DNA of 64,000 nucleotides from Pseudonocardiales bacterium (lineage in GTDB: Bacteria > Actinomycetota > Actinomycetes > Mycobacteriales > Pseudonocardiaceae), in assembly GCA_023252195.1 (NCBI GenBank), contig JAHEXI010000001.1, positions 1-64,000 of the forward strand. The letters run 5' to 3'. How positions within the stretch are numbered: the first letter of the stretch is position 1; the number at the start of each line of letters is the position of its first letter. Below the pieces are notes generated by a model. It saw nothing but the letters and a program-made list of their open reading frames with translations, was not told the origin of the DNA and made no database searches. The position numbers and the translations under genes are program-made. This document shows positions 1 to 64,000 of this stretch, one piece after another.

Positions 1-91
1 TCAAACTCACAGACCAGCAGAAGCAATCCATACCCATTACACGACACGACTTCCACGGTGACTGGAATTACACCATCCGACGATCAAGTGA

Positions 92-616
92 ATGATTAAT
101 TCAATTCCGGCTCCTAAGCGGGCGGGTGTACCAGCGTTGGTTTCTGAGTCGGGGGTTATGGAAGCTCATGGACTCGCCCTGGTGAACGACGCACACGGGT
201 GCTTGGCTGCCCTTCGCGAGTCTGAACAGGCCTTCGGGGCTGCGCAGGATCGAGACCGCCCAGCGTGGCTTGGCTACTTCGACGGTGCTTACTTGGCGGC
301 AAAGTTCGGGCACTGCTTCCGCGACCTGGGGCGTCCGGTCGAAGCGGAACGGTTCGCACGACGCTCACTGGAAATGATCGACGGTTACGACCGGGGTCGG
401 CTCTTCAACCTGGCGCTGCTGGCCTCAGCGTTGGCTGACCAGGGCAAGGTGGAAGAAGCCTGTGAAAACGGCTTGGCCGCGCTGCGTATCGCCTCCGATG
501 TCCGGTCAGTCCGCACGGTCGCATACCTCACCGACCTGTCGCATCGTCTCGCGCCGTTCCGGGCAGAACCGGCGGTGCGGATGCTCAACGAGCAGATCGT
601 CCTGCTTGCTCAGTGA
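92..616 (+). CDS. TPR-domain fragment of an XRE-type regulator
   Basis: The 174-residue product reads like the C-terminal tetratricopeptide half of the long actinomycete helix-turn-helix/TPR regulators. Recognisable stretches are HGLALVNDAHGCLAAL, GYFDGAYLAAKFGHCFRDLG and FNLALLASALADQGKVEEA. No HTH domain is encoded: a TGA lies immediately before the ATG at 92, and the bases upstream to the window edge show no matching N-terminus. An alternative start is the ATG at 158, just before EAHGLALVND. It ends 7 bases inside the convergent Nudix gene. It is either a degraded remnant of a regulator or a stand-alone TPR protein; the remnant is my preference. Confidence 0.55.
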   Translation: MINSIPAPKRAGVPALVSESGVMEAHGLALVNDAHGCLAALRESEQAFGAAQDRDRPAWLGYFDGAYLAAKFGHCFRDLGRPVEAERFARRSLEMIDGYDRGRLFNLALLASALADQGKVEEACENGLAALRIASDVRSVRTVAYLTDLSHRLAPFRAEPAVRMLNEQIVLLAQ

Positions 617-1209
617 GGCTGGGGAGCATGAAACGCGAGGATGTGCAGGAGCCCGATCTGGGTACCGGCGCCGATGATCTCGCCCTGGGCGATGCGGTCG
701 CGTACCGAGTCTAGAGTGATCCACTCGACGCGGGCAGCCTCATTGATATCAGCGGGCGCCCCGGTGTCCTCGGCGCCCTCGCCCAGGAAGACCAGGTTCT
801 CGAAGTCGGCGCTGCCGACCAGCGGTTGAAACCGCGTCAGAAGCGTCATGCTGCGGGGGCGCCAGCCGGTTTCCTCCTCGACCTCGCGCGCCGCCGTGGC
901 CGCAGGGTCCTCGTCGGAGTCGACGTATCCTCCGGGTAGCTCCCAGGTCCAGCAGTCCGGCACGAAACGGTGCCGCCAAATCATGAGAACCCGCTCTCGC
1001 GCATCGTCGAGCAGGACCGTCATCGCGGCCTTCGGCATCCGCAACACGTACTGCTCGAAGTGCACCCCGTCGGGCAACTCCACCTGCGCGATGCTCAACC
1101 GCAGCCGCCGGGTGTCATCGATGACGCGCTCATCGTGAATGATCCAGCGCGTCGGCTCGTTGCGACCGTCGTCACCAGGTGGAACGTCAGGCCTCGCCAG
1201 ACTCAACAC
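610..1209 (-). CDS. Nudix hydrolase
   Basis: A 199-residue Nudix-family pyrophosphohydrolase, which would cleave a nucleoside diphosphate linked to another group, such as ADP-ribose or a nucleotide sugar. The complete Nudix box is visible at about residues 93-115 as [10 protein letters not shown] followed by REVEEETGW, matching Gx5Ex7REUxEExGU. The segment before it ([16 protein letters not shown]) resembles ADP-ribose pyrophosphatase-type proteins, so that substrate is a reasonable guess. The GTG start at 1209 overlaps the last 23 bases of msrA, so the two are probably transcribed and translated together. A Nudix gene next to msrA suggests a housekeeping or oxidative-repair context, but the sequence does not fix the substrate. 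Confidence 0.85.
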
Positions 1210-1852
1210 CTGTCCCCACGGGGCACGCCACGCCTGTGCCTCCTATACCGCAGTAGCCGTTTTTATTGCGCTCAAGGTACTGCTGGTGGTAGTCCTCGGC
1301 GTAGTAGAAGTCGCGCAGCGGAGCTATCTCGGTGGTGATCTGCCCGCGCCCGGCGGTGGTGAGCGCCTGCTGGTAGGTGGTCCTACTACTCTGCGCCTCG
1401 ACGGCCTGGTCGGCATCAGTGGTGAAGATCGCTGAGCGGTACTGGGTGCCCCGGTCGTTGCCCTGCCGCATGCCCTGGGTCGGGTCGTGGCCTTCCCAGA
1501 AGACTCGCAGCAACCTGATGTAGGAGATCTGCGCGGGATCGAAGGCGACCAACACCACCTCGGTATGCCCGGTGCGCCCCGAACACACCTCCTCGTAGCT
1601 GGGGTTGGGAGTGTGACCGCCGGCGTAGCCGACCGCGGTGGAGTACACCCCCGGGTTGCGCCAGAAGATCCGCTCGGCGCCCCAGAAACAGCCCATCCCG
1701 AATACCGCGGTGCGTAGACCGTCGGGGAACGGCGCCACGATGCGGTGGCCGGTCACGGCGTGCCGCTCCCCGACCGGCATCGCGGAGGATCGCCCGGGAA
1801 GCGCCTCCTCTGCGGTCACCATGCGGGTCTTGTCGCGTCCGAACAGGGCCAT
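1187..1852 (-). CDS. msrA: peptide-methionine (S)-S-oxide reductase MsrA
   Basis: MsrA reduces the S epimer of methionine sulfoxide in proteins, using thioredoxin as electron donor. The catalytic GCFWGAE motif is at about residues 53-59. The family features GYAGG, the GHTEVV stretch and EDYHQQYL are all present. The C-terminus [16 protein letters not shown] carries two further cysteines that can serve as resolving residues. The length, 221 residues, is normal for the actinobacterial form, which has a roughly 45-residue N-terminal extension before the catalytic domain. It overlaps the downstream Nudix gene by 23 bases. The start at 1852 has a GGTGG upstream. Confidence 0.95.
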
Positions 1853-1877
1853 GCCACCAGATTACGCCGCCACCAGA

Positions 1878-3062
1878 TTACGCTGAGGCTGCTGGCACAG
1901 CCGGTTGCTGCTCGATCAGCTCGGGGCGCTCGCGCAGCTCCTCAAGCCGTCGAGGGGGACCGGCGCTCGGATCCGAGGTGGGTGCAGTCCTGGCGGCGCG
2001 ACGTGGTTTGGCGCGCGGAAGATAACGGCGCAACGATAATGTTGGTGCTTCGATGTAGCGCCAGGACAGCCAACCGCACAGATAGGTCAGCGGCAGCGCG
2101 GTCGCGGTCAGCGACCATTGGGTATTTGCGCCAGCCATGATCAACAGTTGCTGGACCGGGAAGCCCCACACGTACAATCCGTAGCTACCGAAAACCCATG
2201 AGCCATATCCCTCCAGGCGAGCCGGCCAGTGAAACGCGAGCACCAATGCCCCGTAGCCGGCCATGAACGGGAGGGTCAAAGCCCCGGCCTTGGTGGTATG
2301 TATCGCGATCTGCAACCCGACCAGCGACCACGCAACGAAAGGCGACAGCGAAATCTTGTCCCGGTAGGCGTGCAACACCATGCCGATGCTGAACGCGACG
2401 AGAAACGAGGCCAGCGACCCGAACGGTACCTGCAGGAACGAGCCACCATGCCCGGGGTTGCCCATGCTCGCGTCGAGTCGACGGTCGAGACCGATCAGGA
2501 TCATCATTAGCACGACCGTCAACCACGGCGCCCGGCGGAACAGTCCGGCCACGCCGAACCCGAGCACCAACAGGTAACCGGTGAGCTCCATTGGGAGTGT
2601 CCAGATCGCGCCGTTCGCCGACCAGGGATAAGGATTGTTGTCGAACACCCCGGTCAGTCGATGCTGCAACGTGTATAGGCCAGCATTGTGGACGATGTAT
2701 CCCCAGGTTCCCCGAGCGGAGAAATACTCCGACAAACTGGCCGTCGACACCAGTGGCCCGATCACCAGAGCGGTGGCGAGCACCACCACCAGCAGCGGAG
2801 GCCACAATCGCAACACCCGCTTTGCACTGAAGCGCCACCAGGATGGATCCTGGCGCCAGCTGTCGCTGATCTGGTAACCGCTCATCGCGAAAAAGCCCAT
2901 CAACGCTATGTAGCCGGGTGAGAGGTTCCACGACGTGGGGAACACCGTCAGGCGTGACGCGTCGGTCAGCGGCGCGGAATGATCGACGATCACAGTCAGC
3001 GCGCCGATCATCCTGAGCCACGCGAAACCGGTGTTCGGATCCGCCTTCGGGGCCTGCGGCAC
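1878..3062 (-). CDS. acyltransferase-3 family integral membrane protein
   Basis: A polytopic membrane protein of the OafA/YrhL acyltransferase-3 family. Members transfer acetyl or other acyl groups to sugars or peptidoglycan at the membrane. Typical features are the N-terminal helix with a catalytic-type His (GFAWLRMIGALTVIVDHS), the SPGYIALMGFFAMSGYQIS segment, the KRVLRLWPPLLVV region, and about ten hydrophobic helices ending near WLSWRYIEAP, the family's RxxE-like terminal signature. The frame is open upstream to 3329, but that extension has no membrane character and runs into the divergent gene at 3223. I therefore prefer the GTG at 3062 (V-P-Q-A-P-K). The basic, proline-rich tail after the last helix is cytoplasmic. 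The acceptor is unknown. Confidence 0.85.
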   Translation of the reverse strand: MPQAPKADPNTGFAWLRMIGALTVIVDHSAPLTDASRLTVFPTSWNLSPGYIALMGFFAMSGYQISDSWRQDPSWWRFSAKRVLRLWPPLLVVVLATALVIGPLVSTASLSEYFSARGTWGYIVHNAGLYTLQHRLTGVFDNNPYPWSANGAIWTLPMELTGYLLVLGFGVAGLFRRAPWLTVVLMMILIGLDRRLDASMGNPGHGGSFLQVPFGSLASFLVAFSIGMVLHAYRDKISLSPFVAWSLVGLQIAIHTTKAGALTLPFMAGYGALVLAFHWPARLEGYGSWVFGSYGLYVWGFPVQQLLIMAGANTQWSLTATALPLTYLCGWLSWRYIEAPTLSLRRYLPRAKPRRAARTAPTSDPSAGPPRRLEELRERPELIEQQPAVPAASA

Positions 3063-3222
3063 GGGCCGGAGGCTACCGGTAACTGACCGGGCCGGATTGC
3101 GGCGGTGGTTGGATTGCCGGCTCAGCCGGCGGTGGGAGGTCGGCCGTGAACCCAGGGTGGCTGCTGTGCACAATGTGGCCTCGACCCGATGACGCGATCC
3201 GATAATCCCTGGGGGTGGCAGA

Positions 3223-4245
3223 GTGAAGCCGAACGAGCCGCCTGCAGACGATGCTCCGGAGGCGGCCAGTCCGTTCCCAACGGCGTTTCGTTGGGATGCC
3301 GCTACCCAGGATGCGCCGACGCAGGTCATGGCGGCGATCGGGCGTGACCCCGCGCAGCGCGAGCTTCAGCAGAGCGATCCGTCCTACCAGCAGGGCCCGG
3401 GCGGGGCCCAAGATCTGTTCCAGCCGGTCGACCAGGGCCCCGGCATGCAGCCCAACGAGGCCACCGACAGCTCGGCGCCCGCGTGGGCCGACTCGGACCC
3501 GCCCATCGCGGAACAACAGAGCGCCTGGCTGCGCCAGGGCCCCGAGGTGTTCCAGAGCCCCGCGATGCGGTCCCGATCCAAGCAGATCATCGGCATCGCG
3601 GTGCTGGCGGTCGTCGTGCTGGGGCTGGTGGGAGCCACCGTGGGGTACTTCCTGACCACGGGACCGGGCCGGACGGGTAACCCGCAGCTCGCCGCGCCAC
3701 AGCCGACGGCAGCCCCTCGTGACCTGCCATCCCCGCCGGCCCCGCTGCCGCCGCCGGCGGACACGGCGCACGCCCTGATCGATCCACCTGGCCAGATTCG
3801 CAGTGGTGGTGGTCTGTTCGACCTGCCCACGCTGTTGGCGGAGACCTCTCCTCCGCTGGCGCCCCCCATCCTCAAGGCTCTGCAGGCCGGCGGGATGACC
3901 GACGGTGTGCTCAAAGCCACCACAACGGGTACCACCACGGTCGGGCTGTTCGCCCTCACCATGCCCGATCAGCAGGCTGCGACGACGGTGGCGCAGGACA
4001 TTGCCACCGCGCAGCTCGATGGTGGGTTCAAGGCGGATGACAACCGCGCCCTGCAGGGGATGGCGGTGATGGCCAGTGCCCCAGACTCGGGGTCCGCGAC
4101 GTACCGCGCGGTCTATGTGCTCTACAACCGGGCAATCTTCGTCGACGTGTCCGGCCCGAGCCGTGACGCGGTGCAAGCCACCTTCGACGCCCTGATCAAG
4201 CAGCAGCTTACCTACGCCCCCCCAACAGTGCGGGTCGGGCGTTAG
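3223..4245 (+). CDS. single-pass membrane protein with Pro-rich linker, unknown function
   Basis: 340 residues. A long hydrophilic N-terminal cytoplasmic region (about 1-117), rich in Gln, Pro and acidic residues, is followed by one transmembrane segment at about 121-143 (IIGIAVLAVVVLGLVGATVGYFL). Then come a proline/alanine linker (about 150-180) and a soluble extracellular domain of about 150 residues with repeated alternating beta-type sequence. The topology is type II-like with no cleavable signal. It is divergent from the acyltransferase gene, with 160 bases between the two starts to hold both promoters. Such proteins are widespread and uncharacterised in Pseudonocardiales. I assign no function. 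Confidence 0.75.
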   Translation: MKPNEPPADDAPEAASPFPTAFRWDAATQDAPTQVMAAIGRDPAQRELQQSDPSYQQGPGGAQDLFQPVDQGPGMQPNEATDSSAPAWADSDPPIAEQQSAWLRQGPEVFQSPAMRSRSKQIIGIAVLAVVVLGLVGATVGYFLTTGPGRTGNPQLAAPQPTAAPRDLPSPPAPLPPPADTAHALIDPPGQIRSGGGLFDLPTLLAETSPPLAPPILKALQAGGMTDGVLKATTTGTTTVGLFALTMPDQQAATTVAQDIATAQLDGGFKADDNRALQGMAVMASAPDSGSATYRAVYVLYNRAIFVDVSGPSRDAVQATFDALIKQQLTYAPPTVRVGR

Positions 4246-4261
4246 CTAGCAACCCTGGTCT

Positions 4262-4323
4262 TCCCGAACTCCACAGTAGAGCTGTGCTAGGCCGACCGAA
4301 CAGCTCTGCTGTGGAGTTCGGGA
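4262..4323. repeat. long inverted repeat, family A copy 1 (probable bidirectional terminator)
   Basis: Two 24-base arms, 4262-4285 and 4300-4323, pair with one mismatch around a 14-base loop. Each arm contains CCCGAACTCCACA. The repeat sits exactly between two convergent genes. An almost identical element lies at 37286-37349. No T-run follows, so termination is inferred from position and stem strength. Confidence 0.85.
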
Positions 4324-4346
4324 GGCTGGGAGTACCTGGGGGCGGG

Positions 4347-7300
4347 CTAGCTGCCGAGCGTCAATTTGGCGGCGGTGGCTAGGAGATCCTGTAGGGCGGC
4401 GCTTGCTACGTCGGGTCCGAACCGTTGGATGATCGCGTTGGCGCCGGCTTCGGACAACGTGCACCACAGCGCGTCGTCGTCGCGCAGGGCCACCACCTGG
4501 TCTGCGAACCCACGAGCGTCGGCAGCCACCAGCACGTGCTCGCCGTCGACCAGCCCCATCCCCTCGACGGCCACCGGTGTGCACACCGTGGGCAGGCCGG
4601 CGGCCATGCTCTCGCCGACCTTGCCCTTCACCCCGGCGCCATACCGCAGCGGCGCCACCGACAGCCGGCACCGTTGGTGCAGTGGCACCAGATCCGCCAC
4701 CCAGCCGTGTATCTCTACGGTGTCATCCGCGAGTTCAAGAACATCGGGCGACGGGTTGCTGCCCACCACATGGAGCACAGTGCCCGGATGCCGGCGATGG
4801 ACCAGCGGTAGCACCTCGCGGGCCATCCAGGCCACCGCGTCGCGGTTGGGTAGATGATCGAAGCTGCCAACAAACAGCAGTCCCGCGCGGCCCTGCGGCC
4901 CGGGCAGCTCAGCGGCCCGGTGGTGCACATTGGATAGCACCCGCACGTCGGCCTCAGGTACCAGGCTGCGCAGCAGGGCCTGCTCGTGCTCGGAGACCAC
5001 CAACGTCAAGTCGGCGGCCCTCACCAGCCCCAACTCCAGCTCCCGGGACGCGGCTGCCTTGCCCGCCAGCGCCGTCGCAGTGGTCTCGTCACCTGTTGCC
5101 GCGGCCAACTCGGCCTGCCGTTGCAGGCGCAGGAAGTGCACGTCGACGGTGTCGTAGCCGACGAGGCAGCGTGGCGCGCGCATCCGCAGCTCCTCGAGCA
5201 GCTTCCAGCCCACCTGCGGCCGGGAGAGCATTGCGAGGTGTAGCGCCGCGCCCGCCTCGCGCAGGAAAGTGTCCTGCCCGGCCGCGTCGGCGATCACGGT
5301 GATCCCGTGCCGCTGCAAATCAGCGGTGTAGGGCTGTAGCAGGGCGCCGTTGCACGGGAAGAACACCACCCGTTGACCCAGCTCGACCAGCGCCAGTAGC
5401 AGCCGGTGCATGCGCATCGACCCGGAGTCACGGTCGGGCATCGGCACCTGGTGGTCGGCGACGAGCACCAGGCCGCCGCGGTGGCCGGCTGGTCCTCGCT
5501 GACGCGCCAGCCACACGTTGAGCTCGCTGGCGGCCGGCAGGTGCTCGGCCAGGCTTGACGCCCACTTGTCGACGAACTGCGCGCGGTTGACCTCCTGGAA
5601 GCGCTTGACGCCGCCGGTGAGGTCGGTGCCATGCGACACACCCTCGTGATGCATCACTACCGCGCGCGGCTCGACGATGGTCCGGTGCCCGGTCGCCCGG
5701 ATGGCGAAGGCCAGGTCGGTGTCTTCGTAGTAGGCGGGCGCGTATCGCTGGTCGAACCCGCCGACGGCCTCGAAGAGTTCCTGGCGGACCAAAACCGCCG
5801 CGCCGGAGCAGTAGTCGACATCGCGGCGCACCTGGAACTGTGGCGCGTGAGCATCCCGATCGCGCCCGTAGTTCCAACCCGAGCCGTCGGCCCAGATGAT
5901 GCCGCCGCTTTCCTGCAACCGCCCGTCCGGGTACACCAGCATCGCGCCGACCAGGCCGATCCGGTCGTCGGAGTCCGCCGCATCGACCAGCGCGTCCAGT
6001 GCGCCGGGCTGGACCTCGGTGTCGTTGTTGAGAAAAAGCAGGTATGACCCGCGGGCGTGGTTCGCGCCGAGGTTGCACGCCCCGATGAATCCGACGTTGC
6101 GCTCAGTGCGCACCAGCCGCACGCCCGGGCTGGCGGCGACCAGCTCGGCGGTGCGATCCGGTGAGGCGTCGTCGACGACCAGCACCTCGAACGGGACAGC
6201 CGGGCGGTGCGCCGCGATACTGGCCAGGCACGCGCGGGTGTAGTCCCACTTCCCATGCACCGGTACAACGATGCTGAGCAGCGGCGACGTGCTGGTCCAC
6301 AGCGTCACCGGGCCGAGCGGTGCGGCGGCGGCCGGGGTGGTCGCCAGCGTTGTCGTCGGCCTGCGGCCCAGAGCGCGCTCGTAGAGGTCACGACGAACCG
6401 TCCCGCGCGGTGCCGCACGTTCCACGGTGCCCCGGTAGCGGGAGATCAGCCGTGCCGCGGTGGCCGACTGCTCCGCGCGCAACGCCAGTACCTCGCGCTC
6501 CAGCTCGGCTGCTCGGCGGTCGGCTTCGCCGGCGATCTCCCGTTGCCAGCCCGCCAGCGCCTCGGCCCGCTGGGCCCGGCGGTGCGTACCGGCCAGCTCG
6601 CTACGCAGCCGGCGCAGATCGCTCTCCAGCCGTTGCAGCCGTCTGGTGCTGGTGGTGTGGGCGGCAGCGGCCTGCTGCAGCTGGCTGGCCAGCTCGGCGG
6701 TGCGCTGCCGTTGCTGGGCTAGTGCGCGGTGTGCGTCGCGCACCAGGGTCAGATCGGCATCAACCAGCACGCTGAGCTGGGGCAATTCCGGCAGCGTCGC
6801 ATCCGAGGCGATGCCGAGCAGGTAGGTGTGCGGGACCTCCGACGCCACCCGCCACCCGCCGTCGGGCGCCCGCCGCAGGGTCTGGACGGTTGACGAACCG
6901 GGCGCTGAGCCGCTGATCATCGATCCGACGGCGACGTTCTGGCGCAAGACGGCGACGTGGCCGAACGACCTGCCCAGCAACGCCCGGAACTCCGGTTCGG
7001 CGAGCTCCCGGACGTGGAACGGGTTGTCGTTGCCGTGCTCGTGGCTGTAGACGGTCACGTCGGGCGTGCTGGTGAGAAAAAGCCCACCTGGCGCCAGCAG
7101 CCTGCGCACCACGGCAATCAGGGTGTCTTGCTCCTCGACGTGTTCCAGTGCCTCGAAACAGGTGATGACGTCGAAGCGGTCCGCTCCGGCGAGCAGCTCG
7201 GGATCGATCATCGATCCGAGCCTGAACTGCAGTTTGTCCCCGGAGTAGTTGGCGCAGGCGTGTTCCACGGTCTGCGGATCGATGTCGACGCCTACCACGT

Positions 7301-7484
7301 CGCGGGCTCCGGCGGCGAGCAGAGCGGCTCCGAAGCCCTCCCCGCAAGCGAGGTCCAGCACCCGCGCGCCAGCGGTGAACCGAGCGGCCAGTTCGTACCG
7401 GTGGTAGTGCTCGTAGATGACCTGCAGATCGTCGGTCCACGGCACGCAACGTTCGCCGGTCCACTCGATGCGGCGATCGCCCAT
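4347..7484 (-). CDS. trifunctional methyltransferase / glycosyltransferase GT2 / glycosyltransferase GT4 fusion
   Basis: About 1,045 residues with three enzymatic parts. (1) A SAM-dependent methyltransferase at about 25-160, with the SAM motif VLDLACGEGFGAALL, the acidic VVGVDID and FDVITCFEALEHV. (2) An alanine/arginine-rich coiled coil at about 250-350. (3) A GT-A family 2 transferase at about 395-620 (LSIVVPVHGKWDY, VLVVDDASPD, FLNNDTEVQPGALDALV). (4) A GT-B family 4/1 transferase at about 680-1040, with the C-terminal RLSVAPLRYGAGVKGKVGESMAAGLPTV donor-binding region. It probably builds or caps a cell-surface polysaccharide. The GTG at 7499 lies within the GGGGAG ribosome-binding site, so I use the ATG at 7484 (MGDRRIEW). 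A decayed AlgX-like O-acetyltransferase lies upstream on the other strand. Confidence 0.9.
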   Translation of the reverse strand: MGDRRIEWTGERCVPWTDDLQVIYEHYHRYELAARFTAGARVLDLACGEGFGAALLAAGARDVVGVDIDPQTVEHACANYSGDKLQFRLGSMIDPELLAGADRFDVITCFEALEHVEEQDTLIAVVRRLLAPGGLFLTSTPDVTVYSHEHGNDNPFHVRELAEPEFRALLGRSFGHVAVLRQNVAVGSMISGSAPGSSTVQTLRRAPDGGWRVASEVPHTYLLGIASDATLPELPQLSVLVDADLTLVRDAHRALAQQRQRTAELASQLQQAAAAHTTSTRRLQRLESDLRRLRSELAGTHRRAQRAEALAGWQREIAGEADRRAAELEREVLALRAEQSATAARLISRYRGTVERAAPRGTVRRDLYERALGRRPTTTLATTPAAAAPLGPVTLWTSTSPLLSIVVPVHGKWDYTRACLASIAAHRPAVPFEVLVVDDASPDRTAELVAASPGVRLVRTERNVGFIGACNLGANHARGSYLLFLNNDTEVQPGALDALVDAADSDDRIGLVGAMLVYPDGRLQESGGIIWADGSGWNYGRDRDAHAPQFQVRRDVDYCSGAAVLVRQELFEAVGGFDQRYAPAYYEDTDLAFAIRATGHRTIVEPRAVVMHHEGVSHGTDLTGGVKRFQEVNRAQFVDKWASSLAEHLPAASELNVWLARQRGPAGHRGGLVLVADHQVPMPDRDSGSMRMHRLLLALVELGQRVVFFPCNGALLQPYTADLQRHGITVIADAAGQDTFLREAGAALHLAMLSRPQVGWKLLEELRMRAPRCLVGYDTVDVHFLRLQRQAELAAATGDETTATALAGKAAASRELELGLVRAADLTLVVSEHEQALLRSLVPEADVRVLSNVHHRAAELPGPQGRAGLLFVGSFDHLPNRDAVAWMAREVLPLVHRRHPGTVLHVVGSNPSPDVLELADDTVEIHGWVADLVPLHQRCRLSVAPLRYGAGVKGKVGESMAAGLPTVCTPVAVEGMGLVDGEHVLVAADARGFADQVVALRDDDALWCTLSEAGANAIIQRFGPDVASAALQDLLATAAKLTLGS

Positions 7485-7527
7485 TGGAATTCTCCCCACG
7501 TCCGGCTGGTCAGCCGGTGCAGGATAG

Positions 7528-8063
7528 GCGAGCGACCCGAGTTACGGTGCACGCCATGTCGGGCGGCAGTTCGTGCTGGTGGTGGCGCCGGATAAGACGA
7601 CCATGGTGTCCGAGCGGCTGCCTGCCGACTACCTGGGGAAGGCTGGCCTGGCGACATCAGTCCGCTGATCGGTCGTAGCGGAGAGCACGCGATCCCGACG
7701 TACTCGCTGGCACCGGCCGGGCCGCAGGACCGGACTCGGTCGATCGCCAGCGACTTCCGGGTTCCGCTGCGGCTGACGTCGGCGCCCGCCGCGGGCACCG
7801 TCGGCCAGCCCGTTGTCATGATCGCCGATTCGTTCACCCAGTTCGCCGGCCGCTATTTGGCCGCGGCCTTCTCCGACATCACTATCGTGCACCCCGAGAC
7901 CGTCGGCGCAGCCCCCAGATCAGCCGGGGTGCTGCTTGCCAACGGGAAGGTCGTGGTGCTGGAGGTGGCCGAGCGCAACCTGCTGGGCGGCGCCTCTCCG
8001 ATCCTGCTCCAACCAGTAATCACCGAAATCGCCACCCAACTCTCACAACGCCCACTCCCGTAA
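7528..8063 (+). pseudogene. remnant of an AlgX-like (DHHW/SGNH) O-acetyltransferase
   Basis: Two fragments of one protein lie in different frames. In the frame of base 7561 the translation reads GRQFVLVVAPDKTTMVSERL then PADYLGK, which is the APDK-containing strand of AlgX/AlgJ-type polysaccharide O-acetyltransferases, and then hits a stop. From about 7690, in the frame of 7818, it reads VVMIADSFTQFAGRYLAAAF and VVVLEVAERNLLGG, the C-terminal SGNH (DS) and E-R-N segments of the same family. No start codon, N-terminal half or central catalytic DxH block is found, so the gene is truncated and frameshifted. It ends just before an inverted repeat. Position next to a large glycosyltransferase suggests a lost polysaccharide-acetylation step. 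A short ATG-started ORF (7818-8063) remains but is unlikely to be functional. Confidence 0.7.
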
Positions 8064-8065
8064 TT

Positions 8066-8127
8066 GCAGTCTGGATGCAGACTGGGGTAATTCCGGGTCC
8101 GTTTAGCGCAATCTGCATCCAGACTGC
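8066..8127. repeat. inverted repeat between convergent genes
   Basis: Perfect 16-base arms at 8066-8081 and 8112-8127 (GCAGTCTGGATGCAGA and its complement) enclose a 30-base loop. Flanking bases also pair imperfectly. It lies between the decayed acetyltransferase and the DUF2203 gene, which converge, and probably acts as a terminator. Confidence 0.75.
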
Positions 8128-8141
8128 GGTAAACGGGCGCG

Positions 8142-8516
8142 CTAAATAGGGGGGAGCCGGCGGCGGCCGGCGATTCCGAGGTCAGAGCGGTGATACCATT
8201 CCAGCGACGACTCGCCTTCCAGCCAGCACAGCCGCACCGAAACCCCGTCGAGCTCAGCCGGGAAGTCGATGAGCAACGGTGCGAATCCCTTGAGCTCGAT
8301 GCCCTGCTCGGGGAACCACTCCAGCATTTCGTCCAGCCGGGCCTGCAGTGCCTTGGCCTCCGCGAGACCGCCCAGCGCGGACGCACGGGAGCGGCGTAGG
8401 TCCATCGACAGCTCACTGAGGTCGGCTCGTGCCTCGACCAGCGCAGCGACTCGCCTGCGCACCTCGGGTAGCAAAGCGCGCGCGTCATCCACTCCGAATA
8501 ACCGACTATCACCCAC
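8142..8516 (-). CDS. DUF2203 family protein
   Basis: 124 residues, matching the small DUF2203 family. An N-terminal helical region carries the ALLPEVRRRVAALVEARADL motif, followed by a long helix. The C-terminal signature LIDFPAELDGVSVRLCWLEGE, then YHRSDLGIAGRR, is highly typical of the family. The biochemical role of the family is not known. It starts with GTG at 8516 and lies between bfr and a convergent pseudogene. Its small size and lack of membrane segments indicate a cytoplasmic protein. Confidence 0.85.
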   Translation of the reverse strand: MGDSRLFGVDDARALLPEVRRRVAALVEARADLSELSMDLRRSRASALGGLAEAKALQARLDEMLEWFPEQGIELKGFAPLLIDFPAELDGVSVRLCWLEGESSLEWYHRSDLGIAGRRRLPPI

Positions 8517-8551
8517 AGCGGTGATGATAGTCGTACCTGCGCCGATTCGGG

Positions 8552-9037
8552 TCAGCCGTTGGTCGGCGGCCGCTCCACGAGCTGACTGAGGAAGAGCTGC
8601 TCGCCGAGCTTGTCCATCAGTTCCAGGTTGGTCTCGAGGTAGTCGATGTGCTCCTCCTCGTCAGCGAGGATGCGCTCGAAGAGGTTGGCGGTGGTGATGT
8701 CGCCTTTCTCCCGACACATCGTGATACCGGGACGCAGCCGAGCGACGACCTCCATCTCGACGGCCAGATCGGCCTCGAACTGCTCTCGTACGGTCTGTCC
8801 GATCCGCAGCGGTAGCAACTTCTGGTAGTTCGGGAGACCCTCGAGGAACAGGATGCGGTCGGTGATCCGCTCCGCGTGCTGCATCTCCTCGATGGACTCC
8901 GACCGGGTGTGCTCGGCGAGCTTGGTGAATCCCCAGTTGGCCTGCATCTTGGCGTGCAGGAAGTACTGATTGATGGCGGTCAGTTCACTGGTCAGCTGCT
9001 CATTGAGTAGCGCCAGGACCTCGTCATCGCCGCGCAT
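8552..9037 (-). CDS. bfr: bacterioferritin
   Basis: A 161-residue heme-containing ferritin that stores iron as a ferric mineral inside a 24-subunit shell. The ferroxidase ligands are visible in the four-helix bundle: Glu18 in LTSELTAINQYF, Glu51 and His54 in EEMQHAERI, Glu94 in DLAVEMEVV, and Glu127/His130 in ADEEEHIDYLE. Met52, the heme-coordinating residue between subunits, is present in EEMQH, so this is a true Bfr rather than a ferritin. It lies downstream of a bfd-type ferredoxin gene in the same orientation with a 142-base gap that contains a candidate iron box. Confidence 0.95.
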   Translation of the reverse strand: MRGDDEVLALLNEQLTSELTAINQYFLHAKMQANWGFTKLAEHTRSESIEEMQHAERITDRILFLEGLPNYQKLLPLRIGQTVREQFEADLAVEMEVVARLRPGITMCREKGDITTANLFERILADEEEHIDYLETNLELMDKLGEQLFLSQLVERPPTNG

Positions 9038-9108
9038 AACGCCAAACCCCCTTGGATGGAAATCACTCAGTGATCATTACCGTATCGGTTCTGAATCGGC
9101 TTGTCACC

Positions 9109-9127
9109 GAAGGTGAGCCTGCCCTGA
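9109..9127. promoter_or_regulatory. candidate DtxR/IdeR iron box upstream of bfr
   Basis: GAAGGTGAGCCTGCCCTGA matches the DtxR/IdeR 19-base consensus (TTAGGTTAGSCTAACCTAA) at 13 positions by hand count, including the AGGT..AGCCT core. It lies about 72 bases before the bfr start. Mycobacterial IdeR activates bfr from upstream sites, so an activating role is plausible. Inference only. Confidence 0.4.
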
Positions 9128-9179
9128 CCAGCGGTAATCGGGTAAATCAGACCGCACCGAAGAGCAAGTTCGCCAGTGA

Positions 9180-9374
9180 TCAGGCGGTACGCCACAGCGG
9201 ACTGGGAAGCTCGTCAGCCGGAGCGCTCAGCAGGGCAACGATCTTGCCGACGCATGACCCGCACCCAGTGCCGGCCTCGCTGCGGGTGACCACGTCCTTG
9301 ACGGTGCACGCTCCGGCAGCGATGCATCCGCGCACCTCGGATTCGGTCACCGCCCGGCAGATGCAGACGTACAT
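9180..9374 (-). CDS. bfd: bacterioferritin-associated ferredoxin (Bfd-like, 2Fe-2S)
   Basis: A 64-residue [2Fe-2S] protein of the BFD-like family. Bfd docks on bacterioferritin and donates electrons to release stored iron. The four cluster cysteines are in the family spacing: MYVCICRAV near the N-terminus (C-x-C) and GTGCGSC later (C-x2-C). The frame is open up to 9416, but the ATG at 9374 (MYVCICRAV) has a GAGGGG ribosome-binding site and matches the normal N-terminus. It sits upstream of bfr in the same direction. A candidate iron box lies 25 bases before the start, which would place bfd under iron repression. Confidence 0.9.
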   Translation of the reverse strand: MYVCICRAVTESEVRGCIAAGACTVKDVVTRSEAGTGCGSCVGKIVALLSAPADELPSPLWRTA

Positions 9375-9398
9375 GGCTCGTGGCCCCTCGACTGGGTG

Positions 9399-9417
9399 AT
9401 AGGCAAGGCTAAGCACA
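9399..9417. promoter_or_regulatory. candidate DtxR/IdeR iron box upstream of bfd
   Basis: ATAGGCAAGGCTAAGCACA matches the iron-box consensus at 13 of 19 positions by hand count, with a good AGGCTAAGC core. It lies in the promoter zone 25 bases before the bfd start, where binding of an iron-loaded regulator would repress. Confidence 0.45.
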
Positions 9418-9437
9418 CCAGATCAACGGGCTGGCGT

Positions 9438-9983
9438 CTAGTCCTTCGGCCGGCCGCGGCGTTGCCTGCGGTCCTCTTCCACGTCGCGGACGTAGCTTGC
9501 AGGGTCCTTGTCCACAGGTTCGACGCCGGCGAAGTGCCTGGCCTCAAAGGTGATGAAGGCAACCGCCAAGTCATGGCGCAGCGGCAGCTCGGCGTGCCGG
9601 CGGAAATCTGTGAGGCCCTCGCGTTCCTCCTCGGCCATGTGGTCGCTGTTGGCCTCGTTCGCCTTGGCGACGGCGTCATACCAGCCTTCGCTGCCCACCT
9701 CGTGGTCTGCGACCTCGGCGACCGCGTCACGGATGTCATTGTGATCGCCGATCGCGTCCTTGGTTTCGGCCTCCGGGTCGGCGCCCCCGGCGCCTTTGCC
9801 CACGCGCAGTAGTTCCGGATAGAAGAGCTGCTCCTCAGCCTCGGCGTGCACCTCGAGGAATGCGGCGAGCCGTGTCCACACAGCATTGAGAGCCGCGGTA
9901 TCGGTGCGGTCGATCTCTTCGAGGATCGCGAAGAGCCGCCGCTGCTCATTGTGGTCATCGAGGATTAGCTGGGTGATGTCCAT
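9438..9983 (-). CDS. hemerythrin HHE domain protein
   Basis: 181 residues. The N-terminal two thirds form a hemerythrin-type four-helix bundle that would bind a di-iron centre. Candidate ligands are His11 in LILDDHNEQRR, His47 and Glu51 in EVHAEAEEQLFYPE, His80 in GDHNDIR, and His115/Glu119 in NSDHMAEEE. Such proteins sense or bind oxygen, NO or iron. The start ATG has an AGGAGA site. Its place beside the bacterioferritin pair suggests a shared iron or redox theme. The basic, Arg-rich tail (EDRRQRRGRPKD) is unusual but common in actinobacterial members. Confidence 0.85.
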   Translation of the reverse strand: MDITQLILDDHNEQRRLFAILEEIDRTDTAALNAVWTRLAAFLEVHAEAEEQLFYPELLRVGKGAGGADPEAETKDAIGDHNDIRDAVAEVADHEVGSEGWYDAVAKANEANSDHMAEEEREGLTDFRRHAELPLRHDLAVAFITFEARHFAGVEPVDKDPASYVRDVEEDRRQRRGRPKD

Positions 9984-10274
9984 GGTTCTCCTATCGCGAC
10001 GGTGTCCGGCATGATCACTTGCTCACCCGGGTACGCAGTTGTGAGAGATCTTCCAGGTGCGCCGCCCTCCCCGCTAATGGTGGGCAGCTGTTTTGCCCAG
10101 TCCTGCTCGGAATCCGTCCACGCCGGGTGTCGATGTGCTTCGGGCTCCCGCGATGGGGCGGCGGGTAGCCACGGGGCGTCGACTCGGGGGTTGATCACGT
10201 TTTGTGTGACCGTAGCGACAGATGTGTCGCGGCTGGCACATAAACGGTGATCACGCTCGCAGGCGCGGCCGGCG

Positions 10275-11588
10275 TTAGAAGGTCGTGAGCGCCTGGGTGG
10301 CTCTGCGGCCGATGCCGCGGACTTCGAAGCCGACCCGGCGCAGCACGTCGGCGTCGAGCAGGTTGCGAGTATCGATCACGATGCGACGCTGCACCAGCTC
10401 AGCCAGCTGTCCCCAGTCCAATAACCGGAACTCGGGCCATTCGGTGAGCACGACCAGGGCAGCGGCGCCGGAGGCGACCTTGAGCGGGTCATCGCTGACC
10501 TGCAGGTCGTCGGTCATGCCGGGCACCGCGGCGGGAACCCCGGGGTCGTAGCCGATCAGGTCGGCACCCTCGGCGGCCAGCAGCGCAGCCACCGTGAGGG
10601 CGGGGGAGTCGCGCAGGTCGTCGGTGCCGGCCTTGAAGGTCAGCCCGAGCAGCCCAATGCGCTGCCCGGCCAACGATCCGCCGACAGCGTCGCGAACCTT
10701 GGCGACCATCCGGTGCTGTTGGTGGGTGTTGGTGTCCAGGCTGGCTTGCAGCAGTGCGAAGTCGAAGTCGGCGGCGGCGCACACCTGCAGTAGCGCGTGG
10801 GTGTCCTTGGGCAGGCAAGAACCGCCCCAGCCCGGGCCTGGTTGCAGGAAGGCCTGCCCGATCCGCCGGTCGTAACCGATGCCTTCGGTGACGTCGAGCA
10901 CGTCGGCTCCGAACCGCTCGCACAGCTCGGCGATGGCATTGACATAGGACAGCTTCATCGCCAGGAAGCAGTTCGCCGCGTACTTCACCATCTCCGCGCT
11001 GGCCGCGTCGGTGAGCACCGTCGGTGCGCCCAGCCGGGCATACAGCGCCGCCACCCGTTCGGCGGCGTCTTGCGCGTCACAGCCCACCACGATGCGGTCG
11101 GGGTTGAGGAAGTCCTCGACCGCCGAGCCTTCCCGGAGGAACTCCGGGTTGCTGACCACCGCCACGTCCGGTCGGTCCAGCAACTGTGCGGTGCGTGCCG
11201 CGGTGCCCACTGGAACGGTCGATTTGTTGACCACCACGCAGCCCGCCGGCAGCAGTTCGTGCACCTCGGCGGCCACCGCCTCCACGGCTGAGAGATCCGC
11301 TGCACCGCCGGCGCCCATCGGCGTGGGCACGCACAGGAACACCACCTCGGCATCAGTCACCGCGGCCGCGGCTCCCACCACGAACCGCAACCGACCGGCG
11401 GCTAGCCCCTGCGCCACCAGGTCGGGCAACCCTGGCTCCAGGATCGGCACCTCCCCGGCGGACAGCCGGGCCACCTTTCGCGCGTCGACGTCGGCGCACA
11501 CCACTCGATGCCCCAGCGAGGCAAGGCAGGCGCCCGTGGTCAGGCCCACATACCCGGAACCGATCACCGCGATGCGACGCACGAACAT
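10275..11588 (-). CDS. ugd: UDP-glucose 6-dehydrogenase
   Basis: 437 residues, converting UDP-glucose to UDP-glucuronate with two NAD+. The Rossmann motif VIGSGYVGLTTGACLA is at the N-terminus. The family signatures VNKSTVPVGTA, NPEFLREGSAVEDFLNPDRIV, the catalytic-cysteine motif GGSCLPKDTHAL and the C-terminal GLTFKAGTDDLRDSPA are all seen. GDP-mannose dehydrogenases are close relatives, but the loop sequences fit UGD better. The ATG at 11588 follows GGGGAG. UDP-glucuronate would feed surface polysaccharide synthesis, consistent with the glycosyltransferase gene in this window. Confidence 0.93.
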   Translation of the reverse strand: MFVRRIAVIGSGYVGLTTGACLASLGHRVVCADVDARKVARLSAGEVPILEPGLPDLVAQGLAAGRLRFVVGAAAAVTDAEVVFLCVPTPMGAGGAADLSAVEAVAAEVHELLPAGCVVVNKSTVPVGTAARTAQLLDRPDVAVVSNPEFLREGSAVEDFLNPDRIVVGCDAQDAAERVAALYARLGAPTVLTDAASAEMVKYAANCFLAMKLSYVNAIAELCERFGADVLDVTEGIGYDRRIGQAFLQPGPGWGGSCLPKDTHALLQVCAAADFDFALLQASLDTNTHQQHRMVAKVRDAVGGSLAGQRIGLLGLTFKAGTDDLRDSPALTVAALLAAEGADLIGYDPGVPAAVPGMTDDLQVSDDPLKVASGAAALVVLTEWPEFRLLDWGQLAELVQRRIVIDTRNLLDADVLRRVGFEVRGIGRRATQALTTF

Positions 11589-11617
11589 GCGGTTCTCCCC
11601 TCACGCTGTGTTGCTTG

Positions 11618-13264
11618 TCATGGTCGCACAGTTATCAGATCGCCGGCGTATGGCACGTCGTTGACCTGTTCGGAACTCATCCACAGTCGCAGCGTCCGGG
11701 TGGCGCCCACGTCGTCGGCGTTGTAGGTGAGCAGCCGGTCCCGCTGGGTCAGGTCCGGTGGCGCGCCGCCCAGACCGACAGCGTCGGAGTACCAGCGCAT
11801 CGAGTTCTCGCCGCTGGCCTCCGGATCGTGCCAGGAGAACCCGGCGGCCGGAGCGATCGTCTTGAGTCCCTTGCCGTGCGCGCAGAGGAACTCAGCGCTG
11901 ACCACCGCGTACAGATCGACCCATCGGCCCGAAGTGACGAACTCTCCCACGGTGGTGGCGGTGGGGATCCCGGGGGCGCCGGCGAAGCGTTCCACCGAGG
12001 AGAACATCCAGCGGTTCTCGGCCTGCTCGTTGTAGCAGTACGCGGCAAAGCTCAGACCACGCTCGGCTGCGCGGGCGCGGACCTCGGTCAGCCAGCCCCA
12101 GAATGCCGCGAACGACCGGGCCTCATCGGGCGTCGGCACCGGTTCCCAGGTGGCGAAAGCGTGATAACCCCTCGGCATCCCGATGTCGGAGCCCGACAGC
12201 AGGCAGCCCCATAGATACGCCCCGGACTCGTCGAAGCTCTCCATGTCCACGTCCACCTCCACGTCGGCGCGCGGCACGGTGATGCGCCGGTTGCGCCGCA
12301 CCAGCGTGAGGTCCTGCTGCCAGGCGCGGGCCAGCAGCACCGCGTCACGGAAAGACATCCCGGCCATCGGCACGGGCGGGTCGCCCGCCGGGTCAAGTGC
12401 GGCCAGCTCGTCCACGGTGGACAACCCGGCCGCTCTCAGCGCCACCGCATCCTCCCCGCGCACTACCAAGCTCACGTCCCGGGAGGCCCGCAATGCCGGA
12501 CCGCACAGCGGCCACCAGGGGCAGGACCGGCATTCAGTGACCCGGGACGGCTGGGCCAGCGGCTCTTCCTCGGTCGCGGCGGCGCGCGCGACCGCAAGCC
12601 GGTCGGCGAACCGGGCGTCGTACTCGGCCATCGCGGTCCGGCCACCCGGCCAGGTGGGGGCGTCCAGGTCGTGCCACACCACGACGTCACCCTCCAGCCC
12701 GATCACCCCGCCGGTGGCCCGACCGCGGGTGGCCAACCCGGCCGCCTGTAGCAGCCGCACCGCATGCGCCAGCCGCAACTGGTCCCTGGACTGGGGGCGG
12801 ACCTTGCGCTTCGGGTCGATCCTGGCCAGCGTCGGTTGAGACAACGAGCTGGTGCGGGCCCCGGAGCCCGGGTCGGTCACCTTGTGCCGGACGACGATCA
12901 CTGGAAGGTAGCCACCGTGGTGGCGCACCAGCAGTTCTACGCCGCCCCGGCGGCCGCCCTGGGGATCTGCCAGCAGCAGGCCGCCCCAGACGAACGGTGC
13001 GCCTCCGAGGAGTAGGGCGAGGGTGGCGCTGCACCGCTGGTCGGCAGGCAGCCCCGGCGAGACCTCTGCCCAGTCAGCGGGGTGGTAGCCGACCAGCTGG
13101 TCGGCGACGAAACGGCGGTGCGTGACGGCGTCGGCGATCCGCCTCGCGGCGGTCGCGTCCAGCGCAGCGCGCGGCGTGTCGGCTACCGCGGGATCGTGCT
13201 CCAGGTGCACCCGGCGGCGGCAGCGGGTGACCACAGCGGCGTCCAGCAGCACTGTCGAGTCCAC
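11618..13264 (-). CDS. TM0106-family RecB-like nuclease with RNase H-like domain
   Basis: 548 residues. The N-terminal half resembles the PD-(D/E)XK RecB-like fold of the TM0106 family: LLDAAVVTRCRRRVHLEHDP at the start, then GGVELLVRHHGGYLPVIVVRHKV as the active-site sheet. A cysteine cluster follows (ECRSCPWWPLCG), typical of the Fe-S binding of this family. The C-terminal part (about 300-548) looks like the predicted RNase H-like domain (EVDVDMESFDESGAYLWGCL, later LLTYNADDVGATRTLRLWM). Family members are predicted DNA-processing enzymes without a defined substrate. It is transcribed in the same direction as ugd, with 29 bases between them. Confidence 0.85.
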   Translation of the reverse strand: MDSTVLLDAAVVTRCRRRVHLEHDPAVADTPRAALDATAARRIADAVTHRRFVADQLVGYHPADWAEVSPGLPADQRCSATLALLLGGAPFVWGGLLLADPQGGRRGGVELLVRHHGGYLPVIVVRHKVTDPGSGARTSSLSQPTLARIDPKRKVRPQSRDQLRLAHAVRLLQAAGLATRGRATGGVIGLEGDVVVWHDLDAPTWPGGRTAMAEYDARFADRLAVARAAATEEEPLAQPSRVTECRSCPWWPLCGPALRASRDVSLVVRGEDAVALRAAGLSTVDELAALDPAGDPPVPMAGMSFRDAVLLARAWQQDLTLVRRNRRITVPRADVEVDVDMESFDESGAYLWGCLLSGSDIGMPRGYHAFATWEPVPTPDEARSFAAFWGWLTEVRARAAERGLSFAAYCYNEQAENRWMFSSVERFAGAPGIPTATTVGEFVTSGRWVDLYAVVSAEFLCAHGKGLKTIAPAAGFSWHDPEASGENSMRWYSDAVGLGGAPPDLTQRDRLLTYNADDVGATRTLRLWMSSEQVNDVPYAGDLITVRP

Positions 13265-13339
13265 GGCGTCAGACTATGTCCCGGGACTGACAGCCTGCGC
13301 GACCACCGGCCGATGACACGACGATCAGGGACACGACGA

Positions 13340-14329
13340 TCAGGACCCATTGGCGATGAAGCCGTGCTGCCCGAGCCAGTCGCGGGCAACCCGGCGCGGC
13401 GATCTGCCCTCTGCGGACCGCTGCCGGTTCAGCTCGGCCATCACCTCATTGGTCAGGGCCGCGGAGATCGGGGCGAACGCCTTGGCGATGTTCGGGTTGC
13501 GGTCGTAGACCTGCTTTCGCATGGTGGGCGCCGCGTTGTACAGCGGGTGGTACAGCTTGTCATCGGCCAAGACTGTGAGCCCGAGTTCGGGGATGCGACC
13601 GTCGGTGGTGTACACCTCCCCGAACAGGCACTCCTTCTGGTCGGCGGTGGCCTGATAGATGGATCCGGCCTGCAGCACCTTGAGCCCGTCCGGGGGCACC
13701 TGAAAGCCGTAGGAGCGTTGCAGACCGGGGAATCCGTCGTCGCGGTTCTGGTACTCGGGCTCGATGCAGAGATTGCCGGGTTGACCGGAGCGGATGTATG
13801 CGGCCATGTCTGACAGCGTCCGCAGCCCTAGTTGCTGGGCGCGCTGCGTTTTGATGGCGAAGGCGTAGGTGTTGTTGAACGGGGTCGGCGCGAGCCAGAC
13901 GATGTTGTTGCGGGCCAAATCCTGTTGCTTGACCGCCTCGTACTGCGCCTTGCTGTCCTGGATCGGCTTCTGACCCAGGAAGGTGACCCAGGCGGTACCG
14001 GTGTACTCCCAGTACAGATCGATGTCACCGCTGAGAAGCGCGTGGCGGGTCGCGTCGGTGCCGCCGATATTGCATTGGTCGATGGCCCTGGCGTTGACCG
14101 ACTCCAGCACAGCGATCGCGATCTGGCACAGCACCAGCTGCTCGTCGGCGAGCTTGCCGCCCACGGTGTAGGACTGGCCCGCCAGGTTGACCTGGTGGGC
14201 GAGGCTACCCGCCTCGGCTTGCGGGCCGCTGCTGTTGAGCCCGGCGCAGCCGGCTACCAGTGCGGCGGCCACCGCCAGTGCCGTCAAAACGGCGGCTAGC
14301 ACCCCAGCGGCGGGTGGTCCGGATCTCAC
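13340..14329 (-). CDS. glycine betaine/choline-type ABC transporter substrate-binding lipoprotein (copy 1)
   Basis: A 329-residue OpuAC/ProX-type solute receptor. The N-terminus carries a lipoprotein signal with lipobox VAGC at about residue 28. The body shows the quaternary-amine family signatures: VGGKLADEQLVLCQI, LLSGDIDLYWEYTGTAWVTF, LAPTPFNNTYAFAIK and VYTTDGRIPELGLTVLADDK. It is the last gene of a four-gene operon; its GTG overlaps the TGA of the upstream permease gene. A close paralogue lies at 18277-19260. Exported and anchored outside the membrane, it would deliver compatible solutes (osmoprotection) to the transporter; the exact ligand cannot be read from sequence. Confidence 0.9.
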   Translation of the reverse strand: MRSGPPAAGVLAAVLTALAVAAALVAGCAGLNSSGPQAEAGSLAHQVNLAGQSYTVGGKLADEQLVLCQIAIAVLESVNARAIDQCNIGGTDATRHALLSGDIDLYWEYTGTAWVTFLGQKPIQDSKAQYEAVKQQDLARNNIVWLAPTPFNNTYAFAIKTQRAQQLGLRTLSDMAAYIRSGQPGNLCIEPEYQNRDDGFPGLQRSYGFQVPPDGLKVLQAGSIYQATADQKECLFGEVYTTDGRIPELGLTVLADDKLYHPLYNAAPTMRKQVYDRNPNIAKAFAPISAALTNEVMAELNRQRSAEGRSPRRVARDWLGQHGFIANGS

Positions 14330-15084
14330 CCGATCCGTCCGCCGACGAGCCTTTCAGCGACGCCGCCCAGCCAGTCGATGATCAACGCCAGCGCTGCCAC
14401 GATGGCTGACGTGGCGAGCACCGCCTGCGCCCGGCCGAGATAGAGCATGCTGCTGATCGGTTCGCCGAGGCCGCCAGCGCCGATGAACGTGGCCAGTGTG
14501 GCGGTACCGACGTTGAGTACCAGCGCCACCCGGATGCCCGCCACCATCACCGGCACCGCGAGCGGGATCTCCACCCTCAGCAGGGTCTGCCTGGCGGACA
14601 TCCCCATGCCTCGGGCGGCCTCGATGAGCGCCGGATCCACCTGCAGCAGGCCGACCACCGTGTTGGTGAGCACCGGCAGGAACGACGCCAGGACCAGAGC
14701 GATGATCGCCGTCGTGGTGCCGAACCCGAGCAGGAAGGCCAGTAGGATGATCACACCGTAGGCTGGCAGCGCCTGCATGAAGCCACCGAACGCGAGCGTC
14801 CCGGTGCGGATCCGGGCGGCCGCCGGGCGACTCAGCGCGATCCCCAGCGGCAGTGCCAACACGATCACCACCACGGTGGACGCCACCGTGAGCCAGATCT
14901 GCTCGAGGAACCTGGGCCACAGGTAGGACGGATCCAGCGCCCGTTGCTCGACGCTGTCCAGTTGCCGAGTGGCGGTGTAGACGAGCACGCCGGCTAGCCC
15001 GACGACCACGATCACCGGCGTGGCGACCAGGTCGCGGTTGCGCCGGATCCAGCCCGGTGCACGGGCGGGTACGGCCGCTGTCAT
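14326..15084 (-). CDS. betaine/choline ABC transporter permease (second permease)
   Basis: 252 residues with about six membrane helices, of the ProW/OpuBB inner-membrane family. The EAA loop that contacts the ATPase is seen as LIEAARGMGMSARQTLLRVEIPLAVPV. The C-terminal part includes GAGGLGEPISSMLYLG. The ATG at 15084 overlaps the stop of the upstream ATPase gene by four bases, and its own stop overlaps the start of the binding-protein gene, so the operon is translationally coupled. It probably pairs with the permease at 16189-16875 to form a heteromeric channel. Confidence 0.9.
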   Translation of the reverse strand: MTAAVPARAPGWIRRNRDLVATPVIVVVGLAGVLVYTATRQLDSVEQRALDPSYLWPRFLEQIWLTVASTVVVIVLALPLGIALSRPAAARIRTGTLAFGGFMQALPAYGVIILLAFLLGFGTTTAIIALVLASFLPVLTNTVVGLLQVDPALIEAARGMGMSARQTLLRVEIPLAVPVMVAGIRVALVLNVGTATLATFIGAGGLGEPISSMLYLGRAQAVLATSAIVAALALIIDWLGGVAERLVGGRIG

Positions 15085-16196
15085 CGCGGCTGCCCCTTGG
15101 TGCGCAGGTCGGCCACCAGCGTCTCCCAGCGCAGCGCGCCTCGGGGCAGCCCGTCGTCATCGACCACGACGACAACCGGAGCGCGCCTGTCGAGCATGAC
15201 GTCGACGGCGTCATAGACAGTGCCCGACAGCGGAACCGTGACCAGTGCCGGGGGTTGATCGGATCCGGGCACATGCTGCCAGGTCGATGGGTGGCCCGCG
15301 CCGTCCACCGACAGCACGGGATGGTCCTGCCCAGCAGCCCTGGCACCGGAGATCACGATCTCCTCCAGCTCCAGCCGGCTGATCTCCAGCAGGGACAGCC
15401 GGCGGACGGCGGCGCCGCTGCCGACGAACTCGGTGACGAAGTCGTCAGCGGGATGGGCGAGTACCTCACTGGGTGTGTCGTACTGCGCCAGCCGCCCGCG
15501 AGCGGCGAACACCGCGATCCGATCCCCCAACTTCACGGCTTCGGACAGATCGTGGGTGACGAAGCAGATGGTCTTGGCGACCTGGCGTTGCACCTCGAGG
15601 AACTCGTCCTGCAATCGCTCCCGGGTGATCGGGTCGATCGCCCCGAAAGGCTCGTCCATCAGCATCACCGGGGGGTCGGCCGCGAGACCGCGGGCCACCC
15701 CGACGCGTTGCTGCTGCCCGCCGGAGAGCTGCCGCGGGTAGCGGTCCCGGAAGTCGTCGGGCTCCATCCCGACCAGGTGCAGCAGTTCGTCGACCCGGCT
15801 GGTGACTCGGCGCTTGTCCCAGCCCAGCATTTTGGGCACCACCGCGATGTTGTCCCCGATGGTCAGGTGCGGGAACAACCCCACCTGCTGGATCACATAG
15901 CCGATCCGCCTGCGCAGCTGGTCGGCGTTGACGTCGGTGACGTCCTCGCCGGCGAGCAGGATCCGCCCGGTGGTCGGCTCGATGAGCCGGTTCATCATTT
16001 TCAGGATGGTCGTCTTGCCGCACCCCGACGGCCCGATCAGCGTCACGATGGCGCCCTCGGGAACCTGGAGGTTCAGCTCGGCCACGGCCGGCTTCGACTG
16101 CTTGGGGTAGGTCTTGCTGACGCCTTCCAGGGCAATCATCGGACGCTGCCCGGACCGATGGGTTGAGTCGATCGGAGACTGCACGGTCTCAGACAC
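15081..16196 (-). CDS. betaine/choline ABC transporter ATP-binding protein with CBS region
   Basis: A 371-residue ABC ATPase. Walker A GPSGCGKTTIL, Q-loop YVIQQVGLFPHLT, the ABC signature LSGGQQQRVGVARGLA, Walker B VMLMDEPFGAID and the switch His in FVTHDLSEA are all present. After about residue 240 comes a C-terminal extension containing a CBS-like regulatory region (TVYDAVDVMLDRRAPVVVVVDDDGL). In OpuA-type transporters such domains sense ionic strength. It overlaps the preceding permease gene by 8 bases and the following one by 4. Confidence 0.92.
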   Translation of the reverse strand: MSETVQSPIDSTHRSGQRPMIALEGVSKTYPKQSKPAVAELNLQVPEGAIVTLIGPSGCGKTTILKMMNRLIEPTTGRILLAGEDVTDVNADQLRRRIGYVIQQVGLFPHLTIGDNIAVVPKMLGWDKRRVTSRVDELLHLVGMEPDDFRDRYPRQLSGGQQQRVGVARGLAADPPVMLMDEPFGAIDPITRERLQDEFLEVQRQVAKTICFVTHDLSEAVKLGDRIAVFAARGRLAQYDTPSEVLAHPADDFVTEFVGSGAAVRRLSLLEISRLELEEIVISGARAAGQDHPVLSVDGAGHPSTWQHVPGSDQPPALVTVPLSGTVYDAVDVMLDRRAPVVVVVDDDGLPRGALRWETLVADLRTKGQPR

Positions 16197-16875
16197 GGAG
16201 CCCCCTCGGGGTGGTCAACCGCCGGACGACAACGAACACGATCTCGTAGCCGGCCGCCACCACGAGACACCCCAGCGTTCCGGTGATGACCTCATTGAAC
16301 GAGTTGACGGCGCCGAGCCTGGCCAAGCCGTCCTGCAACGGCTTGCCGAAACCGGGGCCGTTGATGATGGCGGCCACCACCGCGATCGAGATCACGATCA
16401 GCACCGCGACCCGGATCCCGGACATGATCACCGGCCAGGCCAGCGGTAGCTGCACCCGCAGCATCCGGCGTACCGGGCCCATCCCGACGCCGCGAGCGGC
16501 CTCCAGCACAGCCGGGTCCACCGAGGACAGTCCGGCCAGGGTGTTGCGCAGTACCGGGTAGATGCCGTACAGGGTCAGCGCGACGATGCTCGGGGTGACC
16601 CCGAGCCCCAGCAGCGGCTGCAGGATGCCGAACAGTGCCAGCGACGGGATGGTCAGCGCGGCGGACGCGAGCAGCAGCGACGTCTCCCGGCCGCCCACCC
16701 GCAGGCTGCGCCGCCACGACGGTGGGGTGAGCTGGTTGGTGTGCAGCACCAGCGCCAGCGCCAGCGAGATCACACTGGCCAACCCCACCGAGTAACCCAC
16801 CAGCAGGAAGTGTTGCTGAGCGTAGAAGATCAGTTCAGTGGAGTTCTCCGACAGGTACCGCAGGTAGGAGCCCAT
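16189..16875 (-). CDS. betaine/choline ABC transporter permease (first gene of operon)
   Basis: 228 residues and about five to six membrane helices, of the ProW/OpuBB family. The cytoplasmic EAA loop reads VLEAARGVGMGPVRRMLRVQLPLAWPV, nearly the same as in the partner permease. It is the promoter-proximal gene of the operon permease-ATPase-permease-binding protein. The A/T-rich sequence just upstream (16876-16960) is the obvious place for the promoter, although I cannot pick a certain -35/-10 pair. Confidence 0.9.
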   Translation of the reverse strand: MGSYLRYLSENSTELIFYAQQHFLLVGYSVGLASVISLALALVLHTNQLTPPSWRRSLRVGGRETSLLLASAALTIPSLALFGILQPLLGLGVTPSIVALTLYGIYPVLRNTLAGLSSVDPAVLEAARGVGMGPVRRMLRVQLPLAWPVIMSGIRVAVLIVISIAVVAAIINGPGFGKPLQDGLARLGAVNSFNEVITGTLGCLVVAAGYEIVFVVVRRLTTPRGLRV

Positions 16876-16939
16876 GTCGTGAGGTTAAACGCCGGGTTGA
16901 GCTATACCCAACGTATGAGCAAAAACGACAGTTAAAAAT

Positions 16940-17910
16940 GTGCATAAAAGTTATCAGACTGTGCGCGTCAGCGAGATCAACATTTGCACGACGACCGCAC
17001 GCCGCCACGTCGATGACTCGCTGCGGTTGGATCGGCCAGCGGACGCCGATCTGGTCCGCGCGGACCCGGACGCGGCGCTACGAAGCCGATCCACTCCACT
17101 GCTGGTGGACGAATGGCAACTTGTCCCGGAGGTGTTCGCAGCGGTAACCTGATCGACTACGTCGATCGGGCGCTGCACGGGATGCTGCCGGAGGTGGCGC
17201 TACAGCCCGATGCGAGGTTGCGGCGTCGGTGGCTCGCGAGCTACGTCGACGAGGTCGTCACACGGGACGGCGCGCTGGTCGATGGTTCCCGAGATCCAGT
17301 CCGCCTGCGACGTTACCTCCAGGCGTTCGCGGCGAACACCGCCGGGGTCGTGGAGCACCGCACTCTCTATGAGACGGCAGAGGTCAACCGACTCACCGCC
17401 GCCGGTTACGACGGGCTGCTCGCCGCACTCCTCGTGGTCGACCTCATGCCCGCGTGGCACACAAACCGGCTGTCCCGGCTCACCAGCAGACCCAAGCGGC
17501 TCCTGGTCGAGCCTGCGCTGGTGGGCCCGCTGCTCGGCGTCGACGCGGCCGCCGTTTTGCGCGAGTCTGATCTGCGCGGACGGTTGCTGGAGACCTTCGT
17601 CATCAGCCAGCTGCGACCGGAGCTGACCGTCGCGGAGACCTCGCCGCGACTGTTCCACCTGCGAGACCGCGATGGGCGACACGAGGTGGACGTCGTCGTC
17701 GAGTTCGGCGACGGGCGAGTCGTCGGCATCGAGGTCAAGGCCGCCGCCACGGTCAGCCGCTCCGACGCCCGTCACCTGATCTGGTTGCGGGACCGGCTTG
17801 GGGACCGCATGGTCGGCGGTCTCGTGCTGCACACCGGTCCGCACGCCTTCCCCGTCGATGACCGGATCCGCGCCGCGCCGATCAGCTCGCTGTGGTCATC
17901 GCTGGGGTAG
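16940..17910 (+). pseudogene. decayed AAA (AAA_14) / DUF4143 ATPase
   Basis: Two pieces of one protein remain. Around 17010-17150 (frame of 16940) the translation DPDAALRSRSTPLLVDEWQL followed by VPEVFAAV is the Walker B region of AAA_14-type ATPases. It is followed at once by the DUF4143 half in the frame of 17113 (NLIDYVDRALHGMLPEVAL to the end). That half includes the conserved RRRWLASYVDEVVTRD and the C-terminal nuclease-like EVDVVVEFGDGRVVGIEVKA. The P-loop N-terminus is missing, and the segment between Walker B and DUF4143, about 70-80 residues in relatives, has been deleted with a frame change. These proteins are often toxin- or defence-like. The remnant separates the ABC operon from its paralogous binding-protein gene. 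Confidence 0.75.
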
Positions 17911-18213
17911 CACCGTGGCAGTGGTACCGGGGACTCCGATCAGCGCGTCAAGGCCGGCTAGCGCTCGATCGATGCGGTGCCGCAGCTCGCGGCGGCTGAT
18001 CCAGCCCCGGGCGCGATACCGATGGTCCTGGGCGAGCATCACCAGTACCGCGAGGGCCTGCGCGAGCTCCTCGCGCCGGTGCATCGGCAACTGGCCGATG
18101 AACCCCAGCTGCGCGTCCACCAAGCCGTCCAAGAAGTCGGCTTCCCGCGCCACGGCCTGACGCCGCCTTGCCCCCATATGCACCGCCTCTGTTGGTCCAG
18201 TCGCAGTAACCAT
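17896..18213 (-). CDS. small helical protein of unknown function
   Basis: 105 residues, predicted mainly alpha-helical with alternating charged and hydrophobic residues (ADFLDGLVDAQLGFIGQLPM, ELAQALAVLVMLAQD). There is no membrane segment and no cysteine motif. An alternative start is the ATG 36 bases inside (MGARRRQ). Its end overlaps the last 15 bases of the convergent DUF4143 remnant. I do not recognise the family. Codon-position GC and absence of a better frame support a real gene, but weakly. Confidence 0.5.
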   Translation of the reverse strand: MVTATGPTEAVHMGARRRQAVAREADFLDGLVDAQLGFIGQLPMHRREELAQALAVLVMLAQDHRYRARGWISRRELRHRIDRALAGLDALIGVPGTTATVLPQR

Positions 18214-18276
18214 CGCCAGCCCAACTCCCGCCGTTACCCCCCAGCGGGGTAGCGGCGGGATTGCCGGGGCCGATGA

Positions 18277-19260
18277 TCAGGACCCTCTGGTGATGAAACC
18301 CTTCTGCGCGAGCCAGTCGCGGGCGACGTCGCGTTGCGACTTGCCCTGCGCGGACTTCTGCCGGTTCAGCTCGGACATCACGTCGTCGGTCAGGGCCGCG
18401 GAGATCGGTGCGAACACCTTGGCGATGTTCGGGTCCCGGTCGTAGACGTCCTTGCGGATGCTGATCGCCGCGTTGTAGAGCGGGTGGTAAAGCTTGTCGT
18501 CGGCCAGCACTGTCAGCCCGAGCTGCGGGATGCGGCCGTCGGTGGTGAACACCTCCCCGAACAGGCACTCCTGCTGGTCGGCGGTGGTCTGGTAAATCGC
18601 ACCGGTCTGGAGCACCCGCAGTCGATCCGGTGGGACCTGGAAGTTGTAGGTCCGCTGCAGGCCGACGAGTCCGTCGTCCCGATTCTGGTATTCGGTCTCG
18701 ACGCAGAGGTTGCCCGGCTTGCCGGAGCGGATGTACGCGGCCATGTCCGACAGCGTTCGCAGTCCGAGCTGTTGAGCCCGCTCCTTCTTCACCGCGAAGG
18801 CGTAGGTGTTGTTGAACGGCGTCGGTTGCAGCCAGACGATCTTGTTCTCGGCAAGGTCCTGTTGCTTGACCGCGTCGTACTGCGCCTTGCTGTCGTGGAT
18901 CGGTTTCTGCTTCAGGAAGGAAACCCATGCGGTACCGGTGTACTCCCAGTACATACCGATGTCGCCGCTGAGAAGCGCCTGGCGGGTCGCGTCCGTGCCA
19001 CCGACATTGCACCGGTCGGTGACCTTGGCGTTGACCGACTCCAGGGCGGCGACGGCGACCTCGCACAGCACCAGCTGCTCGTCGAAATCCTTACCGCCCA
19101 CAGAGTAGGACTGGCCTTGAAGGTTGACCTGCTGGGCGAGGCTGCCGCTGTGCGCGGACGGGCCGCTGCTGCTCAGCCCGCCACACCCGGCGACCAAGGC
19201 GGCGAGGGTCACCAGTGCGGCCATGGACCGTCGGCGACCGAACAGAGATATCGATCCCAT
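18277..19260 (-). CDS. glycine betaine/choline-type substrate-binding lipoprotein (copy 2)
   Basis: 327 residues and clearly paralogous to the protein encoded at 13340-14329, with most of the alignment identical. It has a lipobox LVAGC near residue 25. Shared landmarks are SVGGKDFDEQLVLCE, LLSGDIGMYWEYTGTAWVSF, LQPTPFNNTYAFAVK and FTTDGRIPQLGLTVLADDK. It has its own GAGGGAACCAG ribosome-binding site before the ATG at 19260 and no permease or ATPase next to it. It therefore probably serves the same membrane complex, perhaps with a different ligand range, or is a recent duplicate in the process of divergence. Confidence 0.88.
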   Translation of the reverse strand: MGSISLFGRRRSMAALVTLAALVAGCGGLSSSGPSAHSGSLAQQVNLQGQSYSVGGKDFDEQLVLCEVAVAALESVNAKVTDRCNVGGTDATRQALLSGDIGMYWEYTGTAWVSFLKQKPIHDSKAQYDAVKQQDLAENKIVWLQPTPFNNTYAFAVKKERAQQLGLRTLSDMAAYIRSGKPGNLCVETEYQNRDDGLVGLQRTYNFQVPPDRLRVLQTGAIYQTTADQQECLFGEVFTTDGRIPQLGLTVLADDKLYHPLYNAAISIRKDVYDRDPNIAKVFAPISAALTDDVMSELNRQKSAQGKSQRDVARDWLAQKGFITRGS

Positions 19261-19274
19261 CTGGTTCCCTCGGT

Positions 19275-20729
19275 TCAGCGGTGACGGAGGCGGGCGGTGG
19301 TGAGCAGGGTGGGGTCTACTCGGCGGCGGCCTTGGGTGAACTGGGTCCGGGCGAAGGGGACCATGAAAAGTGGCTGATCATCGCCGACGAGGTCGCAGTA
19401 AACCGGGAGGAAGTTGCGATGGTCCAGGCTCACCAAGAACTCAGCGCACAGCAGCCCCCGGCCGTCCAGACATCCGGTTCCATGCCAGGGCAACAGGGTG
19501 GAGCCCCCGAGGTAGGAGAAACCACTGCAACCTGGCCGGGAGGCCACCGTGGCGAGCCGGACATGCGGTGGAAAGCGCTGGGCGACTCCGACGGCGGCAT
19601 CGGCCAGCGAGGCCGCAAGGAAGTTCACGGTGTCCTGCCACGCGCAGCCAAGCACCTCGCGCCGAGCCGACACGACCTCCGGCGGCAGCTCGGGCGCAGA
19701 CAAGCCGTCGGGCCAGGCGAGTACCTCACAGGCCCACCGACGCGGTTCGACGCCGGCCCGGGCGGGCACCGGCACCGAGTAGACCAGCGAGGACAAGATG
19801 TCGCGGAACGACGGGACGTTGGACACCAGTGCGTGCGGCAGTTCCTCCACGAGTCGCTGGTCGATCCCGGTGGCGCTGTCCAGCGAACGCGGGTTGCCGG
19901 CCAGCACGGTGATCAGTTCGCGGAACCGGCGACGGTACTGCTCGCGCCGAGCCCAGCCGCGCGCACCGAGCAGCCGGGCGACGAAGCAGGACTGGTCGCA
20001 GAACCGCGCGGCATCCTCGAGCCCGAGCAGCTGAGCATAACGTCGCAGCTGCCGCCGGTAGCGCCGCATCTCCGGCCAGCCGCGCGGTCGCGAGTACCCA
20101 CCGTCGTTGAGTACCACCACCCGCAGGCCGGGCGGATACACCGCCGCGAAGGCATCGTGGAGCTCCTTGAGGCGCAGCAGCGCACCAAGCTCGGCCAGGT
20201 CGGGCCAGGGGCCGTCGGCTTTGAGTCCGTTGTCGTGCTGCTTGAACGGGAAACCGATGGTCAGGATTGTGATCGGCTGCCGGGCTTGGACGAACGGAAG
20301 CATCTGTGCCACCGCGGTGTCCAGTGGAAAACACGAGCGGGAACCTTTGAGAAACCGGGACCGGGTCAGGATCCGGTGCAGCGCCGCGACCACGTCGTGT
20401 GGGTTCTTCGGCGGCCAGCTGCGCGAATGGGGACCAGCCGTCCCACCTGTCCAAGCCGTGGCGTACCCGATCGCGTTCTCTGCGAGACGGGCCGACGCAG
20501 CGTCCGAACCGGCCCGCAAGGTGCTCAGCAGGGTGGTGAGCTCGTCAGCGTCCAGACGAACTGGCCACTGGTCCGCCCAGCTGGACGTGTGCAGTAGATG
20601 CAGCGGGAGCGCGCGCAGCGACCGCGCATGCGAGATCATGAGCGCAGGGCCATTGGTGAGCGCCAGGGCGGTGGCCGTTGGCCCGTTGGTGGGCGCCAGA
20701 TCACTGATGCGACACAGTCGGTTACTCAC
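19275..20729 (-). CDS. isonitrile synthase (PvcA/DIT1) family protein
   Basis: Family L-Tyr/L-Trp isonitrile synthases convert an amino acid plus ribulose-5-phosphate to an isonitrile. The central block reads ITILTIGFPFKQHDNGLK, then PDLAELGALLRL and VYPPGLRVVVLNDGG. It lines up with PvcA's FP-K ... LPD-GE-LAL ... Y-PGA-I-LCSDG core. The C-terminal FPPHVRLATV and LLPWHGTG correspond to the PvcA RLSIHP and TPWHG motifs. The frame is open to 21122 but that overlaps the upstream kinase gene; I chose the GTG at 20729 (VSNRLCRISD), with GTG 20759 and ATG 20639 as alternatives. No Fe(II)/2-oxoglutarate partner (PvcB) is adjacent, so the product is unknown. Confidence 0.72.
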   Translation of the reverse strand: MSNRLCRISDLAPTNGPTATALALTNGPALMISHARSLRALPLHLLHTSSWADQWPVRLDADELTTLLSTLRAGSDAASARLAENAIGYATAWTGGTAGPHSRSWPPKNPHDVVAALHRILTRSRFLKGSRSCFPLDTAVAQMLPFVQARQPITILTIGFPFKQHDNGLKADGPWPDLAELGALLRLKELHDAFAAVYPPGLRVVVLNDGGYSRPRGWPEMRRYRRQLRRYAQLLGLEDAARFCDQSCFVARLLGARGWARREQYRRRFRELITVLAGNPRSLDSATGIDQRLVEELPHALVSNVPSFRDILSSLVYSVPVPARAGVEPRRWACEVLAWPDGLSAPELPPEVVSARREVLGCAWQDTVNFLAASLADAAVGVAQRFPPHVRLATVASRPGCSGFSYLGGSTLLPWHGTGCLDGRGLLCAEFLVSLDHRNFLPVYCDLVGDDQPLFMVPFARTQFTQGRRRVDPTLLTTARLRHR

Positions 20730-20821
20730 GGTGCGGGACGGGACCAGCGCTCCCGCCACCGATGGGGGGGCCGGCGACACAGGACTCGACAGTAGACGCC
20801 CTGGTAGATCAACACACTCTT

Positions 20822-21739
20822 TCAGCGCCGGACGGTCCGCCATCGGTCGGACAGTCGGCCGGCCCGCAGGCTGGCCATCCGGCGGTCGAACTCCGCCAGC
20901 ACGGCTGGGGAAGACGTAGCCCGGGGAAATACTCCGGCGATCAGCTTGAGATCGCGAATACCGTGCATTATCTCGAAGCCGTCCCAGTCCCGCACATCGA
21001 ACCCGTAGGTCTTGATGAAGTCGCGCTGGTGCGCGGCGGGCTTGCCCAACCGCACCCGGCTCACCGCGACCGGGGTCAGATCCCACTCCGGTGGGCCGAC
21101 TGCGCACGAGTCGAAGTCGCACAGCACCGGGCGGTCTGGCCCGGAAATGATGTTGCCGACATGCGCATCACCATGCACAACCGCAGGAGGCAGGGCGAAC
21201 CGTACTTCGGCGACTGCGGCGGCCAGCTCAGCGCTGCGGCACAGCAGGAAGTCGCGGTCAGCGGCGGTCATCGCGGTGGTGTGCCGCACTCGATTGTCGA
21301 AATCGGTGAGTGGATCCCAGGACGGCAACGCCCGGCAGGGCAACGGCACCGCGTGCACCGCCCGCAACAGCTCGGCCAGATCCGCGCCGCCCGGCGCTGG
21401 GCCGACCGGTGGCACCGACTGCCACACGGTGGCAACGTGTTCACCGACCCGCACCGGCTGGCGGACACCGGGCAGCAAGCGGATCGCGGGCACGTCATGT
21501 TCGGCGAACACGGTTGCTGCCGCCACCACCAGGTTGGCGCGCTGTACGTAGGACGGCAAGGTGACCAATCTGACCACGACCGGGTCGCGGGCCAGCTGGA
21601 ACACCGCGTTATTGACATTGCGCAGCAGTCGCGCCTCGACCGGATCCAGGCCGAGCTGACCGCACACCGCGCGTAGCGCGATGGTGAGCCGCTCGTCACA
21701 GCGGACCCTGGTCAGCACCGTCCCGGTGGGCTTCATCAC
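20822..21739 (-). CDS. aminoglycoside phosphotransferase (APH) family kinase
   Basis: A 305-residue protein kinase-like-fold small-molecule kinase. The catalytic loop VVHGDAHVGNII (Brenner-type HGDxxxxN) and the metal-binding CDFDSCAVGPPEWDL are intact. The N-terminal nucleotide lobe includes NAVFQLARDPVVVRL. Members phosphorylate antibiotics, choline, homoserine or sugars; the substrate here is unknown. The ATG overlaps the stop of the upstream XRE regulator by four bases, a pairing often seen in actinomycetes, so the two are co-translated. The isonitrile-synthase-family gene follows in the same direction. Confidence 0.85.
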   Translation of the reverse strand: MMKPTGTVLTRVRCDERLTIALRAVCGQLGLDPVEARLLRNVNNAVFQLARDPVVVRLVTLPSYVQRANLVVAAATVFAEHDVPAIRLLPGVRQPVRVGEHVATVWQSVPPVGPAPGGADLAELLRAVHAVPLPCRALPSWDPLTDFDNRVRHTTAMTAADRDFLLCRSAELAAAVAEVRFALPPAVVHGDAHVGNIISGPDRPVLCDFDSCAVGPPEWDLTPVAVSRVRLGKPAAHQRDFIKTYGFDVRDWDGFEIMHGIRDLKLIAGVFPRATSSPAVLAEFDRRMASLRAGRLSDRWRTVRR

Positions 21740-23103
21740 AAGCTTCGTTGTTGCCGGATCAGGTGTGCGAGGTCACGGGAGTCCGCGTTTGTGGACCGTC
21801 GGGCCGCTTCGATCTCCAACGGCTGGAGCCGATCGGTGACCCGCTTCGACTTCACCGCTGACGCCGCCACCAGGGCCCTGCGACCGACCTGGATACCGTG
21901 GTCGACATCGCCTTGACGTAGGTAGCTGGTGGCCAGCATGGTGAGGGTGAACGCCTGGCTGCGGCCCATCGATTCGTCGTAGCGGGCCAGGGCCTGGCCG
22001 AACGCGGGAATGGCGACAGCCGCATGACGCGGATCGTGAGCCGCAAGTTCGTTGTAGACCGTCCCGATCATCGCGTACATATCGGTGTCGTTGTAGAACC
22101 TGGCCCAGTCGGGTGTGTCGTTCGGATTCGCCCTGGCCAGCTCGTCGCGGGATCGGCCGAGCAGCTTCTTGGCCTGCACGTCGTCGCCCATCATCGCGTA
22201 CGCCCAGGCCTCGTTGCCGCACAGCACCGCGACGGCCAGCTCCGAGCCGGAATCCTGCGCGGCGATCTGGCCCAGCTGGAACCACTTCAACGCGTCGTTG
22301 GCATCTCCGTGGTGGAGATAGACCCGACCGATCCGGTACATGATGTTCGACATCAGGCTCGAGTCGCCGGACTGCTTGGCGAATTCCAGAGCGGTGGCGA
22401 AGTGGTTGCGCGAAGAGTCCAGCAGCCCCACGTCGAAAGTCGTCCAGCCAGCCAGATTCTGCAGGTCGGCCAGCGCCCGGAACAGTTGCAGGCGCACCAC
22501 TTCGGTACCCGATGAGCCCAGCAGGCGCTGTGCCCACGACAGCTGGGCGACGACCGCGTCACGACACGCGCCGCCGCCGAACTGGTAATCCAGAGCACGC
22601 ATGGCTCTGGTGGCTGCCTCAACCTGCTTGACGTCCGCCATACCGATATTGCTCGGCGCGGGTGTCTGGGCAGGGCTGGGCAGCCATTGCCCGCGGTCGG
22701 CCCCCAGCACTGCGGTGCCGAACATCACGGCAGCTCCATGCGCCAGGAGCTTCCGGCGCTTCACCGACTCGTCCTCCTCCGCCAGCGCATTGTCGGACGG
22801 TCCGACCATGCTCGTCGCCGTCGCCGGGTCATAGGCCAGACCCATGTATCCCCGCGGGATACCCAGACCGCCGGAGATCCGCGCTAGCACGTCGTAGGCC
22901 ATGACCTGGCGACCCTTGAGGATCTCCGAGACCTCGGACTGGGACTGACCAGTCAGGGCCGCGATGTGCCGTTGCGAGATTCCTACCCGTCGGAGCAGGC
23001 GATAAACCGAGCTGATGTCGCGATCCGCAAGTGCCCGCTTCATCTCTGGCTCGTTCCAGTTCTCCAGAGACAGCCGGTTGTCTTGCGAGCCGGTCACGTT
23101 CAT
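21736..23103 (-). CDS. XRE-family HTH regulator with TPR-like C-terminal domain
   Basis: About 455 residues. The N-terminal HTH at about 25-75 reads LLRRVGISQRHIAALTGQSQ then SEVSEILKGR. After a linker (about 110-140), the rest consists of tetratricopeptide-like helical repeats: GDSSLMSNIMYRIGRVYLHH, AVAVLCGNEAWAYAMMGDD and MLATSYLRQGDVDHGIQVGR. The frame starts at 23181, but ATG 23103 (MNVTGSQDN) has an AAGGGGGCGAG site and is preferred. This class of regulator is common in Streptomyces and Pseudonocardiales and often sits next to the gene it controls. The target is probably the downstream kinase and isonitrile-type gene. Confidence 0.88.
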   Translation of the reverse strand: MNVTGSQDNRLSLENWNEPEMKRALADRDISSVYRLLRRVGISQRHIAALTGQSQSEVSEILKGRQVMAYDVLARISGGLGIPRGYMGLAYDPATATSMVGPSDNALAEEDESVKRRKLLAHGAAVMFGTAVLGADRGQWLPSPAQTPAPSNIGMADVKQVEAATRAMRALDYQFGGGACRDAVVAQLSWAQRLLGSSGTEVVRLQLFRALADLQNLAGWTTFDVGLLDSSRNHFATALEFAKQSGDSSLMSNIMYRIGRVYLHHGDANDALKWFQLGQIAAQDSGSELAVAVLCGNEAWAYAMMGDDVQAKKLLGRSRDELARANPNDTPDWARFYNDTDMYAMIGTVYNELAAHDPRHAAVAIPAFGQALARYDESMGRSQAFTLTMLATSYLRQGDVDHGIQVGRRALVAASAVKSKRVTDRLQPLEIEAARRSTNADSRDLAHLIRQQRSL

Positions 23104-23384
23104 CTCGCCCCCTTGCCGTCCGACGGGCGACGTGTGCAGAGTAGGCATACTCGTCGTCGCTGGTGAAGTGCACTTCGGCAAAGCTGATCGGCCGCACCTA
23201 TCAGTTTGTGCCGTTCACCGTCATAGCATGGCCGATCAGCGCAGCGCAGCCCATGGCGGGTTTTATCCGGCCCCGCACTTTGTACGTTGAACTGGCGCGA
23301 CTAGGGCCCGTGTTCTGCCTCAGTGGACGAGATTCCCGGTATGAGGCAGGTGGGGACGGGTTGGGACGGCAGGAGGGCGGTTAG

Positions 23385-23774
23385 GTGGATCAGGTTCTGG
23401 GCCAGATGCTCCGGCAGGCAGTGTGGGAGCGGCTCGACATGCTCGATGAGCTGGCAAGCAGCGCCGATAACGGGTCGCTGCTGTCGGTGGCTCGCAGTGA
23501 GCTGCCCCGTCTGACCCATGGTTGGCGGGCACTGCTGGCCAGTCATGCGCCTGATAGCCGCGGTCGTTGCCCGGAGTGCTCAAGCCGTTGGCGACCCCGT
23601 GCGGCGCTGTGCAGCGTGTGGCGGGCCGCGAACGAGCACCTCGTCCACGCCGAAAGCGTGTCCGAGGCCGTTGCTCCGAAATCGGTCCCTGCCATATCTG
23701 GCGCGCGCCAGGCTGTGTCGCAGCTGCGCGATCCGAGGTCGCTATTTTCTGCCGGCGCAGCGGCCGCACGCTGA
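23385..23774 (+). CDS. conserved actinobacterial hypothetical with Cys pair
   Basis: 129 residues from a GTG start with an AGGAGGG site. The centre reads HAPDSRGRCPECSSRWRPRA then CSVWRAANEHLV. The C-x2-C, a later Cys and WRxAxEHL form is found in small uncharacterised actinobacterial proteins, often encoded near XRE regulators. The cysteines could bind zinc. The C-terminal 35 residues look unstructured. It is divergent from the XRE gene with 281 bases between the starts. No function is assigned. Confidence 0.6.
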   Translation: MDQVLGQMLRQAVWERLDMLDELASSADNGSLLSVARSELPRLTHGWRALLASHAPDSRGRCPECSSRWRPRAALCSVWRAANEHLVHAESVSEAVAPKSVPAISGARQAVSQLRDPRSLFSAGAAAAR

Positions 23775-23817
23775 ACCCGGTTACTTCAACTCCATAGAGC
23801 TGGCGGTCTCGCCGTGA

Positions 23818-23970
23818 TTCGTGGGTCTCCCCCCACCCACGAAGGCTGAGCAGCCGCCATGTGGCCGGTGATCCGGCGAACGTCCGTGCCCCCGACCGAG
23901 ATGTCGAAGGATCACCGGCCACCAAGCTCTCCCACCGGCGGTACTGCACGCCCCGCGTGCCGCCGGTGGG
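23818..23970. repeat. cluster of three hairpins in a non-coding tract
   Basis: Three successive inverted repeats. 23818-23843: TTCGTGGGT pairing with ACCCACGAA. 23861-23922: 14-base perfect arms of GTGGCCGGTGATCC type with a 34-base loop. 23931-23970: CCCACCGGCGGTA with TGCCGCCGGTGGG, one mismatch. No convincing ORF covers the stretch 23775-24185. It could be a terminator series or a structured transcript. Confidence 0.6.
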
Positions 23971-24185
23971 AGCGCCAAGCACAACTTCATAGCCTGGACC
24001 CACACCGCTCCTCACCGAGTGGAGTGCCGCGCCGGTGGCACCGTCGTTGCCTGACCGACCGCCACCGTCAACGTTGGTCCGATGACCGCCGGATCCCGCC
24101 GCCCAGTGCACGTCACGTCATGCACTGCACGCCCGGGAGATCCCCCGTCCGGCGCCGGACGCGTGCAGCGCAGGCACCCGCAAAT

Positions 24186-24220
24186 GGGGCGGGGTCGTTC
24201 GAGAGGAACGGCCCCGCCCC
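24186..24220. terminator. strong GC hairpin
   Basis: GGGGCGGGGTCGTTC at 24186-24200 pairs with 24206-24220 with one mismatch around a GAGAG loop. It closes the hairpin-rich, gene-free stretch between the Cys-pair hypothetical and the DUF805 gene. No T-tract follows, as is common for high-GC actinobacterial terminators. Confidence 0.5.
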
Positions 24221-24400
24221 GCACATCTGCTTCGAAATACAGCTTAAGACGACGCCGCTGTTGCCGAGTTCGATCAGCGGCCGCATCATTGCGTCGAGTA
24301 GGCGACCAAATGGGTGATGCGGGCGTTCCAACCCGGCAACATTGTGTGGGGCTATGCTTTCGGAAGCGGGACGCGCGCGCCCGCGAACTGGGAGCCAATC

Positions 24401-24769
24401 ATGGAGTGGTACCTCAAGGTGTTCCGCCAGTATGCCGATTTCGCCGGTCGCGCGCGCCGGAAGGAATACTGGATGTTCACGCTGGTCAGCCTGATCGTTT
24501 CGATTATGCTCACCATCCTCGACACGGCGCTCGGAACCGGCCTACTCGGCCTGCTCTACGCGGTAGCGGTGTTCGTGCCGGGCTTGGCCGTAGGCGTCCG
24601 CAGGTTGCACGACACCGGTCGGAGCGCTTGGTGGCTGCTGATCGCCCTCATCCCGCTGATCGGCGCGATAGTGCTCATCGTCTTCCTTGCCACTGACGGT
24701 GAACGGCGGCCGAACTTCTACGGTCAGGACCCGAAGGCAGTCCCGGCCGGAATTCCCGCGCTCCCCTAG
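24401..24769 (+). CDS. DUF805 family membrane protein
   Basis: 122 residues. It begins MEWYLKVFRQYADFAGRARR and continues KEYWMF, the classic DUF805 start. Three to four hydrophobic helices follow (LVSLIVSIMLTILDTALGTG, LLYAVAVFVPGLAVGVRRLHD, WLLIALIPLIGAIVLIVFL). The family ending GERRPNFYGQDP is present. The frame opens at 24314, but ATG 24401 has GGGAG six bases before it and matches the family N-terminus. The role of DUF805 proteins is not established. No operon partner is visible. Confidence 0.88.
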   Translation: MEWYLKVFRQYADFAGRARRKEYWMFTLVSLIVSIMLTILDTALGTGLLGLLYAVAVFVPGLAVGVRRLHDTGRSAWWLLIALIPLIGAIVLIVFLATDGERRPNFYGQDPKAVPAGIPALP

Positions 24770-24818
24770 CGCGGCATCATCCACTGATTGCGGTTTGTGT
24801 TGCGTCAAGCGACATATA

Positions 24819-24838
24819 GTGGCTGTAGCTCAATTGGC
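24819..24838 (+). other. tRNA-like D-arm fragment
   Basis: GTGGCTGTAGCTCAATTGGC resembles the 5' end of an elongator tRNA (TAGCTCAATTGG D-arm). No anticodon arm or T-arm follows at the right spacing. It may be a tRNA remnant or chance. It lies in the gene-free 24770-25011. Confidence 0.25.
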
Positions 24839-25011
24839 GTGGGCTTGTCGCAGGCCGTGGTCAACCCCCGAGCCCGCGCCCGCTTGCCAATGGCTGACTT
24901 CCCAGAGCCTCGCCTTCAACGGCTCGCCACAACGTTGTAGATCGCGCAGCTTTGCCTCATCGGATACGTAAAACACTAAAGCCAGACACGCGTCAGGACA
25001 CTAGACCCGCA

Positions 25012-25629
25012 CTAGAGCAGTGCCAGCAGTCGGTCGTAGACCATTTCGTGCACCCACCGGCTGGTCGCGGTCGGGGGAGTGTTCGAGACCACCCGGGAGC
25101 GTCCTACGTGCACGATGTCGACGGCGTCAGAATCGCCTTCGGGTGGACCTGCGGCGGCGAGCACGGTGGGGCCGTAGTACTCAGCGTGGGTAAGGCACTC
25201 GACGTTGCGGGCGATATGCGCCGGTAGTAGGAGGGCGGTAGGGCACAACGTCGCGAACGGCGCGGCACCGGTGAGACCGGTCCGCCAGTGCCGGGCTGGT
25301 GCGATGATGCCGCTGAGCTGCACTGCGGGTGTCGGCGCGAGGTGTTGCATCTCTGGCCAGTCCCAGGTGGACACCGACACCCGGTCGGTCACCGGGCCCC
25401 AGCCTGAACTGATCCGACGCTCATGAACGTCGACGATGAGGTTGGCCACGGCGACCACCCGGCGGCCGAGCACCACCATGGGGGGCAGCACCACGCCGGC
25501 CCAGCCCAGAGCCTCCACAGCGGCGGGCGCCAGGTGGTCAGGCGGGGAGAGGACCTCGACGGTGTCAGCGGCCCAGATCTGTGGACCGAGTGCGGTCCCG
25601 CGGGCCTTGACCAGCGATTCGGGTGCCAC
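25012..25629 (-). CDS. hypothetical protein, unknown function
   Basis: 205 residues, starting GTG at 25629 with a GGGAG about 11 bases before it. Two alpha/beta-looking halves: PQIWAADTVEVLSPPDHLAP then AVVLGRRVVAVANLIVDVHE. The C-terminal part includes HIARNVECLTHAEYYGPTVLAA and ends TSRWVHEMVYDRLLALL. There is no signal or membrane segment, and I recognise no domain. It is divergent from the monooxygenase gene downstream and preceded by a 242-base gap holding a tRNA-like fragment. Confidence 0.6.
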   Translation of the reverse strand: MAPESLVKARGTALGPQIWAADTVEVLSPPDHLAPAAVEALGWAGVVLPPMVVLGRRVVAVANLIVDVHERRISSGWGPVTDRVSVSTWDWPEMQHLAPTPAVQLSGIIAPARHWRTGLTGAAPFATLCPTALLLPAHIARNVECLTHAEYYGPTVLAAAGPPEGDSDAVDIVHVGRSRVVSNTPPTATSRWVHEMVYDRLLALL

Positions 25630-25863
25630 GGGGCGTGGTCTCCCATCGTTTCATCTTCGGATTTACGCCACTTGCGTAGAGATAAGGACTACCAGGAGGT
25701 TGCAGTTTCATGGCGCAGGCGCGGCCGCTGCGGCGTCCGGCGGCGGTTCCCCCGCGCTGACTGGTCGACCGAGTTCAGCCCGCCGGTAGCGCGACCCCTG
25801 CGACCAGCGGTAACCGGTCCGTCAGGCGGCGGGAGACGCCGCGGTGCGGGCTGGACACCCATA

Positions 25864-25894
25864 CCTACTGAGCGGTAGGGTTACCGACGGTAAC
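25864..25894. promoter_or_regulatory. candidate operator before the flavin monooxygenase
   Basis: Two adjacent palindromes: CCTAC-N6-GTAGG at 25864-25879 and GTTACC-GAC-GGTAAC at 25880-25894. They end 24 bases before the GTG start. The form is that of TetR-type operators common in front of actinobacterial oxygenase genes. No regulator gene is adjacent, so this is inference. Confidence 0.4.
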
Positions 25895-25918
25895 ACCAGT
25901 GCGCAAAGGGAAGCGGTC

Positions 25919-27406
25919 GTGAACGAGAAGACTCACCACCACGTCATCATCATCGGTACCGGCTTCGCCGGGTTGGGTATGGCGATCAGACTTCGCCAGC
26001 ACGGAATGACCGATTTCGTGGTGCTGGAACGGGCCGCCGACGTCGGCGGCACCTGGCGGGACAACTGCTATCCGGGTTGCGCCTGCGACGTACCTTCCCG
26101 GCTGTACTCGTTTTCCTTCGAGCTCAACCCGTCGTGGAGTCGTAACTTCTCTGGCCAGCAGGAGATCTGGGACTACCTGCGGCACTGCACCGACAGCTAC
26201 GGTGTGCGACCACATATCCGTTTCCAGCACGAGGTACTCGCGGCCGCGTGGGATCATCCGCACCGCCGCTGGCGGATTAGTACGAACCGCGGCGAGCTGA
26301 GCTGCGACGTGCTGATCACCGGCACTGGCGCGCTCTCAGAGCCGAACGTTCCGAGCATTCCGGGGCTGGAATCGTTCCAGGGTACGGTCTTCCATTCGGC
26401 GCGCTGGAACCGCGACTACAACCTGCGCGACCGGCGCGTAGCGGTAGTCGGTACCGGCGCCTCGGCCATCCAGTTCGTCCCGCAGATTGCTCCCGAAGTC
26501 GCCTCCCTCACGCTGTTCCAGCGCACCCCAGCCTGGATCATGCCGCGCGGCGAACGGGAGTTCGGCCGTATCGAGCAGAAGTTGTACCGGACCTTGCCCG
26601 CCGTCCAGCGGCTGCTGCGGGCCGGAGTTTATTGTGGCCGGGAGGCGTTGGTGCCGGGATTCGCGGTGAATCCACGACTACTCAAGGGCGCCGAGTTGAT
26701 CGCCCGCGCACACCTACGCCGCCAGGTCGCCGACCCGCAGCTGCGCGCCAAACTGACGCCGGACTACACCATCGGCTGCAAACGCATCCTCATCTCCAAC
26801 GACTACCTGCCCGCGCTTACCAGACCCAATGTAGGCGTCATCACGTCGGGGATCGCGCAGGTCGGCGCGGACTGGGTACAGGCCTCCGACGGCACTCGCC
26901 GGAAGGTCGACACCATCATCTTCGGTACCGGATTCCACGTCACTGATATGCCGATGGCCTCGTGGATCCATGGCCGTGATGGCCGGACCCTGGCCGAGGT
27001 CTGGTCCGGCGGGGCCCAAGCGCACCGCGGCACGACTGTGGCCGGATTTCCCAACCTGTTCATACTGGTCGGCCCGAACACCGGGCTCGGGCACACCTCG
27101 CTGATCTACATGATCGAGTCCCAGGTTGCTTACACCATCGACACGCTGCGCCACCTCGAGCGCACCGGGGCGCCTGCGGTGGAGGTCCGGCCGGAGGCCC
27201 AGCTGGCGTACAACCAGACCGTGCAGCGTCGGATGGCGGGCACCGTGTGGACTGCGGGTGGGTGTGAAAGCTGGTACCTCGACGCTCACGGCCACAACAC
27301 CACGCTGTGGCCGACGTTCACCTGGCGGTTCCGCCGGGCCACCCGGAGATTCCAACCCGCCGAGTATCTCCTTCACGACCACGCCTCGCAGCCCGCGGTG
27401 GCCTGA
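25919..27406 (+). CDS. FAD-dependent Baeyer-Villiger-type monooxygenase
   Basis: About 495 residues. The FAD-binding motif GTGFAGLGMAIRLRQ is at the N-terminus. The NADPH-binding GxGxxA appears as VVGTGASAIQFVPQIA near residue 180. The Baeyer-Villiger/FMO fingerprint region reads SARWNRDYNLRDRRVAV, a variant of FxGxxxHxxxW/D. WSRNFSGQQEIWDYLRHC and ILVGPNTGLGHTS are also typical. Such enzymes insert oxygen into ketones or oxidise N/S atoms. The GTG at 25919 follows AAAGGGAAG. It is separated by 10 bases from the downstream phosphodiesterase gene. Substrate unknown. Confidence 0.9.
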   Translation: MNEKTHHHVIIIGTGFAGLGMAIRLRQHGMTDFVVLERAADVGGTWRDNCYPGCACDVPSRLYSFSFELNPSWSRNFSGQQEIWDYLRHCTDSYGVRPHIRFQHEVLAAAWDHPHRRWRISTNRGELSCDVLITGTGALSEPNVPSIPGLESFQGTVFHSARWNRDYNLRDRRVAVVGTGASAIQFVPQIAPEVASLTLFQRTPAWIMPRGEREFGRIEQKLYRTLPAVQRLLRAGVYCGREALVPGFAVNPRLLKGAELIARAHLRRQVADPQLRAKLTPDYTIGCKRILISNDYLPALTRPNVGVITSGIAQVGADWVQASDGTRRKVDTIIFGTGFHVTDMPMASWIHGRDGRTLAEVWSGGAQAHRGTTVAGFPNLFILVGPNTGLGHTSLIYMIESQVAYTIDTLRHLERTGAPAVEVRPEAQLAYNQTVQRRMAGTVWTAGGCESWYLDAHGHNTTLWPTFTWRFRRATRRFQPAEYLLHDHASQPAVA

Positions 27407-27416
27407 CGGGCCATTG

Positions 27417-27983
27417 ATGCGGCTATTCGTGGCCTTGACGCCTCCCGGTGAGGTCATTGAGGCGTTGCGCGTCGTCACCCAAGAGCTGCGCGAGTGCACG
27501 CTGGAGCTGCGGTGGACGCGCCCGCAGCAGTGGCATGTGACGCTCGCCTTCCTCGGTGAGGTCGGCGATGACATTGTTGATGAGCTGGCTCGCCGGCTGT
27601 CCCGGGCTGCCGCGAGGCACTCGCCGCTGGCTCTGGCGCTGGGCGGTGGCGGTCGGTTCGGCCACCGGGTCTTGTGGACCGGGGTGCGTGGCGATCGGGA
27701 CAAGCTGCGCAGGCTCGCCGGCTCGACGAGCGCTGCAGCCCGTCGTAGCCGGCTGACGATGGAGCACCGTCCCTACCGCCCGCACGTCACCCTGGCCCGG
27801 GCCGACGGTGGAGTGGACCTGCGGCCGTTGGTCGAGCGGCTGGCATCGTGGCAGGGGCCGCCGTGGGTGGCAACCCGGCTGCAGCTCGTCTGCAGCCGCC
27901 TCGGCGCGGCGCCAGACGGTTCAGCGCTGCACGAGCCGATCGCCGGCTGGTCGCTGGGATCGCCACCGGCGGATCATCCGTAG
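27417..27983 (+). CDS. thpR: RNA 2',3'-cyclic phosphodiesterase (ThpR/LigT family)
   Basis: A 188-residue 2H phosphoesterase that opens 2',3'-cyclic phosphate ends on RNA. Both catalytic H-x-T-x motifs are present: QWHVTLAFLG near residue 40 and PHVTLARA near residue 120. The N-terminus MRLFVALTPP is standard. The start is the ATG at 27417, 10 bases after the monooxygenase stop; the frame upstream is open but inside that gene. It may be co-transcribed with the oxygenase gene. Confidence 0.93.
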   Translation: MRLFVALTPPGEVIEALRVVTQELRECTLELRWTRPQQWHVTLAFLGEVGDDIVDELARRLSRAAARHSPLALALGGGGRFGHRVLWTGVRGDRDKLRRLAGSTSAAARRSRLTMEHRPYRPHVTLARADGGVDLRPLVERLASWQGPPWVATRLQLVCSRLGAAPDGSALHEPIAGWSLGSPPADHP

Positions 27984-28148
27984 TGGCGAGAATTCATGCG
28001 ACCGGCAGGCAGCGCGTGCCGACGAATCCGTCAAAATGTAATGTAATGACGTAAGTCACAAATGCATCACAGCTGGGAGCCAACGGTGGATATCGTCACC
28101 GCTGTGTTACTGCTCGGTCCCGCTGAGTAGTCACCGCGCCGAGGGAAC

Positions 28149-28178
28149 TAGGTAGTGATATTGCCGAATCTAGGTAGT
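28149..28178. promoter_or_regulatory. paired TAGGTAGT motif in the long spacer before the peptide array
   Basis: TAGGTAGT occurs at 28149-28156 and again at 28171-28178, 22 bases apart, i.e. on the same face of the helix. The same octamer or near copies precede each peptide gene further on. The surrounding 27984-28438 has no gene. Candidate site for a regulator binding direct repeats. Confidence 0.45.
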
Positions 28179-28438
28179 CAGCCCCGTCTTATTGTCGTTA
28201 AGGTCCGGGTGCCCGCGGCTAAATCGGACTAATGAGAACATTGTAAACCGGGTACGGACTGTTTGGATGCGACGTCGGACTACCTAGGGGCCTCCCCAGC
28301 ACGACGGCTACCAGCCGTGATGCCGGTCAGGCGGCACATCGACTAGCTGGTACGCCGTCGCGCTGGTAGGTACCCGGCCGTCGGCAATGTACGTGGTGCA
28401 TACAAATGACTAGGTGCTCCAATACCGGCATTTTCGGC

Positions 28439-28584
28439 TAAGTGGTGGCGTGAAAAGTTAGGTGCCTGCCATGTTGTCAGCCGATCTTCTGCTCGCCAAG
28501 GTGAGATCTATCCGAATCGGCAATGCCGTCGATGAGGTGATCTGTTCCGGGCCCCTGCGGGGGTCACTGTGGAGGAGGATCTGT
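28439..28584 (+). promoter_or_regulatory. upstream region and leader of peptide gene 1
   Basis: TAAGTGGT (28439) and TAGGTGCC (28459) are 20 bases apart and begin 146 bases before the ATG. They are followed by a TTGTCA and a leader with AATCGGCAA, GAGGTGATCTGTTCC, a CCC/GGG hairpin and the GGAGGAGGAT ribosome-binding site. This is the most divergent of the four copies. Confidence 0.5.
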
Positions 28585-28821
28585 ATGTCTGACGCATTGA
28601 GTTTCGCCGAGATGGAGGGGCAGTACCTAGAGCTGCTCCCGGCGCGCACAGTCATGTCCATGTTCACCGCCGATGGCTGCTGCGGCGGCGGTGGCGACGG
28701 CGACGGCGGTAAGGGTGGCAACGGCCAGGGCGGCATCGGCATTAACGTCCTGAGCGGCATCGGCATCCTGGGCACTGGTGTCGCCAGCGCGGGTAACGGC
28801 ATCGGCGGCAACGGTGGGTAG
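28585..28821 (+). CDS. glycine-rich small peptide, array member 1
   Basis: 78 residues. The N-terminal 27 residues (MSDALSFAEMEGQYLELLPA then RTVMSMF) are shared with members 2-4 and look like a leader or recognition segment. The rest is very glycine-rich: a CCGGGGDGDGGKGGNGQGG stretch, then the conserved core INVLSGIGILGTG, then NGIGGNGG. It has no signal peptide or membrane helix. Uniquely it has adjacent cysteines at 32-33. The ATG has a GGAGGAGGAT site 5-6 bases before; the longer frame from 28462 lacks one. Function unknown; a ribosomally made peptide precursor or a secreted matrix peptide are possibilities. Confidence 0.75.
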   Translation: MSDALSFAEMEGQYLELLPARTVMSMFTADGCCGGGGDGDGGKGGNGQGGIGINVLSGIGILGTGVASAGNGIGGNGG

Positions 28822-28843
28822 TACTTAAGCGGGTAATGGCTCG

Positions 28844-29000
28844 CGGTGCCGTTGGCTAGGGAACGGCACCGGTATGGCCAACGAAAGCGCTCATGGTGGT
28901 GCTGGGGCAGCCGACTGCAGCGTCAGTCGTGTCAGTACCGTCAAATGAGCGGTGCCGTTGGTTGTAAGGAGGGGTGGCCCGAGGTGGCCACCCCTCCTTA
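28844..29000. terminator. two hairpins downstream of peptide gene 1
   Basis: Hairpin 1: CGGTGCCGTT at 28844-28853 pairs with 28862-28871 around GGCTAGGG. Hairpin 2: 15-base perfect arms TAAGGAGGGGTGGCC at 28965-28979 and 28986-29000. Both types recur after each peptide gene. Confidence 0.7.
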
Positions 29001-29261
29001 CTTATGTGGCCCCCTCCGAGGTGGCGCCAAAAACTACGTAGCTATGGCACTGGCGGTAGGTGGAGACGAGGAGAAACGCCGCTACGGTCTAGGTGCGCTC
29101 GCGGGCGAGGCCACCCGCGCCAGCCGCGGAGTCAAGGGCGGTGTCAACGCGCTGTGGGCGATGCTCCAAGATTGCCCTGAACTGCGCATATGGTTGAGTT
29201 GGGGGACTGCTTACCGCCGACTTCTCACCGCAGCTGAGCAGGTCGACGCCGGGATCATACC

Positions 29262-29408
29262 TAGGTAATGCGGACATGATTTAGGTAGTGAATTGATGTT
29301 GCCATAGGGCGTTGTGCTGGCCATGGTGTAGGTAAGCCAAGTCGGCAACACCGCCGAGGAGGTGCGCTGTTCCCGGCCCATTGGGGGCCTCTTTTGAGGA
29401 GGATATGC
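29262..29408 (+). promoter_or_regulatory. upstream region and leader of peptide gene 2
   Basis: TAGGTAAT (29262) and TAGGTAGT (29282) are 20 bases apart, starting exactly 147 bases before the ATG. Then come TTGCCA, the conserved AGTCGGCAACACCGCCGAGG and GAGGTG, the GGCCC-loop-GGGCC type hairpin, and the GAGGAGGATATGC ribosome-binding region. Confidence 0.5.
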
Positions 29409-29636
29409 ATGTCTGACGCATTGAGCTTTGTTGAGATCGACGGCCAGCACGTGGAGCTGCTCCCCGCACGTACTGTCATGTCGATGTTCCACGCCGGCGG
29501 CCAGGGTGGCAACGGTGGCAACGGCCAGGGTGGCGTAGGCGTCAACGTCCTGAGCGGCATCGGCGTCCTGGGCACCGGCGTGGCCAGTGGTGGCGACGGC
29601 GCCGGCGGCAACGGCGGCAGCGCGGACAGCGACTGA
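29409..29636 (+). CDS. glycine-rich small peptide, array member 2
   Basis: 75 residues. It begins MSDALSFVEIDGQHVELLPA then RTVMSMF, followed by HAGGQGGNGGNGQGG, the core VNVLSGIGVLGTG, and a tail GGDGAGGNGGSADSD. It has no cysteine. Members 2 and 3 differ only at the two residues after the GVLGT core (GV versus GS context), showing a recent tandem duplication. The start has a GAGGAGG site. Same interpretation as member 1. Confidence 0.8.
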   Translation: MSDALSFVEIDGQHVELLPARTVMSMFHAGGQGGNGGNGQGGVGVNVLSGIGVLGTGVASGGDGAGGNGGSADSD

Positions 29637-29669
29637 GCCAACGGCTGAGTTGAGTCGGTAGTGGCGCGT

Positions 29670-29786
29670 GGTGCCGTTGGCTAGGAAACGGTATCGGCGT
29701 GACCGGCGGCATTCCGTCAGCGATCGAGTAATCGCGCGGTGCCGTTGGTAACGGAGGGGTGGCCAGTAATTGGCCACCCCTCCGTT
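29670..29786. terminator. two hairpins downstream of peptide gene 2
   Basis: Hairpin 1 (about 29671-29694) is a weakened version with G-U pairs. Hairpin 2 has 16-base perfect arms, 29750-29765 and 29771-29786 (AACGGAGGGGTGGCCA), loop GTAAT, ending in TTT. Confidence 0.7.
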
Positions 29787-29819
29787 TGCATTTCAGCGGA
29801 TTGAGAGCCGACGCGGAAG

Positions 29820-29849
29820 TAGGTAGTCATCGCGCGGTTTCTAAGCAGC
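29820..29849. promoter_or_regulatory. distal paired motif before peptide gene 3
   Basis: TAGGTAGT (29820) and TAAGCAGC (29842) are 22 bases apart, matching the spacing of the pair at 28149/28171 and close to that at 30545/30568 (23 bases). Probable second regulatory site of the unit. Confidence 0.4.
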
Positions 29850-29937
29850 GCCGCAGCCGCGTCTCAGATTGTTCAGGTCAGCTGACGTGATGAGTCGTTC
29901 TCCGCAGCAGATGGACAGCGCAACCGCCGATTATAAC

Positions 29938-30084
29938 TAGGTAATGCGGGGATGGTTTTACGTGGTCGATGGGGGTTGTCGTAAGCGCTTTCGCTGGCCA
30001 TTATATAAGTAAGCCGAATCGGCAACACCGTCGATGAGGTGTTCTGTTCCCGGCCCGTTGGGGGCCTCTTTGAGGAGGATATGC
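29938..30084 (+). promoter_or_regulatory. upstream region and leader of peptide gene 3
   Basis: TAGGTAAT (29938) and TTACGTGG (29958) are 20 bases apart, again exactly 147 bases before the ATG. TTGTCG (29976) and an AT-rich TTATATAAG (30001) could be promoter elements, with spacing longer than ideal. The leader is nearly identical to those of units 2 and 4. Confidence 0.5.
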
Positions 30085-30312
30085 ATGTCTGACGCATTGA
30101 GCTTTGTTGAGATCGACGGCCAGCACGTGGAGCTGCTCCCCGCACGTACTGTCATGTCGATGTTCCACGCCGGCGGCCAGGGTGGCAACGGTGGCAACGG
30201 CCAGGGTGGCGTAGGCGTCAACGTCCTGAGCGGCATCGGCGTCCTGGGCACCGGGTCTGCCAGTGGTGGCGACGGCGCCGGCGGCAACGGCGGCAGCGCG
30301 GACAGCGACTGA
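30085..30312 (+). CDS. glycine-rich small peptide, array member 3
   Basis: 75 residues, almost identical to member 2 throughout: the same N-terminal segment with ELLPARTVMSMF, the same glycine-rich spacer, the same VNVLSGIGVLGTG core and SADSD end. The main change is GSASGGDG in place of GVASGGDG. The 5' leader and ribosome-binding site are also conserved. Selection at the peptide level is suggested because the flanking DNA outside leader and hairpins differs more than the coding part. Confidence 0.8.
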   Translation: MSDALSFVEIDGQHVELLPARTVMSMFHAGGQGGNGGNGQGGVGVNVLSGIGVLGTGSASGGDGAGGNGGSADSD

Positions 30313-30343
30313 GCCAACGGCTGAGTTGGGCCAGTGATGTCCA

Positions 30344-30511
30344 GCGGTGCCGTTTGCTAGGGAACGGCACCGCTTGACCGGCGATGCTGCGGGCGGTGCT
30401 GGGGCAGCCGACTGCGATGCAGTCGTGCAGCGCCGCCGCCCGACCAGTTAGAGGTTGGGTGCGATGTCGTCGGTAACGGAGGGGTGGCCAGTAATTGGCT
30501 ACCCCTCCGTT
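30344..30511. terminator. two hairpins downstream of peptide gene 3
   Basis: Hairpin 1: GCGGTGCCGTT (30344-30354) with AACGGCACCGC (30363-30373), perfect over 11 bases. Hairpin 2: 16-base arms at 30475-30490 and 30496-30511 with one G-U position, ending in TTT. Confidence 0.7.
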
Positions 30512-30544
30512 TATAATTCGGCGGGTTTAGAACTGGCGCGGAAC

Positions 30545-30575
30545 TAGGTAGTCACTGCGTTGGTTTCTAAGTAGT
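30545..30575. promoter_or_regulatory. distal paired motif before peptide gene 4
   Basis: TAGGTAGT (30545) and TAAGTAGT (30568), 23 bases apart, in the same relative position as the pair before gene 3. Confidence 0.4.
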
Positions 30576-30662
30576 GATGCAACAGCGTCCCAGCTTGCGC
30601 CGGTCAGCTGGGTAATGAGTCGTTCTCTGCAGCAGCTGGACAGCGCAACCACCGATCATAGT

Positions 30663-30809
30663 TAGGTGATGCTGAGACGTTTTTACGTGGTCGATGGGGT
30701 TGTTATAAGTACTTTCGCTTGGCCATTGTCAAGTAAGCCGAATCGGCAACACCGCCGAGGAGGTGTTCTGTTCCCGGCCCGTTGGGGGCCTCTTTTGAGG
30801 AGGATATGC
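30663..30809 (+). promoter_or_regulatory. upstream region and leader of peptide gene 4
   Basis: TAGGTGAT (30663) and TTACGTGG (30683) are 20 bases apart, exactly 147 bases before the ATG as in units 2 and 3. TTGTTA (30700), the GCCGAATCGGC mini-palindrome, GAGGTGTTCTGTTCC, the GGCCCGTTGGGGGCC hairpin and GAGGAGG follow. Confidence 0.5.
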
Positions 30810-31055
30810 ATGTCTGACGCATTGAGCTTTGTTGAGATCGACGGCCAGCACGTGGAGCTGCTCCCCGCACGTACTGTCATGTCGATGTTCCACGCCGGCG
30901 GCCAGGGTGGCAACGGTGGCAACGGCCAGGGTGGCCTAGGCATCAACATCCTGAGCGGCATCGGCGTCCTGGGCACCGGGTCTGCCAGTGCTGGCGACGG
31001 CGCCGGCGGCAACGGCGGCAGCGCGGACAGCGGCGGCGGCGGCTGCGGCTGCTGA
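30810..31055 (+). CDS. glycine-rich small peptide, array member 4 (Cys-ended)
   Basis: 81 residues. The first 44 residues equal members 2 and 3, then LGINILSGIGVLGTGSASAG as a conservative variant core. The C-terminus is extended and ends SGGGGCGC, with two cysteines in a C-x-C, unlike SADSD in members 2 and 3. Last copy of the array; the tRNA-Leu gene follows on the other strand. The start has GAGGAGG before it. Function unknown. Confidence 0.8.
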   Translation: MSDALSFVEIDGQHVELLPARTVMSMFHAGGQGGNGGNGQGGLGINILSGIGVLGTGSASAGDGAGGNGGSADSGGGGCGC

Positions 31056-31074
31056 GTTGGGCCAGTGATGTCCA

Positions 31075-31243
31075 GCGGTGCCGTTTGCTAGGAAACGGCA
31101 CCGTGTGAACCGGTGGCGCTGCGGGTGGTGCTGGGGCAGCCGACTGCAATGCAGTCGTCCAGCGCCGCCACCGATCAGTCAGATGATTGGGTGCGGTGTC
31201 GTCGGCAGTGTAGGGGTGGCCAGCAACAGGGCCGCCCCTCCAC
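31075..31243. terminator. two hairpins downstream of peptide gene 4
   Basis: Hairpin 1: CGGTGCCGTTT (31076-31086) with AAACGGCACCG (31093-31103), loop GCTAGG. Hairpin 2: about 31207-31221 with 31229-31243, imperfect, same GGGGTGGCC core. Confidence 0.65.
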
Positions 31244-31391
31244 TATTTCTTGGGCAATGATTTTCCGGGCTATGGCCGCCGGTGACGATAAGGACTTGCA
31301 CAGCTGTGCAACCCAGCCCGTCGGCGGTGATCGATCGACTCACCACTCGGTGGCTGGGTGGACCCCTCCAGCGGGAAGTCACCGTGAGAAG

Positions 31392-31474
31392 TGGGCGAGG
31401 GGGGAGTTGAACCCCCACGTCCTTACGGACACACGGACCTGAACCGTGCGCGTCTGCCATTCCGCCACTCGCCC
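31392..31474 (-). tRNA. tRNA-Leu (CAG)
   Basis: An 83-base cloverleaf on the minus strand. The acceptor stem GGGCGAG pairs with CTCGCCC, with discriminator A. The D-arm is GGCGGAATGGCAGACGC. The anticodon stem CACGG/CCGTG holds the loop TTCAGGT, anticodon CAG. A long variable arm (GTCCGTAAGGAC) marks it as a class II tRNA, and the T-arm is GGGGGTTCAACTCCCCC. CCA is not encoded. Confidence 0.95.
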
Positions 31475-31606
31475 GAGTGACCGCGGCGCAGCCTAGCACG
31501 CGCGCTCACCGAACTCTGACGCAGCGGACTCGACCGGTTAGTCGTCCCCGATATCATCGGGACAGCCCGCCGGTAGGCCGGCGCGAACCTGGAAACGGAG
31601 GTCGCC

Positions 31607-32488
31607 GTGGGCAAGGCGCAGCGGTTCGAGCGTCGGTTGCAGGGTATGGTCGGGGACGCTTTCGCCCGGGTTTTCGGCGGTAGCGTGGTGCCGCAGGAGG
31701 TGGCGCAGGCGCTTCAGCGCGAAGCTGACGACAACGCACGCCCGCTCGCGGGCGGGCGGGTGCTCGCGCCCAACCGTTATACCGTGACGCTCGGAGCGGC
31801 CGACCACGACCGGCTCGCGGGCGATGAGCAGCGGGTGATCCGGATGCTCACAGGCTGCATCCAGAGCCATCTCGCAGAGCAGGCGTGGGATGTCTACGGA
31901 GGCCTTGTGGTAAGCCTGGAGCGGTCCGACACGCTGCACACAGGACAGTTTCGCACCAGCTCATCCGTCGATCCAGACACACCGCAACCTCGTAGCGCTA
32001 GAGACCCAGGCAGTTCAGGAGACTCAGCCATGACCCAGCAACCCGCCCCGGATTACGGACAACCGGCCGGCCATGACTTTTCGGGCTCCCGGTATGTCCA
32101 GGACGGCTATCAGCCTGGCTACCAGAGCTACGACGAGAGCTACGGTCAGTACGACGGTAGCCAGCCTGGTTATGGCGGCTATCCCCCGAGTCGGCCCCGG
32201 CTTTCGGCGTCGCTCACCCTCGACGACGGATCGAATCGCTATTACCAGCTGACCGAGGGCGCCACCGTGGTGGGTCGGGGCCAGGACGCCCAGTTTCGGC
32301 TGCCCGACACCGGTGTGTCCCGGCGCCACGTGGAGATCACTTGGGACGGTCAGACCGCGACGCTCGCCGACCTCGGATCGACCAACGGCACGACGGTCAA
32401 CGGCACCCCGGTCCAGTCCTGGCAGCTCGTCGACGGCGACGTGGTACGGGTGGGACAGTCCCGCCTCGTCTTCCGTACCCAGGGATAA
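31607..32488 (+). CDS. fhaA: FhaA: DUF3662 + FHA domain protein
   Basis: 293 residues. The N-terminal DUF3662 domain (about 1-110: KAQRFERRLQGMVGDAFARV, later VVPQEVAQALQREAD) is followed by a disordered Gly/Tyr/Gln-rich linker (about 130-200). A C-terminal FHA phosphothreonine-binding domain follows (about 205-290), with VVGRGQDAQFRLPDTGVSRR, HVEITWDG and DLGSTNGTTVNG. In mycobacteria FhaA binds phosphorylated MviN to control peptidoglycan precursor export. GTG start with GGAGGT. First gene of the fhaA-fhaB-pstP-rodA-pbpA-pknA-pknB block. Confidence 0.95.
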   Translation: MGKAQRFERRLQGMVGDAFARVFGGSVVPQEVAQALQREADDNARPLAGGRVLAPNRYTVTLGAADHDRLAGDEQRVIRMLTGCIQSHLAEQAWDVYGGLVVSLERSDTLHTGQFRTSSSVDPDTPQPRSARDPGSSGDSAMTQQPAPDYGQPAGHDFSGSRYVQDGYQPGYQSYDESYGQYDGSQPGYGGYPPSRPRLSASLTLDDGSNRYYQLTEGATVVGRGQDAQFRLPDTGVSRRHVEITWDGQTATLADLGSTNGTTVNGTPVQSWQLVDGDVVRVGQSRLVFRTQG

Positions 32489-32495
32489 CCGCAGC

Positions 32496-32954
32496 GTGCC
32501 GGAGCTGGTGCTACAGCTGACCAGAGCGGGTTTCCTGCTACTGCTCTGGCTGTTCGTGGTGGCCGCGTTACGCGTCGTGCGCTCCGACCTGTTCGTCGCC
32601 TCCGGGCTGCGCGCCAGCCTGCCGATGTCCCGCCGCGGTGCGCGCATCGCGGAGCGCAACCGGACGCCACGCCAACTGGTGGTGACTGCGGGCGGCCTCG
32701 CGGGCACCCGTATCTCGCTGGATGGCAGGCCCATTCTGATCGGCCGAGCCGATGACTCCACACTGGTGCTCGATGACGACTACGCGTCCACCCGGCATGC
32801 CCGCCTGGGTTTGCAGGGCGGGGACTGGTTTCTCGAGGATCTGGGCTCCACCAACGGCACTTACCTGGATCGAGCTAAGGTCACCGGACCTACCCGGGTT
32901 CCTCTTGGAGTCCCGATCCGCATCGGCAAGACGGTGATCGAGCTGCGCTCATGA
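32496..32954 (+). CDS. fhaB: FhaB (FipA): membrane-anchored FHA domain protein
   Basis: 152 residues. An N-terminal transmembrane helix (about 8-30, TRAGFLLLLWLFVVAALRVV) is followed by a cytoplasmic FHA domain at about 65-150. Its phosphothreonine-recognition residues are visible: ILIGRADDSTLVLDDDYAST, RHARL and DLGSTNGTYLD. In mycobacteria the homologue interacts with FtsZ/FtsQ and is a PknA/PknB substrate. The GTG start is 8 bases after the fhaA stop. Its end overlaps pstP by 4 bases. Confidence 0.92.
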   Translation: MPELVLQLTRAGFLLLLWLFVVAALRVVRSDLFVASGLRASLPMSRRGARIAERNRTPRQLVVTAGGLAGTRISLDGRPILIGRADDSTLVLDDDYASTRHARLGLQGGDWFLEDLGSTNGTYLDRAKVTGPTRVPLGVPIRIGKTVIELRS

Positions 32955-34351
32955 CTCTGGTTCTGCGCTACGCAGCCCGAAGCGACCGCGGCCTGGTTCG
33001 GCAGAACAACCAGGACGCGGTGTACGCGGGCCCGCGCCTGCTGGCGCTGGCCGACGGGATGGGCGGTCACGCGGCGGGCGACATGGCAGCCAAGGTGATG
33101 ATCGCTGCCTTCGTCCCGTTGGACGACGACGAACCCGGCAACGACCTGCTGGACCAGTTGCACGAGGCCACCCTCGCTGGTAACGCCGCGATCAGCGAGC
33201 TGGTCCGCGAGGAACCTGAACGCGAGGGTATGGGTACCACGCTGACGGCGGTGCTCTTCGGCGGAAACAAGATCGGCCTGGTGCATGTCGGCGACTCGCG
33301 CGCCTACCTGTTACGCGACGGCGTGTTCACCCAGATCACCCACGACGACACCTTCGTGCAGTCGTTGATCGACGAAGGACGCATTTCCGAGGACGAGGCC
33401 AGCCACCATCCGCAGCGCTCGCTGCTGCTCAAGGCGCTCACCGGGCACGACGTAGAGCCCACGTTCACGGTCCGGGAGGCCTTCGCCGGGGACCGCTACC
33501 TGCTGTGCTCCGATGGCCTTTCCGGTGTGGTCAGCGCCGAGACGCTGGCCGAGGGACTGACCATCCCCGAACCTCAGGCCTGCGCCGACCGGCTTATCGA
33601 GCTGGCGTTGCGCGGCGGCGGCCCAGACAACATCACCTGCATCGTGGCCGACGTGGTGGACGTCGAGTACGGCGAGGACGCGCCGATCATCGGCGGGGCG
33701 GCGGGCGACGGAATCGAGCAACCGCAGCCCGACTCGGCGGCCGCCCGGGCAGCTACCACCACCCTGCCACGTCCGGTGGAGCCGCAACGGATCGAGCCCG
33801 CGCCCCCTGACCCGGAGCTGCGCCGTCGCAAGCAACGGCGCGCGCTGATCGGCCTGGCCGTCCTCGCCGTGCTAGTCGGCACCGTCGCCGCCATCAGTTC
33901 GATCCTGGTACTGGGCCAGTACTACGTGGGGGCCGCCAGCACCGGCGAGGTAGCCGTCTTCCACGGTGTCCGCGGTGAGTTCCTCGGTCTGCCGCTGCAC
34001 ACCTGGGCCGAAGGGAGCTGCCGCGACGGCGCGCGCGGTTGCGAGGCGGTGTTCTTGCGCGACCTGCAACCGTACGCTCGGAGCAACGTGCGCCGAGGGA
34101 TGATCAGTAACAGCGGGGTGGAGGGTGCGCGCGAGATCATCGGCCGGCTGCGCACCAATGATCTGTTGCCGCTGTGTCCCCGGACCGGTACCGGAAACCT
34201 TCCCGTCGAGGCGTCGCCGTTGCCGTCCCCAGTCACCGAAGCTCCCGCCGGCGGCAGCGCCACCGACACCGCTGGGGTGCCGACGACGACCGGTACGCCA
34301 CTGCCGGATAAGCCCTCGGAACCCGGAGTGGACTGCCGGACGGTGAGCTGA
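32951..34351 (+). CDS. pstP: PP2C-type Ser/Thr phosphatase PstP
   Basis: 466 residues. The cytoplasmic PP2C catalytic domain spans about 1-240. Metal-binding motifs are intact: RSDRGLVRQNNQDAV, LALADGMGGHAAGD, GTTLTAVLF, VGDSRAYLLRDG, LCSDGLSG and GGPDNITCIV. A juxtamembrane basic stretch and one transmembrane helix follow (about 298-318, ALIGLAVLAVLVGTVAAISS), then an extracytoplasmic domain of about 145 residues. It reverses PknA/PknB phosphorylation. Overlaps fhaB by 4 bases and rodA by 1, so it is tightly coupled. Confidence 0.95.
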   Translation: MTLVLRYAARSDRGLVRQNNQDAVYAGPRLLALADGMGGHAAGDMAAKVMIAAFVPLDDDEPGNDLLDQLHEATLAGNAAISELVREEPEREGMGTTLTAVLFGGNKIGLVHVGDSRAYLLRDGVFTQITHDDTFVQSLIDEGRISEDEASHHPQRSLLLKALTGHDVEPTFTVREAFAGDRYLLCSDGLSGVVSAETLAEGLTIPEPQACADRLIELALRGGGPDNITCIVADVVDVEYGEDAPIIGGAAGDGIEQPQPDSAAARAATTTLPRPVEPQRIEPAPPDPELRRRKQRRALIGLAVLAVLVGTVAAISSILVLGQYYVGAASTGEVAVFHGVRGEFLGLPLHTWAEGSCRDGARGCEAVFLRDLQPYARSNVRRGMISNSGVEGAREIIGRLRTNDLLPLCPRTGTGNLPVEASPLPSPVTEAPAGGSATDTAGVPTTTGTPLPDKPSEPGVDCRTVS

Positions 34352-35790
34352 TGGTCACGGCGGTTCCCACTGCGGACGCGGGCGCGGAGCCCGGGTCCGC
34401 TCCGCCCACCAAACGCGGCATCGAGCTGATCATGCTGGCCTTCGCCGCGATTGTGGTGACCACGGCACTGGTGCTGGTGGAGCTCAACCAACCGCAGGGG
34501 GTAACCCGGTCGGTGCTCTACGATGGGGCCGCTTACCTCGCCTTGTTCGGTGCTGCCCATATCGCGGTGCGGTGGTTCGCTCCCTACGCCGACCCGCTGA
34601 TCCTGCCCTGCGTCGCGTTGCTCAACGGGTTGGGGCTGGTGATGATCCACCGGCTCGACCTGGCCGACAAGGCATCGGCCGCCTCGGTCGGCGACCCGGT
34701 TCCGGCTGGCAACCTCCCGCATCAGATCGCCTGGACCACCTTCGGCCTCGCCTTGTTCGTGGGAGTGCTGGCGCTGGTCCGCGACCATCGCATGCTGGCC
34801 CGCTATGGCTACACCTGCGGGCTGGTCGGGCTGGCCGCGCTGGCCCTGCCCGGCCTGCTACCCAGCGCCGTCTCCGAGGTCAACGGCGCGAAGATCTGGC
34901 TGCGGTTAGGTGGGCTGACCATCCAACCGGGTGAGTTCGCCAAGATCCTGATCATGATTTTCGTCGCCGCATTCCTGGTGACCAAACGGGATCTGTTCAC
35001 CACCGCCGGCCGCAAAGTGCTGGGCATGGAGCTGCCCCGAGCCAGAGACCTGGCCCCGCTCCTGGCGGCCTGGGGGATCTCGCTGGGTGTACTGGTGCTC
35101 GAAAAGGATCTGGGCACCTCGCTGCTGTTCTTCGGCATCGTGCTGGTGCTCATCTATGTCGCCACCGAACGCGTCGCCTGGCTGGTGATCGGGCTGATCT
35201 TCTTCCTCGGTGGGGCGACGGTCTCGGACATGATCTTCAAGCATGTCCAACAGCGGGTGACCGCCTGGATCAACCCGTTCTCCGACTACGACGGAGCCGG
35301 TTACCAGATGGCGCAGTCGTTGTTCGGGTTGGGCACCGGCGGGGTGTTCGGCACCGGGCTGGGTGCCGGCCGTCCCGACCTGGTGCCGGAAGCGCACACC
35401 GACTTCATCACCGCCGCGATCGGCGAGGAGCTGGGTTTTGTCGGATTGGCCGCGGTCCTGCTCACCTACCTGCTGGTGGTCATGCGCGGGATGCGTACCG
35501 CGTTGACCGTCCGGGACACCTTCGGCAAGCTGCTCGCCGCGGGCCTGGCCTTCGCGATCGGCCTGGAGGTGTTCATCGTGGTCGGCGGGGTGACCAAGCT
35601 GATCCCGCTGACCGGGCTCACCGCGCCGTTTTTGGCCTACGGTGGCTCGTCGCTGCTGGCCAACTACATCCTGGTGGCGCTGTTGCTGCGGATCTCCCAT
35701 GCGGCGCGCTCCCCGGCGGCGTCGGCGGCGCCGCGCAAGCCGGTAGCGCCGCTGGCCGAGGCACGCACCGAGATGGTGCAGCGCCCGTGA
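34351..35790 (+). CDS. rodA: RodA/FtsW-family peptidoglycan glycosyltransferase (SEDS)
   Basis: 479 residues and about 12 transmembrane helices. SEDS proteins polymerise lipid II. Signatures: NGAKIWLRLGGLTIQPGEFA, FGLGTGGVFGTGLGAGRPDL then VPEAHTDFITAAIGEELGFV, and LTGLTAPFLAYGGSSLLANY. Located directly upstream of pbpA, its class B PBP partner, with a 4-base overlap. The C-terminal tail is short and cytoplasmic. Confidence 0.95.
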   Translation: MVTAVPTADAGAEPGSAPPTKRGIELIMLAFAAIVVTTALVLVELNQPQGVTRSVLYDGAAYLALFGAAHIAVRWFAPYADPLILPCVALLNGLGLVMIHRLDLADKASAASVGDPVPAGNLPHQIAWTTFGLALFVGVLALVRDHRMLARYGYTCGLVGLAALALPGLLPSAVSEVNGAKIWLRLGGLTIQPGEFAKILIMIFVAAFLVTKRDLFTTAGRKVLGMELPRARDLAPLLAAWGISLGVLVLEKDLGTSLLFFGIVLVLIYVATERVAWLVIGLIFFLGGATVSDMIFKHVQQRVTAWINPFSDYDGAGYQMAQSLFGLGTGGVFGTGLGAGRPDLVPEAHTDFITAAIGEELGFVGLAAVLLTYLLVVMRGMRTALTVRDTFGKLLAAGLAFAIGLEVFIVVGGVTKLIPLTGLTAPFLAYGGSSLLANYILVALLLRISHAARSPAASAAPRKPVAPLAEARTEMVQRP

Positions 35791-37262
35791 ACACTCCACT
35801 TCGTCGGGTCGCGCTGGCCGTCATGGGCATGATCGTGCTGCTGCTGGCCAACGCCACCTACATCCAGGTCGTCAACGCCGACACCTACCGGACCGACCCG
35901 CGCAACCGGCGGGTGCTGCTCGACGAGTACAGCCGCCAACGCGGTGAGATCATCGCCGGCGGGTTGCCGGTGGCCAGCTCGGTGGAAACCAGCGGGCAGC
36001 TGCGCTTCCTGCGCAAGTACCTCGATGGCCCGATGTATGCCCCGGTCACCGGCTACTACTCGCTGCGCTACGGGGCGGGCGGCATGGAGAACGCGATGGA
36101 CTCCTTGCTCAACGGTTCCGACGGCCGGCTGTTCGTGCGGCGGCTGTCGGACCTGGTCACCGGACGTGAGCCCAGCGGCGGCAGCGTCGAGCTCACCATC
36201 AACCCGGCCGTCCAACGGGTGGCCTACGACCAGCTGACCCGCCGGGGCTACACCGGCGCGGTGGTGGCGATCAAGCCGAGCACCGGGGAGATCCTGGCGA
36301 TGGCGTCCACCCCGTCCTACGACCCGAACCAGCTGTCCTCGCACGACGGCGCGCAGCAGGAGTCCGCATGGAACGCCGACACCTCGGCCAAGCGTGACGC
36401 CCCGCTGACCAACCGGGCGGTCGCGGCGATCTACCCGCCGGGGTCGACCTTCAAGCTGGTGGTCACCGCTGCCGCGCTGGAGGCGGGTAAGGCCACCCCG
36501 CAGACCCCGCTGACGGCGGCCGCGGCGTTGCAGCTGGAGAACACCACGACGTTGTTGCACAACTTCGCCGACCAGCCGTGCGGACCGGGCGCCACCGTCA
36601 CGCTGAAGACAGCACTGGTGCGTTCCTGCAACGCCGCCTTCGCGCAGCTCGCCGCCACGGTCGGGGAAACCGACCTGCGCAAACAGGCCCAACTGCTCGG
36701 TATCGGGCAGCAGGATCTCGCGATCCCGATCCAGGTGACACCGTCGACGCTGGGTGCCATTCCCGACGTCGCGGCGTTGGAACAGTCCGGCATCGGGCAG
36801 CGCGATGTGGCGCTGACCCCCTTGCAGAACGCGATGATCGCCGCGACGATCGCCAACGGCGGGGTGCGGATGAAACCTCATTTGGTGCGCAACATCTTGG
36901 CCCCGGACCTGTCTGTGCTGGACCAGACCGCACCGGAGCAGGTCGGTGTGGCGATGTCTCGCTTCACCGCCGACCAGATCCGGGACCTGATGGTCGCCGC
37001 TGAGAACAGCTACCGCAACGACGGTAAGATCAACGGGGTCAGTATCGCCGCGAAGACCGGCACTGCCGAGCATGGCGCTGATCCCAAGAACACCCCTCCG
37101 CACGGGTGGTATGTGGCTTTCGCGCCTGCAGACAACCCGCAGGTCGCGATCGCAGTGCTGGTCGAGAACGGCGGAGACCGCAACCTGGAGGCCACCGGCG
37201 GCTCCCTAGCCGCCCCCATCGGCCGAGCTGTCATCGGAGCCGCCCTGCAAGGAGCCCGCTGA
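35787..37262 (+). CDS. pbpA: class B penicillin-binding protein PbpA
   Basis: A 491-residue transpeptidase with an uncleaved N-terminal membrane anchor (about 8-28, [20 protein letters not shown]). The catalytic SxxK is STFK in [16 protein letters not shown], the SxN motif is SCN in [13 protein letters not shown], and the KTG triad is in [12 protein letters not shown]. It cross-links peptidoglycan made by RodA. Coupled to rodA by a 4-base overlap; followed by a large inverted repeat before pknA. Confidence 0.95.
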
Positions 37263-37285
37263 TGCCGATCTTGAGCGCTCTGAGC

Positions 37286-37349
37286 CTCCCGAACTCCACA
37301 ACAGAGCTGTTCGGACGGCCACAGACAGCTCTGCTGTGGAGTTCGGGAG
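37286..37349. repeat. long inverted repeat, family A copy 2, between pbpA and pknA
   Basis: 25-base arms at 37286-37310 and 37325-37349 pair with one mismatch and share CTCCCGAACTCCACA with the element at 4262-4323. It sits between two genes in the same direction, so it could attenuate or end the upstream transcript and separate expression of pknA-pknB. Confidence 0.85.
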
Positions 37350-37362
37350 CTGTAGGGCTGAT

Positions 37363-38802
37363 ATGGGGCTGAGCAGCGGGCAGATGTTGGCGGGGCGCTA
37401 CCAGTTGGGGCGGCGCATCGCCATCGGCGGCATGGGTGAGGTGTGGCAGGCGGCGGACACTCGGCTGGACCGCCAGGTCGCAGTCAAGGTGCTCAGGCCG
37501 GAGCTGTCCGGTGACGCGGAGTTCCGGCAACGGTTCCACACCGAGGCGCGGATGACCGCGTCGCTGAACCATCCCGGGATCGCCGCGGTGCACGACTACG
37601 GTGAAGCAGCCAGCGATCCGGTGGTCGCGTACCTGGTCATGGAGCTGGTCCCAGGGGATCCGCTGGACAGTATCCTGATCCGGCATCCGCGGCTGAGTGC
37701 CAGCCGGACGCTGGACATCCTGGGCCAAGCCGGCGATGCGCTGCAGGCCGCGCACGAGCGCGGTCTGGTACATCGAGACATCAAGCCCGCAAATATCCTG
37801 ATCACCCCCGATGGAACAGTGAAGCTCACCGACTTCGGCATCGCCAGAGCCGTCGATTCAGCTCCGGTGACCCGCACCGGGATGGTGATGGGCACCGCGC
37901 ACTACATCGCCCCGGAGCAGGCAGCCGGTGACGACGCCGGTCCAGCCGGAGACGTCTACTCGTTGGGCGTGGTGGGCTACGAGTGCCTGGCCGGCGGGCG
38001 CCCGTTCTCGGCGGACAACGCCGTGACCATCGCGATGATGCACATCCGCGACCAGCCACCTGCGTTGCCGCCGGATGTGCCGCCAGCGGTCTGTGAGCTG
38101 ATCGAGACAGCGCTGGCCAAGGACCCCCGCCAGCGCTACCGCACCGGCGGTGAGTTCGCCGCCGCCGTTGCCGCCATCCAGGCCGGGCACCGGGTGCCGC
38201 TGCCTACCGGCGTGACCAGCAGCGCCACCACGCCAGCACTGCGCGCCACCCTGCCACCACCAACCGCGCTGCTGCCATCCCTGCCACCCCCGGGGCTGCG
38301 CTACGCCGAACGGCGCGGCGCAGGGCGAATCACGGTTGTCCTGCTCGGTGTGCTCGCGCTGGTGCTGGGCGGCTACCTGGTCCGCGAGGTGCTCCTGACA
38401 GCCGCGCCCACCGGGGTGCCCGGCGGGACAGCCATGACCACGGCCCCAGTTGCGCCGGTGACACCATCGCCGGTCCCGAGCCCGGTCGAGACACCGCCGT
38501 CTGCCAAGCAGCAGCCAATCCAGCCCGAACCCACCAAGATGCAACCCGACCCGGAGCCGACCAACCCGGGCGACGCAGCCCCGGAGGTGCTGATCATTCC
38601 GACCGACTACTTGGGCTACCGGGGCAGCGATGCCGTCGTGACCGCGAAACAGCATGGGCTGATACCGCGAGTGATCGACGACAATGGCGACCAGATCGAC
38701 CCGGACCTGCGGTCCCAGTGCCGAGTCACCGGAGTGGACCCGCTGTCCGGTTACGTCCCGCTCAGATCAACTCTGGAGCTGACCTGCCGGGAGGGACAGT
38801 GA
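37363..38802 (+). CDS. pknA: Ser/Thr protein kinase PknA
   Basis: 479 residues. The kinase domain spans about 10-270: Gly-loop [36 protein letters not shown] and APEQ. After a proline-rich juxtamembrane segment, one transmembrane helix (about 325-345) leads to a Pro/Thr-rich extracellular linker. A C-terminal segment of about 70 residues ([20 protein letters not shown], then [13 protein letters not shown]) resembles a single PASTA-like domain. I use ATG 37363; the GTG at 37336 lies inside the inverted repeat. Its stop overlaps a possible pknB start at 38799. Confidence 0.93.
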
Positions 38803-38840
38803 GCGGTCGGTCCCCATCGGGTGACAGCCGGAGGGGGGGC

Positions 38841-40865
38841 ATGATGGACTCCGGGCCGGGCCCCACCACGGCACGGATCACGCACAAGGACCGGAACGGC
38901 GCCGGAATGACCATTCCCCGACTACTGTCGGACCGCTACGAGCTGGGCGAGACGCTCGGCTACGGGGGCATGTCCGAGGTGCACCTCGGACGCGACGTGC
39001 GGCTCGACCGCGACGTCGCGGTCAAGGTGCTGCGCGCCGATCTCGCCCGGGATCCGCAGTTCCAGCACCGCTTCCGCCGGGAGGCGCAGAACGCCGCCGC
39101 GCTGAACCATCCCGCCATCGTCGCGGTGTACGACACCGGCGAGACGGTTTCTGACTACGGTCCATTGCCCTACATCGTGATGGAGTACGTCGAGGGCCGC
39201 ACGCTGCGCGACATCGTCAAGACCGAGGGTCCGATGGACGAGCAGCGCGCGATGGAGACGATGGCTGACATCTGCGCCGCGCTGGACTTCAGCCACCGCA
39301 ACGGCATCATCCACCGCGACGTCAAACCGGCCAACGTGATGATCAACAATGCCGGCGCGGTCAAGGTGATGGATTTCGGCATCGCCAGGGCGCTGGCCGA
39401 CGGGCAGGGCGTGACCCAGACCGCCGCAGTGGTCGGCACCGCTCAGTACCTGTCTCCCGAACAGGCCCGCGGGGAACTGGTGGACGCCCGGTCGGATGTC
39501 TACGCCGCCGGTTGCGTGCTCTACGAGCTGATCACCGGCGAGCCGCCGTTTACTGGCGACTCGCCGGTCGCGGTGGCATACCAGCACGTCCGCGAAGACC
39601 CGATCCCACCGTCGCGGCAGAATCCTGATGTGTCCGCGGCGCTGGACGCGGTGGTGCTCAAGGCGATGAGCAAGAATCCGGCCAACAGGTACCAGTCCGC
39701 TGCTGAGATGCGCACGGACCTGGTTCGAGTCTTGTCCGGGCAGCGCCAGCTGGCGCCGGTGATCATGACTGACGCGGACCGTGACCTGATGCTCGACTCG
39801 GGCCCCACGGTCGCCATCCGGCCGATCCGACCTACTCGGACCAACCGCCGCCACGCCGAGCCCACCGGGGCGTCGGTTGAGGAGCGGCGGTCCGGACGGG
39901 GTCTGGGGATCCTCACCACGGTGGTCATCATCGCGATCGTCGGACTGCTCCTGTTGCTGTTCACCGACGTCTTCGGTGGCGGACCGAAACCCGTCGCGCT
40001 ACCCAACGTGGTCGGCCAGCCGGTGCCGTCTGCCGAGCAATCTCTCAACGCCGCCGGCTTCCAGACCGAGCGTCACCCGGTCGAGTCAACCCCGCAGGAC
40101 CTCGATCGGGTGGTGGCGATGAGCCCGGTCGGCCAGGCGGCACGGGGAACAACGGTGCGGCTGGACGTCGGCGCCGGGCCGGCTGAGGTAGAGGTGCCCA
40201 ACCTGCTCGGTCTGGACCGCGTGCAGGCCCAAGCGTCCCTGCAACAGGTGGGTCTGGTGCTTTCACCCGACCAAGGCACCCAAGTCGCCCAGGACGACAA
40301 GGATATCGGCCGGGTACTCGTCCAGGATCCGGCCGCCGGTGGCCGGCTGGCCAAGGGCAAAGCGGTGGCCATCACCGTCGGGGTGGCGCCGGAGACCGTG
40401 GGTGTGCCCGACGTCGTCGGCACCAACATCGACCAGGCTCAGCGCAACATCGTGGTCGCGCACCTCACCGCCGCGGTCCAGGACGTCGACTCCACGGCGC
40501 CCAAGGGCCAGGTCCTGAGGCAGAACCCAGGCGGGGGTAATACCGTCAAGGCGGGCAGTACGGTCACCCTCACGGTGTCCCGAGGCAACCAGATCCAGAT
40601 GCCGGACCTGCGCGGTCAGACACTGACACAGGCGCAGAACACGCTGCGGAAGTTGGGTTGGACCGGGACTCTGAAGCAGGTCTTCACTCCGGTCGAGGAT
40701 GCGACTCAGGTCGGGTTCATCGTCGCCCAGGACGTTCCCACGGGTACCGGATTCGCTCGCGATCAGACCATCACGATCACCGTCGGCCAGAACAACGCGG
40801 CCACCAGCACCACCACCAGCGGGATCTTCGGCAGTACCAGCGGGTTCCCCAGCCCAGGTGGCTGA
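38841..40865 (+). CDS. pknB: Ser/Thr protein kinase PknB with four PASTA domains
   Basis: About 674 residues. The kinase domain (about 25-285) has TLGYGGMSEVHLGRD, VAVKVLRAD, HRDVKPANVMI and DFGIARAL. One transmembrane helix (TTVVIIAIVGLLLLLFTDVF) leads to four extracellular PASTA repeats, each opening with a P-N/D-[VL]-x-G form: LPNVVGQPV, VPNLLGLDR, VPDVVGTNI and MPDLRGQTL. PASTA repeats bind muropeptides or lipid II. Three starts are possible: GTG 38799 (overlapping the pknA stop), ATG 38841 (strong GGAGG, used here) and ATG 38907 (MTIPRLLSDRYELG, homologous to the mycobacterial start). Confidence 0.93.
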   Translation: MMDSGPGPTTARITHKDRNGAGMTIPRLLSDRYELGETLGYGGMSEVHLGRDVRLDRDVAVKVLRADLARDPQFQHRFRREAQNAAALNHPAIVAVYDTGETVSDYGPLPYIVMEYVEGRTLRDIVKTEGPMDEQRAMETMADICAALDFSHRNGIIHRDVKPANVMINNAGAVKVMDFGIARALADGQGVTQTAAVVGTAQYLSPEQARGELVDARSDVYAAGCVLYELITGEPPFTGDSPVAVAYQHVREDPIPPSRQNPDVSAALDAVVLKAMSKNPANRYQSAAEMRTDLVRVLSGQRQLAPVIMTDADRDLMLDSGPTVAIRPIRPTRTNRRHAEPTGASVEERRSGRGLGILTTVVIIAIVGLLLLLFTDVFGGGPKPVALPNVVGQPVPSAEQSLNAAGFQTERHPVESTPQDLDRVVAMSPVGQAARGTTVRLDVGAGPAEVEVPNLLGLDRVQAQASLQQVGLVLSPDQGTQVAQDDKDIGRVLVQDPAAGGRLAKGKAVAITVGVAPETVGVPDVVGTNIDQAQRNIVVAHLTAAVQDVDSTAPKGQVLRQNPGGGNTVKAGSTVTLTVSRGNQIQMPDLRGQTLTQAQNTLRKLGWTGTLKQVFTPVEDATQVGFIVAQDVPTGTGFARDQTITITVGQNNAATSTTTSGIFGSTSGFPSPGG

Positions 40866-40870
40866 CCGGG

Positions 40871-41515
40871 TCAGCGGACCGCCGCGGCCGAGGCGAGCTT
40901 GCGCATCTGGTTCTCCAGTTCGACCACCCGTGCCTCGTCCACCTCGGCTCCCGCGAGACGCAGCCAGTTCGCCAGCAACCGGTGCCCGGAGTCGGTGAGC
41001 ACCGACTCCGGGTGAAACTGCACGCCGTGCATCGGAAGCTCCCGGTGGCGCAGCGCCATCACGATGCCCAACTCGGTGCGGCCAGTGACCTCGAGCTCGT
41101 CCGGGATGGTCTCGGGCAGCACGGTCAGCGAGTGATACCGGGTGGCGGTGAACGGCTGCGGCAACCCGGCGAGCACTGCAACGCCGTCGTGGTACACCAG
41201 GGACGTCTTGCCGTGCAGCAGTTCTGGGGCTCGCGCCACGGTGGCGCCCCAGACGGCGCCGATTGCCTGGTGCCCGAGGCAGACGCCGAGTAAGGGGCGG
41301 CGCTGCGCGGCACAGTCCCGGATGATTTCCATGCTCATGCCGGCTCGGTCCGGCGTGCCTGGGCCGGGACTGATCAGCACGGCGTCCGCGGCGGCGACGT
41401 CTCCGGGCTCGACCGCGTCGTTGCGCCGCACCACACACTGGCATCCCAGCTGCGCCAGGTACTGCACAAGGTTGTAAACGAAGCTGTCGTAGTTGTCGAT
41501 CACAAGGACCTGCAT
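40871..41515 (-). CDS. trpG: anthranilate/aminodeoxychorismate synthase component II (TrpG/PabA)
   Basis: A 214-residue class I glutamine amidotransferase that supplies ammonia for anthranilate or aminodeoxychorismate synthesis. It shows VLVIDNYDSFVYNLVQYL, the oxyanion SPGPGTPDRAG, the catalytic Cys in LLGVCLGHQAIG, and the His-Glu pair in HGVQFHPESVLT. It is convergent with pknB, with only 5 bases between, the same arrangement as in mycobacteria. Which of the two pathways it serves cannot be decided here. Confidence 0.93.
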   Translation of the reverse strand: MQVLVIDNYDSFVYNLVQYLAQLGCQCVVRRNDAVEPGDVAAADAVLISPGPGTPDRAGMSMEIIRDCAAQRRPLLGVCLGHQAIGAVWGATVARAPELLHGKTSLVYHDGVAVLAGLPQPFTATRYHSLTVLPETIPDELEVTGRTELGIVMALRHRELPMHGVQFHPESVLTDSGHRLLANWLRLAGAEVDEARVVELENQMRKLASAAAVR

Positions 41516-41540
41516 GCCAGGCAGCGTAGCTGCCTGGCAT

Positions 41541-41588
41541 GCTCGTGAGTGCGTAACAGTGTTCTGACACTGTTACGCACTCACGAGC
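41541..41588. terminator. perfect 21-base-pair hairpin
   Basis: GCTCGTGAGTGCGTAACAGT plus G at 41541-41561 is exactly complementary to 41568-41588, with loop TTCTGA. It abuts the stop codon of the 51-residue peptide gene and lies 26 bases before the trpG start. Probable terminator of the sortase unit. Confidence 0.85.
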
Positions 41589-41744
41589 TTATCCCGCGGT
41601 GACGTCGTTGAACGGCAGTCGAGGCTCCACCCACGGGAATGCCACCAGCATCAACAGCGCCACCACCGCTGCGACGAGCAACAAGGCTTCCAACAGCTTC
41701 ACCGCGCGCGAGCCAGGCAGGTGCCGCCAAATCCAGCTGTACAT
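41589..41744 (-). CDS. 51-residue single-pass membrane peptide beside sortase E
   Basis: The reading MYSWIWRHLPGSRAVKLLEA, then a hydrophobic helix (LLLVAAVVALLMLVAFPWVE), then PRLPFNDVTAG and stop. It has a GAGGAGG site close to the ATG and lies 8 bases after the sortase stop. The ending L-P-F-N-D-V-T is characteristic of small actinobacterial proteins encoded next to class E sortase and trpG. Function unknown; an accessory of the sortase or division machinery is possible. Confidence 0.8.
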   Translation of the reverse strand: MYSWIWRHLPGSRAVKLLEALLLVAAVVALLMLVAFPWVEPRLPFNDVTAG

Positions 41745-41752
41745 GAGCCTCC

Positions 41753-42565
41753 TCAGGCGCCGGCGGTCAGCTCGACCGGGCGTTTACCGTCGGCCTTGCG
41801 ATACGAAGCGACCAACACTCCGTGCACGATGAGACGCTCCCGAGCGGAGAACTGCGGGTTGCAGGTGGTCAGCGTGATCAGGCGGTTAACCGGCGAACGA
41901 CCTGGCTGGCCAGGAACCGGAGCGATCACGTCGACCTGGTTGGGCAGCACGATCGTCTTACCTACCACGTTCGCGTAGTGACCAGGCAGCGGTGCCACCC
42001 CTCGGCACTGCGGCTGCGTCCCCTTCCCGGCAGCCCAGCCGTCGGACTCGCCCTGCAGTGGCAACACCCGGTAGACGTACCAGTGGTCCGCGGCCTCCAC
42101 CACGATGGCGTCGCAGGAGGCCAGCAGGTCCAGGGAGTTGAAGGGAGAGCCCTTGCCGACCCGGTGCCCGGCCACTCCGAAATTGCCCAGCTGGCCGGGC
42201 CCGGCAGTGCCCTCATAGTGGCCCGGTCCGACCGCCAGGACATCCTGGTCGGTGCCTTGCAGCACGGTGAACACGAAATCGGGTCCGAACGCGGGGATGT
42301 ACATCTTGGCGATACCGGCGCCGTGGACCGGCCGTTCCACCAAGCCCCGGCCGTTGCGCCAGGTGTCATCCAGCTTGGCGGTGGCCTGGCGCTGCTTCTG
42401 AGCCGACGTCCAGTCGGTGACGTAGGCCTCGTAGAACACGAACAGCAGCACCACCAGGCCCGCTGTCAAGAGCAACTCACCCAGCCCGCGGACGGTCGTC
42501 CGCACCGGGTCTCTGCGCCCGCGTGATGGCGGTGAACCCCGTACCGGGGACTGCACATGGCTCAC
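41753..42565 (-). CDS. srtE: class E sortase
   Basis: About 270 residues. An N-terminal transmembrane anchor (GELLLTAGLVVLLFVFYEAY) precedes an extracellular sortase domain. The catalytic Cys is in LITLTTCNPQFSARERLIVH (TLTTC signature), the His in NFGVAGHRVGKGSPF, and the Arg in the ARERL segment. Class E sortases in actinomycetes recognise LAXTG-type signals; a LAQTG protein is encoded at 45875 in this window. GTG 42565 follows GAGGAGGTTTC; the frame upstream to 42634 lacks support. Confidence 0.93.
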   Translation of the reverse strand: MSHVQSPVRGSPPSRGRRDPVRTTVRGLGELLLTAGLVVLLFVFYEAYVTDWTSAQKQRQATAKLDDTWRNGRGLVERPVHGAGIAKMYIPAFGPDFVFTVLQGTDQDVLAVGPGHYEGTAGPGQLGNFGVAGHRVGKGSPFNSLDLLASCDAIVVEAADHWYVYRVLPLQGESDGWAAGKGTQPQCRGVAPLPGHYANVVGKTIVLPNQVDVIAPVPGQPGRSPVNRLITLTTCNPQFSARERLIVHGVLVASYRKADGKRPVELTAGA

Positions 42566-42744
42566 GAAACCTCCTCGCAGGACAGCGGCATCGTCCTCAC
42601 CCGGCAGCACTGACGCCAGCACCGACGCCAGCACGGAGACGGTAGTGGGTGCCGTAACGTGTGCGTCGAGCGCCCCGCTCCGGATGGTGCGGCCGCTTCA
42701 TACGCCCGCAGGTCGAACGAGCCCACGTCGAACGAGGAATGACC

Positions 42745-43011
42745 ATGCCGAAATCCAAGGTCCGCAAGAAGTCGGTCTACACCCCGCCGGCCGAAGCGCT
42801 CGGCGCGACGAAGGTCCGCGTCGCGGGTCCTTCGCATCCGTTCTACGTCGCTGTGATGCTGGGATTGATGGTGCTTGGCCTGTTGTGGCTGGTGGTCAAC
42901 TATCTGGCCATCGACAAGATCCCGCTGCTCAACAGCCTTGGCAACTGGAACTTCCTGATCGGCTTCACGTTGATGGTCACCGGCCTGCTGATGACGATGC
43001 GCTGGCGCTGA
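42745..43011 (+). CDS. crgA: cell division protein CrgA
   Basis: An 88-residue septal membrane protein. The basic N-terminus MPKSKVRKKSVYTPP is standard for CrgA. It is followed by two transmembrane helices (FYVAVMLGLMVLGLLWLVVN and FLIGFTLMVTGLLMTMRW) with the short conserved loop NSLGNWNFLIGF. In Mycobacterium and Streptomyces CrgA coordinates FtsZ, FtsI and other divisome parts. ATG 42745 gives the canonical N-terminus; ATG 42739 two codons earlier is possible. Divergent from srtE. Confidence 0.93.
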   Translation: MPKSKVRKKSVYTPPAEALGATKVRVAGPSHPFYVAVMLGLMVLGLLWLVVNYLAIDKIPLLNSLGNWNFLIGFTLMVTGLLMTMRWR

Positions 43012-43073
43012 CGCCCCAAACAACACCAGTGAAATTCATCCCCACTGTGGACAACCCCTGTGGACAGCTGGGC

Positions 43074-43130
43074 GTGAACTCGACAGTGACGGACGTTTCC
43101 GTCGAAAAATGTCGGTCCCGCCGAGTTCAC
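43074..43130. repeat. inverted repeat, family B copy 1
   Basis: GTGAACTCG (43074-43082) pairs with CGAGTTCAC (43122-43130), with an inner GACGGACGTTTCCGTC hairpin. It lies between convergent crgA and the rhomboid gene. Related copies are at 53200-53269 and 56932-56991. Confidence 0.75.
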
Positions 43131-43167
43131 GACTCCCACCGACTACCTGGGCTGCGGGGGGCGCTGG

Positions 43168-43935
43168 CTAGCGGCGCTTGGGGGAGTAGACCATCGCGGC
43201 TGTCAGCGCCGCGCCGAACGCCAGGCCGCCGAGGTGGCCGAGGATGGAAATGTTCGGCACCACGAAGCTGATGATCACATTGAGCACGATGATGGTCAGC
43301 GCCGGGCGCGGGGACAGACGCAGCCGCATTAGTACCACAGCGAGGCCGCCCATCAGCCCGAACACCGCACCCGACGCGCCCGCGGTGTCGCTCATCGGGT
43401 TGGCGAACAGGTAGACCACCAGCGAACCGCCGAGCAGCGAGACCAGGTACACCACCAAGAAGCGGACCCGGCCCAGCACCCGCTCGAGCTCTCGGCCGAT
43501 CACCCACAGCGCGATCATGTTGAAAGCGAGGTGCAGCGGCCCGATATGCAGGAAGCCTGAGGTGAACAGCTGCCACCAGGCACCGTGGGCGACCGCCGCG
43601 GGCTGCAGCGCCCACTGCCCGAACAGCGGCGCGTCGGAGTTGCGGGACAGGCTGCCGGCCTGCACCACGGTGAACACGAAGACCGCGACGTTGATCGCGA
43701 TGAGGGCTGGGATTACTAGTGAGGGACCCACCAGTGGCGCCCACGCAATGGTGCTGGAGCGCGATCGCGAGCGCAGCCGCGACCGGGCGTCTTCGGCGAC
43801 GCAGTCCACGCACTGGTAGCCGATCGAAGCTTCGCGTAGGCAGGCGGGGCAAGCGGGCCGGTCGCAGCGAGTGCAGCGCACCCCAGTCTCGCGGCCCGGG
43901 TGCCGGACACACACTGGACCGGCCATCGCAGTCAT
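43168..43935 (-). CDS. rhomboid-family intramembrane serine protease
   Basis: 255 residues. An N-terminal B-box-like zinc motif (CVRHPGRETGVRCTRCDRPA then CPACLREASIGYQCVDC) precedes a six-helix rhomboid core. The catalytic Ser is in the GASGAVFGLMGG motif and the catalytic His in ISILGHLGGLAFG. SGFLHIGPLHLAFNMIALWV is the conserved loop/helix 2. The start overlaps the ppiA stop by 4 bases. It cleaves unknown membrane proteins; linkage to crgA, ppiA and the division cluster is conserved in actinobacteria. Confidence 0.93.
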   Translation of the reverse strand: MTAMAGPVCVRHPGRETGVRCTRCDRPACPACLREASIGYQCVDCVAEDARSRLRSRSRSSTIAWAPLVGPSLVIPALIAINVAVFVFTVVQAGSLSRNSDAPLFGQWALQPAAVAHGAWWQLFTSGFLHIGPLHLAFNMIALWVIGRELERVLGRVRFLVVYLVSLLGGSLVVYLFANPMSDTAGASGAVFGLMGGLAVVLMRLRLSPRPALTIIVLNVIISFVVPNISILGHLGGLAFGAALTAAMVYSPKRR

Positions 43936-44471
43936 GCTCCGGCGGCCTTGACCGTCACCCGTTCGATCACGATGTTCTTGTCGGGACGGTCCGCTCGGGT
44001 CGGCGTGATCGCGATCTTGTCCACCACGCTGCGGGATTCCTGGTCGGCCACCTCGCCGAAGATGGTGTGCTTGCGATTGAGGTGTGTCGGGGTACTGACG
44101 GTGATGAAGAACTGGGAGCCGTTGGTGTTCGGACCTGCGTTGGCCATCGCCAGCAGGTAAGGCCGGTTGAATTGCAGATCCGGATGCGACTCGTCGCCGA
44201 AGCGATAGCCGGGTCCACCCCGTCCGGTACCGGTGGGGTCACCACCTTGGATCATGAAGCCCTTGATCACCCGGTGGAACACAGAGCCGTCATAAAACGG
44301 CCCAGACCGCTCACCCTTGGCGTTGTTCTGGGAATAGTCCTTGCTGCCCTCGGCGAGGCCCACGAAGTTCGCCACGGTCTTCGGGGCATGGGTCGGGAAG
44401 AGGGTGATGCGGATGTCACCCTCGCTGGTGTGCAGGACGACCTGCGTTTCGTCTGTCGTGGGTTCAGTCAC
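43932..44471 (-). CDS. ppiA: cyclophilin-type peptidyl-prolyl cis-trans isomerase
   Basis: A 179-residue cyclophilin. It shows IRITLFPTHAPKTVANFVGL, the active-site FHRVIKGFMIQGGDPTGTGR, and the substrate-pocket NTNGSQFFITV then HTIFGEV. No signal peptide is seen, so it is cytoplasmic. Its gene corresponds to mycobacterial ppiA near oriC. Coupled to the downstream rhomboid gene by a 4-base overlap. Confidence 0.95.
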   Translation of the reverse strand: MTEPTTDETQVVLHTSEGDIRITLFPTHAPKTVANFVGLAEGSKDYSQNNAKGERSGPFYDGSVFHRVIKGFMIQGGDPTGTGRGGPGYRFGDESHPDLQFNRPYLLAMANAGPNTNGSQFFITVSTPTHLNRKHTIFGEVADQESRSVVDKIAITPTRADRPDKNIVIERVTVKAAGA

Positions 44472-44603
44472 CTGACCATCCTGCCAGACGGCCTTGTCGG
44501 TGAAGGGCCGTTCGGTTGCGGACGCGGCAGGATGGGCATATCTAGTTCAGATCGACGATACCGAGCAGCCACGCAGCGGCGACAATCATGAAGGGTCAAG
44601 GAC

Positions 44604-44852
44604 GTGAACGAGGCGAAGACGCAGGGCTCCATCCGCCGCTGGCGGTGGGTGGTTCCGCTGTTGCTCGGGATCGCGGGAGTCGCCGGCGTAGTGCTGCGCA
44701 ACTGCCGGCAGCCACGGCACGATCCCGAGTGGTTGGCGATCCGGCAGGTCGAGCGGGTGACTGGGCAGTACCGCAACCAGGTGGCCACCGGACAGTTTCC
44801 GACCGGCAATGGCGTCGTCCGCGCGCAGCGTCCTTCGGCCGGCAACGACTGA
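44604..44852 (+). CDS. small single-pass membrane protein divergent from ppiA
   Basis: 82 residues, GTG start with AAGGAC nearby. One transmembrane helix at about 14-31 (WVVPLLLGIAGVAGVVL) is followed by a short hydrophilic tail. Its place, divergent from ppiA and close to crgA, is where mycobacteria have cwsA, a cell-wall synthesis protein. Sequence likeness to CwsA is not evident to me, so this is a positional hint only. Confidence 0.6.
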   Translation: MNEAKTQGSIRRWRWVVPLLLGIAGVAGVVLRNCRQPRHDPEWLAIRQVERVTGQYRNQVATGQFPTGNGVVRAQRPSAGND

Positions 44853-44906
44853 GCGGGCAGCTCGGTTGAGGTCTTGCGACTCAGTCGCTTGGCGACCCCC
44901 AGCGGC

Positions 44907-45455
44907 TTACAGACCCAGGTCGGCGATCACCTGCTCGGCGATCCGGCGGGCGCCGATCGTCTGCCGCTGATTGGTCGTGATCACCACCGCGGTGCCCTGT
45001 CGGCTGACCGCGAACACCGCTCCATCGGTGGTCGGCTGCGAGCCGCCGGACCAGCCACCGGGAAGCTCAGCCAGATCGGAGCTCGCGACCGGGGCGGCAG
45101 CGTCGACGGTTGCTCGCGCCACCTGCGGCGTGGTCGCGAGGATCCAGGTCCGTAGCTGCACCGTGCCGTTAGCCGCGAAGAAGAAACAGGCCGGCTGCGG
45201 CCGGTCTGGACCGGTGTCGGAGATCCGTACCGCGACGACACGCTCACCGTTGGCCGCCTGTACCGCCGCCGCCGGCAGATAGCGGCACGGCCCGTCGGCC
45301 ATCGGCTGTGGTGCCGGCACCGGCTGGACCGCGGTCCCGGGGTGATCGATCGGGGGCGGGGTGACGGGCCGATCGCTACAGGCGACGGCTGCGAAAGCGA
45401 GCAGCCCAGCCGCAATGACGACGATGACCGGCCTGCGGCGGCGCGATGGTGACAT
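44907..45455 (-). CDS. DUF2020 lipoprotein
   Basis: 182 residues with a lipoprotein signal (RRRRPVIVVIAAGLLAFAAV then lipobox AVAC). The DUF2020 signatures are seen: GPCRYLPAAAVQAANGERV, RPQPACFFFAANGTVQ, PGGWSGG and VVITTNQRQTIGARRIAEQV. Three cysteines remain in the mature protein, including the lipidated one. The function of the family is unknown; it is exported and membrane-anchored. Confidence 0.85.
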   Translation of the reverse strand: MSPSRRRRPVIVVIAAGLLAFAAVACSDRPVTPPPIDHPGTAVQPVPAPQPMADGPCRYLPAAAVQAANGERVVAVRISDTGPDRPQPACFFFAANGTVQLRTWILATTPQVARATVDAAAPVASSDLAELPGGWSGGSQPTTDGAVFAVSRQGTAVVITTNQRQTIGARRIAEQVIADLGL

Positions 45456-45874
45456 GTCGCAGCGCAGTCAATCATGCCGGAACCTGTCCGCTCTGCGGGG
45501 GCCACGGTCAGTGCTCCGAGAACCGCTGATTCCTGCTCTACAAGCGCAATAGTAACTGAGAGCGACCGGTACAGGGCCTGTTTGTCCTATCTGTGGCATC
45601 TGCGGCTGTCTCGGTCCGGCCGATATCTACGCTGCGTGTGCCTTCCAGCAGTTTCGACCGACAGGCGGTCACCGTTCGGGGAGTAGTCAGGGTGCCGGTC
45701 GTATCTGCGTCGACTCCCACGTCGTTGAGCCGGTACCTGGACGCCCGGAGATCGGCCACCGAAACACGGTGGAGTCGGAGCTTCCATTGCAGGTACGAGG
45801 GATCCACGGCCGCCGAGGGGAAGGCCGTACCGCCCTCTCGCGGAGTGATCTCGAACGAGGAGGAACACCGGAAC

Positions 45875-47350
45875 ATGACGTCACGCACACCCAGGAGGCA
45901 CCGCCGCCTGGCTCTCATGGCCGCCGGCACGGCAGCCGCGATGGTTTTGCTGCCGGGTGCTGCCTCTGCGCAGGTGGTCCACTCGGTGCAGAAGATCGTC
46001 GGCACGTCCGCGCAACCGGTAGTGCCCAGCCCTAGTGCCCCCGGGACGCCAAGTACACCACAAATCACCGAGCCCGGCCCTGGAGCCGGCGGCGGTGCTG
46101 GCGCGCCCGGTGCACCCAATACCGGCGATCTTCCCATCGTCGGCGATGTCCTCAACGGCAACTCGCACACGACTGGCCTTCTCGGCGGTGACCACCACGA
46201 CGGCCACGACGGTGATCACCACGACGGTGACCACCACGGTGACGTCGAGCACCGCGATGACACATCGGGCAGCCACGAGATCGACGACCCGGAGCCACCG
46301 GACCACGCCTCTGGTGCCGTCGCGCGGATCGACCTGCTCAGGTCGCACCTGCTCGACATCACCAAGTACAACGGCACCATCGAGGACAACGGAGATGCAC
46401 ACTCCGACTCCACGGTGCTCGGTCTGGGTGGCAGCCGGATTATCGGCTCCAGCGCGTCCTCGAAGGACCACAACCGAGAAGGTGACAACGGCGACGCCCT
46501 CAAGCTCTGCAGCGCCACCAGTGGTGTGCTCTGCCTGAGCCTGCTCTACCACAACGCCGTGGCCACCGAGGATCACGACTCGTCGCTCGCCGCTGCCCGC
46601 GGTGGCGTGGCGGCGTTGTGCTTGGGCGGTCACGACAAGGACACCACAGCCTCTTACGAGTGCAAGGGCATCCTGTCCCTGGGCGTTGCCGAGGGCCTCG
46701 GCATTGCCGAGCGTGACAAGGAGCACGGCCACACCAAGGCCGACTCCGCCAACGAGCTGCTCAACCTGTGCCTGGGCAAGCGCGACAAGCTGACCACGCC
46801 CTGTGAGGGACTTGGCGTGGAGGCCGTGCATGCGGATTCCAAGTCGAAGTCGGAGAAGCCGGAGACCGAGCGCCACTCGTTCCTGCTCGGAATCGACAGC
46901 AACGGCAAGTCCACTTTCCTGGGTGACCAGGACACGTCACTGGGCCTCCCGAGTGACTGTGGTGACTCCGCGCTGCTCTGCCTGCTGCTCAACCAGGGCA
47001 GGTCGGTCATCTTCCACAACCCCAAGGGTGCTGGCAGTGCGGTGGAGGCCCTGCGCCTCGACGTGCTGAACAGGACTCTGCTGGTCGTGCTCGGCCAGGC
47101 GGAGACGCTTGCGCATGAGACCAACGACAACGACCACCACAACAAGGGCGAGGACCACGGCAACAAGGGCGAGGACCACGGCAACGGCGAGAACAAGGGC
47201 AACGGTGAGAACCAAGCCGGTCAGGGTCCGCAACTGGCCCAGACTGGAGCCGATGTCGCAGGGCTGCTTGCTGGTGGCTTCCTGCTCACCGGGTTGGGTG
47301 CGCTGACTGTGGCGGGTACCCGTCGTCGGGTGGGCAAGCATACCGTCTGA
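45875..47350 (+). CDS. sortase-anchored surface protein with LAQTG signal and His/Asp-rich region
   Basis: 492 residues. The signal peptide (RRHRRLALMAAGTAAAMVLL then PGAASA) is followed by a Pro/Gly linker and a strongly His/Asp/Gly-rich stretch (about 105-140, with many DHHDGD repeats). A middle domain contains repeated C-x-G and LCLGxxD forms (VAALCLGGHDKDTT, LLNLCLGKRDKLTT). A second hydrophilic repeat NKGEDHG precedes the wall-sorting signal LAQTG, a membrane helix and RTRRRVGKH-like basic tail. LAXTG is the class E sortase motif. ATG 45875 is chosen because the signal starts there. The His/Asp stretch could bind metal ions; inference. Confidence 0.82.
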   Translation: MTSRTPRRHRRLALMAAGTAAAMVLLPGAASAQVVHSVQKIVGTSAQPVVPSPSAPGTPSTPQITEPGPGAGGGAGAPGAPNTGDLPIVGDVLNGNSHTTGLLGGDHHDGHDGDHHDGDHHGDVEHRDDTSGSHEIDDPEPPDHASGAVARIDLLRSHLLDITKYNGTIEDNGDAHSDSTVLGLGGSRIIGSSASSKDHNREGDNGDALKLCSATSGVLCLSLLYHNAVATEDHDSSLAAARGGVAALCLGGHDKDTTASYECKGILSLGVAEGLGIAERDKEHGHTKADSANELLNLCLGKRDKLTTPCEGLGVEAVHADSKSKSEKPETERHSFLLGIDSNGKSTFLGDQDTSLGLPSDCGDSALLCLLLNQGRSVIFHNPKGAGSAVEALRLDVLNRTLLVVLGQAETLAHETNDNDHHNKGEDHGNKGEDHGNGENKGNGENQAGQGPQLAQTGADVAGLLAGGFLLTGLGALTVAGTRRRVGKHTV

Positions 47351-47455
47351 GTGCACAGCAGTCTGACAGCTACACCTTCAGCGGGGGTCGGCGAGCAATT
47401 CGCCGGCCCCCGCTGGCATGTTGACCCCCCTATCCCCAGTACGATCGGCGCCCTC

Positions 47456-48037
47456 ATGAATACCTTGATCTCTAAGCTGCCCTGGGTCTCCCGGTTGCAA
47501 AGCCGACCGATCACCTCGCTCATCGGTGTGGTGGCTCTGGTGCTGGCCGTGGTGTGCGGGGTGATCGCTTTGGTGAGTCGCAGCAGCGTCAGCGGCGCGG
47601 TCGATGCTCAGGAGGTGGTCAACGCTGCTGGCCAGTACCGCTTCGATGCCCCGACCGGTTGGTCGACCACACAGCAGGGCCGCACCACCACGGTGACCAG
47701 CCCGGATCAGACCACCGTGATCACCCTCGGCGTCGGGCGTGCTGGACCGATTCCAGTGGCCGGCACCTTGTTCTTCCAGCAGGTGGCCGGTAACTATCAC
47801 GACGTTCAGGTGATCCCGCCGGAAGCCCGGCAGGTGGGCCCGCAGCCAGCGCTGATATACGGCGGGATCGGCAACAATGCCAAGAACACCCAGATCCGTT
47901 TCCTGGCGATCACTGTCCAGAACGATCCCACCAACTATGGCATCGCGGTGTTCACCGCGGCGGCCTCAGACCCGGCGGTCGTCCTGCCACCGGTGAACCA
48001 GGTCGTCGAGTCCTTCCGAGCGCTGCCCAAGAAGTAA
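47456..48037 (+). CDS. single-pass membrane protein, unknown function
   Basis: 193 residues. A short cytoplasmic start (MNTLISKLPWVSRLQSRPI) precedes one transmembrane helix (SLIGVVALVLAVVCGVIALV) and an extracellular domain of about 140 residues. That domain looks like lipoprotein LpqN/LpqT-type folds: YRFDAPTGWSTTQQGR and VVLPPVNQVVESFRALPKK are suggestive. No cysteine lipobox. I cannot name the family with certainty. The frame upstream to 47351 is not needed. Confidence 0.65.
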   Translation: MNTLISKLPWVSRLQSRPITSLIGVVALVLAVVCGVIALVSRSSVSGAVDAQEVVNAAGQYRFDAPTGWSTTQQGRTTTVTSPDQTTVITLGVGRAGPIPVAGTLFFQQVAGNYHDVQVIPPEARQVGPQPALIYGGIGNNAKNTQIRFLAITVQNDPTNYGIAVFTAAASDPAVVLPPVNQVVESFRALPKK

Positions 48038-48041
48038 CCCG

Positions 48042-49748
48042 TCACCTGATGGCGATCGGAGTGGCCACGGTCGTCTCATCGATGTCGGATGTGCGCACGG
48101 TCACCTTGAGCTGCCAGGCCCCGCTGTAGGGCAGTTGTACTGCCTGGGCGACATACTCGCCGGGTGCGGTGTGCTGCAGTGCAACCGGGAAGGGACCGAG
48201 CTGCCGCACGGTCAAAGTGCTGCGTAGTTCGGCGACATCATGTCGCGCCCCATCAGGGCCTTCGACGGTGATGCGCACCGTGTTCGGCCCGGCGGCGGCC
48301 GGATCGACGTCCACAATGAGCTGGCCACGCCCGTTGGGCCCACCGGTGTCGTAGCGGATGACGCGGTGGACCGGTCCCGGCGGCGCCGCAGTCGCGGTTC
48401 GACCGGGTTCGGCGTTGACCAGCAGCGCGGTGACGCCGAGTACGACGGCACCCAGCGCGGCTTCAGTCAGCACGCTGCGCCGCAGCGTGCTGGTGAGTGG
48501 CAAGCGGCGCCAGAACACTGTGACGCGGTCACGAGCCGCCTGATGGGACCGCAGGGCGACCAGGAGCATGAGGGCGAAAACCCCGAGCTTCACCAGGAGC
48601 AGCCGGCCGTAGTCGGTGGAGCCGAACGCTGCCCAACTGCCGAGCTGGCGCCACGACTGGTAGCTGCCGGTGGCGATGAGGGTCACAATCGAGCCGGTCG
48701 CGATCGAGGAGAACCGGTGCACGGCGCGCTCGGGTGCCGGTTGGACGGCGGCGTTCGTGGTGCCCGCGGGTCGCAAAACAATGACGAGGGTGGCTAGGCC
48801 ACCGAGCCACAGGCCCATGGTGAACAGATGCACGACGTCTACTGGCAAGGCCACCGCTGGTTGCCGGCCCACCGCTGCGTGGTCCGCCGCGGCCCAGGTA
48901 CAGGCCAAGCCGAGTGCCAGTGCCACACCAACCGCACGGAAGCACGCTCGGCCCCGCCGCTGGAGGTGACCCAGCCAGGCGCACAACAGCACCAGGTAGC
49001 CGCCGGCCAAGGCCAGCAACAGCAGCCGTGCGGTCACCGCGGCACCCAACCGGCTGTCCAAGGTCTCCGAGACGATCACCGAGTCGAAGACTCGATCAAG
49101 ACCCAGGCCGTTGCCATAGGGTCCCTGCAGCAGCAACGTCGCGATGCTCATGGCCAACAAGCCGGCCCAGCCAAGCAGCATGACGCGGCGGACCTCGCGT
49201 CTGGCGATCGCGCCGGGCCAGCAGAGCAGGACGAACGCGATCGATCCCACCAGCAACGCATAGGATACGAACGCCGCCGCCCGAGCGATGCCGTACACCA
49301 CACCGACTGTGCGGCTGCCCTGCGGCTGCGCGGCCGCTGGTGCCCGGCTCGCCGAGGGGTGACCCACCGAGAAGGTGAAGGCACCCGCCACCGGGTGCGA
49401 GTCGGCCGAGATCACTCGCCAGGACACGGTGAATGTGCCCTGCGGTTGCTTAGCGACGCGAAGCAGGCCCACTCCCACCGTGGTGGAGCGACCCAGCGAA
49501 GCGGCGTGGCCGTTGTCCAGCTCGGCACCATCCGGTCCGAAGACCCGGACCCCATGGGCCGCCACTACCACCGGCTCGCCGAAGGTCAGCGACACTGTGG
49601 CCGGCATCGTGGCGACCACCGCGCCTGACCCGGGATCGGTGGAGATCAGCACCGCGTGAGCGGAAGCCGGGGCGGTGCCGGCAAGTAGCCCGAACACCGC
49701 GCACAGCACCGCTACGGCGGATACTCGCAGCGCTCGCCGACAAGGCAC
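48042..49748 (-). CDS. CopC-CopD fusion copper-resistance/uptake protein
   Basis: 568 residues. The signal peptide is followed by a CopC domain (about 30-125) that begins HAVLISTDPGSGAVV, the N-terminal His being the copper ligand after cleavage. SADSHPVAGAFTFSVG is the second conserved CopC signature. A CopD-type membrane part with about eight helices follows (about 145-430), and then a soluble YcnJ-like C-terminal domain. It probably moves or binds copper at the membrane. It is downstream of ycnI and a DUF5134 gene on the same strand, a common copper module. Confidence 0.9.
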   Translation of the reverse strand: MPCRRALRVSAVAVLCAVFGLLAGTAPASAHAVLISTDPGSGAVVATMPATVSLTFGEPVVVAAHGVRVFGPDGAELDNGHAASLGRSTTVGVGLLRVAKQPQGTFTVSWRVISADSHPVAGAFTFSVGHPSASRAPAAAQPQGSRTVGVVYGIARAAAFVSYALLVGSIAFVLLCWPGAIARREVRRVMLLGWAGLLAMSIATLLLQGPYGNGLGLDRVFDSVIVSETLDSRLGAAVTARLLLLALAGGYLVLLCAWLGHLQRRGRACFRAVGVALALGLACTWAAADHAAVGRQPAVALPVDVVHLFTMGLWLGGLATLVIVLRPAGTTNAAVQPAPERAVHRFSSIATGSIVTLIATGSYQSWRQLGSWAAFGSTDYGRLLLVKLGVFALMLLVALRSHQAARDRVTVFWRRLPLTSTLRRSVLTEAALGAVVLGVTALLVNAEPGRTATAAPPGPVHRVIRYDTGGPNGRGQLIVDVDPAAAGPNTVRITVEGPDGARHDVAELRSTLTVRQLGPFPVALQHTAPGEYVAQAVQLPYSGAWQLKVTVRTSDIDETTVATPIAIR

Positions 49749-49757
49749 TGGCAGGGC

Positions 49758-50459
49758 TCAGCCAGCAGTCGCGTTACGCCGGTTTCGCAGTCCGACGACG
49801 ATGCCGATGGTTCCCAGCACGATCCCCACGATGCCGAGCGCCACGCCCCAGATGCCCGTCGAGGATCCGGCGTCGCTGCTCGTGGTGGCCGCAGAATTGG
49901 TGTCGGCCGGGGTCAGCGTGAGCACCGGCGCGGGGTGGTCCGGCTCCGGTGCCCCCTTAGGCGCGGTATCGATCCATCGCACCACTTCACCGTTGTCGTA
50001 GGTCTGCAGGGCCTTGAACACCAGCTGATCGGTGTCGGTCGGCAACGGGCCCATCGACACGTCGAACTCCTCGAACGATCCGGGCACGATCTTGCTGCCC
50101 GTCCAGGTGATCTTCGAGACAGCTTCGGTGACCTGCCCGTCGTCGGTGGTGATCGGTTTCGCCAGCGTGGTCTTCTGCACGGTTGAGGTCCAGCCGGGCA
50201 CCGGCCGGGTCTGCACCGACGCGATCGGGTGATCGATGGGGAGATCTACTTCCAGCTGGGTGGTGGACGCGTCGTCGCGCTCATTGGGAACCCGGAAGGA
50301 GACCTTGGTATAGCTGCCTTGCTGCGCGGTATGCGGGTTCACCGTGACGTGCGCCCACGCGACACCGGCGAGGGTGAGTAGCGCCACGGCGCAGACGGCG
50401 CCGATCGCGGCAATCCGTCGTGCCAGTCGATGCCCCAACCGATAGCGGATCATCACCAT
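49758..50459 (-). CDS. ycnI: YcnI family copper-associated protein (DUF1775)
   Basis: 233 residues. The signal peptide ends in AWA and the mature protein begins HVTVNPHTAQQGSYTKVSF, the YcnI N-terminus in which the first His helps bind Cu(II). The Cupredoxin-like DUF1775 fold extends to about residue 165. A linker and one C-terminal transmembrane helix follow (SSTGIWGVALGIVGIVLGTI). It lies 9 bases upstream of the CopC-CopD gene. Confidence 0.92.
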   Translation of the reverse strand: MVMIRYRLGHRLARRIAAIGAVCAVALLTLAGVAWAHVTVNPHTAQQGSYTKVSFRVPNERDDASTTQLEVDLPIDHPIASVQTRPVPGWTSTVQKTTLAKPITTDDGQVTEAVSKITWTGSKIVPGSFEEFDVSMGPLPTDTDQLVFKALQTYDNGEVVRWIDTAPKGAPEPDHPAPVLTLTPADTNSAATTSSDAGSSTGIWGVALGIVGIVLGTIGIVVGLRNRRNATAG

Positions 50460-50484
50460 GCCGCAACCTCCATCGGGTAGGGGC

Positions 50485-51138
50485 TCACAGCATCGTCATG
50501 AGCATGTAACTCATCCCGATTGCCATGACGAGCTCTGAGGAACCGAGTAGGTGGGGCGAGACGACCACGCCTCGGGTTCCACCACCCAGGGCAGCGGACG
50601 CCAGGGTTTCCGTCTCCACAGCGTTCGCGGGCATCGCCAGCCGGGCGCCCAACCGCACCACGAACACCAGGAAATACGCGATGAACGCCCAAGTCAGCAC
50701 CGGCAGGGCAACGCCAGCGGCGCTGGTTGCGGCCATCTCCATGCCGTCGGCCATGGCATGCTCCGCCGGCATCGCCGCCAGCATGTACACCATCGCCAGG
50801 CCGCCGATGACGAGATGCAGTTCATGGTGGCCACCCAGGTCGCGCAACGGCACCGCGGCTGACCGCACTTGCCGCCGGATCAGCCGGACTGCGATGTGCC
50901 CGGCGGCCACGCCGAAGGCCACCTGCCAGTACGGCCGGGGCAATGGATCAATCCAGGGCACCAGCATGGCGACCATGCCGAGGCTCATCACGCCGCGCGA
51001 AACATCCACGTCCCGGTGGGCAGCACCACCCCACGCCGACGTCTCCCGGCGAGGAGTGCCCAGCCGAGCCAGGTAGAACAGGGTCAGCGCGGCGAACATT
51101 GCCGCAAAGAGCCAGTGCACCCACTCCGCGCCCGTCAC
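50485..51138 (-). CDS. DUF5134 membrane protein
   Basis: About 217 residues with six to seven hydrophobic helices. It begins VTGAEWVHWLFAAMFAALTL, the DUF5134 start, and has the conserved HELHLVIGGLAMVYMLA and the His/Met-rich PAEHAMADGMEM region. GTG 51138 follows GGGAGGTG and is better than the frame opening at 51165. His and Met clusters plus linkage to ycnI and CopCD suggest a copper role (inference). Confidence 0.85.
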   Translation of the reverse strand: MTGAEWVHWLFAAMFAALTLFYLARLGTPRRETSAWGGAAHRDVDVSRGVMSLGMVAMLVPWIDPLPRPYWQVAFGVAAGHIAVRLIRRQVRSAAVPLRDLGGHHELHLVIGGLAMVYMLAAMPAEHAMADGMEMAATSAAGVALPVLTWAFIAYFLVFVVRLGARLAMPANAVETETLASAALGGGTRGVVVSPHLLGSSELVMAIGMSYMLMTML

Positions 51139-51211
51139 CGCATCACCTCCCGCGCCCAACCTCAATTAGGTAGTCGCTTGCCGCCCGCCGTTAGTTCCGA
51201 GTAGGCGATGA

Positions 51212-51376
51212 TCAGCGGTCCTCGTCGGACAGGGGGATGGCGTGGTGTTGGTCGGCGAAGTCCGCGGGGTCGGCTTCTAGGGGCGGCTGGTTGGAGCCCG
51301 CGTCGTCGTCCTCGTCGAGATCGATCAGAAGACGCTGCTGCTCCGCCACGTCCGGATCAGGATCCTCAATGCCCAT
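51212..51376 (-). CDS. 54-residue acidic conserved protein
   Basis: Begins MGIEDPDPDVAEQQ and continues RLLIDLDEDDDAGSN, ending HHAIPLSDEDR. An AAAGGAAG site lies 6 bases before the ATG. The sequence is highly acidic (many Asp/Glu). Such small proteins are scattered in actinobacteria without an assigned function. Confidence 0.7.
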   Translation of the reverse strand: MGIEDPDPDVAEQQRLLIDLDEDDDAGSNQPPLEADPADFADQHHAIPLSDEDR

Positions 51377-51460
51377 GTGGTGCTTCCTTTCACTAGCGCT
51401 TGTCGCGATCATGCTATCCGCGGCACCTGACATCCGCCTCGACGCCAGTACCATGCTGCG

Positions 51461-51985
51461 GTGGTGAGCCAGATCGACGCCGACCGGCTCGTGTTGGCGC
51501 CGATCTTCCGGCCGGTGGCACGGATGCTGCTCGATGGCGGCATCCCGAAGGCGCTCAACTTCGCCCCCGGATACCCCTCGCGATTTTCCCTCGAGGTCAT
51601 GGAGGCGGTAGTCGATGCCCAGGAGCCGGGTCGGTTCGGGCCGTACTTCATAGTCCGCAAAGCCGATGGCACGATCATCGGAGAGATCGGATGCAGCGTC
51701 GAGGAGGCCTCGGACACCGGCTACATCGGCTACACCGTGGTGGAGCCGTGTTGGGGACATGGATATGCCACCGAGGCGCTGCGAGCGTTGCTCGCGCACG
51801 TCCTCGACGCGCCGGGAATCCGCCGGGTGGTGGCCGAGACCATGGTGGAGCATGTGGCGAGCCGCCGCGTGATGGAGAAGGCGGGCATGCGCCAGTGCGG
51901 GGCGCGGATCGATGTCGAAAACGGCGAGCCAGTGGAACTGGTCAGCTATGAAGCGCTCGCTACCACGCAACCGGAAGCTCACTGA
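51461..51985 (+). CDS. GNAT family N-acetyltransferase
   Basis: 174 residues, of the RimJ/RimL-like branch. The acetyl-CoA binding loop reads VVEPCWGHGYATEALRALLA, preceded by GEIGCSVEEASDTGYIGY and followed by VVAETMVEHVASRRVMEKAG. The substrate cannot be deduced. GTG start. Its end overlaps the convergent P450 gene by 26 bases. Confidence 0.9.
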   Translation: MVSQIDADRLVLAPIFRPVARMLLDGGIPKALNFAPGYPSRFSLEVMEAVVDAQEPGRFGPYFIVRKADGTIIGEIGCSVEEASDTGYIGYTVVEPCWGHGYATEALRALLAHVLDAPGIRRVVAETMVEHVASRRVMEKAGMRQCGARIDVENGEPVELVSYEALATTQPEAH

Positions 51986-53099
51986 CCGCGCCGGCCACCG
52001 CCTCGCGCAGGGGTTGGATCTCCTCGAGGGGAACAGCAAGGCGCAGGGCGGGGAAGCGTTGCAGGAGCCTGACGAACAGGTACTGCAGCTCCACCCGGGC
52101 TAGGTGGGCTCCGAGACAGAAGTGTGCGCCGTGGCTCAGCGACAGGTGCGGGATGCGCTCCCGGGTGATGTCGAAGCGCTTCGGGTCGGGAAAGACACTC
52201 TCGTCCTCGTTGGCCTCCTGCACGGCGAACATCACGGTGTCCCCGGCGCGCAGGGTGACGCCGTCGACCTCGACGTCGACGGCGGCGTACCGGGTCAGGC
52301 CGCCGCGCCGAGCGGCGCGAATCCGCTCGATCGGGCTGGCGAAGCGAAAGATCTCTTCGACCGCCTGGGCGGCCAGCGCCGGCTCTCCACGCAGCGCCTC
52401 CCGCTGCTCATGATGGGTCAGCAGCAGCAACATGCCCCGGTCGATGATGGCGACGACGGGTACATGCCCGGCGAACAGCAGACCGGCGGCGAGATGGGCG
52501 ATCCCGTCATCGTTGAGCTGCGAGTCCAGCTTGGCAGCATCGAGCAGGTCCGAGATGATGCCATCGTCCGGGATCGAGCGTTTGCGTTCGATCAAGGTGC
52601 CCAGGTAGCGCCACAGCGACTGCAGGCCGCCGCGGGCGACGGCGGGCTTGCTGACCTGCTTGGCCTCGAGCTGCCACCGGCAGAAGTCCGCGCGGTCCTC
52701 GGTGGGCACGCCGAGCAGCTCGCAGATCACCAGCGCCGGCAGCGGGAAGGCGACGGCGGTGTGGAAGTCGGCCGGGGGTCCGCTGCGGGCGAGCTCATCG
52801 AGCAGGGTCTCGACAATCGTCTCGACGCGGGGCCGCAAGCTCTCTAACCGGCGAGCCGACAACGGCGGCGTCAGCAGCTTGCGCATCCGGTGCAGATCCG
52901 CCAACTCCCCCTCCGGATCGGGAATCGGTCCACCGAACAGGCCCGGCTGGGTGAGCCGGACCGGATGCCCCGGGTTGGGATGCGACCGGCTCAGCCGCGG
53001 GTCGGCCAGCAGCTCCCGCACCCGCTCGTGCCCGGACACCAGCCAGGCTGGCCGACCCTGCGTATCGCTCACACGCTGGATCATGTCGGTGGGTGTCAT
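51960..53099 (-). CDS. cytochrome P450 lacking the I-helix acid/alcohol pair
   Basis: 379 residues, class CYP107/105-like by general form. The heme-binding loop reads LSHGAHFCLGAHLARVELQY with the Cys thiolate, and the ExxR motif is EEIFR. The I-helix, normally AGHETT in this group, is AGLLFAGHVPVVAIIDRG, so both the acidic residue and the Thr for oxygen protonation are replaced. The frame opens at 53126; ATG 53099 (MTPTDMIQ) is preferred. No ferredoxin or ferredoxin reductase gene is adjacent. It could be a P450 with non-standard chemistry or a degenerating one; the rest of the sequence looks well kept. Confidence 0.9.
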   Translation of the reverse strand: MTPTDMIQRVSDTQGRPAWLVSGHERVRELLADPRLSRSHPNPGHPVRLTQPGLFGGPIPDPEGELADLHRMRKLLTPPLSARRLESLRPRVETIVETLLDELARSGPPADFHTAVAFPLPALVICELLGVPTEDRADFCRWQLEAKQVSKPAVARGGLQSLWRYLGTLIERKRSIPDDGIISDLLDAAKLDSQLNDDGIAHLAAGLLFAGHVPVVAIIDRGMLLLLTHHEQREALRGEPALAAQAVEEIFRFASPIERIRAARRGGLTRYAAVDVEVDGVTLRAGDTVMFAVQEANEDESVFPDPKRFDITRERIPHLSLSHGAHFCLGAHLARVELQYLFVRLLQRFPALRLAVPLEEIQPLREAVAGAVSELPVAW

Positions 53100-53199
53100 C
53101 GTCGCCCTTCGCCAATAGTCGACCAACCAGCCAGCGCGGAGTTTAGGGTCACCTGGACATTCGAACGCCGCCCCCCGCCAGATCGCACTGCGGCGGTGC

Positions 53200-53269
53200 G
53201 CGTCGTGAACTCGACATCACGCACTTTTTTAGGGCGCCCAAAACGTCGGTATTGTCGAGTTCACGACGC
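53200..53269. repeat. inverted repeat, family B copy 2
   Basis: 17-base perfect arms: GCGTCGTGAACTCGACA (53200-53216) and its complement at 53253-53269, with a 36-base loop that contains ACGTCGGT as in the other copies. It lies between the P450 start and the DedA gene end. Confidence 0.8.
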
Positions 53270-53292
53270 ACACATACTGTGATGGGTGCGGG

Positions 53293-53922
53293 TCAGTGAG
53301 GGGTGCGGTGGTGTTGTCTGCGCCATGCCCAGCGGGCGAGGGCGGCGACGATCAGGGCGCCGGCTGCGGCGAGCAGGATGGTCTGATAGCGGTGGAACCC
53401 GTGATAGATGGCGGGCAGGTGGCCGCCGGCGAAGTAGCCGACGGAGGTCCACACCGCCACCCACGCCACCGCACCCAGCGCGTTGAAAGCCAGAAACCGC
53501 CGCCATGGCATCCCGGCGATGCCGGCGACGACGCCGTTGAGCTGGCGCAGGCCGTCGATGAACCGGGCGACGCCGACGATCTTGCCGCCGTGGCGTCGGA
53601 AGAAGTCTTCGGCTTTGTTGAGGCGCTTTTCGGTCACGAAGATGTAACGGCCGAACCGGAGAACCAGCCGCCGGCCGCCGAAGCGCCCGATCAGGTAGCC
53701 GACGTTGTCGCCGGCGACGGCGGCGAGAAAACCCAGGATGGCCACGCCGGCAACGTTGAGTCGCCCAGCTCCGGCGAAGACACCCGCGGCCATCAGCATG
53801 GTCTGGCCGGGCACCGGTGCGCCGAAGCTCTCAATGAACAGGAACCCGAAGACCGCCAGGTAACCGTACGAGACGAGGATCGGAGCCAGCCAAGCTAACA
53901 CTCCCGGCAGCTCAGGAGCCAC
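53293..53922 (-). CDS. DedA family membrane protein
   Basis: 209 residues of the DedA/SNARE-associated family, polyprenyl-phosphate or lipid flippases. The FGAPVPGQTMLMAAGVFAG motif lies in the first re-entrant region. The conserved GxxxGYxxGRxxG reads GDNVGYLIGRFGGR, and the Arg-containing RFIDGLRQLNGVVAGIAGMP is the second signature. About five helices, then a basic C-terminus (RWAWRRQHHRTPH). A role in lipid-carrier recycling would fit its family. Confidence 0.9.
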   Translation of the reverse strand: MAPELPGVLAWLAPILVSYGYLAVFGFLFIESFGAPVPGQTMLMAAGVFAGAGRLNVAGVAILGFLAAVAGDNVGYLIGRFGGRRLVLRFGRYIFVTEKRLNKAEDFFRRHGGKIVGVARFIDGLRQLNGVVAGIAGMPWRRFLAFNALGAVAWVAVWTSVGYFAGGHLPAIYHGFHRYQTILLAAAGALIVAALARWAWRRQHHRTPH

Positions 53923-54157
53923 CCCACCACCTCCCCAGGTTCCGGGGCGTCTCGTTGCGTCTGCGCTGCCGCCGACGTGCCGCGGCCGAGATTACCCGCA
54001 AGCCGGCCAGCTACCGCCTGGCCGGATGCTTGATAGCGCAGCCCGGTAGTAAAACAGGGGTTTGCGCGGCGCGGATTCGGGAAGTCGAACTCAACTACAC
54101 GGTGTCACGGGCTCCACAACGAGGACAGCGCGGCGGCACGCACTGGGAACGGCGGGT

Positions 54158-55090
54158 GTGGCGATAGTGTGCAACTCGGCTGGCGGCCGGGGACTGGCCC
54201 ATCACGGGTTGCTCCACCCCGCTACCGTGAATGTGGCCGCCACCCTCGCCCCGCTGGTCGCTGATCGGCTCGCCCGCGGCGAGCCGGTGCTCGCGGTGCT
54301 GCCCCCCGCCACCGCTGACCTGCTGCGGAACAGGCTGCCTGCGGCGGCTGGTTTACACACCACCGACCCGGCCGAGCTCTACCGACATCCCGGTCGGGTG
54401 CTGAGCCGTTACCGGGCCTGGATCGGAGACACCAGTCCGTACGGCGAGCCGGTCACCATCGTGGCCGCCCCTGACCCGGACGGTGATAACTACCGTACGG
54501 CGCTGTGGATGCACATCGACGCCGTTACCACGGTTGCCTTGGCCGAGTGCGATCTCACGCTGATCTGCGTATACTCCGACGATCCCAGTACCGCTGATTC
54601 CATCCGCCGAGCGCATCCCAGCCTGCTCAACGGGGCGAGCGTGCCCAATCCGGACCACCTGCCAGCGGAACAGTTCGTGGCCCGATACCCGTTGCCTCCG
54701 CCGGCCGACCTGGGAGAACCCGCCATCAGCCACACCATCGACCACCCGGTGCAGCTGGCCGGGCTGCGTCAGATGATGGCCCGTCACGCCACTAGCGCCG
54801 GGCTGCCCCGGGAACGGTGCGACGATTTCGTGCTGGCCGTCACCGAGGTCGCCAGCAACGCGATCGAACACGGCGTGCCGCCTGCCAGCGTGCAGTTGTG
54901 GACCACCTCGACCTCGGTGATCTGCCAGATCACCGACAGCGGCTGGCACACCCAACCGCTAGCCGGGCTGCTACCCCCCCCGACGACCCAGCGTCGGGGC
55001 CGCGGCCTGTGGATGGCCCACCAGCTCTGCGACGAGTTCTACATGTGGCCGCGGCCCACCACCGTCCGGCTCCAGATGGACCGGACCTAA
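54158..55090 (+). CDS. MEDS-domain / HATPase anti-sigma factor-like protein
   Basis: About 310 residues. The N-terminal MEDS domain (about 1-180), often a sensor in actinobacterial signal proteins, begins HHGLLHPATVNVAATLAPLV. The C-terminal HATPase_c domain (about 195-310), of the RsbW/anti-sigma kinase type, has RCDDFVLAVTEVASNAIEHG (N-box) and a degenerate G-box near RRGRGLWMAHQLCDEF. Such proteins bind sigma factors of the SigB/SigF type; one is encoded at 59497. The frame extends upstream to 54062; I chose GTG 54158. Confidence 0.82.
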   Translation: MAIVCNSAGGRGLAHHGLLHPATVNVAATLAPLVADRLARGEPVLAVLPPATADLLRNRLPAAAGLHTTDPAELYRHPGRVLSRYRAWIGDTSPYGEPVTIVAAPDPDGDNYRTALWMHIDAVTTVALAECDLTLICVYSDDPSTADSIRRAHPSLLNGASVPNPDHLPAEQFVARYPLPPPADLGEPAISHTIDHPVQLAGLRQMMARHATSAGLPRERCDDFVLAVTEVASNAIEHGVPPASVQLWTTSTSVICQITDSGWHTQPLAGLLPPPTTQRRGRGLWMAHQLCDEFYMWPRPTTVRLQMDRT

Positions 55091-55884
55091 CCGTTCTGGT
55101 GGCGCTCGGCGAGCACCTTGTGAGGCACCTGGAGCAGGCGCAGGATGGTGACCAGACCGAGGCCACCGAGCATGTTCCCGAGCGCCGCGAACGCGGCCAG
55201 CTCGAGCCAGTCCAGGTAGCCGAACGGTGCGCCGGCCTGCAGCGCCGCGAAACACACCAGCGACGCGACGATCGCGTGGTTGACCTTGCCGGCGCCGAGC
55301 AGGAAGCCCGCGAGTACTGCCGGCACCACGCGTACCCCGTCGGATTCGGTGGCGTGCTGCAAGTGGGTCATCAGCGTGATGAGCAGCCCGCCGATCAGCG
55401 CGAGGGCGAAGGCCGACCATCCGAAGCCCAGGTCGACATAAGATTGGGCCGCTTCGACGGCGCTGGAGCGCAACGCCGGGAACCCTGCCATCACCAACCC
55501 GGTGAGGACCCACCCGCCGAGGAGGTTGGTCAGCAGGGTCATCGCCCACAACCGGGCCAACCCGACCACGGTGCCGCGCTTGGCGGCGACGGCGACCACC
55601 GGGACCAGGAAGTTCTCGGTGAACAGCTCACTGCGAGCCAAGGTCAGCGCGATGAAACCCGCCGAGAACGCCAGACCGCCCAGCAGCACGCTGTGCGTAA
55701 CGTGCTCCACCAGCAGCAGCGCGAGCACGCCGACACCGACGTCGAGGCCGCCGAGGAAGCCGGTCGCAGCCAGCCCGAGCCAGGACCGGCCCAACCGCTG
55801 TTCCCCCTCGTCGACCAGCCGATCGAACGTCTCCTCGCTGTCCTGCTGGGGGACATCAGGCTCGGCGGCCGTGCGCTGCGTCAT
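55087..55884 (-). CDS. formate/nitrite transporter (FNT) family channel
   Basis: 265 residues with six helices. FNT features: GLAFSAGFIALTLARSELFT then ENFLVP, the mid-chain GGWVLTGL, and a second repeat near LGAGKVNHAIVASLVCF. A hydrophilic N-terminus of about 35 residues precedes the first helix. It transports a small anion such as formate or nitrite; the ligand is not fixed. Its end overlaps the convergent MEDS gene by 4 bases. Confidence 0.88.
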   Translation of the reverse strand: MTQRTAAEPDVPQQDSEETFDRLVDEGEQRLGRSWLGLAATGFLGGLDVGVGVLALLLVEHVTHSVLLGGLAFSAGFIALTLARSELFTENFLVPVVAVAAKRGTVVGLARLWAMTLLTNLLGGWVLTGLVMAGFPALRSSAVEAAQSYVDLGFGWSAFALALIGGLLITLMTHLQHATESDGVRVVPAVLAGFLLGAGKVNHAIVASLVCFAALQAGAPFGYLDWLELAAFAALGNMLGGLGLVTILRLLQVPHKVLAERHQNG

Positions 55885-55942
55885 CAGCGAAGATTAAAGC
55901 CACCGCAGGCAAGCGGCCCAGATCAATGACGGGTGGAAAACC

Positions 55943-56626
55943 GTGACCGGTTCAGCGCGGCTGCCAGGTGCGATCCTGTTCGACATCGACGGCACCCTGG
56001 TCGACTCAAACTACCTGCACGTCAACGCTTGGTTGCGGGCACTGCAGGCAGTGGGACACCCGGTGGACGCCTGGCGGATTCACCGCGGCCAGGGCATGGG
56101 TTCCTCGGAACTCCTGGCCACCCTGTTGGGTGAGACCGCCGAACAGGTCGGCTCGCTGGCCAAACAGCAGCACAGTGAGCTTTATCAGCAGAGCTCGCAG
56201 CTGCTACGGGCCTTCGACGGCGCTCGGGAACTGGTAGCGGCGGTGGCCCAGCGCGGGGTCAAGGTCGTCCTCGCCACCTCCGCCGCGTCCGACGAGCTCG
56301 AGCTTCTGCGGTCCATCCTCGACGTGGAGGACACCGTCGCGGAGATCACCGCAGCCGAAGACGTCGAGACGGCCAAACCGGCGCCCGACCTGGTGCAGGT
56401 CGCCCTGCAACGGGCCGGGGTGGCCGCGGACCGGGCGGTGTTCGTCGGTGACACGGTCTGGGACGTGCAGGCCTGCGGGAAGGCGGGGGTGGCCTGCGTC
56501 GGCGTGCTCACCGGTGGCATCAGCGCCGCCGAACTGACCGACGCGGGCGCGGTCGCGGTGTACGAGGACTGCCGTGCGCTGCTTCGCGACCTCGATACCA
56601 GCCCGCTGGCCGCCGTCTGGGTTTGA
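55943..56626 (+). CDS. HAD-family hydrolase (phosphatase)
   Basis: 227 residues, HAD subfamily IA. Motif I is FDIDGTLVDSNYLHV, motif II is LATSAASDELELL, motif III is Lys in ETAKPAPDLVQVAL, and motif IV is VFVGDTVWDVQAC. The cap lies between motifs I and II. It resembles beta-phosphoglucomutase or phosphoglycolate phosphatases, so dephosphorylation of a small metabolite is likely. GTG start. Confidence 0.9.
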   Translation: MTGSARLPGAILFDIDGTLVDSNYLHVNAWLRALQAVGHPVDAWRIHRGQGMGSSELLATLLGETAEQVGSLAKQQHSELYQQSSQLLRAFDGARELVAAVAQRGVKVVLATSAASDELELLRSILDVEDTVAEITAAEDVETAKPAPDLVQVALQRAGVAADRAVFVGDTVWDVQACGKAGVACVGVLTGGISAAELTDAGAVAVYEDCRALLRDLDTSPLAAVWV

Positions 56627-56722
56627 CTCGGCCGGCTACCTCACGATGAACGTGGGCTTAGGGTTGAAGAGGACCACTTTGGGGTATTTCGTCTCTACGC
56701 GTCCGACTACAGGGAGGCTCGT

Positions 56723-56908
56723 ATGGGAACCGGCGACAAGATTGAGAACCAGGCTGAGGTGCTCAAGGGCAAGGCGAAGGAAGCCGCCGGCCGGGCCACT
56801 GATGATCCGGGGCTTGAGGTAGAGGGCCAGGGCGACCAGGCCCAGGGTCACGTCAAGCAGGCTGGCGAGAAGGTCAAGGATGCGGTGAAGGACATCTTCG
56901 GCAAGTAG
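56723..56908 (+). CDS. CsbD family stress protein
   Basis: 61 residues. The sequence MGTGDKIENQAEVLKGKAKE then AAGRATDD, and GQGDQAQGHVKQAGEKVKDA, is typical of CsbD. These small Lys/Gln/Asp-rich proteins are induced by general stress; in Bacillus csbD is SigB-controlled. GGGAGG precedes the ATG. A SigB/SigF-type sigma factor is encoded 2.6 kb downstream. Confidence 0.93.
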   Translation: MGTGDKIENQAEVLKGKAKEAAGRATDDPGLEVEGQGDQAQGHVKQAGEKVKDAVKDIFGK

Positions 56909-56931
56909 CTAGCCGCACCGCCGCTGGCATA

Positions 56932-56991
56932 CGTGAACTCGACGCGACCGACGTTTCGTTCGAGCGGAACGTCGGTAGCGTCGAGTTCACG
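56932..56991. repeat. inverted repeat, family B copy 3
   Basis: CGTGAACTCGACGC (56932-56945) pairs with 56978-56991, and ACCGACGTT (56947-56955) with 56968-56976, forming a near-continuous 24-base-pair stem. The right arm contains the stop codon of the convergent TrmH gene. Confidence 0.85.
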
Positions 56992-57802
56992 ACGCCGACC
57001 AGCCGTCTTGGTGGGCTCGGGCTTCGTAGAGAAGAAGTGATGCTGAGACCGACACGTTGAGGCTGTCCGCATAGCCCAACATGGGAACGCCCACCCGTCT
57101 GAAGCTGTGCTGATACCAGGGTTTCGTGATGCCATACCGTTCGCTGCCTACGACTAGGGCCGTTCGCCCCGCGTAGTCGAGACGGCGGTAGTTCACGCTT
57201 TCGTCGGTGTCGGCCAGATACACCGTGAAGTGGCGCTTTTGCAGCCACGAGATCGCCTCGCCGGTGTCCTCGAACTCGATGTGCGGCACCCGTACGGACA
57301 TCCCCTGGCTGGCTCGCAGGACCTTGGGATGCGACATCCGGGTACGCCGGTTCGTCAAAATCAACAGGTCTGCCTTGCAGGCGTCCAACGTCCGGATCAG
57401 CGTGCCCAGGTTGCCGGGAATCTCGATGCCGTCGGTGACGAGCACCAGCGCGGAGTCCCCGAACTCGATCGCGTCCGGATGCCAGTGCGGCATCTCGACA
57501 GTGGCCACGATGCCGTCCGGGTTGCCACGCTCGGCCATGCGAGCCATGGTTTTCTCCGAGACCTGAAACGTTCTGCGCGCCCGATCGGCCAACTCATGAG
57601 CGCGCTTGCCGGCTTCGTCGGAATGAGCAAGTTCTTGACACCAGTAGAACGTGTCGATCCGCAGACCGGTGTCGAGCGCGACCTTGGCCGCCCACAGACC
57701 CTCGGCAACGAACAATCCGAACCGGTTGGGTGCCGTGTTGTTCTGGATCGCCAGAACATCTTTGACCGCCGGGTGACTCATGCTGATCTGCTGAAATTCC
57801 AT
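56987..57802 (-). CDS. TrmH/SpoU-family RNA 2'-O-ribose methyltransferase
   Basis: A 271-residue SPOUT enzyme. Motif 1 is VTDGIEIPGNLGTLIRTLDA, motif 2 is LVVGSERYGI, and motif 3 is VPMLGYADSLNVSVSASLLL then YEA. The N-terminal substrate-binding domain is FGLFVAEGLWAAKVAL. It methylates a tRNA or rRNA ribose; the target is unknown. The stop lies inside a family-B inverted repeat arm. Confidence 0.9.
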   Translation of the reverse strand: MEFQQISMSHPAVKDVLAIQNNTAPNRFGLFVAEGLWAAKVALDTGLRIDTFYWCQELAHSDEAGKRAHELADRARRTFQVSEKTMARMAERGNPDGIVATVEMPHWHPDAIEFGDSALVLVTDGIEIPGNLGTLIRTLDACKADLLILTNRRTRMSHPKVLRASQGMSVRVPHIEFEDTGEAISWLQKRHFTVYLADTDESVNYRRLDYAGRTALVVGSERYGITKPWYQHSFRRVGVPMLGYADSLNVSVSASLLLYEARAHQDGWSAS

Positions 57803-57814
57803 GACAACCGCAGC

Positions 57815-58657
57815 TTAGGACGCCTTGCGTCCTGCCTTGGGAGCGGTCCCGGACGCCTCGGCGACGGCGTCGCGCACCTCGCGTGCGGCGGACACGCTGC
57901 GCTGCAACGCCTCCAGCAGGTCCGACATCTCGGTAGGCGCTGGCGGCTGTGCCTCGGTGACGATCTCATGGCCGCGGCGCTTGTCATCGATGAGCCGCTC
58001 TACCCGTTCGGTGTAGGTGTCGCGGTAATCCTGTGGGTTCCACGGCCCACTCATCGATTCGATCAAGGTGGTCGCCATCTCCAGCTCCTTACCCCGGGCC
58101 GGGGTGCGTTGCGGGAGGGTGTCCAGCTGCCCGGCCGGGTCGCGGATCTCGTCGGCGAAGAACAGCGTCTGCAGCGCCAGCACGCCGTCGTCAGCGCGGA
58201 TCGCGGTCAGATACTCCTTGCCGCGCATGACGAAGGTGGCGATACCGGCGCGGTTGGTCCGCGCCATGGCCTCGAGCAGTAGCGCGTAGGGGCGGGCGTA
58301 CTGCTCGCCGTCGGGGGCGAGCCAGTAGGTCTTCTGGAAGTACACCGGGTCGATCTCGCCGGAGTCGATGAAGGTGGTGATGTCGATGCTCCGCGACCGG
58401 CCGGGAGCGATGTCGTCGAGCTCCTCCGGTTCGACGATCACGTAGTCGCCGCCGCCGACGTCTCGGCCCTTGACGATGTCGGCGTAGGCGACCTCCTTGC
58501 CGGTCCGCTCGTTGACCCGCTGGTAGCGGATGCGGTCGGCGGTGCCGCGCTGGAACTGATGGAAGTGAACGGTGTGGTCCTCGGTCGCGCTGTAGAGCCC
58601 GACCGGGATGGACACCAACCCGAAGTTGATCGAACCCGTCCAGATAGCCCGTGCCAT
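57815..58657 (-). CDS. ku: DNA end-binding protein Ku
   Basis: 280 residues, binding double-strand DNA ends for non-homologous end joining. It begins MARAIWTGSINFGLVSIPVG and shows HFHQFQRGTADRIRYQRVNE, KGRDVGGGDYVIVEPEELDD and DPVYFQKTYWLAPDG, all standard Ku landmarks. The C-terminal tail is Lys/Arg/Ala-rich. ATG follows GAGGAGGT. LigD is not encoded in this window. Confidence 0.95.
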   Translation of the reverse strand: MARAIWTGSINFGLVSIPVGLYSATEDHTVHFHQFQRGTADRIRYQRVNERTGKEVAYADIVKGRDVGGGDYVIVEPEELDDIAPGRSRSIDITTFIDSGEIDPVYFQKTYWLAPDGEQYARPYALLLEAMARTNRAGIATFVMRGKEYLTAIRADDGVLALQTLFFADEIRDPAGQLDTLPQRTPARGKELEMATTLIESMSGPWNPQDYRDTYTERVERLIDDKRRGHEIVTEAQPPAPTEMSDLLEALQRSVSAAREVRDAVAEASGTAPKAGRKAS

Positions 58658-58764
58658 CGCCGGTGACCTCCTCTGAGCACACCTTCCGGGATGTCGGCAG
58701 GTGCTCGCCGTCTATGGAGTACCCGATTGAGCAGCTTTCCGCACCAGCCGTCCCGGTTGAGCTC

Positions 58765-58826
58765 GATCGCCGAAAGTGAGCCGTGGGAGTGCAATTCTGC
58801 ACCGTGCGGCCTCACTTTTGGCGATC
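58765..58826. repeat. inverted repeat downstream of the coiled-coil gene
   Basis: GATCGCCGAAAGTGAG (58765-58780) pairs with 58811-58826 with one mismatch. An inner GTGCA-ATTC-TGCAC hairpin sits in the loop. The right arm carries the stop codon of the coiled-coil gene; the repeat lies upstream of ku. Confidence 0.75.
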
Positions 58827-59392
58827 TTCGCCGGCCGATGTCGGTGATGGCGTGGCGAGCCGGTGTTCCAGGTCGTGCACCCGCTGCTGCGCCTCCCGGG
58901 CCGCCCGGTCCGCGGCGTCGAACTCCCGCTGCGCTGACTGGGCGCGGCGGCGCGCTTCGTGCTCGGCCTGGTCAGCGGCCGCCAGCCGGTCCCGCAGCTC
59001 CCGCAATGTCGTGGCCGCGGCATCCACCGCCCGATCGGCGTCGGTCAGCGCGCGCTGTGCATCGTCGCGGGCGGCACCGGCATCGGCGGCCTCGCCGCGC
59101 AGGCGCTCCAGGTCCTGGGACAGCCGGCGCAGCTGTGCACCCTGAAGCTGGCGCTGCGCTTCGCGCAACCCGTCGCCTAGCTGCACCAGAGCACGGAGAG
59201 TTCGTCGGGCTGTTCCCGGGCGAGCAGGTTGGCCAACCACGCCGCTGTGGAGGGACGCCGCAGCGCGCCCATCTGCTTGGCCAGCTCGCGGTCGCCCTGT
59301 TCACCGGTCCGCTTCGCGGCGGTGTTACGGGCCGCGGTGAACTCCTCCCGCGGTAGCGAATACAGCTCATCAGATACCGACTCGAGATCCAC
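58812..59392 (-). pseudogene. frameshifted coiled-coil protein
   Basis: One gene read in two frames. The first part (59392 to about 59185) gives MDLESVSDELYSLPREEFTA, then AAWLANLLAREQPDELSVL, and stops. The second frame continues ALVQLGDGLREAQRQLQGAQ then LRRLSQDLERLRGE and a long Ala/Arg/Glu coiled coil to 58812. In intact relatives these two join directly, so one base is missing near 59187 (or a -1 frameshift is used). The protein family has no known function. If the deletion is a sequencing error, the gene is intact at about 190 residues. Confidence 0.7.
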
Positions 59393-59496
59393 ACCGCAGC
59401 ATGCTCAGACTGATCCGGCGCGCACAAGCCGCCGACCGAGCGGATGATCGACATCAGCCTTTGCCAGGGAGGCTGGCGGCGCGCGGCCGCCGACGA

Positions 59497-60297
59497 TTAC
59501 ACGGAGTTGGACATCCGGTGCCGGAGGAATGTCAGGGTTTGGCGCAGTACCCGCGAGACGTGCATCTGCGAGATGCCGACATGCTCGGCGATTTGAGTCT
59601 GGGTGAGTTGATGGAAGAACCGCAGCGCCAGGATCATCTGCTCCCGGGGAGCGAGCTCAGCCAGCAGCGGCCGCAGCGCTTCGCGATCATCGATCAGGGC
59701 CAGCGCGTCGTCCAGGCCGCCGATGAAGTCGCCGAGCGTCGGGGCATCCTGCCCGGCGCCGAGCATCTCATCCAGCGAAGAGGTTCGGTAGGCCTCGCCG
59801 GCCTGCAGCCCTTCGATCACCTCTGACACCGGTACGCCCAACCGCTCAGCGATCTCGCTGGGCCTCGGCGCCCGACCGAGCTGCTGGGACAGCTCCGCCA
59901 GCGCGCGCCTGATGGCGATGTGCAGATCCTTCAGCCGGCGCGGGACCCGGGTCGACCAGCCGTAGTCGCGGAAGTGCCGGCGTACCTCACCGGTGATCGT
60001 TGGTACTGCGAAGGACAGGAAATGCGAGCCGCGGGCCGGTTCGAAGCGGTCCACGGCATTGATCAATCCCAGGGTGGCCACCTGGATGAGGTCATCCAGC
60101 GGCTCGCCGCGACCGGCGAAGCGGCGTGCGATGTGCTCGGCCACCGGGAGATAACCGCTGATCAGTCGTTCGCGCTGGCGCTTCCGGTCAGGATCGTCGA
60201 CTCCAAGCTCGGCGTAGCGGCGCTGCAGTGGGATCAGATGCGCATACCCGCCGGCTTGGGCGCCGAACGACGCGGTGACGGCCGTGGACTCGGTCAT
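59497..60297 (-). CDS. SigB/SigF-type RNA polymerase sigma factor
   Basis: 266 residues, sigma-70 group 3. Region 2 (about 40-110) reads EPLDDLIQVATLGLINAVDR then FEPARGSHFLSFAVPTITGE, the SigB/SigF/SigG signature. Region 3 follows (RRLKDLHIAIRRALAELSQQ), and region 4 ends ALRFFHQLTQTQIAEHVGIS then QMHVSRVLRQ. ATG 60297 is internal to a longer frame and gives the canonical N-terminus. Control by a HATPase anti-sigma factor such as that at 54158 is plausible; csbD is a candidate target. Confidence 0.92.
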   Translation of the reverse strand: MTESTAVTASFGAQAGGYAHLIPLQRRYAELGVDDPDRKRQRERLISGYLPVAEHIARRFAGRGEPLDDLIQVATLGLINAVDRFEPARGSHFLSFAVPTITGEVRRHFRDYGWSTRVPRRLKDLHIAIRRALAELSQQLGRAPRPSEIAERLGVPVSEVIEGLQAGEAYRTSSLDEMLGAGQDAPTLGDFIGGLDDALALIDDREALRPLLAELAPREQMILALRFFHQLTQTQIAEHVGISQMHVSRVLRQTLTFLRHRMSNSV

Positions 60298-60349
60298 CAG
60301 CAGTGCGCCCCCCAGCCGTTGATCCCCCCTACGAGCGCAACGCCCGACC

Positions 60350-60982
60350 TCAACGTACTGCGGGCTGAGACTGCTGGCGGGTGGGCCGGGCTGGACGCTG
60401 GGCCAGCAGCTCCCGGCAATCCGCGATCGCCCGCTCGAGTAGCTCGCAGAGCTGGTCATCGTGGCGCGGTCCGCGGAACCGGTGGGTATGCCGCAACACC
60501 ACGCGCAGCGTGGAGATGACCGCAAGCACCCCGGGTTCGGATCCGACGTTGCGCAAGCGCGCCCACCGGTGGCCTTGCCGAGCCTGCAGCCGGTTCAGGT
60601 GGGCTTCGATGCGCTCCAATGCCTGGGGCAGGTCACGGCCTTGCGGGCGGGCCGCTACAGCGGCGCGCAGGCAGCACGCCATCACGGTCAGCGTGATGCG
60701 TGGATCCCGGCACCGGGTGCCGATCAGGTCGGGAGCCAGCACCGCCAGCCGGGACCGGGCGGCGGGATCGACGACCTCGTCGTTGACCACGCGGGCCAGC
60801 TGTGCCAGGGCCGGATGGGTGCACCGGGGATGGTCGCTGAACCGGGTTCCGGCGAGTACGGAGACGTACTCCATCAGGCATGCACCCTGCTCGGGGCTGC
60901 GGTGGCCGCCCCGATCCAGCATCGGTAGTCCGGCTGGCCTGCGCCCGACCGTCGCGGACAGCCGCCCCTCAGTCCAGCTCAT
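60350..60982 (-). CDS. conserved actinobacterial protein of unknown function
   Basis: 210 residues from ATG 60982 (AAGGATCGAGAACC before it). The conserved part reads LMEYVSVLAGTRFSDHPRCT, then HPALAQLARVVNDEVVDPAA, and later DPRITLTVMACCLRAA. It occurs widely in Streptomyces and Pseudonocardiales as a cytoplasmic protein with a Pro/Arg/Gln tail. No function is known to me. The upstream part of the open frame (to 61612) is non-coding. Confidence 0.75.
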   Translation of the reverse strand: MSWTEGRLSATVGRRPAGLPMLDRGGHRSPEQGACLMEYVSVLAGTRFSDHPRCTHPALAQLARVVNDEVVDPAARSRLAVLAPDLIGTRCRDPRITLTVMACCLRAAVAARPQGRDLPQALERIEAHLNRLQARQGHRWARLRNVGSEPGVLAVISTLRVVLRHTHRFRGPRHDDQLCELLERAIADCRELLAQRPARPTRQQSQPAVR

Positions 60983-61140
60983 GGTTCTCGATCCTTCCGC
61001 TGAGTGGGGGCAGAATCGATGCGCCTCGTCCGGCAGCAGCCGTTCGCGACCAGCACCTTGGAGTTGGCTATCCAGCAGAATGCCAAACATCCGACACGCC
61101 GTGATTCGGATCACTTTCTGGATTCGAGAGCACAATACGT

Positions 61141-61174
61141 CAGGGAGCGGCCGCACGGATGCGGCCGCTCCCTG
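61141..61174. terminator. perfect 14-base-pair GC hairpin
   Basis: CAGGGAGCGGCCGC (61141-61154) with 61161-61174, loop ACGGAT. It lies 18 bases after the stop of the 29-residue peptide gene, consistent with a terminator. Confidence 0.75.
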
Positions 61175-61191
61175 CTCCGTTCGTGCTGCGG

Positions 61192-61281
61192 TCAGAGCTC
61201 TTCGACGATCCAATCCACCATCACAGCCAGTAGGCAGGATGTGGCTGCCAGCAACAGTCCAATTCGAGCTTGCTTTCCCAT
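61192..61281 (-). CDS. 29-residue hydrophobic peptide
   Basis: Reads MGKQARIGLLLAATSCLLAV then MVDWIVEEL and stop. A TGGAGGAATC ribosome-binding site lies close before the ATG, and a strong hairpin follows the stop. The sequence is one positively started membrane helix with an acidic end. Neither the sense strand nor its neighbours offer a longer ORF. Unknown function; a regulatory membrane micropeptide is possible. Confidence 0.6.
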   Translation of the reverse strand: MGKQARIGLLLAATSCLLAVMVDWIVEEL

Positions 61282-61517
61282 GATTCCTCCAGAGTTGAGC
61301 CGTTCGTTGCCCGCGGGGTGCGTATCTGCGGCCGTCTCCGCCGTTCGACGGCCGGCGCCACAACCTCGACCCTACCGAACTCCTCGATTGACCAGCGCGG
61401 TTCTGGGTACCCGAGGCTGCCGAGTCAGTGCTGGACCGCGACCTGCCCCGGCCGTTGGAGGAGTCGTCAGGCCCTTCGAACAACGCGCCGGCAGGCGAGT
61501 CGGCTAGAGGAGAGAAA

Positions 61518-62083
61518 GTGTCGAGAGTGTGTGTGTTCGAGGTAAACGAGACCCTCCTGGATATGTCCGCGTTGGACACCAATTTCAAGGATCTATTCGG
61601 CAATAAGGACATTCGAATGATGTGGTTCGGTCAGGTCATACAGTCGGCGCTCGTTGCTACTGTGACCGGCTCGTATACACCGTTCAACGAGGCCGGTGCC
61701 GCGGCGCTGGACATGACAGCGGCCCGGCTCGGATCAGCCTCTCTGCGGATGGGCGGAATTCGATACTGGGAGCGATGAGAACTTTGCCGGCGCACCCTGA
61801 AGTGGCCGAAAGCGTGACACTGCTGGGACGGTCCGGAATAATACTGGCAGCACTGACGAACTCGACTGAAGATGTAGCGGTCGCGCAACTAGAGAATGCT
61901 GGGATTGCTCAGTATTTCAGCCGAATCTTGTCTGCGGAGTCAGCTCGGCAGCTTAAGCCGGCAGCCGCCCTTTATCAGCTAGCGGCTAACGAGCTAGGCG
62001 TAGGAATCGCTCAGGTACGGATGGTGGCCGCGCACGCTTGGGATATAGCCGGCGCACTGCGCTCGGGATGCACCGCCGCGTTC
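61518..62083 (+). pseudogene. decayed HAD type II haloacid dehalogenase
   Basis: It starts with GTG 61518 after AGAGGAGA: VSRVCVFEVNETLLDMSALD, the haloacid-dehalogenase N-terminus, except that the catalytic Asp of FDVNETLLD is Glu. It runs on to SALVATVTGSYTPFNEAGAA and stops at about 61778. The protein continues in the frame of 61622: ILGAMRTLPAHPEVAESVTL, LAALTNSTEDVAVAQL, LKPAAALYQL and MVAAHAWDIAGALRSGCTAAF. It then breaks off at about 62083, joining the opposite-strand formate-dehydrogenase remnant. Nucleophile change, frameshift and truncation show decay. Confidence 0.75.
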
Positions 62084-62720
62084 ATCCCGGGTGGTCACCA
62101 CCGGGTCTGGCGGCAACCCGTAGACCTCCGGCTCGTCGAGCAGCAGGAAGAATGCGTCGTCGTCGCCGACGCCGTCCTGCGGATCACGTCCGTAGAGCCG
62201 AGCGTCGGCGACCCCGGCCTCGTGCAGCCGGGCCAGCCGGGTGTCGGCCCGTTCCCGCAGCTCATCCAGCGGCCCGAACTGGATGGAGTTCGTCGGGCAG
62301 GCCTTGGCGCAGGCCGGTTCCTGCCCGACGCTGAGCCGGTCGTAGCACAGCGTGCACTTCCACGCCCGACCGTCCTCTTTGCGCTGGTCGATGACCCCGT
62401 AGGGGCACGCCGGGATGCAGTAGCCGTAGCCGTTGCAGATGTCCTCCTGCACCACGACGGTGCCGAACTCGGTGCGGAACAGCGACCCGGTGGGGCAGAC
62501 GTCCAGGCAGGCCGCGTGCGTGCAGTGCTTGCACACGTCGCTGGCCATCAACCAGCGAAACTCCGAGCTCGGAAGGCAGCGTGCCGACGGCGCCCGACGC
62601 CCCTGGGTGGATCGCGGGGGGCGAGCCCCCGCGTGCAGCACCCCTGGGTCCTGCGCGCCGATCGGCTTGCGTTGCTCGATGAATGCGACGTGGCTCCACG
62701 TGCTCGCACCGAGTCCCTGG
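62084..62720 (-). pseudogene. decayed formate dehydrogenase beta (4Fe-4S) subunit
   Basis: The translation shows LGASTWSHVAFIEQ, then FRWLMASDVCKHCTHAACLD VCPTGSLFRTEFGTVVV joined over positions, typical of FdnH-like ferredoxins. Next come DICNGYGYCIPACPYG and KCTLCYDRLSVGQEPACAKA. In the second cluster CxxCxxC has become CNGYGYC, so one ligand is lost. The N-terminal first cluster and leading sequence are absent (about 62720 onward is unrelated). The C-terminus breaks at VVTTRD, where it meets the convergent dehalogenase remnant. The whole is non-functional. Confidence 0.75.
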
Positions 62721-62964
62721 CTGTTGCGTTCCCTTGCTCCAACAACTTCCGAATCTGGTCTCTCGTGGGCACGCGCTACCTCCTGCGGCTGCGAGGAACA
62801 CTGCGGCTGACATACCTGCCGTGTAGTCGCGGAAACCTCGACCCATCGGTCGCGGGATCTGGTTGGTTGCGACTGTTCCGGGAAGTCCCGTCCTGGCAGA
62901 CCGTCGGATCCAGCCCTGGCTCGGGAGCCTGAGACATGTTGGTTTCCGCGCTGCAGCTGCCCGG

Positions 62965-63030
62965 CCCCGATATGGAGACATATCGGGGTATTTGACGGTC
63001 TCGTTGCCCCGATATGTCTCCATATCGGGG
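62965..63030. repeat. twin palindrome
   Basis: CCCCGATATG-GAGA-CATATCGGGG at 62965-62988 and CCCCGATATG-TCTC-CATATCGGGG at 63007-63030. The second is the exact reverse complement of the first, so each is a perfect 10-base-pair hairpin and together they pair as a long 24-base inverted repeat. Located in non-coding DNA between the decayed gene and the DUF305 gene. Confidence 0.85.
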
Positions 63031-63200
63031 TGGAATTCTTGGGTGACGCCACCCTGACCATCCAGTGAGCTGAATCGGGTGACGGTCAGGCTGGGTCGGC
63101 AAGGTGCGTTTTGTCGCCAAATGACAGCTATCCCGCGTTTTCCGACACCAGGCATCGGGCAAGGAACAGCGACAAGGTCGGCTGTACGCCGCCAACCGGC

Positions 63201-63812
63201 TCAGCTGGCGGCGAGCAGCTTGCGCATGTTGGCAATCTGCGCGATTTGATTGCGTTGGATCGAGGTGGCCACTTGCATGGCGTCGGGGTTGCGGCCGGCG
63301 GCCAGCTCGGTGGTGGCCATCTGCACGGCGCCCTGGTGATGGGCGATCATCAGCTGGAGAAACAGCCGGTCGAAGGTCGGTCCGTTGCTCTTGACCAGTT
63401 GGCTCATCTGCTGGTTGCTCATCATGCCGACGGTTGCCGCGCGGTCCATCCCACCCATGGCAGAGCCCCCGCCGGGATCGTTCTTAGCCGGGGGGGCGTG
63501 CCACGCTTGCAGCCAGCTGTTCAGCGTCGAGATCTCCCGATCTTGGTCGGTTGTAATCTGGGAAGCGAGATCGCGCACCTTGGTGTTGGCCGTCCTAGCC
63601 GGGACCAGCCCCGCCATGGTGATGGCCTGGCGGTGGTGCGGGATCATCTGCTGGGCGAAGGCGATGTCGGCGGCGTTGTGCGCGCTGTCGACGCTGGTTG
63701 CCGGCAGCGGGGCTCCGGCGGTGGGTTGGGTGCCCGTCGGGGCGCTGTTGCACGCGGCGGCGGTAAGCAAGGCGACCACGCCATATCCGGCCGCGCGCAA
63801 GACTCGCGTCAT
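63201..63812 (-). CDS. DUF305 lipoprotein
   Basis: 203 residues with a lipoprotein signal and lipobox AAAC. Two copies of the DUF305 H-H motif: FAQQMIPHHRQAITMA and QLMIAHHQGAVQMATTE. Met- and His-rich, consistent with the metal-binding suggestions for the family, often found in copper loci. AAAGGA precedes the ATG. Confidence 0.9.
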   Translation of the reverse strand: MTRVLRAAGYGVVALLTAAACNSAPTGTQPTAGAPLPATSVDSAHNAADIAFAQQMIPHHRQAITMAGLVPARTANTKVRDLASQITTDQDREISTLNSWLQAWHAPPAKNDPGGGSAMGGMDRAATVGMMSNQQMSQLVKSNGPTFDRLFLQLMIAHHQGAVQMATTELAAGRNPDAMQVATSIQRNQIAQIANMRKLLAAS

Positions 63813-63930
63813 CGCAAGAGTCCTTTCGTGATCAGATCAAGAGTAGGCGCGGTACGCCGCCACGATCAACACCTAGCGTCTGTGCACGACGCCGGTCTGT
63901 GCTGGCGGACTACCGGAGCTAGACAGAAGG

Positions 63931-64000
63931 GTGAGTGAAGCAGAGGGAGGGCTATCACGCAGCGTAAGTCTGACGGCCACAGTGAGCGATCGAGGCGCCC
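63931..64000 (+). CDS. start of a possible gene, truncated by the window
   Basis: GTG 63931 opens a frame to the end: VSEAEGGLSRSVSLTATVSD then RGAP. It is too short to name. The pattern loosely recalls the first residues of molybdate ABC ATPases, which would fit an old formate-dehydrogenase neighbourhood, but this is a guess. Confidence 0.25.
   Translation, partial: MSEAEGGLSRSVSLTATVSDRGA

Follow-up and report, generated by a model that had tools for sequence, protein, structure and literature searches.

Small glycine-rich peptides dispersed through a soil actinobacterium share a leader that points to a distant intramembrane protease as their partner

The window analysed here, a stretch of 64,000 nucleotides from a Pseudonocardiales bacterium, carries four tandem genes for small glycine-rich peptides that begin almost identically and end differently, which raises the question of what the shared N-terminus serves. 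The sequence-only reading took it for the possible leader of ribosomally made peptides (RiPPs) that are modified by an enzyme encoded elsewhere. The four peptides are members of a 21-copy family of small Gly-rich peptides dispersed over the genome of this soil actinobacterium, and their leader appears to have evolved together with a distant protease; this suggests an uncharacterised system for processing and exporting peptides that is spread across the actinobacteria.

All four open reading frames are present on the + strand, in line, at 28585..28821 (78 aa), 29409..29636 (75 aa), 30085..30312 (75 aa) and 30810..31055 (81 aa), each with an ATG start preceded by AGGAGGA. The near-identical N-terminus noticed earlier corresponds to residues 1–27 (28585..28665 in gene 1, with equivalent segments starting at 29409, 30085 and 30810 in the others), delimited by the profile match and a drop in conservation, and contains the motif ELLPARTVMSMF at residues 16–27. 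Leader DNA is identical among genes 2–4 (profile match E = 6.1e-20), while that of gene 1 (E = 1.9e-17), the most diverged of the four, shows 10 synonymous and 5 non-synonymous differences from it. The repeat units lie 824, 676 and 725 bp apart and their coding parts are 74–93% identical (87–93% between the units of copies 2–4), so we regard the genes as tandem duplicates. Their C-terminal residues are G, D, D and C, with a Cys–Gly–Cys end in gene 4; in relatives the last residue is G, S, D or another.

Flanking the array are a 2'-5' RNA ligase-like gene and, on the other side, a tRNA-Leu/fhaA–pstP–rodA–pbpA–kinase block, the names being read from sequence. Two relatives in the genus, L021 and L029, have three and two copies, respectively, again downstream of these neighbouring genes, with the fhaA side visible too in one of them; a transposase-like gene lies between both peptide copies of L029 (L029:9089-10582). 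About 65 nt before the start of gene 1 stands an inverted repeat, CCGAATCGG (28512..28520; equivalents upstream of genes 2–4 at 29337, 30014 and 30738), which is conserved in a cross-genome upstream alignment and is a candidate regulatory site, either an operator or a leader RNA. It is retained in VLSGIG-type copies of several genomes, CTACTGATTGCC and CACCTTTCCTAGGAGGAT being common to other copies instead. Two kinds of hairpin, recognised by reading the sequence and as repeat families, follow the genes and may act as terminators: GGTGCCGTT/AACGGCACC on the + strand after gene 1 (28845..28870; family D5), with equivalents after genes 2–4, and AACGGAGGGGTGGCC/GGCCACCCCTCCGTT, on the same strand after gene 2 (29750..29786; families D7 and D9), with equivalents at 28966-28999, 30475-30511 and about 31212-31243. 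Elsewhere in the window, one transporter region encodes two similar putative osmoprotectant-type binding lipoproteins (13340-14287 and 18277-19224), which probably arose by duplication.

The ratio of synonymous to non-synonymous change, named with the sequence-only reading as a possible ground of refutation, demonstrates coding selection. Over 68 copies the leader has a pN/pS of 0.275, compared with 1.01 and 2.29 in the frames shifted by +1 and +2, and the third codon position varies most in the peptide genes. Among 16 copies of the same core type, pN/pS is 0.221 in the leader versus 0.614 in the tail; column information is 2.5–4.3 bits at residues 1–27 and 2.5 or below thereafter. The supposition of a conserved N-terminus and a variable C-terminus was thus well founded, with purifying selection on the leader, a relaxed tail and a sharp border at residue 27/28. 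In the seed alignment M1, L17, P19 and R21 are invariant, and the leader motif of the family is ELLPxRTxM/L. Tails consist of 38% Gly, 12% Ala and 7% Asn; Cys is scarce in them, and none of the residues open to modification is invariant. They are of the VNVLSGIGVLGTG type in the window, and of INLLNLNLFGDQTNSAG, FYTEGDVYN and non-Gly types elsewhere, the leader being the sole part that these dissimilar classes have in common. A genetically encoded precursor with a conserved leader and a variable core is a RiPP-type feature, and it is found here.

With the leader profile, 21 matches were found at 15 places in the source genome (4.74 Mb, 48 contigs), and 43 of 390 Pseudonocardiaceae genomes, Pseudonocardia species among them, match as well, so the leader is not a chance resemblance. 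Every genome of the genus (11/11) has the peptides, with 4–27 matches each, and several of the orphan loci are syntenic between its species; those close relatives that have named records are MAGs of uncultured Pseudonocardiales and Pseudonocardiaceae. When the whole peptide was used as query, 50 other genomes of the family and order gave no match. A phage or plasmid origin was considered and dropped, the plasmids and phages searched having no match. The statement that no characterised family has this motif agrees with the searches made: there was no Pfam hit and no relevant NCBIfam hit, the PDB sequence search returned composition-driven matches only (best E = 0.047), and neither ELLPARTV nor LLPARTVL nor any of the other leader motifs turned up in the literature searched.

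No modifying enzyme is adjacent to the four peptides in the window, as had been remarked, nor is a protease gene, and the listing of conserved neighbours that was then advised locates a partner outside it: gene calling and clustering identified a membrane protein of ~440 aa as the gene most often beside the peptides, at 28 of 58 loci in several genera. In the source genome its gene lies on contig C5 (L010:11242-12552), downstream of four peptides, and a second copy on contig C44 adjoins one peptide; a search with the daptide protease gave these two as the only strong places. The peptide beside the second copy (L019:8025-8540) carries an extended GGDK repeat that is cut off by an assembly gap (N). 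An apparent peptide–protease fusion in L116 was a frameshift artefact and was left out.

This protein is predicted to be an intramembrane HExxH protease related to the daptide RRE–site-2 protease and to YydH/LiaK. It matches the NCBIfam daptide intramembrane metalloprotease NF041824 with E = 1.6e-28 and 99.9 bits, the match covering its N-terminal domain, and YydH/LiaK with E = 4e-10; homology to the MpaP family is thereby indicated at a bit score far under the equivalog cut-off of 300. Across 23 protease sequences HExxH (H194, E195, H198) and an RxDGYY motif are invariant, so that the catalytic motif is intact. A PDB sequence search with the protease returned nothing. AlphaFold modelled the whole protein with a pLDDT of 61 and the N-terminal domain with low confidence (pLDDT 57), in the order beta-beta-beta-alpha-alpha-alpha, a topology that would fit an RRE; Foldseek on this N-terminal model gave as best hit the RRE–leader complex 5v1u (TbiB1) at a weak E = 0.19, whereas VIA-align ranked other winged-helix folds above RRE, and the structural matches listed offer no evidence against other folds. 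The domain is described here as RRE-like from its homology to the daptide RRE–protease.

Leader and protease occur together with few exceptions. A clade-I protease is present in 43/43 leader-positive Pseudonocardiaceae genomes (in G343 as fragments on two contigs) and in 2/347 leader-negative ones, giving a Fisher p of about 2.5e-55 in a calculation that ignores shared ancestry; one of the two protease-only genomes, G321, encodes a diverged LELLPARTLL peptide beside its protease. Sampled over the class, proteases of the same family were found in 58/395 genomes and 23/138 genera, and small ORFs beside most of the distant ones carry other leaders (LLPxRExL, ALPxKEV, E[EQ]LPDRExM and EVLPxRxxL), all five variants being built on LPx[R/K]. 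On a tree of 74 proteases the five leader types, which were defined after the sequences were seen, each fall on one clade, requiring the minimum of 4 changes, compared with a mean of 32.4 when labels were shuffled (0/200 as low as 4); 11 rows were left unlabelled by the patterns, several of which have visible peptides missed by the patterns or distance limits, and vertical co-inheritance alone would also yield this distribution. Around 122 unrelated genes leader types 2–5 never occurred and type 1 was hit 19 times, a control that is uninformative for type 1 because its set included loci fetched for holding peptides.

In other actinobacterial families (L133:627-1310, L136:2974-3729 and L139:515-1245) the protease is preceded by three small peptides of the LPDRExM type, whose cores read NANxAxPVNAAVAxNVLSD, and after it comes a secreted protein containing repeats with CxxC, making an uncharacterised set of its own. 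At L114:10655-11314 and L150:2872-3576, proteins of 210–390 aa combine the leader ALPDKEVxSLLDLN with a pair of AAPIDLAVAANANVAAPIDAAV-like blocks, and beside them is a protease with a long C-terminal extension (about 800 aa).

The explanation that we favour, with a probability of roughly 0.7, is that the four ORFs encode precursor-like peptides, in which a leader of 27 residues is followed by a rapidly evolving Gly-rich tail; the leader would dock on the protease, and the tail would be cut and released outside the cell. The E-L-L-P-x-R-T segment would be held by the RRE-like N-terminal domain, and the site-2-type HExxH protease encoded on contigs C5 and C44 would cut close to where the leader meets the tail, at about residue 27, setting the tail free at or across the membrane. 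The majority of copies, the four in the window included, would then be orphan precursors on which one or two proteases act in trans; for the window this is suggested by the shared leader, since no protease is encoded there.

What becomes of the tail is addressed by the other neighbours. In the source genus and in Pseudonocardia a DUF2807 lipoprotein (E = 8e-30), which has an extension of 40–96 residues and 35–50% Gly directly after its lipobox, is encoded beside the protease, and a LuxR-type ATPase regulator of 850–900 aa also recurs; in another genus (g25), a secreted Gly-rich protein is encoded between divergent peptides. Among the 76 neighbours of 17 protease-I loci, GerE/AAA_16 and DUF2807 are the only ones seen more than twice, and neither beside the protease in that set nor beside the peptides at 58 loci does a tailoring enzyme recur. 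The expectation that the peptides are modified therefore finds no support so far, the sole conserved enzyme being an intramembrane protease. The product is probably extracellular and may assemble at the cell surface, given that the gene beside the protease encodes a lipoprotein or secreted protein whose Gly-rich composition matches that of the tails. A surface role for the tails, argued from these Gly-rich companions and from the missing tailoring genes, is the least certain step, and we put it forward tentatively, at somewhat below even odds.

The same neighbourhoods weigh on the strongest competing account, a classical RiPP pathway in which a tailoring enzyme from another part of the genome is recruited by the leader as well and the tail is modified before the protease releases it as an antimicrobial or signalling peptide. 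A variable tail and many paralogues would suit a diversifying set of products, and related RRE–site-2 protease or M50 systems, the daptides and epipeptides, yield modified, bioactive peptides (PMC10036551, PMC10885120); against this, no tailoring enzyme recurs in the neighbourhoods examined and the Gly-dominated, Cys-poor tails hold no invariant residue to modify, which makes such a pathway unlikely, though it is the alternative that survives best. It is also conceivable that the N-terminus is a permanent docking or anchoring segment of intracellular or membrane-associated low-complexity proteins, with the protease regulating their turnover. Site-2 proteases often clip membrane-bound regulators, and cleavage of the peptides is itself a step that we infer; however, dissimilar tail classes have the leader alone in common, and export fits better with multiple copies and with secreted or lipoprotein companions, so we consider a permanent anchor improbable. 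That the family is a dispersed selfish or repetitive element, alike through recent duplication rather than function, might be read from the identical leader DNA and closely similar units of copies 2–4, but is largely refuted by codon-level selection, which acts in frame across species, and it fits poorly with the syntenic orphan loci and with the lack of plasmid or phage matches, leaving it a negligible chance.

Leader docking followed by cleavage and export, the reading that we prefer, assigns a specific protease to an orphan family of peptides, with leader and protease co-varying over many actinobacterial families, and makes a widespread but unnamed peptide system directly testable. Were the tails unmodified, RRE-type leader docking would be used in the export of structural peptides; were they modified, this would be a new class of RiPPs, its large set of products being served in trans. 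A broader and more speculative proposal, to which we give about one chance in three, is that RRE-fused site-2 proteases are an export and maturation route across the actinobacteria that would read the LPx[R/K] leader as an address tag, would require no chemical tailoring and in the source genus would carry a large, dispersed Gly-rich structural repertoire to the cell surface, RRE-type docking then serving secretion rather than natural-product chemistry.

Among known systems the daptides (MpaA precursors, MpaP protease) offer a close comparison, their protease being an RRE fused to a site-2 protease and their precursors having a conserved N-terminal ELExMEAP motif (PMC10036551). Both systems have a related intramembrane HExxH protease, with an N-terminal region that is putatively of the RRE type here, encoded beside several small precursors whose conserved N-terminal motif contains E-L. 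Here, in contrast, the leader is ELLPxRT, the peptides end without a C-terminal Thr and have a Gly-rich rather than an aliphatic tail, most precursors are orphans, and the protease scores 99.9 bits against the 300-bit cut-off. None of the daptide genes (oxidative decarboxylase, aminotransferase, alcohol dehydrogenase, methyltransferase or DUF-RRE) recurs among the 76 neighbours of 17 protease-I loci, and a daptide identity was rejected because the C-terminus, the leader motif and the tailoring genes all fail to agree. The epipeptides (YydF/EpeX) likewise have an M50-type intramembrane protease (YydH/LiaK/EpeP; NF058609), for which a role in both cleavage and export of the peptide has been proposed (PMC10885120). 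They differ in precursor sequence, which is unrelated, in lacking the extra N-terminal RRE-like domain of the protease described here, and in their radical SAM epimerase, no member of the radical SAM family recurring among the same 76 neighbours. The organisation of the family resembles that of the prochlorosins, in which one LanM serves many dispersed precursors that have one conserved leader and variable cores and mostly lie far from the enzyme. The shared enzyme here would be a protease, beside which no lanthionine synthetase recurs at the 17 protease-I loci, and the tails are poor in Cys; the arrangement itself, in which numerous precursors with a common leader and differing cores are mostly encoded at a distance from the enzyme, is alike.
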